Of a stretch of DNA of 37,223 bases, positions 1 to 37,223 are shown in pieces; the stretch's first letter is position 1; every line of letters begins with the position of its first letter. Position numbers and translations under genes: made by a program. Under the pieces are notes generated by a model. The model ran no database searches, had not been told where the DNA came from, and was given only the letters and a program-made list of their open reading frames with translations. Origin of the DNA: Thermococcus sp. Its GTDB lineage: Archaea; Methanobacteriota_B; Thermococci; Thermococcales; Thermococcaceae. The DNA is taken from positions 1-37,223 of the forward strand of contig NZ_WAKV01000057.1 in NCBI RefSeq assembly GCF_015523185.1, written 5' to 3'.

Positions 1-4
1 GCTG

Positions 5-475
5 GTGGGATTCATACTGATAGCAGTTTTCCTCACGTCACTTTCAGGTGCTAGGTTGCTTGATAAGTATTTATATCTCCATTCCCCCATAAACAACGAC
101 TTCTGCATGACTTCTTCCTGCGTTCTCTCGTCTGAGGGGATTAAAACGTACAATCTGAACACCACCGAGCTCGAAAGGCTTGATGTTCCTAGTGTTGGCC
201 CAATGTGGGTTTACCCCCTCTACGACGTTGGGCCAAGCTATAGTCTGGGCATTAACAAGCAGATTAAAGCCCTCGTCGTAGTTCGCCCTCTGCTCATTGT
301 TCCGGCGGTCGAGGTTGTTGTCTACCAATTCAGGGGTACTCATTTTACAGGGAAACAGAAGTTCTATGTCGTCTGGCCTCAATCGCCTGGAAACGTGCTG
401 TCGAAAAAGCTTGACTTTCACTTTACCGTCCTTATAATCAAAGGAGGTGGTGGCGGTGGGGGAGGGGCGGCTTAG
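5..475 (+). CDS. Probable secreted or membrane-anchored protein of unknown function, 5' end cut by window
   Basis: The frame is open to the left edge of the window, so the GTG at 5 may be internal and the gene may begin outside. The visible protein opens with a hydrophobic stretch of about 14 residues (GFILIAVFLTSLSG) resembling a signal peptide or membrane anchor. A mostly beta-looking region rich in Val, Tyr and Pro follows. It ends in a run of eight glycines and two alanines. No family was recognised. Its stop overlaps the stop of the convergent cysteine desulfurase gene by three bases. The opposite-strand frame here is poor in codon character, so the plus-strand reading is preferred. Confidence 0.5.
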   Translation: MGFILIAVFLTSLSGARLLDKYLYLHSPINNDFCMTSSCVLSSEGIKTYNLNTTELERLDVPSVGPMWVYPLYDVGPSYSLGINKQIKALVVVRPLLIVPAVEVVVYQFRGTHFTGKQKFYVVWPQSPGNVLSKKLDFHFTVLIIKGGGGGGGGAA

Positions 476-1671
476 CCCTTAAGTCCCCCTGTCAAATCCT
501 CAAGAACCCCGAGGAAAGTCTCGACCTCCTCAACGCTGTTGTAGACGTGGAAGGAAGCCCTGACCGTGCCGTTTATCCCGAGCTTCTTCATCACTGGCAG
601 AGCACAGTGGTGACCGGAGCGAACCATTATGTTATTCTCGTCGAGTATAGCCGCGACGTCGTGGGGGTGAAGGGGTGGAACGTTAAAGCTCACAACTCCT
701 GCGTGCTTCTTCAGGTTTCTAGGTCCGTACCACTGGATTTCAAGTTCATCGAGACCCTCAACGGTTCTTTTCACAAGCTTCCGCTCCTGCCTCTCAATTT
801 TCTCGATGCCTACCCTTTCGATGTATTTTATACCTGCGGCAAGGCCTATCGCCCCACCTATATTCGGCGTTCCCGCCTCGAAGCGCTCGGGAGGCTCGGT
901 AAGCTTGTAACCGTCGAGGTCAACGTCTTCTATTGTCCCACCCCCAATGAGTGGTGGTTCAAAGACATCAAAGAATTCCTCATTTATGTAGAGGACTCCT
1001 ATTCCCGTCGGCCCCATGGGCCCCTTGTGTCCAGAGAACGCTAGGAAGTCGGCGTGAAGCTTCTTAACGTCGACCTCCATGTGGCCGGCGCTTTGAGCCG
1101 CGTCAACGACGAAAATTGCCCTCTCTTCCTTTGCGAGTTTTCCGAGCTCTTCGACCTCGTGGATGACACCTAGGGCGTTAGAAACGTGTTGAACCGCTAC
1201 GAGCTTTGCTCCCCTTATCTTCTTTTCTGCGTCGCTTAAATCGAGGTTGCCTTCGTTGTCCCCTTCAATAAACTCCAGCCTAAGGCCCTTCTTCTGAGCC
1301 AGCCTCTGCCAGGGGAGCAAATCTGAGTGGTGCTCGTAGGGGGTGGTGACAATCTTGTCTCCAGGCTTGAACAGGTGCTCCAGTCCGAGGGCCACCAGAT
1401 TGAGGCTTTCACTGGTATTCTTGGTAAAGACTATCTCCTCAAACTTTGCGTTGATGAAGTCAGCAACGACCTTCCTGCTCTCCTCATACTTGTGCGTCGC
1501 CATCTGGGAGAGCCGGTGAACCCCGCGGTGGACGTTGGCGCGGTATCTGAGGTAATACTCGTCCATGGCATCGATAACAGGCTTCGGCGTTAGAGAAGTC
1601 GCGGTGTTGTCAAAGTAGATGACCTCATTCGTCAGGGGTATGTCCTTCCTTATATCATCGGGAACTTTCAT
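472..1671 (-). CDS. sufS: Cysteine desulfurase, SufS/CsdA type (class V aminotransferase fold)
   Basis: PLP enzyme that removes sulfur from L-cysteine, giving alanine and an enzyme persulfide for Fe-S cluster and thio-cofactor synthesis. The 399-residue length is normal. Visible landmarks are the early DNTATSLTPKPV substrate region, the VDAAQSAGH loop, the PLP-lysine motif SGHKGPMGPTG (Lys about 216) and the persulfide cysteine in RSGHHCALP (Cys about 356), which is the SufS-type active-site context. The gene overlaps the upstream small TBP-like gene by four bases (ATGA), so the two are probably translated together. The sufB/sufC pair that would accept its sulfur lies far away in this window, at 30929-32586. 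Confidence 0.95.
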   Translation of the reverse strand: MKVPDDIRKDIPLTNEVIYFDNTATSLTPKPVIDAMDEYYLRYRANVHRGVHRLSQMATHKYEESRKVVADFINAKFEEIVFTKNTSESLNLVALGLEHLFKPGDKIVTTPYEHHSDLLPWQRLAQKKGLRLEFIEGDNEGNLDLSDAEKKIRGAKLVAVQHVSNALGVIHEVEELGKLAKEERAIFVVDAAQSAGHMEVDVKKLHADFLAFSGHKGPMGPTGIGVLYINEEFFDVFEPPLIGGGTIEDVDLDGYKLTEPPERFEAGTPNIGGAIGLAAGIKYIERVGIEKIERQERKLVKRTVEGLDELEIQWYGPRNLKKHAGVVSFNVPPLHPHDVAAILDENNIMVRSGHHCALPVMKKLGINGTVRASFHVYNSVEEVETFLGVLEDLTGGLKG

Positions 1672-1961
1672 GATACCACCTCCAGAACCCCGGCGCAGTC
1701 ATAAACAATCCTTGCTATCCCCTCTCCCTTTTTCGCGTCGGTGAGGAGCTTTATAATTATCTTTCCACTCGGGTAAACGCTAACCTCATAGCCCTCCATA
1801 TCAACGATGAGCATCATTCTCGGGATAATCTTTTTGACGGTGTAGCCCCTCTCCTCCAGGCACTGGGCAGTTTTTCTCAGGTCGAGCTTTATTGGTCGCT
1901 CCCATGAATAAGCCCCTATAACAACGCCCTTCATCGTAACGCAGGGCTTTGAGATAATCAC
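1668..1961 (-). CDS. Small protein resembling a single TATA-binding-protein half repeat
   Basis: A 97-residue protein in a two-gene operon with sufS (ATGA overlap). The GTG at 1961 is chosen because GGTGATGAGGA lies just before it; an in-frame ATG nine codons in (1934) is the alternative. From about residue 24 the pattern KLDLRKTAQCLEERGY, then VSVYPSGKIIIKL, follows the order seen in one TBP repeat: a leading basic strand, a 'LDL..iA..Le' helix, then strands ending in 'SGKi'. This similarity was read by eye. TBP itself has two such repeats and this protein has room for one. Its function is unknown; the pairing with cysteine desulfurase suggests a link to sulfur handling or a regulatory role. 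Confidence 0.7.
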   Translation of the reverse strand: MIISKPCVTMKGVVIGAYSWERPIKLDLRKTAQCLEERGYTVKKIIPRMMLIVDMEGYEVSVYPSGKIIIKLLTDAKKGEGIARIVYDCAGVLEVVS

Positions 1962-2010
1962 TCCTCATCACCGTTTTTATCTCCTCAAGGGCGTTTATAC
2001 GGCTTTTTTG

Positions 2011-2027
2011 AACCGATGGTTGAAAAC
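2011..2027 (-). promoter_or_regulatory. SurR-type site upstream of the cooC-like gene
   Basis: Minus-strand reading GTTTTCAACCATCGGTT matches the SurR consensus GTTn3AACn5GTT at every fixed position. It lies about 20 bases before the TATA element (TTATAAAT, 2047-2054) of the CooC-like gene, an activating type of position. It also sits in the shared upstream region of the divergent small gene starting at 1961, so either could be the target. Confidence 0.6.
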
Positions 2028-2046
2028 GATGAATGAACCAAATTCC

Positions 2047-2054
2047 TTATAAAT
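2047..2054 (+). promoter_or_regulatory. TATA box of the cooC-like gene
   Basis: TTATAAAT lies 32 bases before the ATG at 2086, which puts transcription start near 2077 and gives a very short leader carrying the GGTGAT ribosome binding site. Confidence 0.55.
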
Positions 2055-2085
2055 CGTGCTACTCTTCTGCAAGTTGGTGATACAG

Positions 2086-2814
2086 ATGAAGGTCCTCGTG
2101 AGCGGTAAGGGCGGATGTGGAAAGAGCACAATAAGTGCGATGCTTGGAAAGTATCTAGCAAGAAAGGGCTACCGTGTTTTGATAATCGATGCAGACGAGT
2201 CAAACCCTGGTCTTTACAGGATGCTTGGCCTGCCAAGGGTTAGGACGCTAGCGGAGCACTTGGGAGGAAAGAAGAGAGCAAAGATACTCATGGCGGCAGA
2301 AGGTCAGGGTGAGCTCGATGAGGAGCTCTTTGACTGGACACTCAACGATATTCCTGAGGAGATTCTCGCGAAGAAAGGTAATCTTGCAGTTCTCACAATC
2401 GGAAAGATTGAAGAGGCCGAGGAAGGTTGTGCCTGCCCCTACGGCTTTCTTGCCAGAAAGCTCCTTGAGGGGATTAAGCTTGGGGAAAACGAAGTCATCA
2501 TAGTTGATACCGAGGCTGGAATAGAGCACTTCGGCAGGGGTGTTGACAAGTACGTTGATGTTGTAATTGACGTTGCCGAGCCTTCGGCTGAGTCAATCGA
2601 GCTGTCAAGGAAGATAGCCTCGCTGAGCGAGAGCCTTGGCCTGAAGCACGTCCTCGTTCTCAACAAGGCCCTGCCCGGTGTCGAGGACAAGCTCCCGGTG
2701 AAGCCCGACGTTGTGATTCCGTTCTACCAGAACTTTATCCTGGACAGTTTGGATGGAAGGGAAGTTGAGCCGATAGAACAGATTGAGGAGCTGTGGAAGA
2801 TAATCAACGGATGA
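2086..2814 (+). CDS. CooC-type P-loop ATPase (nickel/CODH-type metallocenter maturation family)
   Basis: SIMIBI-class ATPase of about 242 residues. It starts MKVLVSGKGGCGKST, a deviant Walker A with the extra lysine typical of the MinD/CooC group. DADESNPGL follows, where CooC proteins carry their switch I Asp, and VDTEAGIEHFGRG is the CooC-like switch II. A Cys-x-Cys (CACPYG, about residue 116) matches the metal-binding CxC of CooC. CooC inserts nickel into carbon monoxide dehydrogenase, but no CODH gene is in this window. The ATG at 2086 is chosen over an upstream frame because GGTGAT lies just before it. A SurR-type site and TATA box upstream suggest co-regulation with the hydrogenase genes, so a role in other Ni or Fe-S enzymes is possible. 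Confidence 0.85.
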   Translation: MKVLVSGKGGCGKSTISAMLGKYLARKGYRVLIIDADESNPGLYRMLGLPRVRTLAEHLGGKKRAKILMAAEGQGELDEELFDWTLNDIPEEILAKKGNLAVLTIGKIEEAEEGCACPYGFLARKLLEGIKLGENEVIIVDTEAGIEHFGRGVDKYVDVVIDVAEPSAESIELSRKIASLSESLGLKHVLVLNKALPGVEDKLPVKPDVVIPFYQNFILDSLDGREVEPIEQIEELWKIING

Positions 2815-3089
2815 GCACATTTGAAAATTATTGGCGTTTTGACGCTCTCTTCCAAAATTTTTACAAATTCCTGGCAAATATCTCGCAGGTTTTCCCGAAA
2901 ATTAAGCACTTTTTGTTACCATTTAGCGACTCCTTGCCTCTGATTTCGACGAACGGCTACTTATCTTTCGGCTTTCGGCTAATTCAGCTTTCCTAACTCT
3001 TTTTCGTCGTTTGACGATTATCATTTTGACAATAAGCGAAAGAATTTTAAGGAGACCTAACCCCTATCCAGAAAAAACGGGTGGTCCCC
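2815..3089 (+). promoter_or_regulatory. Intergenic region with the acs promoter
   Basis: This AT-rich gap of 275 bases separates the CooC-like gene from acs. Near its right end, BRE-like GCGAAAG (3036-3042) and TATA-like AATTTTAA (3043-3050) place transcription start near 3075 and leave a short leader with GGTGG before the ATG at 3090. Just upstream are two direct copies of TTTGAC followed by AT-rich bases (3010 and 3025, 15 bases apart), a possible regulator site. The rest shows no RNA gene and no convincing coding frame. Confidence 0.45.
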
Positions 3090-5030
3090 ATGCAGATTGG
3101 CGAAGGATTTCTAAAAGAAAGATACGTCCCCATGCAGGCCTTTCGGGAGGAACACAAGAAGTCCATTGAGAACATTGAGGAGTTCTGGGCCGAGCAGGCC
3201 AAGGTTCTCGACTGGTTCAAGACCTGGGACAAAGTTCTCGACGATTCAAATGCCCCCTTCTTCCGCTGGTTCGTTGGAGGTGAGCTGAACGCCAGCTACA
3301 ACGCACTGGACAGGCACATAAAAGAGGGAAAGAGGAACAGGGCCGCGATAATATGGGAGAGCGAAAGGGGTGAAACGAGAACTCTAACGTATTACGAGCT
3401 TTACCGCGAAGTGAACCGCTTTGCCTCCGCGCTAAAGAACTTGGGCGTTGAGAAGGGCGACAGGGCTGTAATCTATATGCCCCTCGTCCCGGAGGTTGTT
3501 ATAGCGATGTTGGCCAGTGCAAGAATCGGTGCAATCCACAGCGTCGTCTTCTCTGGCTTCTCCGCTGAGGCTTTGGCAACGAGGATAAACGACGCGAAGG
3601 CAAAGGTAGTCATTACGGCGGACTACCTCTACAGGCGCGGAAAGAAGCTGAACCTCAAGGAGATAGTTGACAAGGCCTTGCTTGAGACACCCAGCGTCGA
3701 GAGCGTTGTTGTTCTAAGGAGGGAGGATAACGGCGTCAACATGGTTGAAGGCAGGGACTACGACTGGGGCGAGCTTCTCGAAGGAGCTGAAAAGTACGTC
3801 GAGCCTGTTCCGGTGGAGAGCAACCACCCGCTGTTCATACTCTACACGAGCGGAACCACCGGGAAGCCCAAGGGTATAATTCACTCCACCGGTGGTTACC
3901 TCGTCTACGTTGCCAAAACTATGGAATGGGCCTGGGGGATAACCGAGAGCGACCTCTTCTGGAACACCGCTGACGTCGGCTGGATTACGGGACACAGCTA
4001 TCTCGTCTATGGTCCACTGACCCTCGGCTTAACGGTAATGATGTATGAAGGAGCGCTCAACTATCCAAAACCGGACAGGCCCTGGGAGTTAATCGAGAAG
4101 CACGGCGTTACGATATTCTACACGGCCCCCACAGCGATAAGGATGCTCATGCGCTATGGGGATGAGTGGGTGAAGAAGCACGACCTCTCGAGTCTGAGGC
4201 TCCTCGGTTCGGTTGGGGAGCCCATTAACCCGAGGGCATGGAAGTGGTATTACGAGGTTGTTGGCGGTGGAAGGTGCCCAATAATAGACACCTGGTGGCA
4301 GACAGAGACAGGTGGCTACATGATTTATCCATCCGCCGGAATACAGTTGCCCCCTCTTAAGCCCGGCTCGGCGACCTTCCCGGGTCTCGGTGTTGACGCC
4401 GACGTTTTCAAAGCCGATGGAACATCGGCGAAGCCTAATGAGCGCGGTTATCTCGTGATAAAGAAACCCTGGCCAGGAATGCTCCTTGGAATCTGGGGCG
4501 ACGACGAGCGCTACATCAGAACCTACTGGCAAAGGTTCAGCAAACCTGATGAAGGAGTCTGGATTTACTATCCTGCTGACTACTCTATGAAGGACGACGA
4601 AGGTTACTTCTGGATATTCGGTAGGGCAGATGAGGTTCTAAACGTTTCCGGCCACAGGATTGGAACGGCTGAGATTGAACATGCCCTAGTTCTCCACCCG
4701 GCCGTAGCAGAGGCGGCAGTGATAGGCAGGCCCGACGAGATAAAAGGCGAGGTCCCTGTGGCGTTCGTAATCCTAAAGGAGAACTGCGTCCCAAGGGAAG
4801 GCCTGAAAAAGGAGCTCATAGACTACGTGAGGGAAACCCTTGGGCCAATAGCCGCCCCTGCTGAGGTGTTCTTCGTCAACAAGCTCCCAAAGACGAGGAG
4901 CGGAAAGATAATGCGCAGGGTTCTCAAGGCCCTTGCGAGCGGGAAGGGCCTCGGCGACCTCTCAACGCTGGAAGACGAGGCGAGTGTGGAAGAAGTGAAA
5001 AAAGCACTGGAAGGCTTCGAGATGCGTTAG
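3090..5030 (+). CDS. acs: Acetyl-CoA synthetase, AMP-forming
   Basis: Converts acetate, ATP and CoA to acetyl-CoA, AMP and pyrophosphate. The 646-residue length fits the family. The N-terminal acetyl-CoA synthetase domain ([11 protein letters not shown]...[11 protein letters not shown]) is followed by the ANL core: [11 protein letters not shown] phosphate-binding loop, [19 protein letters not shown] adenylate motif, [13 protein letters not shown] hinge region, and the catalytic lysine in [10 protein letters not shown] about 40 residues from the end. That lysine is the usual site of regulatory acylation. The ATG at 3090 (GGTGG upstream) is preferred to the GTG at 3081. Thermococcales normally rely on ADP-forming acyl-CoA synthetases, so an AMP-forming enzyme is notable. 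The 3' end overlaps hypE by four bases, convergently. Confidence 0.93.
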
Positions 5031-6043
5031 CATATCCTTGGAACTGGGTCACCGGCGGGAGGCTCCATGAAACGCTTTCCGCCGATTCCGGTCTCGAGAA
5101 GAACTTTTCCTTTGTATTCTTCTATTACCTCGCCTATTATTGCGGCATCCTTGCCCCTCTTTGTTTTCCTCATGGCCTTCAGAGCGTCTTCTGCGTAGTC
5201 CCTCGCTACCACCATAACGACTTTCCCCTCATTGGCCACGTCGTAGGGGCTTATGCCGAGCATCTCACTGGCGGCCCTTACCTCGGGCTTTACGGGTATG
5301 TCCTTCTCCCTCACGAGGATTCCAACGTTGCTTTTACGGGCAATCTCGTTGAGGGCATTGCTTAGACCCGCCCTCGTCGGGTCCTTCATGGCATGGATGT
5401 TCTCCCAGCCTATCTCATCGGCAACTGCTTTAACGACCTCCCATATAGGCGCGACATCGCTCTTCAGCTCAGTCTCAAAGGCTATACCTTCGCGGTGGCT
5501 CATCAGTGCTATCCCGTGGTCCCCTATGGTTCCGCTGACCAGAACCACGTCGCCAACCTTAGCTCCGGCATCGCTTATCGGCCTCTCGGCTATGCCTATT
5601 CCCGCTGTAATTACAAACATCTCTATCGGGTCTTCAACGACCTTTGTGTCTCCCGTCACTATCGGGACGGGGACTTCTCTAGCAGTTTCGTCCATCGAGC
5701 GGAGAACTTTCTCAAGGACCTCCATATCGAGGCCCTCGCCGATTATCATCGAGTTCGCCAAAGCCACTGGCTGGGCACCCATGACGGCCAAGTCGTTTAC
5801 CGTTCCGCTGACAGCCAAGCGGCCGATGTCACCGCCCGGGAAGAAGAGCGGTTTAACGGTGTGGCCGTCTATAGTGAGGACTATGTGTTTGTCTCCAAAT
5901 GGTATCGTCGCACCATCGTCCAAAGCATCAAGTCCAATCCCACCGGCGCTCTTGAGGGTTAGGGTTTTAAGTATCATGTCCCTCAAGAGCTCCTCCATTA
6001 TTTCTCCACCGGCTCCGTGCTCGAGCTTTATCTTTTCTCCCAT
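5027..6043 (-). CDS. hypE: Hydrogenase maturation protein HypE (carbamoyl dehydratase)
   Basis: HypE accepts a carbamoyl group from HypF on its C-terminal cysteine and dehydrates it with ATP to a thiocyanate, the source of the cyanide ligands of the [NiFe] site. The 338-residue protein shows the PurM-like fold signs: [14 protein letters not shown] at the N terminus, [15 protein letters not shown], and the diagnostic C terminus ending PRIC, whose last residue is the acceptor cysteine. It follows hypF by about 39 bases and was probably transcribed with it. Its end overlaps the end of acs by four bases. Confidence 0.97.
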
Positions 6044-6082
6044 CTTTACCCCTCCAAATTTTGTTTTGGGATAGGCACGTAC

Positions 6083-8401
6083 TTACAGCATCAAATCCTC
6101 CCTACTGAGATAACCCTCAAGGTAAAGCCCCCCAAGGAAGGCCTGGCCGACGTTTATTCCGTTATCCCCCCTCGGGACTTCAGTCGTCGCGTGGAACCTG
6201 AGCCCTGAACCTTCCACGGCCTTTCTAATCGTCTTCACGATGAGCTCGTTGTAGGACACCCCACCGCTTATGGCAACGTCTTTAACACCGAACTCCCTTG
6301 CTTTCTCTATGGCAGTGTCAGCAAAGGCCCTCGCCAGTGCTAGGTGGGCCGAATACGCTATGTCAGCAGGTGATGCTCTATCCAGAACCTCGAGAACCTG
6401 AACGAAGAGCTCTTCCGCCATTATAAGCCCATCCTCGACGGGGATTTCAAACTTGAGGTCGTTCTTGCCCTTCATGGCAAAGCTCTCTAGCTTCATAGCA
6501 GGCTCGCCCTCGTAGTGCCTCCTGTATGCTATGTTCAAAAGGACGGCCAGCGAGTCGAGGACCCTTCCGGTTGAAGAAGCATGGGAGAGGTTTATCCCCT
6601 TGGCGAGCTGGTTGAGGATAACACTAAACTCAACTTCCCCGTACTTGAGGCTCTCAACGGCCTTTGGACAGCACTTCCTTATGACCCCCTCGAGTTCCTC
6701 GATGGAGTAAACCTTGCTGAGAATCCCCATAAGTGCCCTCAGCGGGTAATAGCTTGCCAAATCACCCCCCGGGAGCGGATAATAGTCTATATGGGTCAGT
6801 CTCTCAACGTCCTCGTAGCTCAGGTAGAGAACCTCACCGCCCCACACGTTCCCATCGGTTCCATAGCCGACACCATCGAGGGCTATTCCAACTGCGGATT
6901 CGATTTTTCTCTCAGCCAAAACGCTTGCTATGTGGGCGTAGTGGTGCTGAACCTGTAAAAGCTCAACGTCCATCTCGTTGGCAAGCTCCATCGCTAATTT
7001 CGTCGTGTTATACGCTGGATGGAGGTCGGCTATGATTAAATCAAGCTCCTTAACGCGGAGAATCCTCTTAAAGTGCTCTATGGCTCTCCTCATGAACTCC
7101 AGAACCTCGACCTTTCCGGTGTTACCGATATACTGGCTAGGATAAACCTTGCCGTTCTTTGCAATGCCGAAGGCGTTCATCAGCTCGGCCCCAACTGCCA
7201 AACCGCGGTACTCGAAGGGAATTTCTATGGGTAGGGGCACGAAGCCCCTGCTTCTCCTTATCACTGCCCTCTTCCCATCCACAAAGCGAATTACACTGTC
7301 GTCTGCTCTGTTGAGTATCTTCCTGTTGTGCAGGAGGAGGTAATCTGCTATGTCCTTCAGCTCCTCAAACGCTTTCTCGTTGTTCTTGACCATCGGCATT
7401 CCTGGATAATTGGCCGAGGTCATCACGTAGACCTTGCTCTTGCTCCAGTGGAAGAGGATGTAGTGAGTCCCAGCGTAGGGGAGCATGACGCCAATCGTGT
7501 GAAGCCTTGGTGCGAGGTTTTCCGGCAGAGGAAACGGTTCCTTTTTGCGAAGCGTTATTATGGGCCTCCTGTAGCTGGTTAGTTCCTCTTCCTCCTCTTT
7601 ACTCACGTAGGCGAAGCTTTTAACAGTCTCAAGGGAGTCAGCCATTATGGCGAATGGCTTCTGTGGCCTAAATGTTCTCTTTCTGAGTTCCGCAACGACT
7701 TCCTCGTTGGTCGCGTCGCAGGCTAGGTGAATTCCGCCGATGCCCTTGATGGCCACTATGTAACCCTTGTCTATCAGCTCCGCAGCCTTTCTGAGGGGGT
7801 CCCCGGTTATCTCCTTCCCATCGCTGGTATATAACCGGTAACTCGGCCCGCAGACGGGACAGCAAACGGGTTCAGCATGGTAACGTCTGTTAAGGGGGTC
7901 TTTGTACTCGCTCTCGCAGAAGTCGCACATGGGAAATTCACGCATCGTGGTGTTCTCTCTGTCGTAGGGCAAGTCCTCGATGATGGTAAATCTCGGCCCA
8001 CAGTTCGTGCAGACGATGAAGGGATACATGTAACGCTTGTTGGTCGGGTCAAAGAGCTCTCTCAGACAATCTTCACAGATAGCTATGTCCGGCGGGATTA
8101 TTGAGTCGCCACCGCTTTCGCCCTTTGAACTCTTCTCAATGTAGAATTCCGGAAAGCCCTGTGGGGGGATTTCCTTCTTCTCCAGCCTGTCGACCCTCGC
8201 AAGCGGGGGCTTCTTGCGGTAGATGTCCTGTATAAACGCCTCGATGTCCTCTTCCTGGCCTTCAACGACTATCTCAACTCCAGCGTCTCCAAGGTTCTTG
8301 ACGTAACCGCGGAGGTTGTGCTCGTGGGCTATCCTGTATATAAAGGGTCTGAAACCGACCGCCTGAACGATACCCTGAACGTGAATCCTGTATGCTTTCA
8401 T
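6083..8401 (-). CDS. hypF: Hydrogenase maturation protein HypF (carbamoyltransferase)
   Basis: Makes carbamoyl-adenylate from carbamoyl phosphate and ATP and passes the carbamoyl group to HypE. About 772 residues. Domains in order: acylphosphatase-like (VQGIVQAVGFRPF to about residue 90), two zinc-finger units (CEDC...CTNC and CDFC...CPVC), a YrdC-like domain, and a Kae1-like domain with the metal-binding QHHYAHIASV and ALDGVGYGTDG. The ATG at 8401 is chosen because GGTGGAGGT lies directly before it and the TATA box at 8434-8441 lies upstream. The longer frame starting at 8455 would begin upstream of that TATA and is rejected. It has its own promoter, separate from hypD, with a SurR-type site. 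Confidence 0.96.
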   Translation of the reverse strand: MKAYRIHVQGIVQAVGFRPFIYRIAHEHNLRGYVKNLGDAGVEIVVEGQEEDIEAFIQDIYRKKPPLARVDRLEKKEIPPQGFPEFYIEKSSKGESGGDSIIPPDIAICEDCLRELFDPTNKRYMYPFIVCTNCGPRFTIIEDLPYDRENTTMREFPMCDFCESEYKDPLNRRYHAEPVCCPVCGPSYRLYTSDGKEITGDPLRKAAELIDKGYIVAIKGIGGIHLACDATNEEVVAELRKRTFRPQKPFAIMADSLETVKSFAYVSKEEEEELTSYRRPIITLRKKEPFPLPENLAPRLHTIGVMLPYAGTHYILFHWSKSKVYVMTSANYPGMPMVKNNEKAFEELKDIADYLLLHNRKILNRADDSVIRFVDGKRAVIRRSRGFVPLPIEIPFEYRGLAVGAELMNAFGIAKNGKVYPSQYIGNTGKVEVLEFMRRAIEHFKRILRVKELDLIIADLHPAYNTTKLAMELANEMDVELLQVQHHYAHIASVLAERKIESAVGIALDGVGYGTDGNVWGGEVLYLSYEDVERLTHIDYYPLPGGDLASYYPLRALMGILSKVYSIEELEGVIRKCCPKAVESLKYGEVEFSVILNQLAKGINLSHASSTGRVLDSLAVLLNIAYRRHYEGEPAMKLESFAMKGKNDLKFEIPVEDGLIMAEELFVQVLEVLDRASPADIAYSAHLALARAFADTAIEKAREFGVKDVAISGGVSYNELIVKTIRKAVEGSGLRFHATTEVPRGDNGINVGQAFLGGLYLEGYLSREDLML

Positions 8402-8433
8402 AACCTCCACCGCTTTTCCTCGGTGTTTGGGGC

Positions 8434-8441
8434 CTTTATAG
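8434..8441 (-). promoter_or_regulatory. TATA box of hypF
   Basis: Minus-strand CCTATAAAGG context about 33-40 bases before the hypF ATG at 8401. It also rules out the longer upstream start. Confidence 0.6.
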
Positions 8442-8449
8442 GTTTCCAA

Positions 8450-8466
8450 AACCAAAAGTTGAAAAC
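8450..8466 (-). promoter_or_regulatory. SurR-type site upstream of hypF
   Basis: Minus-strand GTTTTCAACTTTTGGTT fits GTTn3AACn5GTT exactly and lies nine bases upstream of the hypF TATA box, where SurR activates hydrogenase genes in Pyrococcus. In the absence of sulfur, reduced SurR would be expected to turn hypFE on; that last step is inference. Confidence 0.65.
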
Positions 8467-8475
8467 GAGAGTGGA

Positions 8476-8492
8476 GTTTTGAACCTTTGGTG
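8476..8492 (+). promoter_or_regulatory. Near-consensus SurR-type site between hypF and hypD
   Basis: GTTTTGAACCTTTGGTG matches GTTn3AACn5GTT except for the last base. It abuts the hypD stop codon and lies ten bases from the perfect site at 8450-8466, so it may add a second binding unit to the hypF promoter. Confidence 0.35.
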
Positions 8493-9617
8493 TTAGAACA
8501 ACGCTCCGTACTTGTAGAATATCTGGCAGGTTCCCTCGTAGGACACCATGCACGGCCCGATTGGGTGTCTCGGCGTGCAGGTCTTGCCGAAATGAGGACA
8601 ATCGGTTGGCATCGCCAGTCCCCTCAGTACAGCACCACAGAGACAACCCTTCTCAAGGTCTGGCAGGTTCTTTGGTACCTCAACATTGTAGAGGTTCTTT
8701 ATGTCGAGTTCCTTCCACTCGTCCCTCAGCTCAAGCCCAGTTCTTGGGAAGACACCTAAGGCGCGCCACTTGGCATCCACAACCTTGAAGTACTTGTTTA
8801 TAAGCCTCTGTGCTGTAACGTTCCCCTCGTATTTAACGGCCCTCTTGTACTCGTTGACAACTCGCGCGTCTCCTTCCTTGTACATTCTTATGAGGAGTAG
8901 GATTGCCATTAGGACATCGTTCGGCTCGAAGCCGGCAACGACCTGTGGGATTCCATACTTCTCACTCAGGAACTCCCAGCCTTTCACACCGATTATCGTT
9001 GAGACGTGGCCGGCATCTATGAGCGCATCTATCCTGCTCTTTTGCTTTATGAGAACCTCTATTCCCTGGGGCGTTAGTCGGTGAACTGAGTATATCTTGA
9101 AGTTCTCAAGACCCTCATTGATGACGGCGTTTATCATTCCCGCAGTTGGTGCGGTTGTGGTCTCGAAGCCGGGACTGAAGTGAACGACGGTTTTGTCAGG
9201 GTTCTCCTTCGCCATCCTGTAGGTGTCGAAGATTGAGTAGACAACGCGGACGTCGAAGCCTTCACTCTTTAAGTCGGCGAAGCTCCCCATCGGTGTCGGA
9301 ATCTTGTACATGTCTCCAAAGGTGGTCAGGATTATCTCCTCGCCTTCTTCCCTCGCTTTCTTCATGATGAGCTGCATTGCCACGATGTCCTCAACGGGAG
9401 TAATGCAGACAGGACAGCCCGGTCCGCTCACGACCTTAACGTTCTCGGGGAGGAGGGAACGTATTCCGGAGCGGGTTATAGTATCTTCGTGAGTTCCGCA
9501 GACGTGCATTATCCTGATTTCGTCATCCAGCGTTTTGGCCTCCTCTCTGATTTTCTCCACGAGCTTTTGAGCTATTCCCCTGTCCCTGTAGGGCTGAACG
9601 ACTTCCTCGATGGCCAT
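8493..9617 (-). CDS. hypD: Hydrogenase maturation protein HypD
   Basis: Fe-S protein that, with HypC and HypE, assembles the Fe(CN)2CO unit of the [NiFe] centre. About 374 residues. All the family's cysteine motifs are visible: HVCGTHEDT near residue 40, GPGCPVCITP near 70, and the C-terminal CLCGAVLRGL, PTDCPHFG, CTPRHPIGPCMVS and GTC. The ATG at 9617 begins one base after the hypC stop, with GGTGATTG before it. The GTG at 9626 would overlap hypC and is less likely. Confidence 0.97.
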   Translation of the reverse strand: MAIEEVVQPYRDRGIAQKLVEKIREEAKTLDDEIRIMHVCGTHEDTITRSGIRSLLPENVKVVSGPGCPVCITPVEDIVAMQLIMKKAREEGEEIILTTFGDMYKIPTPMGSFADLKSEGFDVRVVYSIFDTYRMAKENPDKTVVHFSPGFETTTAPTAGMINAVINEGLENFKIYSVHRLTPQGIEVLIKQKSRIDALIDAGHVSTIIGVKGWEFLSEKYGIPQVVAGFEPNDVLMAILLLIRMYKEGDARVVNEYKRAVKYEGNVTAQRLINKYFKVVDAKWRALGVFPRTGLELRDEWKELDIKNLYNVEVPKNLPDLEKGCLCGAVLRGLAMPTDCPHFGKTCTPRHPIGPCMVSYEGTCQIFYKYGALF

Positions 9618-9618
9618 T

Positions 9619-9879
9619 TCAATCACCCGGGTAGTAGTAGCCCCCTATAGCCTTATCCTCAAGCTTGAACACTTCATCCCATGCGCTCAGTATTTCCTTT
9701 GCGGTTTCTTCATCAACGCGCTCGATTATGAAACCCGTGTGTATGAGGACGTATTCTCCCGGCTTTACATCTGGCATGAGGTCTATTCGCGCTTCTCTTT
9801 TCACGCCTCCGAAGTCCACCCATGCGGTTCCCTTTTCCCTATCCACTTCCAAAACCTTCGCAATAGTTGCGAGACACAT
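9619..9879 (-). CDS. hypC: Hydrogenase maturation chaperone HypC
   Basis: Small OB-fold chaperone that binds HypD and the hydrogenase large-subunit precursor and carries the iron centre. The start is placed at 9879 rather than 9888 because the mature protein must begin Met-Cys: here MCLATIAKV, with GGGTGAAAAAT before the ATG. The rest shows the usual DVKPGEYVLIHTGF core. 86 residues, slightly longer than typical, with an unremarkable tail (GGYYYPGD). It lies 1 base upstream of hypD. Confidence 0.95.
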   Translation of the reverse strand: MCLATIAKVLEVDREKGTAWVDFGGVKREARIDLMPDVKPGEYVLIHTGFIIERVDEETAKEILSAWDEVFKLEDKAIGGYYYPGD

Positions 9880-9923
9880 ATTTTTCACCCACTTTTGGTT
9901 GTCAAAGGGATTATTTAGTCTTT

Positions 9924-10178
9924 CTAAAACTTCCGGTTTGAAACTGTAAAGGACAGCGTGAGCTTTTTAGAGCGGTGATACGAGCACCTCGCAAGGGTCT
10001 CTTCTGCCTCCCTTTTGGTAACCTTCTCAAGAACAATCCCGTAGTAAATCGTCACGTAGTCACCGGGTTTGACATCTTTTATAAAATCAAGCTTTGCCTC
10101 TCTGAGCTCACCGTCAACGTCGACAATTGCCCTGTTTCCCCTAACCTCAACGACCCTTCCAGCGAGCATCAGTGCCAT
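9924..10178 (-). CDS. HypC-like paralog lacking the essential N-terminal cysteine
   Basis: 84-residue HypC/HupF-family protein at the head of the hyp operon. It aligns without gaps with the neighbouring HypC over the N terminus: MALMLAGRVVEV against MCLATIAKVLEV, then DVKPGDYVTIYYGIVLEKV against DVKPGEYVLIHTGFIIERV. The second residue is Ala, not Cys. Cys2 is the residue HypC uses to bind iron and partners, so this copy should not act as a normal HypC. A basic tail of about 20 residues (SYHRSKKLTLSFTVSNRKF) follows the domain. Transcription starts from a TATA box at 10207-10214, and the leader contains a SurR-like site. Confidence 0.85.
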   Translation of the reverse strand: MALMLAGRVVEVRGNRAIVDVDGELREAKLDFIKDVKPGDYVTIYYGIVLEKVTKREAEETLARCSYHRSKKLTLSFTVSNRKF

Positions 10179-10179
10179 G

Positions 10180-10196
10180 GTTATCAACCAAAGGTG
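10180..10196 (+). promoter_or_regulatory. Near-consensus SurR-type site in the hypC2 leader
   Basis: GTTATCAACCAAAGGTG matches GTTn3AACn5GTT except for the final base. It lies downstream of the hypC2 TATA box and touches its start region, a repressor-type rather than activator-type position. It also flanks the divergent DUF302 promoter. Confidence 0.35.
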
Positions 10197-10206
10197 AACG
10201 AAAACG

Positions 10207-10214
10207 ATTTATAG
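10207..10214 (+). promoter_or_regulatory. TATA element apparently shared by divergent hypC2 and DUF302 genes
   Basis: ATTTATAG (CTATAAAT on the minus strand) is spaced correctly for both directions: about 29 bases from the hypC2 ATG (10178) and about 34 bases from the DUF302 ATG (10248). No second TATA is evident in the 69-base gap. Confidence 0.45.
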
Positions 10215-10223
10215 ACCTTTTCC

Positions 10224-10237
10224 TGACCAGTCAGTCA
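10224..10237 (+). promoter_or_regulatory. TetR-type operator upstream of the DUF302 gene
   Basis: TGACCAGTCAGTCA, an inverted repeat TGAC-N6-GTCA extended on both sides to CCTGAC/GTCAGG. It lies between the TATA element and the start codon, so binding should repress. The same arrangement occurs at 10736 and 11440. Confidence 0.6.
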
Positions 10238-10247
10238 GGTGATTGCT

Positions 10248-10631
10248 ATGGAGGACTTGATGAAGCAAATGATTAAGGCAGTCAAAAGTAAATATGGTTT
10301 TGAGGAGACCATTGAGAAACTGAAAAAGAAAACTGAAGAACTTGGCTGGACGGTTATAGGGGAGTATGACTTCAGGGAAAAAGTTGGAATTCCCTTTGCC
10401 ATTATAGAAGTCTGTAACAAGGAGTTTGCTACAAAGGCTATTAGCAAACCTGAAAATAGGTGGATTTCTGCTATGATGCCTTGTAAATTCTCCATAATAG
10501 AAATGCCTGATGGGATATACGTATTTGGTATGAACATGGAACTATTTGCTAAAATGATTCCTGGCGAGTTGGGGGGACTTCTTTCGGAAGTCTCAGAGAT
10601 TGATGAAAAAATAATTTCGGCTGTTCTCTGA
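10248..10631 (+). CDS. DUF302-domain protein
   Basis: 127-residue soluble protein. Its layout matches the DUF302 family: an early helix (FEETIEKLKKKTEELGW), the strand-rich KVGIPFAIIEVCN, then MMPCKFSIIEMPDGIYVFG, with the conserved Cys in EVCN and the Pro-Cys motif. The family's biochemical role is not established. The ATG at 10248 is chosen because AGGTGATTGCT precedes it; a GTG at 10239 is inside the ribosome binding site. An operator shared with the TetR gene and the hydrogenase operon lies directly upstream, so it probably belongs to the same response. Local base composition is more AT-rich than in the neighbouring operons. Confidence 0.75.
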   Translation: MEDLMKQMIKAVKSKYGFEETIEKLKKKTEELGWTVIGEYDFREKVGIPFAIIEVCNKEFATKAISKPENRWISAMMPCKFSIIEMPDGIYVFGMNMELFAKMIPGELGGLLSEVSEIDEKIISAVL

Positions 10632-10670
10632 TTTTTGTTTAGCCCTTTATTTGATTTTATTTTCATATAT
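10632..10670 (+). terminator. Oligo-T terminator region after the DUF302 gene
   Basis: Several T runs (ATTTTTGTTT, then TTTGATTTTATTTTC) directly follow the stop codon, the usual form of intrinsic termination in Thermococcales. Confidence 0.45.
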
Positions 10671-10693
10671 ATGGTTTTCTAAATCGAAGAAAA

Positions 10694-10701
10694 GCTTTAA
10701 A
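10694..10701 (+). promoter_or_regulatory. TATA box of the TetR-family gene
   Basis: CTTTAAAT-like element preceded by the purine-rich BRE-like CGAAGAAAAG. Transcription should begin near 10726, ten bases before the operator at 10736. Confidence 0.4.
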
Positions 10702-10735
10702 TTCCACAGTTCTCATAATTGTCCATAGCTATCAA

Positions 10736-10749
10736 TGACTGAATGGTCA
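10736..10749 (+). promoter_or_regulatory. TetR-type operator upstream of the tetR-family gene (autoregulation)
   Basis: TGACTGAATGGTCA, again TGAC-N6-GTCA, lies between the TATA box and the ATG at 10762. Confidence 0.55.
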
Positions 10750-10761
10750 GAAGTGATGGGT

Positions 10762-11355
10762 ATGGCTACAAAATCACCCGGTAAGACTAGAGAAAAACTT
10801 GTTAGGTCCGCAATGGAGCTCTTCGCCAAAAAGGGCTTTGACAAGACAACGGTAGACGAGATAGTCGCGAAAGCAGGCGTCGCCAAAGGAACTTTTTACC
10901 TCTACTTTAAAAGTAAGGACGACCTCATAAAGGAGCTCGCTTTCGAAGTTATGCCCATAATGGCTATGCCCTCCCTAAACGACCCTTATATAACGGTGTC
11001 CTTTCCAACGCTAGAGAGCTACCTCCACCAGCTTGGTAGGGAGTTTCTGGATTTTTACTCCGAGAGTTATCGAGCTGAGATTTTCTTTCATATGCTCTCC
11101 GTCAGAGAGAGGATGAAAAGTGTGAATGAAATCTACAGGCAGGCATGCTCCGAGCTATTAAGGGAAGGGGCGAGGAGAATCACGGCCTACGTTAAGGTTG
11201 GTTTTGAAGACGCTCTAATATCATTTCAGGTCTTCATCGCTTCCTTGATGCACTATCTTCATGCTAGGGAGTGTATAGGCCTTTCCGATGAGCAATACCT
11301 GAGGAGAGTCGTTAGGGTTGTTCTGAACCATCTCCGCCTTTCAGTTAGTGTATAA
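10762..11355 (+). CDS. TetR/AcrR-family transcriptional regulator
   Basis: 197-residue regulator. The N-terminal DNA-binding domain is classic: a helix with LVRSAMELFAKKGFDKTTV, then the helix-turn-helix IVAKAGVAKGTFYLYFKSKDDL. The C-terminal part (about 60-197) is all-helical and should hold the ligand pocket and dimer interface; its ligand cannot be read from sequence. The ATG at 10762 is taken because AGTGATGGGT precedes it; upstream in-frame starts lie inside the operator. Operators of identical TGAC-N6-GTCA form sit in front of this gene, the DUF302 gene and the oxidoreductase-hydrogenase operon, so it is probably an autoregulated repressor of all three. Confidence 0.92.
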   Translation: MATKSPGKTREKLVRSAMELFAKKGFDKTTVDEIVAKAGVAKGTFYLYFKSKDDLIKELAFEVMPIMAMPSLNDPYITVSFPTLESYLHQLGREFLDFYSESYRAEIFFHMLSVRERMKSVNEIYRQACSELLREGARRITAYVKVGFEDALISFQVFIASLMHYLHARECIGLSDEQYLRRVVRVVLNHLRLSVSV

Positions 11356-11387
11356 TTTTATTTAACATTTTTATTTTGTAAAACAAT
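11356..11387 (+). terminator. Oligo-T terminator region after the TetR gene
   Basis: AATTTTATTT followed by ATTTTTATTTTG right after the stop codon, in a gap of about 115 bases before the next gene. Confidence 0.45.
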
Positions 11388-11410
11388 TCTTTCTCACTCT
11401 TTCAGAAAAC

Positions 11411-11418
11411 TATTTAAG
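11411..11418 (+). promoter_or_regulatory. TATA box of the FdhA-hydrogenase operon
   Basis: TATTTAAG after the A-rich AGAAAAC. Transcription is expected near 11442, inside the operator at 11440-11453, and the ATG follows at 11471. Confidence 0.55.
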
Positions 11419-11439
11419 GTCTTTTACTGAGGAACCAAA

Positions 11440-11453
11440 TGACTGGTCAGTCA
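11440..11453 (+). promoter_or_regulatory. TetR-type operator at the start of the FdhA-hydrogenase operon
   Basis: TGACTGGTCAGTCA, extended to an 18-base near-palindrome AATGAC-N6-GTCATT. It covers the predicted transcription start and so should block it when bound. It is the most symmetrical of the three copies. Confidence 0.65.
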
Positions 11454-11470
11454 TTAAAAGGGTGATAGCC

Positions 11471-13531
11471 ATGGCCGAGAAACTTGTGCCGGTAGTATGC
11501 CCCTGGTGTTCCGTCGGCTGTCGCTTTTACGCGGTCAGCGTGAACGGCTACATAAGGAGGATAGAATTCGACTACGACCACCCAACAATTGCAAACAGAG
11601 GAAAGCTCTGTCCCAAGGGAGTTGCTTCCTACCAGTTCATCAACAGTTCTAAGAGGATCAAAAAGCCCCTCAAGCGCGTCGGTGAGAAGGGTGAGGGGAA
11701 GTTCGAGGAGATAAGCTGGGGAGAAGCCTACAGGATAATCGCCGAGAAAATAAAGGAGATAAAGGAAACCTACGGACCTGAGGCGATAGCCTTCCTCGGA
11801 AGTGAGAAGATAACCCTCGAGGAGAACTACCTCGTCCACAAGCTCTCCAAGGCGATAGGGACCAACCATCTCGACTTTCCCGGAAGGTACTGCCAGTACT
11901 CTAACAGCCCAGCAAGGACGGCCGTATTCGGAAGCGGTGCGGCAACAAATCCCTTCGAGGACGTTGCCAAGGCCGAGCTGATTGTCGTCTGGGGCCACAA
12001 TCCTGCTGAAACCGCTCCTGTCTTCTTCGGCCAGTACGTTGAGAAAGCTGTTATTGACAACGGTGCCGAGATGGTTGTGATTGACCCGCGCTCGACGAGG
12101 GGACACAAGTACGCTTCCATTCACCTGAAGCCGTACCCGGGAACTGACCTTGCGATAGCCCTAGCGATGCTCAACGTTGTAATCAATGAGGAACTCTACG
12201 ACAAGAAGTTCGTTCAGGAGAGAACCGTTGGCTTCGAAGAGCTGAAGGAGGCCGTCAAGGACTACACCCCCGAGTGGGCCGAGAAGATAAGTGGCGTTCC
12301 GGCCGAGGACATAAGAAAGGCCGCGAGGCTGATAGCGAGCAAGAGAGCGGCCTTCCTCGTTAACGAAGGTGTCAACCAGCACGTTAACGGATTTGAACTT
12401 TCCCTGGCCATAGCGAACCTCATAGCAATAACCGGTAACATCGGCAAAGAAGGCGTCTGGAGTGGTGTCTTTCCAGGAGCACAATGTGGCTTCTGTGCCG
12501 CTATGAGTGGTATAGCTCCTAACAAGCTTCCAACAGGAAAGCTCGTCACTGACGAAGCCGCTAGGGCCGAGCTTGAGAGACTCTGGGGCTTCAAGATACC
12601 CGACTGGGTCGGCCTCGACCTGACCAACATGGTGAGGGAGATAGGGAAGAAGATTAGGATGATGTACATCGTCGGCGGTAACATAGCAAAGTCAATGCCC
12701 AACACCTCGTGGGTACGGGAACAGCTCAAGAAGCTTGACTTTCTCGTTGTGCAGGACATATTCCTCACCGAGACTGCTAAATACGCGGACATAGTTCTCC
12801 CGGCCGCGGCGTGGTTCGAGAAGACCGGGACGGCAATAAGCGCCGAGAGGCGCGTCCAGAGAACTTACAAGGCCGCCGAAGCTCCTGGCGAGGCAAAACC
12901 CGACTGGCTGATTATAGTTGAGCTCGCTAAGGAACTCGGCCTCGGTGAGTACTTCAAGTATGAGCACCCGGACGAGATTCTGAGGGAGATAAACAGCGTC
13001 ATCCCCGTGTTCAAGGGTGCAACGCCGGAGTACCTCGCGGAGCACCCTGAGGGATGCTTCTTCCCGTGCAGTGAACCGGGTGAGGGGACGAAGGTTCTCT
13101 TCAAGAAGGGCTTCAAGACCCCGGACGGAAAGGCCCACCTCCAGCCAGTCAAATGGCGCGAGCCACCTGAGATGACCGACGAGGAATACCCGCTCTGGCT
13201 TACCAACTTCAGGCTCGTCGGTCACTGGCACACTGGAACGATGTCATTCGAGAGCCCGAGCCTTGAGAAGCGCTGGCCAGAGGAGTACGTTATGATTAAC
13301 CCGAAGGACGCCGAGAAGCACGGCATAAAGAACGGTGACCTCGTCAAGGTCGAGACGAGGCGCGGAAGTGTCCTTGTCAGGGCAGAGGTTACCGAGCACG
13401 TCAGGGAGGGCGTTATAGCGATGCCCAACCACTGGAACATCAACTTCCTGACTCTGGATGAGATACACGAGAAGACCAAGATGGCCGAGCTGAAGGCCGT
13501 TGCGGCCAGGATTAAGAAGGTTGAGGAGTGA
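11471..13531 (+). CDS. fdhA: Molybdopterin (W/Mo bis-MGD) oxidoreductase, formate dehydrogenase alpha-like
   Basis: 686-residue catalytic subunit of the DMSO reductase superfamily, first gene of the hydrogenase operon. The N-terminal [4Fe-4S] site is CPWCSVGC (Cys 10, 13, 17) with Cys47 in GKLCPKG, followed by the bridging lysine. The metal ligand is Cys141 in GRYCQYSN, where E. coli FdhH has selenocysteine. Later parts align well with FdhH (VVWGHNPAE, TETAKYADIVLPAAAW, the C-terminal MGD-binding domain). However, the residue after the metal ligand is Gln142 rather than the catalytic His, and the FdhH Arg333 region reads VFPGAQ with no Arg. The substrate may therefore not be formate. The ATG at 11471 has GGTGAT before it. 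Confidence 0.88.
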   Translation: MAEKLVPVVCPWCSVGCRFYAVSVNGYIRRIEFDYDHPTIANRGKLCPKGVASYQFINSSKRIKKPLKRVGEKGEGKFEEISWGEAYRIIAEKIKEIKETYGPEAIAFLGSEKITLEENYLVHKLSKAIGTNHLDFPGRYCQYSNSPARTAVFGSGAATNPFEDVAKAELIVVWGHNPAETAPVFFGQYVEKAVIDNGAEMVVIDPRSTRGHKYASIHLKPYPGTDLAIALAMLNVVINEELYDKKFVQERTVGFEELKEAVKDYTPEWAEKISGVPAEDIRKAARLIASKRAAFLVNEGVNQHVNGFELSLAIANLIAITGNIGKEGVWSGVFPGAQCGFCAAMSGIAPNKLPTGKLVTDEAARAELERLWGFKIPDWVGLDLTNMVREIGKKIRMMYIVGGNIAKSMPNTSWVREQLKKLDFLVVQDIFLTETAKYADIVLPAAAWFEKTGTAISAERRVQRTYKAAEAPGEAKPDWLIIVELAKELGLGEYFKYEHPDEILREINSVIPVFKGATPEYLAEHPEGCFFPCSEPGEGTKVLFKKGFKTPDGKAHLQPVKWREPPEMTDEEYPLWLTNFRLVGHWHTGTMSFESPSLEKRWPEEYVMINPKDAEKHGIKNGDLVKVETRRGSVLVRAEVTEHVREGVIAMPNHWNINFLTLDEIHEKTKMAELKAVAARIKKVEE

Positions 13532-13541
13532 GGTGGTTGAG

Positions 13542-14042
13542 ATGGCTCACAAGAAGATTTTCCTCGACTATAAGCGCTGTATCGGCTGTAAGGCCTGTGA
13601 AGTGGCCTGTGAAATGACCCACGGCGAGGCAAGAATAAAGGTCTTCGAGTTCCCCGATCTCTTCACTGTCCCCTTCAACTGCCGCCACTGTGAGAAGGCA
13701 CCGTGTATGAACGTTTGCCCAACCGGAGCACTCTTCAGGGACGAGGACGGAGCCGTTGCCTTCGACCCGCTCAAGTGTATCGGCTGTCTCATGTGTGCCG
13801 TTGCCTGTCCCTTCGGAATTCCAAAGCTCGACGAGGAGAACAAGATTATGGACAAGTGCGACCTCTGTGCCGATAGAAGGGCGGAAGGCCTTCTCCCGGC
13901 CTGTGTTTCAGCATGCCCAACTGAGGCCCTTAAGTTCGGTGAGATAAATGAAATCCTCTGGAACAGAGAAGGAAAAATAGTCGCCAACCTGAAGAGCTCT
14001 GCCGAGAAGGGAGAGGGCGAGAAGGCATACATCGTCCTCTGA
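13542..14042 (+). CDS. Four-cluster Fe-S electron-transfer subunit (FdhB/HycB-like)
   Basis: 166-residue ferredoxin-type subunit that should carry electrons from the FdhA-like subunit to the hydrogenase. Sixteen cysteines form four [4Fe-4S] sites: CIGCKACEVAC, CRHCEKAPCMNVC, CIGCLMCAVACP and CDLC...CVSACP, the HycB/DmsB/FdhB pattern. There is no membrane anchor. The ATG at 13542 is chosen because GAGGTGG lies just before it and it follows the fdhA stop by ten bases. A T8 run follows the gene, before the membrane subunits. Confidence 0.93.
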   Translation: MAHKKIFLDYKRCIGCKACEVACEMTHGEARIKVFEFPDLFTVPFNCRHCEKAPCMNVCPTGALFRDEDGAVAFDPLKCIGCLMCAVACPFGIPKLDEENKIMDKCDLCADRRAEGLLPACVSACPTEALKFGEINEILWNREGKIVANLKSSAEKGEGEKAYIVL

Positions 14043-14044
14043 CC

Positions 14045-14056
14045 TTATTTTTTTTG
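14045..14056 (+). terminator. Oligo-T run inside the operon, between the Fe-S subunit and the first membrane subunit
   Basis: TTATTTTTTTTG directly follows the stop codon. Such T runs terminate transcription in Thermococcales, so part of the transcripts may end here and yield an excess of the two soluble redox subunits. Confidence 0.4.
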
Positions 14057-14095
14057 CAAAGAAAACCAATGGTTAAAAACCAAGGGGTGATGGTG

Positions 14096-15475
14096 ATGAT
14101 TGAACTGGTGTTGATTTCAGCGCTCCTCCCGTTCCTGCTCCTGGCACTCTGGAAGCTCGAGGGAAAGACTGCTGACATCATAGCGGGCTCAATACTAGGC
14201 ATCTCACTTCTCCTAAATGGAATCGCTGTCTACGATTTCTTCTCAAACGGTTCTGAAAAGGTCTATCACACCGCCTACGTTGTAACAACCAACCTTGGGG
14301 AGGTCTTTGGGATAACCCTTGATACGGCCTCGGCACTCATGGGAATCGTTTCAATACTCATAGCGTTTCTCATGGTGGTTTACGCAAGCAGGTTCCTTGA
14401 GTCCAACAGGGGAAAGTTCTACGCACTCTTCGGCCTCTTGACGGGCGCGAGCATGGTTTTCATATACTCAATCAACCTCGTTCAGTTCGCCATAGCCCTC
14501 GAGCTGATGGCCATTGCGATGCTCTGCCTTGTTGAGCTGGGCGGTGCAAAGATGGATGCCCTCAAGGCCTTTCTCGTCCTCAACGTTGGTGTTTTCCTCA
14601 TACTTGGTGCAGTTCTTGTCCTCGGGAACGGCCAGGACCTCACGAAGGTCACTTATGACAGCACAGCCTTTCTCCTGCTGATTTTCGCCGCCTTTATGAT
14701 GAGCTCCCAGTTCCCGTTCTATTCATGGCTCCCCGACTCAACCGCTTCTCCGATTCCAGCGAGTGCCTACGTCCATTCAGCTTCAATAGTTCCGCTCGGT
14801 GCCTACATGCTCTTCAGGGTCATACAGTACATGAAGCCGAACGACCAGTATTTCTGGCTCCTCGGAGGCCTAACCGTTGCCCTGATAATCCTAATGATGA
14901 TTTATTACCCCCTCCAGCGCGATGCCAAGAGACTTGTGGCGTATTCGACCATAGCACAGACGGGCGTTGCCTACATAACCCTCGCCTACGCCCTCCTTGG
15001 CCACGTTGCAGGTATACAGATAGCCCTTTACCAGGTTGTCAACCATGCCGTTGTTAAAGCGCTCGCCTTTGCCTCCGTTGGTGGCCTTGCGATTGCATAT
15101 GGTACGACTGACCTCAAGCTCATCAAAGGAATGAGAAAAAGCGTCCCGTGGACGAGCATAGCATGGTTCATGAGCTTTCTCGGCTTGGCTGGCGTTCTCC
15201 CGCTCGGTCTATTCTTCAGCAAGGCCTTCACCATAATGAGCACCAGACATGCAGAGGGCATAGCTTCGTGGCTCTTCCCGGGCGTTGTCCTCATTGACGC
15301 GGCAATATTCCTCATAGTGGTTCTCCTGTGGTTCAGGAAGAGCTTCTTCGGGGAGGGCGAATCCAGGAACGAACCAAAGGTCATCGTTGCAGTGCTTATA
15401 GTCCTCATAATAGTCGGCATAATAATGCCTTGGGTGAGCCTCGACGTTGTGATGAAGATAAGCTTCGCGGGGTGA
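14096..15475 (+). CDS. NuoM/N- or MrpD-like membrane subunit of group 4 hydrogenase
   Basis: 460-residue polytopic membrane protein of the complex I/Mrp antiporter family, with about 13-14 hydrophobic segments. Family marks are SQFPFYSWLPDSTASPIPAS (the core loop with the conserved Pro and Asp), KRLVAYSTIAQTG, and VVNHAVVKALAFASVG with the conserved lysine. A Glu in an early helix (IALELMAIAML) matches the conserved channel acid. It probably pumps H+ or Na+ driven by electron flow to the hydrogenase. GGGGTGATGGTG precedes the ATG at 14096. The next gene starts six bases after its stop. Confidence 0.9.
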   Translation: MIELVLISALLPFLLLALWKLEGKTADIIAGSILGISLLLNGIAVYDFFSNGSEKVYHTAYVVTTNLGEVFGITLDTASALMGIVSILIAFLMVVYASRFLESNRGKFYALFGLLTGASMVFIYSINLVQFAIALELMAIAMLCLVELGGAKMDALKAFLVLNVGVFLILGAVLVLGNGQDLTKVTYDSTAFLLLIFAAFMMSSQFPFYSWLPDSTASPIPASAYVHSASIVPLGAYMLFRVIQYMKPNDQYFWLLGGLTVALIILMMIYYPLQRDAKRLVAYSTIAQTGVAYITLAYALLGHVAGIQIALYQVVNHAVVKALAFASVGGLAIAYGTTDLKLIKGMRKSVPWTSIAWFMSFLGLAGVLPLGLFFSKAFTIMSTRHAEGIASWLFPGVVLIDAAIFLIVVLLWFRKSFFGEGESRNEPKVIVAVLIVLIIVGIIMPWVSLDVVMKISFAG

Positions 15476-15481
15476 TGGGAA

Positions 15482-17473
15482 ATGATACTCGAATACGCGA
15501 TTGGAGCATTCATTCTCGGTGGCCTCGTCGGTCTGATTAGGGACTACAAGGCTACCGTCAAGGCCTCAAGTTTCATGGCCTTCCTCGGTTCGCTGGCGCT
15601 CCTCTGGCAGGTTTACTCCGTCTACACAAACGGCCCGGTTTCGGGAAACCTCTTTGGGATTCCCCTCAGGATTGACAATCTCTCGATAGTCTTCCTCCTC
15701 ATAATTGGCCTCGTGGGAACCGCCGCCTCGCTCTTCGCAATCAACTATATGGAGATGTTTGAAAACGTCGGCAAGGGCTGGGTCTATGCCGTTGCATACA
15801 ATACCTTCCTGGCGAGCATGGCCCTTGTAGTTACCGTTGACAGTATGGAGTACTTCGTGATGAGCTGGGAACTCATGACACTCAGCTCCTTTATACTCGT
15901 CTTCTTCAGCGAGAAGCTCAGGGACGTCGATGTGAGCGTTAAGTACTACATCACTATGCACTTCCTCGACACTATACCGCTCTTCCTTGCCCTTGGAACT
16001 GCCTATTCGCTCGTTGGAAGCTTTGACAAGCTGACCTTTGAGAACATAGCGAGTGCGATGGCAACCGCTCCCTTCCACACCAAGGCAGTCTTCGGCGGTT
16101 TACTCATGATAGCCTTCATGACGAAGTCGGGCATGATACCCTTCCAGTTCTGGGTTGCCGAGACCTACCGCGCGGCACCGACCAGCGTTTCCGCTGTCAT
16201 GGCTGGAGCGATGGAGAAAGTGGCCCTCTATGGTCTCATAGCCCTTATTTGGAGAATCGTGGGGACGAGCTACTCACTCGGGCTCTTTGTTGCCGTGATA
16301 GGTGCCATAACCCTCACTGTTGGAACACTCTACGCCCTCCGCGAGACAAATGCCAAGAGGCTACTTGCCTATCACTCAATAGGTCAGATGGGCTATATAT
16401 GGCTCGGCATAGGAATAGGCATGGCTCTCATTCCAAAGGGAGGCTTCCTCGGCGCGGTCGGGGCTCTTGGTGCCTTTGCCGGACTCTTCCACGCCCTCAA
16501 CCACGCAATATTCAAGGCCTCACTCTTCCTATCGGCTGGAGCCGTCGAGTACAGAACCGGAACAGTGAACCTTGACGAACTGGGTGGCCTTGGGAGGACT
16601 ATGAAGGTAACGGCCCTCGCGGCGCTCTTCGCTTCCCTCGCGATAAGTGGTGTTCCGCCCTTCAACGGATTCCTGAGCAAGTGGCTCATCTACGTTTCCG
16701 GTTACTACTCCCACAGCTATGTCCTTGCCCTTGGAGCTGTCCTAGCTGCTTTCATAAGTGCGGCAACACTCGCCTCCTTCGTCAAGTTCTACGGGGCTCA
16801 GTTCGGCGGTGATATGAAGCGCTACGAAAACGTCAAGGAGGTTCCAGCCGGAATGCTCGCCGGCCAGTGGATTCTCGCCGGTTTAACGCTCCTCATAGGC
16901 CTCTTCCCAGGAACCGTCACTGGAATCCTCAACGTCTTCAACGCCCCAGTGGAGACGAACCTCTACAAGATTGGTTTCCAGTCGGTGTTCTTCTCCCCAG
17001 TGCTCTTCGTGATAGTGCTCGGAATCCTAGCGTTCGGGCTCTACCTCGTCTTCAAGCCGGAGTACAAGGAGGCCAAGCCCTGGGACTGCGGTTCAACCCA
17101 GATAGACGAGGATGAGTATAGGATAAACGCTGAGGGCTACTATATCAAGTACGAGGAGAAGATTGGTTCGTTCTACCGCCTCGGTGACTGGTTCTACAGT
17201 GTTGGCGCTGGGATAATACACTACATCGTTAGGGCATACCTCTGGATGGCGAGCTACTTCACAAAGATAGTGGACACACCCTACACAAAGGTTGAGAGCC
17301 TCGACGACCTCCGTGAAAGAGAAATCCTGCACATCGACGAGGAGGTCTTCAAGCCCCTCATAAGGTTCCTCAACATAGCCAGAGACGTTCTGCCGGGGAT
17401 AAGGCTCGGAACCTTCATAGTCATAGCCCTGATTGTTGTCGGGGCCATCGTGGGACTGCTGATAGCCATGTGA
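15482..17473 (+). CDS. NuoL/HyfB/HycC-like membrane subunit of group 4 hydrogenase
   Basis: 663-residue polytopic subunit, the largest membrane component. The antiporter core includes the helix-5 Glu in YFVMSWELMTLSS, the loop KSGMIPFQFWVAETYRAAPT, AKRLLAYHSIGQMGY, and HALNHAIFKASLFLSAG. The C-terminal 150 residues leave the core: a polar stretch (WDCGSTQIDEDEYRIN), a long helical segment and a final transmembrane helix (FIVIALIVVGAIVGLL). This matches HycC/NuoL proteins, where the tail runs along the membrane arm. GGTGATGGG precedes the ATG; the preceding stop is six bases upstream. Confidence 0.92.
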   Translation: MILEYAIGAFILGGLVGLIRDYKATVKASSFMAFLGSLALLWQVYSVYTNGPVSGNLFGIPLRIDNLSIVFLLIIGLVGTAASLFAINYMEMFENVGKGWVYAVAYNTFLASMALVVTVDSMEYFVMSWELMTLSSFILVFFSEKLRDVDVSVKYYITMHFLDTIPLFLALGTAYSLVGSFDKLTFENIASAMATAPFHTKAVFGGLLMIAFMTKSGMIPFQFWVAETYRAAPTSVSAVMAGAMEKVALYGLIALIWRIVGTSYSLGLFVAVIGAITLTVGTLYALRETNAKRLLAYHSIGQMGYIWLGIGIGMALIPKGGFLGAVGALGAFAGLFHALNHAIFKASLFLSAGAVEYRTGTVNLDELGGLGRTMKVTALAALFASLAISGVPPFNGFLSKWLIYVSGYYSHSYVLALGAVLAAFISAATLASFVKFYGAQFGGDMKRYENVKEVPAGMLAGQWILAGLTLLIGLFPGTVTGILNVFNAPVETNLYKIGFQSVFFSPVLFVIVLGILAFGLYLVFKPEYKEAKPWDCGSTQIDEDEYRINAEGYYIKYEEKIGSFYRLGDWFYSVGAGIIHYIVRAYLWMASYFTKIVDTPYTKVESLDDLREREILHIDEEVFKPLIRFLNIARDVLPGIRLGTFIVIALIVVGAIVGLLIAM

Positions 17474-17483
17474 GGTGATGAAA

Positions 17484-18401
17484 ATGGAGACGACGGCTAA
17501 GCTTGCCTTCAGCTTTATCGGAGTGCTCCTGACTTTCCTCCTGCCCCCTTACCTTGATGGAATAGCCAGAAGGGTAAAGGCGAGGCTCCAGTACAGGCGC
17601 GGGCCACCGCTTATGCAGACGTGGTACGACCTCAACAAGCTCTTCAACCTTCCATCGGTCAAGCCGACAAAGAGCGCGCTCTTCACATGGGCGCCTTTCC
17701 TGGCTTTGGCCTCTGCCGTAATCGGTGCCCTACTCCTCCCCTACGGTAACGTCGTTCCAATAAACGTGGGATTCAACCTAGTCGTGTTCTTCTACGTAAT
17801 CCTGATGGTCAGCGTATTCCTGATGCTCGCGGGACTCACAGTTCAGAACGCATTCAGCCACCTCGGTTCCGCCAGGGAGATGCAGATAATCCTCACTGTT
17901 GAGCCACTCATTGCGATACTCTACGGAGTCCTGGCCTACAACGCCGGTTCCCTCAACATAGCGGACATCGTCTCAAACCTCCACCTGACGCCTTCACTCG
18001 TGATGACCTACGTCCTCCTGGCTTACGCCCTCTACGTCGAGAGTGGCTTCGTGCCCTTCGACATAGCCGAGGCGGAGCAGGAAGTTATCGGCGGTCCCCT
18101 CAGCGAGTACAGTGGAAGACTCCTAGGAGTCTTCTACTACGCCATCTACATCAAGCGCTTTGCCCTGCTGTGGTTCTTTGTGAGCCTGCTCGTCCTTCCG
18201 TGGGTAGGTCCGATAAACACAACGCTCAAAGCGGCCGAGGTGCTCGCGATACAGTTCCTGCTGACGATAGCTTTATACCCGGTTATAGCTTCACTTGAGG
18301 CCACGAACGCAAGGCTCAGGATTGACCACGTGGTTAAGATGAACACGAGGGCGTTCTTCGCCGGTGTGATTATACTCGCAATAGCCTTCATGGGGTGGTG
18401 A
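17484..18401 (+). CDS. NuoH/HycD-like membrane anchor subunit of group 4 hydrogenase
   Basis: 305-residue membrane protein that links the soluble hydrogenase arm to the membrane arm. Family motifs are ARLQYRRGPPLMQTWYDL near residue 30, a charged loop EPLIAILYG, and PFDIAEAEQEVIGGPLSEYSG, the cytoplasmic loop that lines the quinone or proton path in complex I. Eight hydrophobic segments are visible. The ATG at 17484 (GGTGAT four bases before) is preferred to two in-frame starts slightly upstream that fall inside the ribosome binding site. Confidence 0.93.
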   Translation: METTAKLAFSFIGVLLTFLLPPYLDGIARRVKARLQYRRGPPLMQTWYDLNKLFNLPSVKPTKSALFTWAPFLALASAVIGALLLPYGNVVPINVGFNLVVFFYVILMVSVFLMLAGLTVQNAFSHLGSAREMQIILTVEPLIAILYGVLAYNAGSLNIADIVSNLHLTPSLVMTYVLLAYALYVESGFVPFDIAEAEQEVIGGPLSEYSGRLLGVFYYAIYIKRFALLWFFVSLLVLPWVGPINTTLKAAEVLAIQFLLTIALYPVIASLEATNARLRIDHVVKMNTRAFFAGVIILAIAFMGW

Positions 18402-18403
18402 AT

Positions 18404-20203
18404 ATGGTAACGACGAAGGATTTGGAGGCTCACTCCGAATTTGAGTGCAGGGCCTGTGAAAAGGGCCGGTGCAGGAAGGCGGATGTTAACGTTATACTTT
18501 CCGAGAGAAAAGGTCTTAAGGAGTTTTACGAGGCCTTTAAGGAGCACATAAAGGAATGCAAGAGAATGACCTATGGTCAGTACCAGTTTGTCATAGACAG
18601 GGAGGTTCTCCCTGAGGCAGTGCTCTGGTGGCACAACCACCCGGAATTCAAAGAGACACACCTCTCCACGGCTGTGGGAACCGATGAGAGACCACTTAAC
18701 GGACACTTCGTCTACATGCCGTTCCTCAACGTTCAGGTCGAGTTTGCCAACGAGCCTGAGAACTACTATGTGTTCCTCAGGACTTACCTCCCGGCAGACG
18801 ACCCGAGCTTCCCGAGCGTCGCAGCTAAACTCCCAGCCGCGCTCTGGATAGAGAGAGAGGTCAGGGACTTACTTGGCTTCAACCCAGTTGGTCACCCAGA
18901 CCCGAGAAGGTTAATTCTCCCCGAGGACTGGCCAGAGGGAGTTTATCCGCTCAGGAAGGACATGGACTACAGAGACTCGCCAATGGCAGAGCCGAAGGTT
19001 GAGTTCAAGGAAAAGCCCGATGAGACAACGCTCGTTCCGATGGGTCCAGCTCACATGGGTATCGAGGAGCCGGCCCACTTCCGGCTGTTCGTGAAGGGTG
19101 AGACCATAGTTGACGTTGACTACCGCGGTTTCTACTCCCACCGTGGCATAGAAAAGACGGGAGAGGGCAGGCTAACCTACAACCAGGTGCTCTTCCTCGC
19201 TGAGAGAATATGTGGAATCTGTGGCTACCAGCACTCCGTCAGCTACGCCATGGCCGTTGAGAGATTGGCTGACGTTGATATACCCGATAGGGCACGCTAC
19301 ATAAGGACACTGCTCCTCGAGCTTGAGAGGATTCACAACCACCTCCTGTGGGTGGGAATAGCAGCGCACCTCGTCGGCTACGACACGGGCTTCATGCACG
19401 CGTGGCGTATCAGGGAGCCAGTCATGTGGCTCGTTGAGCGCCTGACCGGAAACAGGAAGCAGTATGGTATGAACATTGTTGGTGGAGTTAGGAGGGACAT
19501 ACTCGACTACAGGAAGGAGGAGATACTAAAGGTCGTCAAGCAGATACGCGAAGAGACCAAGAAGTTCCTTGACATCGCTCTAAACACTAACACCTTCATC
19601 AAGCGCGCAGAGGGAGTCGGTATACTGCCCTACAAGGTTGCGAAGGCCTACTCTGTCCTTGGACCGACTGCCCGCGCTAGCGGAAGGAGGATTGACACGA
19701 GAAAGGACCAGGCAGTCAAAACTGCCACAGCTTACAACGAACTCGACTTCAAGGTCCCCGTTTACAAGGAGGGTGACGTTTTAGCTAGGGTTCTCGTAAG
19801 GATGGACGAGCTCTTTGAGAGCCTCTGGATGGTCGAGCAGATAATCGACCAGATGCCCGGCGGAGACATAATGGTTCCAATTGGCGACCTGCCCGAGTAC
19901 GAAGAAGCTTTGGGCTTCACAGAGGCCCACCGCGGTGAGGTTGTCCACTACGTCATGACGGGCGAGAAGAACAAGGTCTACCGCTGGAAGGTTCGTGCTC
20001 CGACATACAACAACCTGCCGGCAGTTCCCGAGATGCTCAAGGGCTACCACGTTGCCGATGCACCGCTAATCATAGCGAGCATTGACCCGTGCTACTCCTG
20101 TACCGAGAGGGTTCAGTTCGTTGACCTCGAAACCGGCAAGGTGAAGGTTCTTACCGAGGCCGAGTTCAACGAGCTCTCAATCAAGTATAAGGGGGTGTTC
20201 TGA
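18404..20203 (+). CDS. [NiFe] hydrogenase large subunit with fused NuoC-like domain (HycE-like, group 4)
   Basis: 599-residue fusion. Residues about 50-190 resemble the 30-kDa (NuoC) domain (EREVRDLLGFNPVGHPDPRR) and the rest the 49-kDa/large-subunit domain. The nickel ligands are intact: RICGICGYQHS (Cys 270 and 273) and DPCYSCTER (Cys 563 and 566). About 30 residues follow the last motif (VQFVDLETGKVKVLTEAEF and on), the position where HycI-type proteases cut after nickel insertion; a candidate protease lies at 23913-24398. The N terminus has an extra cysteine cluster (ECRACEKGRC, Cys 15, 18, 23) whose role is not known. Evolves H2 with electrons from the upstream redox subunits. Confidence 0.95.
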   Translation: MVTTKDLEAHSEFECRACEKGRCRKADVNVILSERKGLKEFYEAFKEHIKECKRMTYGQYQFVIDREVLPEAVLWWHNHPEFKETHLSTAVGTDERPLNGHFVYMPFLNVQVEFANEPENYYVFLRTYLPADDPSFPSVAAKLPAALWIEREVRDLLGFNPVGHPDPRRLILPEDWPEGVYPLRKDMDYRDSPMAEPKVEFKEKPDETTLVPMGPAHMGIEEPAHFRLFVKGETIVDVDYRGFYSHRGIEKTGEGRLTYNQVLFLAERICGICGYQHSVSYAMAVERLADVDIPDRARYIRTLLLELERIHNHLLWVGIAAHLVGYDTGFMHAWRIREPVMWLVERLTGNRKQYGMNIVGGVRRDILDYRKEEILKVVKQIREETKKFLDIALNTNTFIKRAEGVGILPYKVAKAYSVLGPTARASGRRIDTRKDQAVKTATAYNELDFKVPVYKEGDVLARVLVRMDELFESLWMVEQIIDQMPGGDIMVPIGDLPEYEEALGFTEAHRGEVVHYVMTGEKNKVYRWKVRAPTYNNLPAVPEMLKGYHVADAPLIIASIDPCYSCTERVQFVDLETGKVKVLTEAEFNELSIKYKGVF

Positions 20204-20832
20204 TGGCCGAGAGCCTCCCATACACCGAGAAGCTCAAGAAGTGGAATCGCTTTGAGGCCGAGAAGTTTAGCAAGAAGGCCCCTGTTACCACCCCCTATCC
20301 TTTTATTGACATCGAGAAGCCGCCGGAGTACAGGGGAATACCCCACATCAACCCCGAGAAGTGCATAGGCTGTGGGGCCTGTGTAAACGCCTGTCCACCC
20401 GATGCCCTGATAATGGAGTGGGACAAGGAGCACGGTGTCAAGAGACTCACATACAACGCTGCAAGATGTATCAGGTGTGCCCGTTGTATAGAGGTCTGCC
20501 CGACGGGAGCGATGGAGCCAACAACGAGGTTCGAAGTGGCAACTGACAACAAAGAAGATTTGGTAGAGGTTGTCGAGCACAAGTTAGCTTACTGCGAGGA
20601 GTGCGGAGAATACCTTGACTTCACCGAGAGGCAGATAGAGTACGTGAGGAACATCCTCCCGAAGGAAATATTTGACATGTATGCCCTCGAGGACAGGATA
20701 AAGCTCACACAGGAGGAAAAGATGCGTAGAACGGTCGTCAAACTCAGGGAAACCGAGGGCAACGTTTATCCGGCCTTCGTGCTCGTGGAGAAGCCAAGGA
20801 AATCCCCCAAAAGGGAAGGGGGTGAGGAGTAA
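20203..20832 (+). CDS. Ferredoxin-like hydrogenase subunit (HycF/NuoI-like)
   Basis: 209-residue two-cluster subunit. CIGCGACVNACPPDAL and CIRCARCIEVCPTGAM give two [4Fe-4S] sites, as in NuoI/HycF. About 100 more residues follow, including a CEECGEYLDF pair that may bind zinc, and a Lys-rich end. It bridges the external Fe-S carrier and the small subunit. Start and stop codons overlap the neighbouring genes by one base each (TGATG and TAATG), so translation is probably coupled. Confidence 0.93.
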   Translation: MAESLPYTEKLKKWNRFEAEKFSKKAPVTTPYPFIDIEKPPEYRGIPHINPEKCIGCGACVNACPPDALIMEWDKEHGVKRLTYNAARCIRCARCIEVCPTGAMEPTTRFEVATDNKEDLVEVVEHKLAYCEECGEYLDFTERQIEYVRNILPKEIFDMYALEDRIKLTQEEKMRRTVVKLRETEGNVYPAFVLVEKPRKSPKREGGEE

Positions 20833-21665
20833 TGGGGAAGCAGAGGCTTAAGTCCGTCTGGGTCTATCACGTTGATGCCGGTTCATGTAACGGTTGCGAC
20901 ATTGAGGTTCTCGATGTGCTCAGTCCCTACTATGACCTTGAGAGATTGGGAATTAAAGTTGTTCCCAACCCGAGGCACGCGGATGTGCTCTTCATAACAG
21001 GGCCGCTCACGAGGCAGACGAGGATAATGATAAGAAAGGCCTATGAGGCCATGCCTCCAAAGCCGAGAATAGTCGTTGCCATAGGAACCTGTGCATCAAG
21101 TGGTGGAATCTTCTACAACAGCTACGCCCTCTACAATACTTCACCCCAGCGCGGAAGGGACAGGCTCAGGAGCGGTGGGCCGGAGATGATAGTCCCAATA
21201 GACATGTACATCCCCGGCTGTCCGCCCAGCCCAGAGGAGATACTCTATGGTGTCGCCCAGCTCCTCGGAATAAAGGAGAAGAAGATGAAGGGCGAGTACT
21301 GGATAGCCCTTCCGCCCGGGGAGAAAGCCGGCAAAGAGAATGAGATTGAGTTTAAGATTCCGGACAGACCTATACCGCTCCGTTACTGGCTGACGCTTCG
21401 TGAAGAACTTAGAAGGGTTGTGGGCTACTACGACAGGGATGCTGTCCTCAACGACTTCATCGAGCTGGTTGGAAAGGCCTTCGAAAGCGAGAACCCGAGG
21501 GAGAAGCTCCACGACCTAGTTACGGGATACTTCCTCAAGGAAAAGGACTCCAGGATAAAGGTGGCCATGCGCTTCCTTGAAAACGAGTTCTGGCGCCTCT
21601 ACGACGAATACCACTCCCTCGGAGAGAACATCAGGAAGAAATATCCGGTTACCGCGGGTGTCTGA
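20832..21665 (+). CDS. [NiFe] hydrogenase small subunit (HycG/NuoB-like)
   Basis: 277-residue subunit holding the [4Fe-4S] cluster nearest the nickel site. The ligands are visible: GSCNGCDIEVL (two Cys), IGTCASSGG and PGCPPSPEE. The first ~155 residues cover the usual NuoB-like domain. The remaining ~120 residues (RPIPLRYWLTLREELRRVV and on) are a C-terminal extension rich in charged helices, longer than in E. coli HycG. It has no twin-arginine signal, consistent with a cytoplasmic-facing group 4 enzyme. Confidence 0.93.
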   Translation: MGKQRLKSVWVYHVDAGSCNGCDIEVLDVLSPYYDLERLGIKVVPNPRHADVLFITGPLTRQTRIMIRKAYEAMPPKPRIVVAIGTCASSGGIFYNSYALYNTSPQRGRDRLRSGGPEMIVPIDMYIPGCPPSPEEILYGVAQLLGIKEKKMKGEYWIALPPGEKAGKENEIEFKIPDRPIPLRYWLTLREELRRVVGYYDRDAVLNDFIELVGKAFESENPREKLHDLVTGYFLKEKDSRIKVAMRFLENEFWRLYDEYHSLGENIRKKYPVTAGV

Positions 21666-21666
21666 A

Positions 21667-21984
21667 GTGCCCTGGAAACTATACCACTTTAAATACGAGG
21701 ATTACCCGGAATACTCCGCGAGAATTACCGGGCACTATGCCGGCGACCTGCTAATCATTGAGGAGGCAGGGGAGCTCAGCGAGGAGGCAGTGAAGCTTAT
21801 AAAGAAAGCCTTGGGCATCGATGAAAACGCGAGGGCCTTTGACATAGATGTCAGGGACGTGCTGAAGCTTCCAATCAAAGAACTGCCCGAGGAGGACAGA
21901 AAAGTCCTTATATCTGCCTCAGAAAAGCTGGACTCTGAAAGCAAACTCCACGTGGAGTACCGCTATCAGCCGACCTTCGATTGA
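21667..21984 (+). CDS. Small unknown protein at the end of the hydrogenase operon
   Basis: 105-residue acidic soluble protein starting at GTG 21667, one base after the small-subunit stop; GGGTGT within the preceding gene serves as ribosome binding site. A longer frame starting at 21577 lies inside the small-subunit gene and is rejected. No Cys, no membrane segment and no recognised domain; the order is strand-helix-strand (DLLIIEEAGELSEEAVKLI), then a helical part and a short polar tail. Its position suggests an accessory subunit or assembly factor for the complex. Confidence 0.75.
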   Translation: MPWKLYHFKYEDYPEYSARITGHYAGDLLIIEEAGELSEEAVKLIKKALGIDENARAFDIDVRDVLKLPIKELPEEDRKVLISASEKLDSESKLHVEYRYQPTFD

Positions 21985-22023
21985 TTTTTATTTTCCTCAA
22001 AAACTTTTCTGGGGGGTGAAGGA

Positions 22024-22476
22024 ATGAACGCTGAGACCTTGAAGAGAGCCAAGGAGGAGCTGATTCAAAGGGTGAAGGACTTCTACGGGGACAACCTGCT
22101 CTCGATAATCTTCTACGGGAGGCACCTTCAGGACCCGGGCTTTCCAGAGATAGACGTGGTCGTTGTAATAGACAAACCCTACGACCCAGTTAAGATGAAC
22201 CGTGTGGCAGATTTCGTTGAGAACATAAGGGACCCAATAGAGGAGAAATACGGCTACCACGTCTCCTTCGAGCTCTACACGCGCGAGGAAGCAGAGAACT
22301 TTCACTCCGGCTACCTTGACGTGGTTGTTAACTACGAGGTGGCCTACGATAAAGATAACTACTTCCAGAACCTCCTCAGGAACATGCTGAATCCAAAAAA
22401 GGCGATGGACTACGTTAAATACATCAGCACGATTGAGTACATCCCCGTCGAGGAAGAGGAGAGGGACGACGAATGA
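22024..22476 (+). CDS. Nucleotidyltransferase-like protein with an atypical active-site motif
   Basis: 150-residue soluble protein of the minimal nucleotidyltransferase type. The pattern [26 protein letters not shown] resembles the fold's usual 'FGS.arG....SDiDl.v', but the conserved Gly-Ser is Gly-Arg and the first Asp of the Asp-x-Asp pair reads as Glu. Catalytic activity is therefore uncertain. The second half ([18 protein letters not shown]) is helical. GGGGGGTGAAGG precedes the ATG. Its end overlaps mobA by four bases, so it is likely co-translated with the cofactor gene. Confidence 0.72.
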
Positions 22477-23063
22477 TAGGGGCCGTTCTGGCCGGCGGAA
22501 GAGGAAGGCGCTTTGGGGGCGATAAGTTACTCTTCAAAATTTCCGGAAAGCCCCTGATTCTTTATACCATCGAGAGGCTGGAGAAAGCGGAGGGGATAGA
22601 TGAAATAGTTCTGGTCGCTTCCAGAGAAAACGCGGAAAAGCTTGAAAGACTGGGTTATGGGGTAGTCATTGATGAACTCCTCGTGGGCCCGATGGGAGGT
22701 ATTTACACCGCCCTTTCCCTTGGCGATGCCTTTGTGGTTGCAGGCGACATGCCCCTCCTTGTTCCGGAGTTTGTTGATTTCATAATAGAGCGCTTTTATC
22801 TAGAAAAAAAGCCGGCCTGCGTTCCGCGGTGGAGCAACGGCTACCTTGAACCTCTCCATGCCGCTTATTTAAGGGAATTTAGGTCTTTTCTGGGAGAAAA
22901 AATCAAGAGTGGACGGTATGCGATAAACCGGGCGATAAGGGAAAGTGAGGCCTGCTACATCGAAATCGAGAGCCTTCCCGAGGAGTGGAGGGAGAGCTTC
23001 TTCAACGTGAACACGCGGGAGGATTTGGAAAGAATCAGAGGCATTCGGGAAAGAGTTCTATGA
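22473..23063 (+). CDS. mobA: Molybdenum cofactor guanylyltransferase (MobA)
   Basis: 196-residue enzyme that joins GMP to molybdopterin (with Mo or W) to make the MGD cofactor used by the FdhA-like subunit. N-terminal [18 protein letters not shown] is the GTP-binding signature, with the lysine typical of MobA. VAGDMPLL carries the metal-binding Asp, and the C-terminal [11 protein letters not shown] is the family's closing motif. It overlaps the preceding gene by four bases. The location downstream of the hydrogenase operon suggests it supports that enzyme. Its end overlaps the convergent PIN-domain remnant by 29 bases. Confidence 0.93.
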
Positions 23064-23465
23064 TCTCCTTTGTGTTCAGAACTTTGAGGTAGGGAACTGA
23101 TTTTAGAGCTTTATTGTTGCTCCATAATACAGCGTTCATCTTGAGCGCGAGTGCCACAAAGTCCACATCCTTTGAGTCGGGGGTTATCTTGATTGCAATG
23201 TCAACAAACTCGGCGTAGCTCTCGTAGTCAATGAACGCCACGTATTTTTTGATAAGGTTTAAGACCCGTTCGAAGCTCTCGGGAGTTAGATGGGCTTTTT
23301 CCCATTATATATCAGGTTAGAATATCTTCTCAGTTCCTCCAGCAGGTATTCTGGGGCATAGAGTGGAGTGTCGAGAGAGATGCACAGGATAAGCTTTCTG
23401 GTTGTGCTCTCCTTTTTGAAAAACGAGAAGAGGACGTTCGTGTCAATCACTATCGGATTTTTCAA
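23035..23465 (-). pseudogene. Frameshifted PIN-domain (VapC-like) toxin
   Basis: Two frames together make one PIN nuclease. The first begins at TTG 23465 (AAGGAGGAC ribosome binding site) with PIVIDTNVLFSFF, the first PIN acidic motif, and runs to YNGKKPI then stop. The second continues as AHLTPESFERVLNLIKKY and DVDFVALALKMNAVLWSN, which contains the later acidic residues. They meet at a run of five A on the minus strand (23296-23300 on plus, T5). One more A would restore a single frame. The antitoxin-like gene overlaps its start by about 23 bases. This could be a true mutation, a sequencing or assembly error, or frameshifting at the A-run. Confidence 0.75.
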
Positions 23466-23649
23466 AGAAAGTCCTCCTTCTTCCTATTTCCTCGCTTATT
23501 TTCTCGATGTCTTCGTCGGTTAGTTCCGAGTTCATCAGGAGGCTATTAAGTCTCGTCAGCTCGGCTAACCTTTTCTCCACCAGCTTTGCAAGCCTCTTCG
23601 CGAATTCTATATCAACACCCTCAGGAACTCTAATCGCTACGCTCGTCAT
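23443..23649 (-). CDS. Probable antitoxin of the PIN toxin (VapB-like)
   Basis: 68-residue charged helical protein starting MTSVAIRVPEGVDIEFA, with VRVP-like N-terminal strand as in ribbon-helix-helix or VapB antitoxins, then LAKLVEKRLAEL and a Glu-rich tail. GGTGATGG precedes the ATG at 23649; longer versions of this frame are rejected. It overlaps the toxin start, the usual antitoxin-toxin arrangement. With the toxin broken, it may be maintained as an orphan. Confidence 0.75.
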   Translation of the reverse strand: MTSVAIRVPEGVDIEFAKRLAKLVEKRLAELTRLNSLLMNSELTDEDIEKISEEIGRRRTFFEKSDSD

Positions 23650-23681
23650 AACCATCACCCAAGTTTTGTCCTTGATGTTAA

Positions 23682-23920
23682 TTATGCTTTTCTCACCCGT
23701 ACTCCATCTAATCCACCTCTTCCTGAACTTGGCAGGTAGACGAGCACCGCCACGAGGATGAAGATGGAGCCGAGAACCCCTCTCCTGAGATACCACAGCA
23801 GAAAGCCGGTGCCGAGGAAGAGGTCTTTCAGCGTTTTCCATCTGTTCTCCTCGGTTTTAAATCCTAGAAAAACGAGATAATGCCTAAGATGCCTCCAATC
23901 AGCTAGACGTACTCAATCAT
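23682..23920 (-). pseudogene. Decayed small membrane-protein gene after the hydrogenase protease
   Basis: An ATG at 23920 overlaps the protease stop codon in the classic ATGA form. The reading is MIEYV, an in-frame TAG, then LIGGILGIISFF and a second stop. In another frame the text continues FKTEENRWKTLKDLFLG, then GVLGSIFILVAVLVYLP (a clear membrane segment) to a TAA at 23682-23684. Joined, it would be a protein of about 80 residues with two membrane helices. At least one nonsense change and one frameshift separate the pieces. No family was recognised, and an artefact of hydrophobic non-coding sequence cannot be excluded. Confidence 0.4.
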
Positions 23921-24398
23921 CCCCTCCACCGTTCAGAATCCCCGCCAGCAGTTCCGCCAGCCTTTTCGCACGTTCCCTTATCAGCTCGCTTGGCTCTTGG
24001 AATAACCCTGTCGAGCCGGGCTGACAACCTATAAGCACGAACTCTGCCTTAACCATAGTCTTCATGAACTGGGTCACGAACTTCAGAGGAAGGCCGTGGG
24101 TCGAGACTGCCTCGCCTATCGTTCCTTCCGGGTCGGCTATTATATACTCCCCGACTTCACCGCCGAAGTCAACGGCATCAACGAAAACAACGAGTTCCGG
24201 CTTGAAATCCTTTATTTTTCCAGTGTAGTTCTCTGGAACCTCACCGCAGTTTACCACAAGGACGTTTGGATTGTCAAGGAGTTTCTTCAGCTTTTCAGCC
24301 ACGAGCACGCCGAAGGCATCGTCCCCCCTTATGTCGTTTCCTATACCGCAGATTACGATTCGCTCTTTTCCTTGAAAGATTTCTTCGAGGGCGTTCAT
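23913..24398 (-). CDS. Hydrogenase maturation endopeptidase (HycI/HybD family)
   Basis: 161-residue protease that trims the C-terminal tail of the hydrogenase large subunit after nickel insertion. VICGIGNDIRGDDAFGVLV carries the first acidic metal ligand (Asp in GDD), VVFVDAVDFGGEVGE the second, and STHGLPLKFV the conserved His. IGCQPGSTGL is also typical of the family. The ATG at 24398 (GGGGGAGAG upstream) is preferred to 24422, which would lie at or before the predicted transcription start (TATA-like TTTTAAAC near 24437). It likely processes the subunit at 18404-20203. Confidence 0.92.
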   Translation of the reverse strand: MNALEEIFQGKERIVICGIGNDIRGDDAFGVLVAEKLKKLLDNPNVLVVNCGEVPENYTGKIKDFKPELVVFVDAVDFGGEVGEYIIADPEGTIGEAVSTHGLPLKFVTQFMKTMVKAEFVLIGCQPGSTGLFQEPSELIRERAKRLAELLAGILNGGGDD

Positions 24399-24454
24399 TT
24401 TGGGACTCTCCCCCAGTCTCATGTTAGTGTGTCATGTTTAAAAAAGAACAAAAA

Positions 24455-25180
24455 TCAAAGCTTCCCGGCTATCTCCCTTACCTTCCCTGCAAACTCGGTC
24501 TTCATAAGCCCCTCAACGTTCCCAATCTTGGCGTCGAGGTCCGGGTAAAACGGTATTCCTCCAAGGTAGGGAATTCCGAACTCCTTTGCCAAAGCCTCGA
24601 CGTCCTTCTCATCGTTGAGCTTCATGTTCTCAACAATTCCGAGAACTTTGTGCTTCTCCTCGAGGAGGAGCTGGACGAGCTTTCTGACTACGTTGAGGGC
24701 GAGCTTTGAGGGCGTCGCAACGACGAGGAACTCACCTCTCTTGAGGAAGCGGAGCACATCTAAGAGCTGGTCGCCGAGACCTGGCGGCATGTCTATGACG
24801 AGGTAGTCCAGCTCGTCCCACCTCGTTATCGTGAGCAGTTCGATTAGGGCATCGCTTATCTCCTTCCCGCGGAGTGGCGTTGGCTTGTCCTCGGTGTAAT
24901 AAGCGATGGTCATGAACTTGATTCCGTGGACGGTGTGCGGGACGACGCCTTTATCCTCCTCGGGGAACTCCTTGGGTTCGAAGCCAAGAATCACGTGGTC
25001 GCTCGCTCCGTGGAAGTCGAGGTCGAGGAGACCGACTTTGTAGCCTTTCTCAGCGAGAGCCAAAGCCAGAGTGGTCGAGATGAGGGATTTTCCAACTCCC
25101 CCCTTACCGCTGACAACGGGGATTATTCTCCTAACTTTCTCAAGCCTCGCGTTAATGGCTATCTCACGTGGGTCTATCAT
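24455..25180 (-). CDS. hypB: Archaeal ATPase-type HypB (Mrp/MinD-like), HypA partner
   Basis: 241-residue P-loop ATPase. VVSGKGGVGKSLIST is the deviant Walker A, DLDFHGASDH the switch I and VIDMPPGLGDQ the switch II region, as in Mrp/Nbp35 ATPases. In Thermococcus kodakarensis this ATPase-type HypB pairs with HypA and changes its nickel affinity; that is known from published work on that organism. Here it overlaps hypA by four bases (ATGA), which supports the same role. The GTPase-type HypB of bacteria is not present in this window. Confidence 0.93.
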   Translation of the reverse strand: MIDPREIAINARLEKVRRIIPVVSGKGGVGKSLISTTLALALAEKGYKVGLLDLDFHGASDHVILGFEPKEFPEEDKGVVPHTVHGIKFMTIAYYTEDKPTPLRGKEISDALIELLTITRWDELDYLVIDMPPGLGDQLLDVLRFLKRGEFLVVATPSKLALNVVRKLVQLLLEEKHKVLGIVENMKLNDEKDVEALAKEFGIPYLGGIPFYPDLDAKIGNVEGLMKTEFAGKVREIAGKL

Positions 25181-25596
25181 TTCCCTCCCTCCTTCTCAAT
25201 CATTATCCCAGCGACGTAAACACCCCTGCCCTGAACAACTTCAAAGTCGTGGCTTCCACACTTCGGACACGCTAAAAACGCGTGGACGACCTCCGGAATG
25301 AAGTGGATGTCTTCCTTAATGCGCTCGTCGAATTTGTCCTTCACTTCCTTGAGCTTCCATGTGTGACCACAGTTACGGCACTTGAATATGGCCTCTTCCT
25401 CCTCGAAGATTATCTCCGCGCCTTCAGCTATTGTTCCCGCGAACATCTGCTCCATGGCGAACTTGACGATGTCCTCTGCAACGTCCTGCAGTTCGCCGAG
25501 AACGACTTTAACTGCTTTAACGCGCTTCGCTCCTTCTTTCTGGGCGTAATCAAGAACCGTTCTAACAATAGCATCAGCCAGCGCCCACTCGTGCAT
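25177..25596 (-). CDS. hypA: Nickel chaperone HypA
   Basis: 139-residue chaperone that delivers Ni to the large subunit. The start MHEWALADAIV provides the Met-His-Glu nickel site, and the zinc site is CRNCG with CPKCG. An insert of about 25 residues between the two Cys pairs (KLKEVKDKFDERIKEDIHF) is longer than in bacterial HypA and typical of Thermococcales. GGTGATACC precedes the ATG; the promoter lies 30 bases upstream with a perfect SurR-type site. Confidence 0.97.
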   Translation of the reverse strand: MHEWALADAIVRTVLDYAQKEGAKRVKAVKVVLGELQDVAEDIVKFAMEQMFAGTIAEGAEIIFEEEEAIFKCRNCGHTWKLKEVKDKFDERIKEDIHFIPEVVHAFLACPKCGSHDFEVVQGRGVYVAGIMIEKEGGK

Positions 25597-25625
25597 GGTA
25601 TCACCAACGGGAATTGGAGTGCTAC

Positions 25626-25633
25626 CTTAAAAG
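25626..25633 (-). promoter_or_regulatory. TATA box of hypA
   Basis: Minus-strand CCCTTTTAAGGT context 30-37 bases before the hypA ATG at 25596. Confidence 0.5.
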
Positions 25634-25639
25634 GGTTGG

Positions 25640-25656
25640 GTTCCAAACCTGCAGTT
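25640..25656 (+). promoter_or_regulatory. SurR-type site upstream of hypA
   Basis: GTTCCAAACCTGCAGTT fits GTTn3AACn5GTT exactly and lies six bases upstream of the hypA TATA box on the minus strand. It should control the hypA-hypB operon, as the site at 8450 does for hypF. Confidence 0.65.
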
Positions 25657-25825
25657 GGGTCGTGGTGCAGACAAATTTATTAATGACTCGATAAAAGCTC
25701 TATCCAGCGGTGTGATGGATACGACATGGAGCAAAATTTGAAATAACCCACGTGACGGTTCAACTCGAAGTTGATAGGGGTGAAGTTAATGGTGTAATCC
25801 GCGAAAGGAAATAAGACAGAAAAAA
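25657..25825. other. Intergenic region with a possible small-gene remnant
   Basis: A TATA-like CAAATTTATTAA (25671-25682) and GGTGTG precede an ATG at about 25714 on the plus strand; that frame stops after eight codons (MDTTWSKI). In the next frame an open stretch reads FEITHVTVQLEVDRGEVNG and ends RERK-stop near 25814. Removing one A at the AAAA run would join them into a 32-residue peptide. This may be a decayed gene, or chance. Confidence 0.2.
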
Positions 25826-27508
25826 TCAGGCCTTTACAGTCTCAGGAACGCTTGCCTTTTCAAGTAACTTCTGCGTCGTTACCTCTACAGCACTGTAATA
25901 ACTCGGCACGTAGAGGGTTGGCCCGCGCAGGATGACGCTCTCATCGACCCAGCTGACTTCTGTGAGTCCTTTCGGTTTTCCATGCTCTACTATGCTCTCC
26001 CAGAGGCGCTTGTTTATTATACATCCTGGGTCATCACCAAGGACGTCCAGCGTGTAGTGGTAGGCTCTCGCGCGACAGCCGCCGCAGATGTTCCTATAGG
26101 GGCAGTTCCTGCACTGACCTGTGAAGTTGTCCCTGTCGCGTAGGAGGTTGAATATCCTGCTTTTCTCCCATATTTCCTTGAAGGGCTTCACGCGAACGTT
26201 ACCAACTGGCAATGGAAGGAATACGCAGGGAACAACGGTTCCATCGGGCTCTATGCCCGCATAAATCCTTCCGGCTCCACAACCTCCGATGAACTCCGCT
26301 AAAGTCTTCACGGCGTTGTTCTCTCCGATGTAGAAGTGCGCTGGTGTTACGTTCTTTCCCTGGCTTTCTAAGAGGGTGACCCTCGCGTACTGTGGGGCCG
26401 TTGTAAGTATCTCAAGCTTTCTCTTCTTCATTTGGTGATAGATTTCCTTCATGAATTCCTCGCGTTCCTCTGGGGACAGGTCAACCTTCACCATATCCTC
26501 TGCTCTCCCCGTCGGGACGAGGTTGAAGAATATGACGCGCTTAACTCCTATGCTTTCAGCTAAATCAAGTATATCATCTATTTCTTGGTATGTTTCTTTA
26601 TCCATTACCACGGCCATTCCATGGCTTATGCCAAGCTCCACAGCGTTTTCAAGGGCCTTCACAGCGTGTTCCCAGGCTCCCGGAATACCACGGAACTCAT
26701 CGTGCTTCTCTGGTTTTGCCGAGTCAACGCTTACTTCAACGTACTTTATACCAGCTTCGACAGCTTTCTTGAGCTTTTCAATGTCTGCGAACGTCCAGCC
26801 GTTGGTGGCGACCGATGTATGGATTCCCCGGCTTGACAGTTCTTTTACAATTCTGAGGAAGTGGGGATGTATCGTTGGTTCACCACCACTTATTGCCACG
26901 GCCGCTACACCAGCTTTGTCGAGCTGGTCAACGAGGTTGAGTTTCTCCTCGAGGGAAAGCTCGCTCGGGAGCGGTTTATCGGCCCTCTGGTAGCAGTGCT
27001 TGCACCGAAAGTTGCACATATTTGTGAAATTCCAGACTATCAGGAACGGCCCTGCCAAACGCTGTGGCACCGTAACTCCGTATTTGGCTATTCCCTCCAG
27101 AACGACCCATATTCCACGCCTTATGTGGGGGTCCCTTAGCAGGGCCTCTTTGACGGCTTCTTCATCTCCCTTCGCGAGCTTTATGCCCAGCTTAAGGAGA
27201 AGCTTGAGGGTCTCAGCTTGGAAGCGTATCATCATCGGAGCGTTCAGGCCTTCTCCCGCGTAGACACTGAGTGCCCAGTACAAGGCCGGTAGTTCTCTCC
27301 CGTTTATTTCATAGCGTTTCAACATTGGCCTTAGCAACGCCCTTGAAAGTGGGTTCCCTAGGATGAGCTTGAAGGCGGTTAGGGCAGTTGAAAGCTGATT
27401 TCCACCATTATCTTTTGGTTCTTCAACTACTCCCGGACCGTTCATCGCTTTTGGAAAAGGTTCTTCAATAACTCCAGTGATTGTATCAATACTCTCCTTT
27501 TCCCCCAT
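25826..27508 (-). CDS. Radical SAM enzyme with SPASM domain
   Basis: 560-residue enzyme. The first ~150 residues form an uncharacterised helical region rich in Leu and Lys. The radical SAM core follows with CNFRCKHC (CxxxCxxC), VAISGGEPTIHPHF, and the SAM-binding strand pattern. The C-terminal SPASM/twitch region has cysteines in GGCGAGRIYAG, TVVPCVFLPL, CRNCPYRNICGGC and DDPGC, enough for two auxiliary [4Fe-4S] clusters. SPASM proteins typically modify peptides or proteins. Its divergent neighbour, a small membrane protein, shares a palindromic promoter. The ATG at 27508 has GGGGTGG before it. Confidence 0.88.
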   Translation of the reverse strand: MGEKESIDTITGVIEEPFPKAMNGPGVVEEPKDNGGNQLSTALTAFKLILGNPLSRALLRPMLKRYEINGRELPALYWALSVYAGEGLNAPMMIRFQAETLKLLLKLGIKLAKGDEEAVKEALLRDPHIRRGIWVVLEGIAKYGVTVPQRLAGPFLIVWNFTNMCNFRCKHCYQRADKPLPSELSLEEKLNLVDQLDKAGVAAVAISGGEPTIHPHFLRIVKELSSRGIHTSVATNGWTFADIEKLKKAVEAGIKYVEVSVDSAKPEKHDEFRGIPGAWEHAVKALENAVELGISHGMAVVMDKETYQEIDDILDLAESIGVKRVIFFNLVPTGRAEDMVKVDLSPEEREEFMKEIYHQMKKRKLEILTTAPQYARVTLLESQGKNVTPAHFYIGENNAVKTLAEFIGGCGAGRIYAGIEPDGTVVPCVFLPLPVGNVRVKPFKEIWEKSRIFNLLRDRDNFTGQCRNCPYRNICGGCRARAYHYTLDVLGDDPGCIINKRLWESIVEHGKPKGLTEVSWVDESVILRGPTLYVPSYYSAVEVTTQKLLEKASVPETVKA

Positions 27509-27548
27509 GTTTGCCACCCCCGATATTAGTTAAGGCAATAGATACGTA

Positions 27549-27613
27549 TAAACTTTTCGATATGTTATTTATATCATTTTTGTTTGATATATCCAAAACA
27601 ACCGAAAAGTTTA
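27549..27613. promoter_or_regulatory. Divergent promoter with concentric inverted repeats
   Basis: An 11-base inverted repeat (TAAACTTTTCG at 27549, CGAAAAGTTTA at 27603) supplies the BRE/TATA of both divergent genes (radical SAM on minus, small membrane protein on plus). An inner 6-base inverted repeat (ATATCA at 27571, TGATAT at 27585) has the same centre near 27581. This arrangement suits joint control by one dimeric regulator. Confidence 0.5.
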
Positions 27614-27660
27614 AATAATATGATGAGAACCTACAATTGAAAACCCGGAGGTGATGAAAA

Positions 27661-27975
27661 ATGGCCTCGGCCAAAACTGGAATGTGGACTGCTATATGTG
27701 GTGCTTGTTTGATATTGCTCGATGGTATTCTTGTTTTGGCGAACAAGAGCTTCTACGGCTGGCACTACGGAAGTGCAAGTGTCGTCGGCTGGACTGAGAT
27801 AATCCTGAGCCTTATCATAATGGTTCTCGCCCCATACTATAAGAAGAGCAAGAGCGCTATCGGGTGGACAATAGTCCTGCTGGCGTTGATAACGATGCCC
27901 TTTGATGGTGGCTTCTGGACTATTGGTGCTTGGATTGCCCTGATAGGTGGGGCCATAATAGCGACTGGGTCCTGA
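27661..27975 (+). CDS. Small hydrophobic membrane protein, unknown
   Basis: 104-residue protein with about three to four membrane helices: TAICGACLILLDGILVLA, WTEIILSLIIMVLAPYY, GWTIVLLALITMP and GAWIALIGGAIIA. Short loops contain FYGWHYGSAS and KKSKSA. GGAGGTGATG lies just before the ATG, an unusually strong ribosome binding site, which suggests high expression. No domain was recognised. It shares a divergent promoter with the SPASM radical SAM gene and is followed by an oligo-T terminator. Confidence 0.75.
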   Translation: MASAKTGMWTAICGACLILLDGILVLANKSFYGWHYGSASVVGWTEIILSLIIMVLAPYYKKSKSAIGWTIVLLALITMPFDGGFWTIGAWIALIGGAIIATGS

Positions 27976-27990
27976 GGTTTTTGTTTTTTT
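27976..27990 (+). terminator. Oligo-T terminator after the small membrane protein
   Basis: GGTTTTTGTTTTTTT directly follows the stop codon at 27973-27975. Confidence 0.55.
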
Positions 27991-28038
27991 CGAAATTTTT
28001 ATTATCGAATCTGTTGAATATTTTTATTGGTGATGACA

Positions 28039-28521
28039 ATGAAAAAAGAAAAACAGCAGAACAAGAAATTCATTGAGCTCGTGGAAAGGCTACTTGAAAG
28101 GTGGGGATATAACAGGACGGAAGGAAAAATTTACGCCGTCCTGCTTATGAACGGCAAACCCATGACGATTTCGGAACTCGCAAAAAGCACGGGTCTCAGT
28201 AGGTCCTCAGTCTCGATAGCACTCTCCAACTTGACTAGAGATTATTTGGTTACTTACAGGAAAGAAGGTAAAACCAAGTATTTCTCGGCCGTTCCAGTTT
28301 TTCTGGAGAAGTTTCTCAAGCAACCTCAAGAGATGCTAGAACGGGAGGTTTTACCTCTTAAAAAAGTTGTAGAATCCCTGTTGGAATCAACTGAGAGCGA
28401 TGAAAAAAGAACAACTTACGAGGCGATACTCTCAGACCTTTCGGCCCTTGAGTGCGTTCTCAAAAGATTGATAGAGTTTGAAGAAAGAGACGAGCTCTGT
28501 TTTAAGAAAGAGTCTTCCTGA
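28039..28521 (+). CDS. Winged-helix regulator (TrmB/MarR/GbsR-like)
   Basis: 160-residue DNA-binding protein. An N-terminal helical part leads to a winged helix: YNRTEGKIYAVLLMNGKP, TISELAKSTGLSRSSVSIAL and the wing YRKEGKTKYFSAVP. The last ~60 residues form a helical, probably dimerising segment. The ATG at 28039 follows GGTGAT by four bases. It is the nearest regulator to the palindromic promoter at 27549-27613 and a candidate for binding it. Its end overlaps the end of the convergent transporter gene by 20 bases. Confidence 0.85.
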   Translation: MKKEKQQNKKFIELVERLLERWGYNRTEGKIYAVLLMNGKPMTISELAKSTGLSRSSVSIALSNLTRDYLVTYRKEGKTKYFSAVPVFLEKFLKQPQEMLEREVLPLKKVVESLLESTESDEKRTTYEAILSDLSALECVLKRLIEFEERDELCFKKESS

Positions 28522-29503
28522 GCTTTATCATCTTTATTGTCGTGACCAGCCACAGTCCGAGAAGTGGCCATAACAAAATGAACCCGAAGGCGTTCAGGAG
28601 GTTTAAATGGAACGCTTCTCCCAAGTCCAGTGTTGAGTTCGTGAAGGCTCCTATCGGAAAGATGAACGCCCACCACGAGGTGCTGTAAGGCAGGTGAAGG
28701 TTCCTGACGTAATGGATGGTTAATGCCGTTGCCATGACCAGCCACCAAAAGCCCAAACCCCAGAGGAAGAAAGCGAAGACCATAAAGGGTTCCTTCGGGA
28801 TTGGTATCGTCGAGTTCGTTACGAGGGCGAAGAGCGCCGTTATGCTTGCTCCTATTGGTCCCAAGTTCATCCATATTAGTGGTGCCATCTGCGGCGGCAT
28901 GAGCTCGTGTCTTATGAAGCGGAGCGTGACCACGGCGTAGAGCACTAGGTACAGGAAGAACCCGGCGCCCCATCCGAGGTAATTTACCGTGACAACTATC
29001 TGGTTGGTGTATCCCGCTGTTGTTCTCATGAACACCGCTCCAAACGGGATTATCACTAAGGCCACCGGTGGAATGTACCAGGCCGGTGAAAGGTGCTTTA
29101 AGTCAACTTCTCCAGCTATGAAAATCTCATACGACATCCAGAAGGCAAATATGAACGTTAGAATCAGGCCCCAGAGCCAGAGGTACCACGCCAGCTTGAG
29201 GTTGTGGAGTGTGACTATAAACTGCGCAGCGAGGACTATGGTGGCCGCCCCACTCGTCCCGTAGAAGTGTCCCATCGCAGGATGCCTGAGGTCATCAAGG
29301 GCGTTTTTCGTGTAAATTATCCACCTGAGCAACCACGGGAGGAGCAGAAAGACGTAGAGCACGATGTTAAGGTAAGTTAAGGCTATTCCTATCTCCTTCA
29401 AAGGTTCCCAGTACTGCGAGTATCGGTAACTTGCTATGCTAACCGCTCCAGTCCCCATGACACTGGCGAATAGGGCCGGATTGAACTTTTTCACGAAATC
29501 CAT
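28502..29503 (-). CDS. TDT-family transporter (SLAC1/Ssu1/TehA-like)
   Basis: 333-residue protein with about ten membrane helices. The N terminus FNPALFASVMGTGAVSIA is the family's first-helix signature, and repeated pairs of helices with short loops and conserved aromatic residues (WWLVMATALTIHYV, TSWWAFIFPIGAFTNST) match the TDT fold. TDT members export sulfite or other small anions or carry dicarboxylates; the substrate here is unknown. GGAGGG precedes the ATG at 29503, and TTTATAAG near 29550 is the TATA box. It is divergent from a TauE/SafE exporter. Confidence 0.85.
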   Translation of the reverse strand: MDFVKKFNPALFASVMGTGAVSIASYRYSQYWEPLKEIGIALTYLNIVLYVFLLLPWLLRWIIYTKNALDDLRHPAMGHFYGTSGAATIVLAAQFIVTLHNLKLAWYLWLWGLILTFIFAFWMSYEIFIAGEVDLKHLSPAWYIPPVALVIIPFGAVFMRTTAGYTNQIVVTVNYLGWGAGFFLYLVLYAVVTLRFIRHELMPPQMAPLIWMNLGPIGASITALFALVTNSTIPIPKEPFMVFAFFLWGLGFWWLVMATALTIHYVRNLHLPYSTSWWAFIFPIGAFTNSTLDLGEAFHLNLLNAFGFILLWPLLGLWLVTTIKMIKLRKTLS

Positions 29504-29632
29504 GAAAAATCCCTCCTTCAATTTTGGTTTCATATGACTTTAGTCTCACTTATAAATTTTGCCCAGCAAAATATCATAAGGTAGATGAAAAACTTTTTAA
29601 ATGACCTAATGTTCATTTGACCGGTGGGTGCG

Positions 29633-30367
29633 ATGAGCTATCCAGAACTTGCATTGATAGCCTTCATCCTCAGCGTTGTCTTTTCCATGGGTGGCATTGG
29701 CAGTGCCATGGCGATAGTCCCCACGATGGCATGGTTAGGAGTTCCACTTATGACGGCCAAGCCAACTGGCCTCTTCATAAATACCCTCTCAATGCTCTCG
29801 GCGACGCTTAAGAACCTGAAACATGGTAAGCTCGACCACCGTTTTGGGCTTCCAATACTGCTCGTAGCCACCACCATGGCCCCGGTTGGTGCCTACGCCG
29901 GAAAGATAGTACCTAAAGTCTACGTCCTTTGGGTCTTCATAGCGTTCCTCCTCTACTCCGGAACGATGATGATTTTCTTCAGGCCGAAGAGACGGCCGAA
30001 GGATGGAAACCACATCGTTGAAGGTTCGATAATCGGTGGAATAGCCGGTTTCCTCGGTGGTCTCCTTGGAGTGGGCGGCGGGGGGATAATAAGCCCTGCT
30101 TTGATAATGCTCGGCTATGAACCCAAGAAGGTGGCCGCCACAACGGCTCTTGTTGTGTTCTTTTCTTCTTTGAGTGGCTTTCTAACTTATTGGGGCATGG
30201 GAGCCTTGAACTGGGAGCTTTTGCTATGGGTCTCTGTCCCAGCTATAGCCGGCGGCTGGCTTGGGACGCATTTGATGCACTTTAAAATGAGTCCAGACCA
30301 GGTGAAAAAGGTTATAGGGGTGATAATGTACCTGATAGCCCTGAAGATGATTTTAAAGGTTCTCTAA
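29633..30367 (+). CDS. TauE/SafE-family (TSUP) membrane transporter
   Basis: 244-residue transporter of the sulfite/sulfonate exporter superfamily, with about seven to eight membrane helices. Two homologous halves are visible: the first with SMGGIGSAMAIVPTM and the second with GGLLGVGGGGIISPAL. The glycine-rich motifs line the substrate path. Substrates of characterised members include sulfite, thiosulfate and sulfoacetate. The ATG at 29633 follows GGTGGG, and TTTTTAAA at 29594-29601 is a likely TATA box giving an almost leaderless transcript. Pairing with a TDT exporter suggests anion or sulfur-compound export. Confidence 0.88.
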   Translation: MSYPELALIAFILSVVFSMGGIGSAMAIVPTMAWLGVPLMTAKPTGLFINTLSMLSATLKNLKHGKLDHRFGLPILLVATTMAPVGAYAGKIVPKVYVLWVFIAFLLYSGTMMIFFRPKRRPKDGNHIVEGSIIGGIAGFLGGLLGVGGGGIISPALIMLGYEPKKVAATTALVVFFSSLSGFLTYWGMGALNWELLLWVSVPAIAGGWLGTHLMHFKMSPDQVKKVIGVIMYLIALKMILKVL

Positions 30368-30372
30368 ACCCT

Positions 30373-30792
30373 CTACGGGGTTTTTGGTGTTGTCGTCACT
30401 TCCTCCTCCTTTAGGGTGCTCTTCTCTGTTATCTCACTCACTATCTCAAAGGCTTTCTTTGTAACCTTGGCCTTGGCAACCCACTTCTTTATGTACTCCT
30501 TTGGCGGGAACTCTATGGCGTTGCACGGGCAGAGGGTTGCACAGGTTGAGCAACCAACCATACAGTTGTAGGGCCTCGCTACGACTGGCTTCCCCTCTTT
30601 GGTGTCCCAGTCGAAAACGCGCCTTCCGCAGGTGACGAAGCATATGCCGCAACCAGCGCAGTGGTCGTAGTTTATCTTGGGATACCACTCTATCTTCTTC
30701 CTTTCAACGCCCCACCAAGGGATAACGCTCAGGTCCTTGACAGGTCTCCCAAGGGCGTCCTTCCCGATGACGGGAGCATCCACGTTCGACAT
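30373..30792 (-). CDS. Ferredoxin-type protein with two [4Fe-4S] sites
   Basis: 139-residue soluble Fe-S protein. CAGCGICFVTCGRRVF gives a CxxCxxCxxxC site with no proline after the last Cys; the partner site is CMVGCSTCATLCPCNAI. The latter has extra Cys residues. The N-terminal 35 residues (GKDALGRPVKDLSVIPWWG) precede the Fe-S domain, and the C terminus is Lys/Glu-rich with a Thr-rich tail. Similar proteins transfer electrons to oxidoreductases. The ATG at 30792 follows GGGGTGAGCG. A SurR-type site lies upstream, shared with sufC. Confidence 0.85.
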   Translation of the reverse strand: MSNVDAPVIGKDALGRPVKDLSVIPWWGVERKKIEWYPKINYDHCAGCGICFVTCGRRVFDWDTKEGKPVVARPYNCMVGCSTCATLCPCNAIEFPPKEYIKKWVAKAKVTKKAFEIVSEITEKSTLKEEEVTTTPKTP

Positions 30793-30851
30793 TTCGCTCA
30801 CCCCAATTTTTATTAAAAAAATTTCATTTAAAATTTTTTTCATATGTTTTT

Positions 30852-30868
30852 GTTCCCAACCTTTGGTT
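30852..30868 (+). promoter_or_regulatory. SurR-type site between the ferredoxin and sufC genes
   Basis: GTTCCCAACCTTTGGTT fits GTTn3AACn5GTT exactly. It sits between two divergent TATA boxes: minus-strand ATTTTAAA near 30826-30838 and plus-strand AATTTTAAAT near 30888-30898, each about 15-20 bases away. Either gene could be controlled. Confidence 0.6.
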
Positions 30869-30928
30869 CTGGACGATTCTGCCCAGAAAATTTTAAATCT
30901 AATTCATATGAAAATTATTTGATGAAAA

Positions 30929-31639
30929 ATGCTCTGCCTGAGAAACGTTGAGTACGAAAAAAACGGCCGGAGAATCCTTCATAGTGTTAACATGACATTC
31001 AGGGATGGCATAAGCTACTCGATACTCGGACCGAACGGTGCAGGAAAGTCAACGATAGCAAGGATTCTAATGGGCGAGCTGAAGCCCATTGCAGGGGAGG
31101 TTCTCCTCGATGGGAGGGACATAACGGGGCTTGCCGTTACCGAGAGAGCCAGACTGGGAATAAGCATGGCTTGGCAGGAGCCGGCTCGCTACGAGGGGTT
31201 AAGAGTTAGGGAGTACCTAACCTTGGGCGAAAAGCTGAAGGTTAGAGAAGACGAGATAAGAGAGGTACTTGAGCTTGTCGGCCTGCCGTATGAACTCTAC
31301 GCGGGCAGGATGATAGACAAAACCCTCAGCGGCGGCGAGAGGAAAAGGATTGAGATAGCCTCTCTCCTTCTTTTGAAGCCTAGGTATGCTATTCTAGATG
31401 AGCCAGATTCTGGCCTCGACATAACCGCCGGCGAGCTTATTGAGGAGCTCTTACACTACTTTAAAAAGACAGGGACGACGGTTATTCTAATCACTCACCA
31501 CGAAGAGATAGCCAGAAAGACTGATTTTGCGTACTTCCTCTGCGCTGGCAGGCTCATCAAGAAGGGCTTCTCGCGGGAGGTCGTTGAATATTATAGGAAG
31601 ACCTGCGGAAGGTGTCTTTTCGTGGAGGGGTCACCATGA
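30929..31639 (+). CDS. sufC: Fe-S cluster assembly ATPase SufC
   Basis: 236-residue ABC-type ATPase. Walker A GPNGAGKST, signature LSGGERKRIE, Walker B YAILDEPDSGLD and the H-loop ITHHEEIA are all intact, in the SufC spacing. It drives the SufB scaffold during Fe-S cluster assembly in the cytoplasm. Its last four bases overlap the start of sufB (ATGA). The transcript start, from the TATA at about 30890, lies only a few bases before the ATG, so translation may be nearly leaderless; only a weak GATGAAA precedes it. Confidence 0.96.
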   Translation: MLCLRNVEYEKNGRRILHSVNMTFRDGISYSILGPNGAGKSTIARILMGELKPIAGEVLLDGRDITGLAVTERARLGISMAWQEPARYEGLRVREYLTLGEKLKVREDEIREVLELVGLPYELYAGRMIDKTLSGGERKRIEIASLLLLKPRYAILDEPDSGLDITAGELIEELLHYFKKTGTTVILITHHEEIARKTDFAYFLCAGRLIKKGFSREVVEYYRKTCGRCLFVEGSP

Positions 31640-32586
31640 CAATAAAGGTTGACCGCGTGAAGGAGTATGAGGCCCTGCTTGATATCTACGAGCGCGAGGG
31701 CCTTGACAGGTCGCTTTTTGGGGACAGGATAGCCGCGATAATTATAAGTGGGGACAGGATAATCGGCCTCAATAACGTTCCAGGGGTTGAGATAAAGGGT
31801 GAGGAAATAAAGAACGGCGTGAGAGCTGACGTTATGATAGCCGATGGGGTAGAGCTTCCCTTTCCAATCCACCTTTGTACAGGCTACCTCAAGAGTGAGG
31901 GCTATCAGCGCGTCGAGTTCAACATAACCATCGGAAAGAACTCGAAGGTGAAGTTAACTTCTCATTGTATCTTTCCTTACGCGAAGGACTTTACTCACGA
32001 GGCAATATCGAAGATAACAGTCGGCGAGAACTCAAGCGTTCTATACGACGACGAGCACATACACGGTGAGGGTGTCAGGATGAGAAGCAAGACCGAAGTG
32101 GAAGTTAAGGCCAATGGTCGTTACATTGGCAGGTTTAGTCTCACAAAGTACCGCGCGAGGGAGCTTAAGCTTGAGATGACCGCGAAGCTCACCGATGGGG
32201 CCGTCGCTGAGCTGACATCAAAGGTCAAGGCAGTGAAAGACGACTCGGTCGAGATAAGGGAAGTCCTCCTGCTGGAAGGTTCCTACTCCAGGGGTGACCT
32301 GAAGAGCACCGTTATAGCGTTTGACAACTCAAGGGTCAACGTCGTTAACGAAGCGTATGGCCTGGGAGACTACGCGAAGGGTCATGTCGAGTGCCATGAA
32401 ATAGTTAAGGGAAATGCTGACGTCCAAACTATTCCACTGCTGAGGGTAAAGAACGATAAAGCAGAACTCACGCACGAGGCCTCGATAGGCAGGATAAACG
32501 AAGCCCAGCTGGTTCAGCTCATGGCGAAGGGACTAACGGAAGAGGAAGCGGCGGAGCTGATTATAAAGGGACTTTTAGGGGAGTAA
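31636..32586 (+). CDS. sufB: Fe-S cluster assembly scaffold SufB (SufB/D family)
   Basis: 316-residue member of the SufB/SufD family, much shorter than bacterial SufB (about 490), as usual in archaea with only SufBC. The core is a repetitive beta-helix (KNSKVKLTSHCIF, GENSSVLYDDEHIH). The C-terminal signature reads KAELTHEASIGRINEAQL: the His-Glu-Ala fits SufB (catalytic Glu) rather than the His-Gly of SufD. No other SufD is present nearby. The ATG at 31636 overlaps the sufC stop; GGAGGGG lies before it. Its end meets the NifX-like gene tail to tail with no gap. Confidence 0.92.
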   Translation: MTIKVDRVKEYEALLDIYEREGLDRSLFGDRIAAIIISGDRIIGLNNVPGVEIKGEEIKNGVRADVMIADGVELPFPIHLCTGYLKSEGYQRVEFNITIGKNSKVKLTSHCIFPYAKDFTHEAISKITVGENSSVLYDDEHIHGEGVRMRSKTEVEVKANGRYIGRFSLTKYRARELKLEMTAKLTDGAVAELTSKVKAVKDDSVEIREVLLLEGSYSRGDLKSTVIAFDNSRVNVVNEAYGLGDYAKGHVECHEIVKGNADVQTIPLLRVKNDKAELTHEASIGRINEAQLVQLMAKGLTEEEAAELIIKGLLGE

Positions 32587-32982
32587 TTATTCTTGCTTTT
32601 CGCAGTTTTCCCTGTGCTTTTTCTCCTGCTTTATTTTTTCCTTCCAGTTGGGGTCGACTTCGAGAACCTGTTCGATGAAGGCCTTGACGACGTCATTAAT
32701 CGGGCCGTAGGCACCGGTAACGACCGTTATTCCGAGTTCATTGAAGTAGCTCACAGCCTTTCTTCCCATACCATAAGCTAAAACAACCTCTCCTCCGTGC
32801 TCCTTCACAAAGTTTGGCAGGTCTCCAGGCCCGTGCTCCTTGAAGGGAACCTCAATGACCTCATGACCCTTAATCTCGTTGTCCTCTATATCAACAAAGA
32901 CAAAGTATTTGGCCCTTCCGAAGTGGCCACTGACGTTGCTCTCAAGGCCTTTCTTATCTTCGGCGGGAATTGCAATTCTCAT
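32587..32982 (-). CDS. NifX/NifB C-terminal-like (dinitrogenase iron-molybdenum cofactor family) protein
   Basis: 131-residue protein with an RNase H-like fold of the Fe-Mo cofactor-binding family: MRIAIPAEDKKGLESNVSGHFGRAKYF at the start is the family's signature region, with KEHGGEVVLAYGMGRKAV later. Members bind Fe, Mo or W clusters, but in non-nitrogen-fixing archaea their role is open. The tail (KKHRENCEKQE) has a His and a Cys that could bind metal. The ATG at 32982 has GGTGACC before it, and TATAAAT at 33017-33023 lies upstream on the minus strand. Confidence 0.85.
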   Translation of the reverse strand: MRIAIPAEDKKGLESNVSGHFGRAKYFVFVDIEDNEIKGHEVIEVPFKEHGPGDLPNFVKEHGGEVVLAYGMGRKAVSYFNELGITVVTGAYGPINDVVKAFIEQVLEVDPNWKEKIKQEKKHRENCEKQE

Positions 32983-33072
32983 ATTGGTCACCTTATTAGT
33001 GAATATTTTTTCAAGCTATAAATGTTGCGATATATGAAAATAATCACATCTGTCCAGCAAACTTTAAAAACC

Positions 33073-33088
33073 ATTAGGTCCCCCTAAT
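33073..33088 (+). promoter_or_regulatory. Operator-like inverted repeat before the stress protein-transporter operon
   Basis: ATTAGGTCCCCCTAAT: 6-base arms with a 4-base spacer, directly after the TATA-like CTTTAAAAA (33062-33070) and just before the predicted transcription start near 33092. Position fits repression. Confidence 0.5.
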
Positions 33089-33132
33089 ACATGAAAATAA
33101 TATAAAATGAAAAATTTAACAGGTGATGTAAA

Positions 33133-33618
33133 ATGTTTAGAAAGGTGCTCTTTCCGACAGATTTTAGCGAGGGTTCAGAGAAGGCGGCAAAGCGGTTTGA
33201 AAAGACAAACGATGTTTCAGTAGGTGAGGTTATCCTCCTCCATGTTATAGATGAGGGAACACTTGAAGACCTTCTCAACGGTTACTCTCTCCTTTATAAG
33301 GACGAGGAAATCGAGCTGGAGGAGATAAAGAGGAAGCTCAAGGAAAAGTTCATGGAGAGACTCCAGGCGAAGGTAGAGGACGTGAAGAAGGCCTTCAAGA
33401 CTGACAAAGTCAAGCCCGTCGTCCGCTTCGGCTTTCCGTGGGAGGAGATAGTTAAAGTTGCCGAGGAAGAGGATGTCTCCCTCATAATCCTGCCTACCCA
33501 CGGGAAGCTCGGCTTCTCCAAGGAACTCATAGGCTCAACTGCAATGCGCGTGCTGAAGAAGACTTACCGCCCCGTTCTGCTCATAAAGCCAAAGTGCAGG
33601 TGTGGTGATGAGGAATGA
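33133..33618 (+). CDS. Universal stress protein (UspA family)
   Basis: 161-residue single-domain Usp. MFRKVLFPTDFSEGSEKAA is the N-terminal strand with the acidic residue that contacts ATP, and PTHGKLGFSKELIGSTA with KTYRPVLLIK is the ATP-binding loop. A long charged insert (EELEEIKRKLKEKF region) extends helix 2. AGGTGATG precedes the ATG. It overlaps the transporter gene by four bases (ATGA), so the pair is probably translated together. The CRCG tail could bind metal. Confidence 0.9.
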   Translation: MFRKVLFPTDFSEGSEKAAKRFEKTNDVSVGEVILLHVIDEGTLEDLLNGYSLLYKDEEIELEEIKRKLKEKFMERLQAKVEDVKKAFKTDKVKPVVRFGFPWEEIVKVAEEEDVSLIILPTHGKLGFSKELIGSTAMRVLKKTYRPVLLIKPKCRCGDEE

Positions 33619-34643
33619 ACTGGCTAAGGCTTAAGAACCATCTGGATAAATACCTCCCGGTTTACGTCACGCTGGCGATGTTGGCAGGATTTTACGTCGG
33701 GACGCACGCCAACCTCAAGCCATACCATGAAACACTCAAGACCCTCAACATGCTCGTCGTCATCAGCATGATTTACCCGATGATGATAAACCTTCGTCTC
33801 GGAGAGCTTAAGAACAGCGCCAAGCTCGGGAAACAGTTAGCTATAGCCCTCACGATGGGCCTTGTGATTTCCCCTCTCATCATGTACGGCGCGATATGGC
33901 TGACCGGGCTGTTCCACCCGATTGACCATATGCTCGCCCTCGGACTCCTCCTAGCTGTAGTTGTTCCGTGCTCCTCGATGAGCATAGCCTACACGGGCTT
34001 CACCAAGGGCAACATAGAGCTTGCGACCATCGTTGTAGCGCTCAGCTTCACCCTGGCAATAGTCACCGTTCCGGCGTGGCTCAAGGTCTTCGCTTCCAGC
34101 TATCATGTAGCAATCTCTGCTTGGCTCCTCGTCAAGACAATAATCATCGTTGTCATAACGCCGATGATACTCGGTGTCCTCACGAGGGCCTACCTCATGG
34201 GCAAGCTCGGTCCGGAGGGCTTCCTAAGGATTAAGCCCGCTTTTCCGGCAATCTCTCTCCTCGGCATGTACACCATCGTCTTCCTTATCTTCATGGAGAA
34301 GGCGAAGCTTATAGCGGCAAAGCCCGAGATAGTGGGGATAGCGTTAATACCGCTGGCCCTCTACTACACCACAGCACTGCTCTTTATGACCATCGTGGAC
34401 AAGGCCATAGGAATACCCTACAGGGACCACATGGCAATAACCTTCACCTCAGTCGGAAAAAACGAGGGAACTGCAATGGCAATAGCTTTAGCAGCTGGAA
34501 CCGGTCTGATGGCAATCGGTCCGGCAGTTACCCCAATTGTCCAGATACCCTTCTTGGTCGGCTACGTCAAGGTGTGGAAGACAATAGCTGGACTGTGGAA
34601 GTGCGATATCAAGGATGAGGAGGCTGTTCCTGGGACGGCTTGA
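33615..34643 (+). CDS. Acr3/BASS-family transporter (arsenite or organic-anion type)
   Basis: 342-residue protein with ten membrane helices. The helix-4 signature VVPCSSMSIAYTGFTKGN contains the Cys used by Acr3 arsenite pumps, and GKNEGTAMAIALA in the ninth helix matches the second crossover motif. The same fold serves bile acid and pantothenate carriers, so arsenite is a guess. Co-translation with a Usp protein and an operator-like repeat in the promoter suggest a stress-induced export system. Confidence 0.82.
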   Translation: MNWLRLKNHLDKYLPVYVTLAMLAGFYVGTHANLKPYHETLKTLNMLVVISMIYPMMINLRLGELKNSAKLGKQLAIALTMGLVISPLIMYGAIWLTGLFHPIDHMLALGLLLAVVVPCSSMSIAYTGFTKGNIELATIVVALSFTLAIVTVPAWLKVFASSYHVAISAWLLVKTIIIVVITPMILGVLTRAYLMGKLGPEGFLRIKPAFPAISLLGMYTIVFLIFMEKAKLIAAKPEIVGIALIPLALYYTTALLFMTIVDKAIGIPYRDHMAITFTSVGKNEGTAMAIALAAGTGLMAIGPAVTPIVQIPFLVGYVKVWKTIAGLWKCDIKDEEAVPGTA

Positions 34644-34718
34644 TTTCTTTCTATTTTCCTACATCCCTGTGGTTTCTCCACTGGGTCAATGGCGGGGTAT
34701 CTCCCAAAGGTGGTGAAA

Positions 34719-36143
34719 ATGAAGGTGCTTTTGATTCTTCCCCCAACGGATAGTGCAATAAAGCGGGTTGTTGGCACCACAGGGCCCCCTTTGGGACTGG
34801 CTTACCTCGCCTCAATGATACGCGAGGAGCATGACGTCAAGATAATCGACGGTATAGCCGAGGATTTAACGTTTGAAGACGTCATGAAAATACTAAAACG
34901 CTACGACCCGGACATGGTTGGGATAACCGCCACCACTTCGGCCATGTACGATGCCTACGCCGTAGCAAAGATATCCAAGAACCTCAATGAGAACGTCTTC
35001 GTCGTCATGGGAGGCCCCCATGTCACGTTCACACCCGAGCTAACGATGAAGGAGTGTCCGTGCATAGATGCAGTGGTCAGAGGGGAGGGTGAACTCACTT
35101 TCAAGGAGCTCGTTGAGGCCGTTGAGAAGGGTCGTCCGTTGAGGGGCATCCTCGGGCTATCCTATCAGGAAGAGAACGGCAAGATACGAAACGAGCCTCC
35201 GCGACCCCTCATACAGAACGTTGATGAGATTCCAATCCCCTCTTATGACCTTCTTCCGATGGACAAATACGTTGCAGATGGGACCCCCTTCGGGACGATA
35301 ATGACGAGCAGGGGATGTCCATTCAACTGCGCTTTCTGTTCTTCCTCGCTCCAGTTTGGGAAGAGGTGGCGTGGCCACAGCGTGGACAGGGTCATCGAAG
35401 AACTCTCAATCCTCCGCTACGACTACGGCAGGAGGGAGATAGAGTTCTTGGATGACACCTTCACCCTCAACAAGGTCAGGGCCGTTAAGATAGCCGAGGC
35501 CATAAAGAGAGAGGGGCTTGATATAACCTGGACGGCCTCCTCAAGAGTGAACACGTTCAACGAAAAGGTTGCGAAGGCAATGAGGGCAGGAGGTTGCCAC
35601 ACTGTCTACTTCGGCATAGAGTCAGGCTCTCAGAAAACACTAGACTTCATAGGAAAGGGCATAACGCCAGAGCAGTCGCTTGATGCAGTCAAGACCGCTA
35701 AAAAGATAGGACTCCAAGCGCTTGGGTCGTTCATCATAGGCTTTCCGGACGAGACGAGAGAGGAAGTTGAAACCACAATAAAGTTCGCCAAGAAGGTTGG
35801 AGTTGATTTCGCTCAGTTCACCATTGCAACACCCTACCCCGGAACAAGGCTCTGGACCTACGCGGTTCAGAACAACCTTCTCCTAACGAAAAACTGGAGG
35901 AAATATACGACCATTGACCCAGTTATGAAGCTGAAGCACTTCACCCCAGAGGGCATCGCAAAGATGCTGAGGAAGGCTTATCTATCCTTTTATCTGAGGC
36001 CGAAGGTTCTTCTGAAAGACCTCGTTGAGAGACACGGGTTCATTCTTAAAAGGGCGATTCGTGGCATCCTTAACATTTACTACGGCACGAAAAGAAGCAG
36101 AGAAGCCGGTGAGATTCCTATCAAAACTATGGCCTTTGATTGA
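34719..36143 (+). CDS. B12-binding-type radical SAM enzyme
   Basis: 474-residue enzyme. The N-terminal domain (residues 1-150, KVLLILPPTD..., PPLGLAYLASMI, GGPHVTFTPE) is the cobalamin-binding type of Rossmann fold found in BchE-like enzymes. The radical SAM core has SRGCPFNCAFCSSSLQFG (CxxxCxxC), and then FLDDTFTLNK and GIESGSQKTL, typical of the methylthiotransferase/BchE-like group. The remaining ~100 residues contain LRPKVLLKDLVE. The family methylates or rearranges unactivated carbons; the substrate is unknown. The ATG at 34719 follows GGTGGTG. It overlaps the next gene by 17 bases, convergently. Confidence 0.88.
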   Translation: MKVLLILPPTDSAIKRVVGTTGPPLGLAYLASMIREEHDVKIIDGIAEDLTFEDVMKILKRYDPDMVGITATTSAMYDAYAVAKISKNLNENVFVVMGGPHVTFTPELTMKECPCIDAVVRGEGELTFKELVEAVEKGRPLRGILGLSYQEENGKIRNEPPRPLIQNVDEIPIPSYDLLPMDKYVADGTPFGTIMTSRGCPFNCAFCSSSLQFGKRWRGHSVDRVIEELSILRYDYGRREIEFLDDTFTLNKVRAVKIAEAIKREGLDITWTASSRVNTFNEKVAKAMRAGGCHTVYFGIESGSQKTLDFIGKGITPEQSLDAVKTAKKIGLQALGSFIIGFPDETREEVETTIKFAKKVGVDFAQFTIATPYPGTRLWTYAVQNNLLLTKNWRKYTTIDPVMKLKHFTPEGIAKMLRKAYLSFYLRPKVLLKDLVERHGFILKRAIRGILNIYYGTKRSREAGEIPIKTMAFD

Positions 36144-37223
36144 TTTCCATCTTTTTCCACACTTCCCTGACGAAGGACTTAGTGTCGCTCATCGAGTTTA
36201 TCTTTACCTCCCTTCTCGTCCTGACGAGGTACTCAACAGCTCCTGCGTACTGGAGGGCGTACTTGCCGACGAGCTGTGCCCCGTTTAGTTTACCATTCTC
36301 GATGAAGAGCTTTGCTATGTGCGGGCCGTGCCACACCTCCTTCCTCGCCCCGATGAAAGTCCCTATGGAGGCGAAGACCCTGTCAAATATGGTGATAATG
36401 TTCATGTTTATTGAACCGCGGTAGCGCTTCTCAACTCCGAGCATGTTGTAGCCTGCCACCCTCCCCTGTTCTCTAGCGAGCGGCCAGATGGCGAAGATAC
36501 CGTAGCGACCGGTTACCAAGTCGCGAGTCTCGGCGCAGTCCCCTGCCGCATATACATCTTCCACGTTCGTCCTCATCCTCTCGTCCGTGAGTATACCACC
36601 ACTCTCTCCAAGGGCTATCCTCCCGTCGAGGAAGCTCAGGCTGGGCCTAACGCCAATCGCCGCGACCACGATGTCGCCGTAGATGACACCACACGGGGCC
36701 TTGACGCCCTCAACCGGGTCGCCTACGAGGTCTATGCTCTTCTCGAAGAGAACCTTAATGCCGTTCAGTATCATCACGTCCCTTATGATGTCCGAGATGT
36801 CCTCGTCGAAGAGTCTCCTGAGTATCCTTGAACGGCAGATTATCACGGGGTCCACTCCGAGCCTTTTTAGAGCTATCGCGGTCTCGACTGCCACAGGACC
36901 GGCGCCGATTATTATCGCCCTCCCGCGCACCTTCCTGAGCCTGTCGGCGTCTTCCAGGGTTCTGACGCCTATGACGTTCTCCCTCCTAAACTGCGGGATT
37001 ATGTTGGGCTTTGCACCGCTCGATATGAGAAGCCTGTCGTAGTCTATCTCTTCCCCGTTGTCTAGGAGCACCTTTTTGGCCTCCGTGTCAACCTTAACGA
37101 CCTCCCTGCCCATGAGGTAGTCTATGCCACTAGAGCGGACGAAGTGCCAGTTCCAGATGAAGAGTTCATCCCTCCCCACGGTTCCCTCTATGTAGTACGG
37201 CAGGGCCGCCGGCGAGTAGGGAA
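36127..37223 (-). CDS. FAD-dependent NAD(P)H oxidoreductase (NADH oxidase/CoA-disulfide reductase family), 5' end beyond window
   Basis: The gene runs off the right edge; about 365 residues are visible. The frame begins PYSPAALPYYIEG, the motif after which family members carry a redox-active Cys (usually YSPCALPY); here that position is Ala. The NAD-binding GAGPVAVETAIALKRLG and the second FAD motif TNVEDVYAAGDC are intact, followed by the C-terminal dimer domain. Relatives reduce oxygen, sulfur or CoA disulfides. Without the Cys this protein may use another acceptor, or be a flavin-only NADH oxidase or rubredoxin-reductase-like enzyme. The first FAD motif lies outside the window. Confidence 0.85.
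   Translation of the reverse strand, partial: PYSPAALPYYIEGTVGRDELFIWNWHFVRSSGIDYLMGREVVKVDTEAKKVLLDNGEEIDYDRLLISSGAKPNIIPQFRRENVIGVRTLEDADRLRKVRGRAIIIGAGPVAVETAIALKRLGVDPVIICRSRILRRLFDEDISDIIRDVMILNGIKVLFEKSIDLVGDPVEGVKAPCGVIYGDIVVAAIGVRPSLSFLDGRIALGESGGILTDERMRTNVEDVYAAGDCAETRDLVTGRYGIFAIWPLAREQGRVAGYNMLGVEKRYRGSINMNIITIFDRVFASIGTFIGARKEVWHGPHIAKLFIENGKLNGAQLVGKYALQYAGAVEYLVRTRREVKINSMSDTKSFVREVWKKMEINQRP

Follow-up and report, generated by a model that had tools for sequence, protein, structure and literature searches.

Does the apparent formate hydrogenlyase encoded on contig NZ_WAKV01000057.1 of Thermococcus sp. (assembly GCF_015523185.1) run on formate? The stretch of DNA analysed here, called the window throughout, spans 37,223 nucleotides and carries, at 11471..13531 (+ strand), the gene of an FdhA-like catalytic subunit followed by those of a membrane-bound hydrogenase. 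A first-pass annotation of the sequence had proposed that this subunit lacks the His and Arg used on formate, and hence that the complex oxidises another substrate or handles formate by a different mechanism.

The FdhA-like subunit lacks the active-site His and Arg of formate dehydrogenases

Translation of 11471..13531 (+) gave an intact 686-aa protein, the C-Q/P-G-A variant of a Mo/W-bisPGD subunit with one [4Fe-4S] cluster. With phmmer, it aligned end to end with solved formate dehydrogenases (FDHs; 7bkb_D, E=1e-136; 9t1s_L; 7qv7_S; E. coli FdhH 1aa6, E=2.5e-117), and it narrowly passed the curated FDH-alpha model TIGR01591 (676.6 bits vs a cut-off of 666.25). When aligned with E. coli FdhH (fdhF of NC_000913), the window protein had Cys141/Gln142 (codons 11891..11896, +) opposite Sec140/His141 within a gap-free region, so that the metal ligand Cys141 is indeed followed by Gln, as noticed in the first-pass annotation. 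The same annotation had read the stretch around FdhH Arg333 as VFPGAQ, devoid of Arg; this was borne out and the exact column could be fixed, with FdhH Arg333-Gly334-Gln335 matching, again without gaps, Pro335-Gly336-Ala337 (12473..12481, +). The Arg is present in all three published FDH classes (I-III), as is one or more His near the metal, either directly after the ligand or in an R-G-H motif (PMC8808070). The window protein has Pro335 in place of the Arg, and no His at either site (C-Q and P-G-A). Its Fe-S ligands, said to be retained, are in place, as are the relay Lys and the metal ligand (C10, C13, C17, C47, K49 and C141). An AlphaFold model of the protein was confident (pLDDT 93.2, pTM 0.93) and superposed in Foldseek on FdhH (1fdi) with a TM of 0.95 and an rmsd of 1.9, for which reason we trusted the sequence alignment; the best structural matches were formate dehydrogenases and NapA.

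The substitutions are fixed in one clade and extend to the surrounding pocket

Relatives were collected from named genomes and from 94 Thermococcaceae genomes, and a refined profile run on 115 genomes of the phylum separated the family by a clear gap (>1056 bits vs <860 bits, fragments ignored). The family rows spanning both sites number 42, stem from Thermococcus, Pyrococcus and, rarely, vent bacteria, and without exception carried C-Q and P-G-A, whereas all 24 canonical FDH rows compared, including T. onnurineus Fdh2 and Fdh3, carried C-H and R-G-Q; because the 42 rows come from independent genomes, chance or sequencing error can be excluded. In the phylogeny, the C-Q/P-G-A family formed a single side of one branch (SH-aLRT 100), corresponding to one change of state. 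Family members were found in about 39 of the 94 Thermococcaceae genomes (two members in some), in 2 of 400 Chloroflexota genomes and in 1 of 398 Thermoproteota genomes, this sole member (L014) being perhaps a binning error. Besides the clade member, the window's genome has L002 and L003, FDH-alpha genes of canonical type in which both the His and the Arg are kept. Two genomes hold a second, divergent paralog of the clade (L059:6648-8711 and L061:7995-10064; motifs CQSTVFFAK and QQMGSTQH), which in L061 is accompanied by FdhB and by Mrp-type, DUF169 and TauE neighbours, with no adjoining hydrogenase genes.

Sites specific to the clade (42 family vs 24 canonical rows) clustered near FdhH positions 109, 141, 148, 297-300 and 329-342, in the metal-site region. 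The window protein has Glu112 (11804..11806, +) where all canonical FDHs compared have Ser or Ala (FdhH 109), Glu299 (12365..12367, +; Glu in 40 of 42 family rows) at the place of FdhH Met297, and Arg149 (11915..11917, +; Arg or Lys in all 42) at that of FdhH Leu148. Moreover, FdhH Thr300 and Val338 are replaced in the family by Asn302 and Gly340, and Gln339 by a hydrophobic residue (position 341; Phe, Met, Leu or Tyr). In D. vulgaris FdhAB, formate was observed close to Arg441, and a figure legend has it held by Thr450 and Gln447 (PMC9820355); counted by its offset from the Arg, this Gln447 would correspond to FdhH Gln339. Judged from the alignment, the Arg and two nearby Gln were lost together in the clade, which gained one basic and two acidic residues. 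We infer that formate is no longer bound in the pocket of the clade as it is in canonical FDHs. Nevertheless, every complete family row kept the four Fe-S Cys, the relay Lys and the metal-ligand Cys, and comparison of the window gene with five orthologs gave a dN/dS of 0.05-0.06, showing strong purifying selection; the kept ligands and the low dN/dS together argue against a dead enzyme.

The operon encodes a group 4 [NiFe] hydrogenase

The catalytic gene is preceded by genes for a DUF302 protein (10239..10631, +; Pfam) and a TetR-family regulator (10735..11355, +; Pfam), the latter kept upstream of Thermococcaceae operons and ending here 115 bases before FdhA. It is followed on the same (+) strand by an FdhB-like polyferredoxin with four 4Cys motifs (13542..14042; profiles and motif check), a HyfD/MrpD-type membrane subunit (14096..15475; best model hydrogenase 4 subunit D, 343.9 bits), a HyfB/MrpD-type membrane subunit (15482..17473; best model hydrogenase 4 subunit B, 331.6 bits) and a NuoH/HycD-type membrane subunit (17475..18401; profile match). 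Next come, as identified by profiles and motifs, the [NiFe] hydrogenase large subunit of NuoCD/HycE type (18395..20203, +), whose C-terminal tail and ligand motifs (RICGIC, DPCYSC) are present, a NuoI/HycF-type subunit with two [4Fe-4S] clusters (20203..20832, +) and the NuoB/HycG-type small subunit (20832..21665, +). A small conserved protein outside any Pfam family (21661..21984, +) was recognised by operon comparison and is called MhyI-like after PMC2718504. The set has the features of an H2-evolving group 4 [NiFe] hydrogenase, namely the NiFe, small-subunit and NuoI Cys motifs and the NuoH- and NuoL/N-type membrane subunits. Beyond it lie a 150-aa protein without a Pfam match, nucleotidyltransferase-like by eye and conserved beside family operons (22024..22476, +), the molybdenum cofactor guanylyltransferase MobA (22473..23063, +; 232 bits vs a cut-off of 164), which most of the Thermococcaceae examined have next to the operon, and a HycI-type hydrogenase maturation protease (23913..24422, - strand; above the cut-off of TIGR00072, and 107.9 vs 119.1 for hycI). 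Hydrogenase maturation genes flank the operon, among which HypA, HypC, HypD, HypE and HypF are assignments made by eye.

The core gene order is common to the Pyrococcus, T. onnurineus and Chloroflexota operons. Those of the Anaerolineae/Chloroflexota MAGs L015 and L110 include the whole hydrogenase and have a two-component regulator pair instead of the TetR found before Thermococcaceae operons; they likely reflect a transfer between archaea and bacteria. Many Thermococcus genomes, and one of Chloroflexota (L110:513-1148), have DUF302 next to the family operon; it is missing from T. onnurineus-type and Pyrococcus-type operons. In most of the Thermococcaceae examined, the 150-aa protein trails the operon, and it occurs in Chloroflexota too (L110:1192-1608); the Fdh2 operon of T. 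onnurineus (L129) showed none. Downstream of the maturation genes, at 28505-30364, genes for a SLAC1/TDT-type channel and a TauE/SafE exporter were found, which are near the operon in several, not all, family genomes. A link to sulfite was considered on the basis of these genes, 6-8 kb downstream, and of the TauE beside the L061 paralog, but the linkage is missing in several family genomes and we keep it as a lead only. The sulfurtransferase FdhD (PF02634) was not found in the window's genome; in all, 83 of the 94 Thermococcaceae genomes gave no match, several of these with a canonical FDH and a formate transporter. Since formate-active species, among them the one whose genome was assigned to T. 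gammatolerans, lack it as well, FdhD proved uninformative as a discriminator.

Published physiology and transporter distribution

By sequence kinship, the window operon belongs to the Thermococcales 'Group 4 fhl' (Fdh1-Mfh1): its catalytic subunit lies in the same SH-aLRT 100 clade as the protein (L057) taken as T. onnurineus TON_0281. This assignment uses a genome with FDH matches at 248, 494 and 1434 kb, which we take to be that of T. onnurineus NA1 with fdh1 (TON_0281), fdh3 (TON_0539) and fdh2 (TON_1563). In the alignment, fdh1 belongs to the C-Q/P-G-A clade and fdh2 and fdh3 are canonical. Formate oxidation was shown for purified T. onnurineus Fdh3, which has Cys133-His134-Arg324, growth on formate requires fdh2 and, as of 2022, no role had yet been settled for Fdh1 (PMC8965080). 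Group 4 fhl operons are described by Holden and Sistu (2023) as having TetR upstream and no formate transporter, and in T. paralvinellae their expression dropped on formate (PMC10025317). In T. onnurineus, only cells grown with sulfur yielded TON_0281 and TON_0280; growth on CO, formate or starch did not (PMC4463584). The T. paralvinellae and T. onnurineus data, taken from species other than that of the window, suggest a role away from formate. On the other side, Fdh1-Mfh1-Mnh1 of T. piezophilus was raised at 50 MPa, with no substrate assigned (PMC8595942). The missing formate residues go unmentioned in the accessible parts of PMC10025317, PMC4463584, PMC8595942 and PMC2718504.

Profile searches detected no formate transporter (PF01226) in the window's genome, and none lies within the window operon. 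Such a transporter was present in 22 of the 94 Thermococcaceae genomes, all of which have a canonical Fdh2/3-like gene, and was lacking in 25 of the 39 family genomes; in published physiology, formate was converted only by strains with a formate transporter. This circumstantial pattern fits a non-formate role but also the use of formate made inside the cell.

A hydrogenlyase probably driven by a donor other than formate

We consider the window complex to be an energy-conserving hydrogenlyase whose donor is probably not formate. Gln142 alone is compatible with formate use. Since ForCE, which has C-Q, is active, as are the H387M and R587K variants of RcFDH (kcat is reduced in both, and KM is large in R587K; PMC9804402), it is the Arg-to-Pro change and the rebuilt pocket that carry weight, not the Gln. 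Joint loss of the His and Arg lowers the odds of formate, not to nil, and Arg/Lys149 may take over anion binding from the lost Arg. The first-pass proposal of a non-formate substrate or another formate mechanism is therefore reasonable, supported as it is by the clade-wide fixation, the loss of two Gln in the formate region, the lack of a transporter and the published expression; it is nonetheless unproven, and one of its two pillars, C-Q, is found in a proven FDH.

In the mechanism that we propose, the FdhA-like protein would be the electron-input subunit of a membrane-bound, H2-evolving, ion-pumping [NiFe] hydrogenase complex. Its Mo/W-bisPGD centre, on Cys141, would take two electrons from a small low-potential substrate and, by analogy with homologous complexes, these would pass through the one [4Fe-4S] cluster to the polyferredoxin FdhB, the Fe-S subunits of the hydrogenase and the NiFe site, where protons would be turned into H2 while the membrane subunits export ions. 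As a guess, the donor could be an aldehyde from the breakdown of 2-oxo acids and amino acids, with a Glu near the pocket activating water. Aldehydes come first to mind: they are small, neutral and strongly reducing, peptide fermentation makes them, and the new Glu residues could, purely by analogy, activate water, a part that Glu plays in the AOR and xanthine oxidase families, unrelated to the window enzyme. We nonetheless rate this particular donor as rather unlikely. To our knowledge, oxidising aldehydes has not been established for the bisPGD enzyme family. Equally tentative is the wider proposal of a bisPGD enzyme that would turn a non-formate substrate, such as an aldehyde, into acid and H2, and that would have spread in Thermococcales under the name of 'formate hydrogenlyase 1'.

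Counted against a non-formate donor were the TIGR01591 pass, the activity of ForCE with its C-Q, the active RcFDH variants and the basic residue 149 in every family row. Together with an operon plan equal to that of formate hydrogenlyases, they would fit an enzyme that is still a formate hydrogenlyase with another formate-binding arrangement, for example Arg/Lys149, on the helix after Cys141, standing in for Arg333, and Gln142 acting as in ForCE, its task being to clear internal formate or to make formate for purine synthesis. We regard this as possible but rather unlikely given that Arg-to-Pro, Gln335-to-Ala and Gln339-to-hydrophobic are fixed jointly, that the family has no compensating His of R-G-H style, that the formate transporter is absent and that published expression is uncoupled from formate.

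Electrons might also flow in reverse, from H2 via the hydrogenase to the Mo/W subunit, which would act as a reductase, for instance of an oxyanion or of a sulfur or nitrogen compound. NapA is as close as FDH by Foldseek (TM 0.95), RcFDH became able to reduce nitrate when H387M/R587T was combined with an additional Arg (PMC10385643), and T. onnurineus Fdh1 was seen only with sulfur; yet the window protein has no NapA-like C-M/T signature, its operon is without terminal reductase partner genes, and an H2-evolving type of hydrogenase with ion-pump subunits calls for a low-potential donor, so that we hold reverse flow to be highly improbable. Even harder to credit is a pseudoenzyme kept merely as a structural piece or electron relay, to which the absence of both of the best known catalytic residues could point: the low dN/dS, the Fe-S and metal ligands of every complete row, the MobA gene retained next to the operon in most of the Thermococcaceae studied and the apparently strict conservation of the new pocket residues all speak against it.

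The preferred reading, a hydrogenlyase with a non-formate donor, matters because the formate metabolism of vent archaea is predicted from Group 4 'formate hydrogenlyases', which also serve to explain how T. onnurineus, P. abyssi and others conserve energy. If it is true, formate predictions would be wrong for about 39 of the 94 Thermococcaceae genomes searched, and an H2-yielding reaction with another fuel would still have to be found. In addition, the clade is a natural test of the debated importance of the His and Arg in metal-dependent FDHs, both being removed with the fold and metal ligand kept.

Comparison with known systems

FdhH of E. coli formate hydrogenlyase-1 shares with the window protein the fold, the Fe-S ligands, the Lys and a similar type of hydrogenase partner, but differs by its Sec-His and Arg-Gly-Gln active site. 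NapA-type enzymes have C-M and a Thr at the place of the Arg, as in the NapA-like L019 (C-M/T), unlike the C-Q and Pro of the window. The proven menaquinone-linked FDHs ForCE1/ForCE2 (YjgC/YrhE) of B. subtilis have Cys then Gln, as in the window, and oxidise formate, but they keep the Arg and add a compensating His in R-G-H (PMC8808070). They also have an N-terminal NuoG-like extension, a DUF1641 partner and no hydrogenase, whereas the window protein has P-G-A and 686 aa without the extension, and no DUF1641 partner was noted in its operon.

Closer in architecture, T. onnurineus Fdh2-Mfh2-Mnh2 (TON_1563 cluster) likewise combines FdhAB with a membrane [NiFe] hydrogenase. Its Fdh2 is 45% identical to the window protein and differs by C-H and R-G-Q, and its cluster by a nearby formate transporter, FdhD upstream and an extra MrpD-type subunit. 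The T. litoralis fdhAB-mhyCDEFGH operon (Takacs 2008), a membrane hydrogenase with an FdhA-like subunit, has the identical eight-gene order, and was considered as an ortholog on that account; once located by its published primers, its FdhA proved to be of a separate lineage, with C-H and Ala. This published 'formate hydrogenlyase' FdhA (L076:995-2905) and a close relative (L106:279-2189) keep C-H and have Ala at the place of the active-site Arg (motif PLAGQNNSQG), which from their sequences is a second, separate loss.

With the Group 4 fhl, including T. onnurineus Fdh1-Mfh1-Mnh1 (TON_0281 cluster), the window operon shares the catalytic clade, the operon order, the TetR upstream and the lack of a transporter, and we found no essential difference; T. 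gammatolerans Mhy1 is counted with them by its position beside hyp genes. The family is thus already known, catalogued as formate hydrogenlyase (Group 4 fhl, Fdh1). What is new is that the whole Group 4 fhl clade is devoid of the formate residues, which leaves its name and its assumed formate substrate without support.
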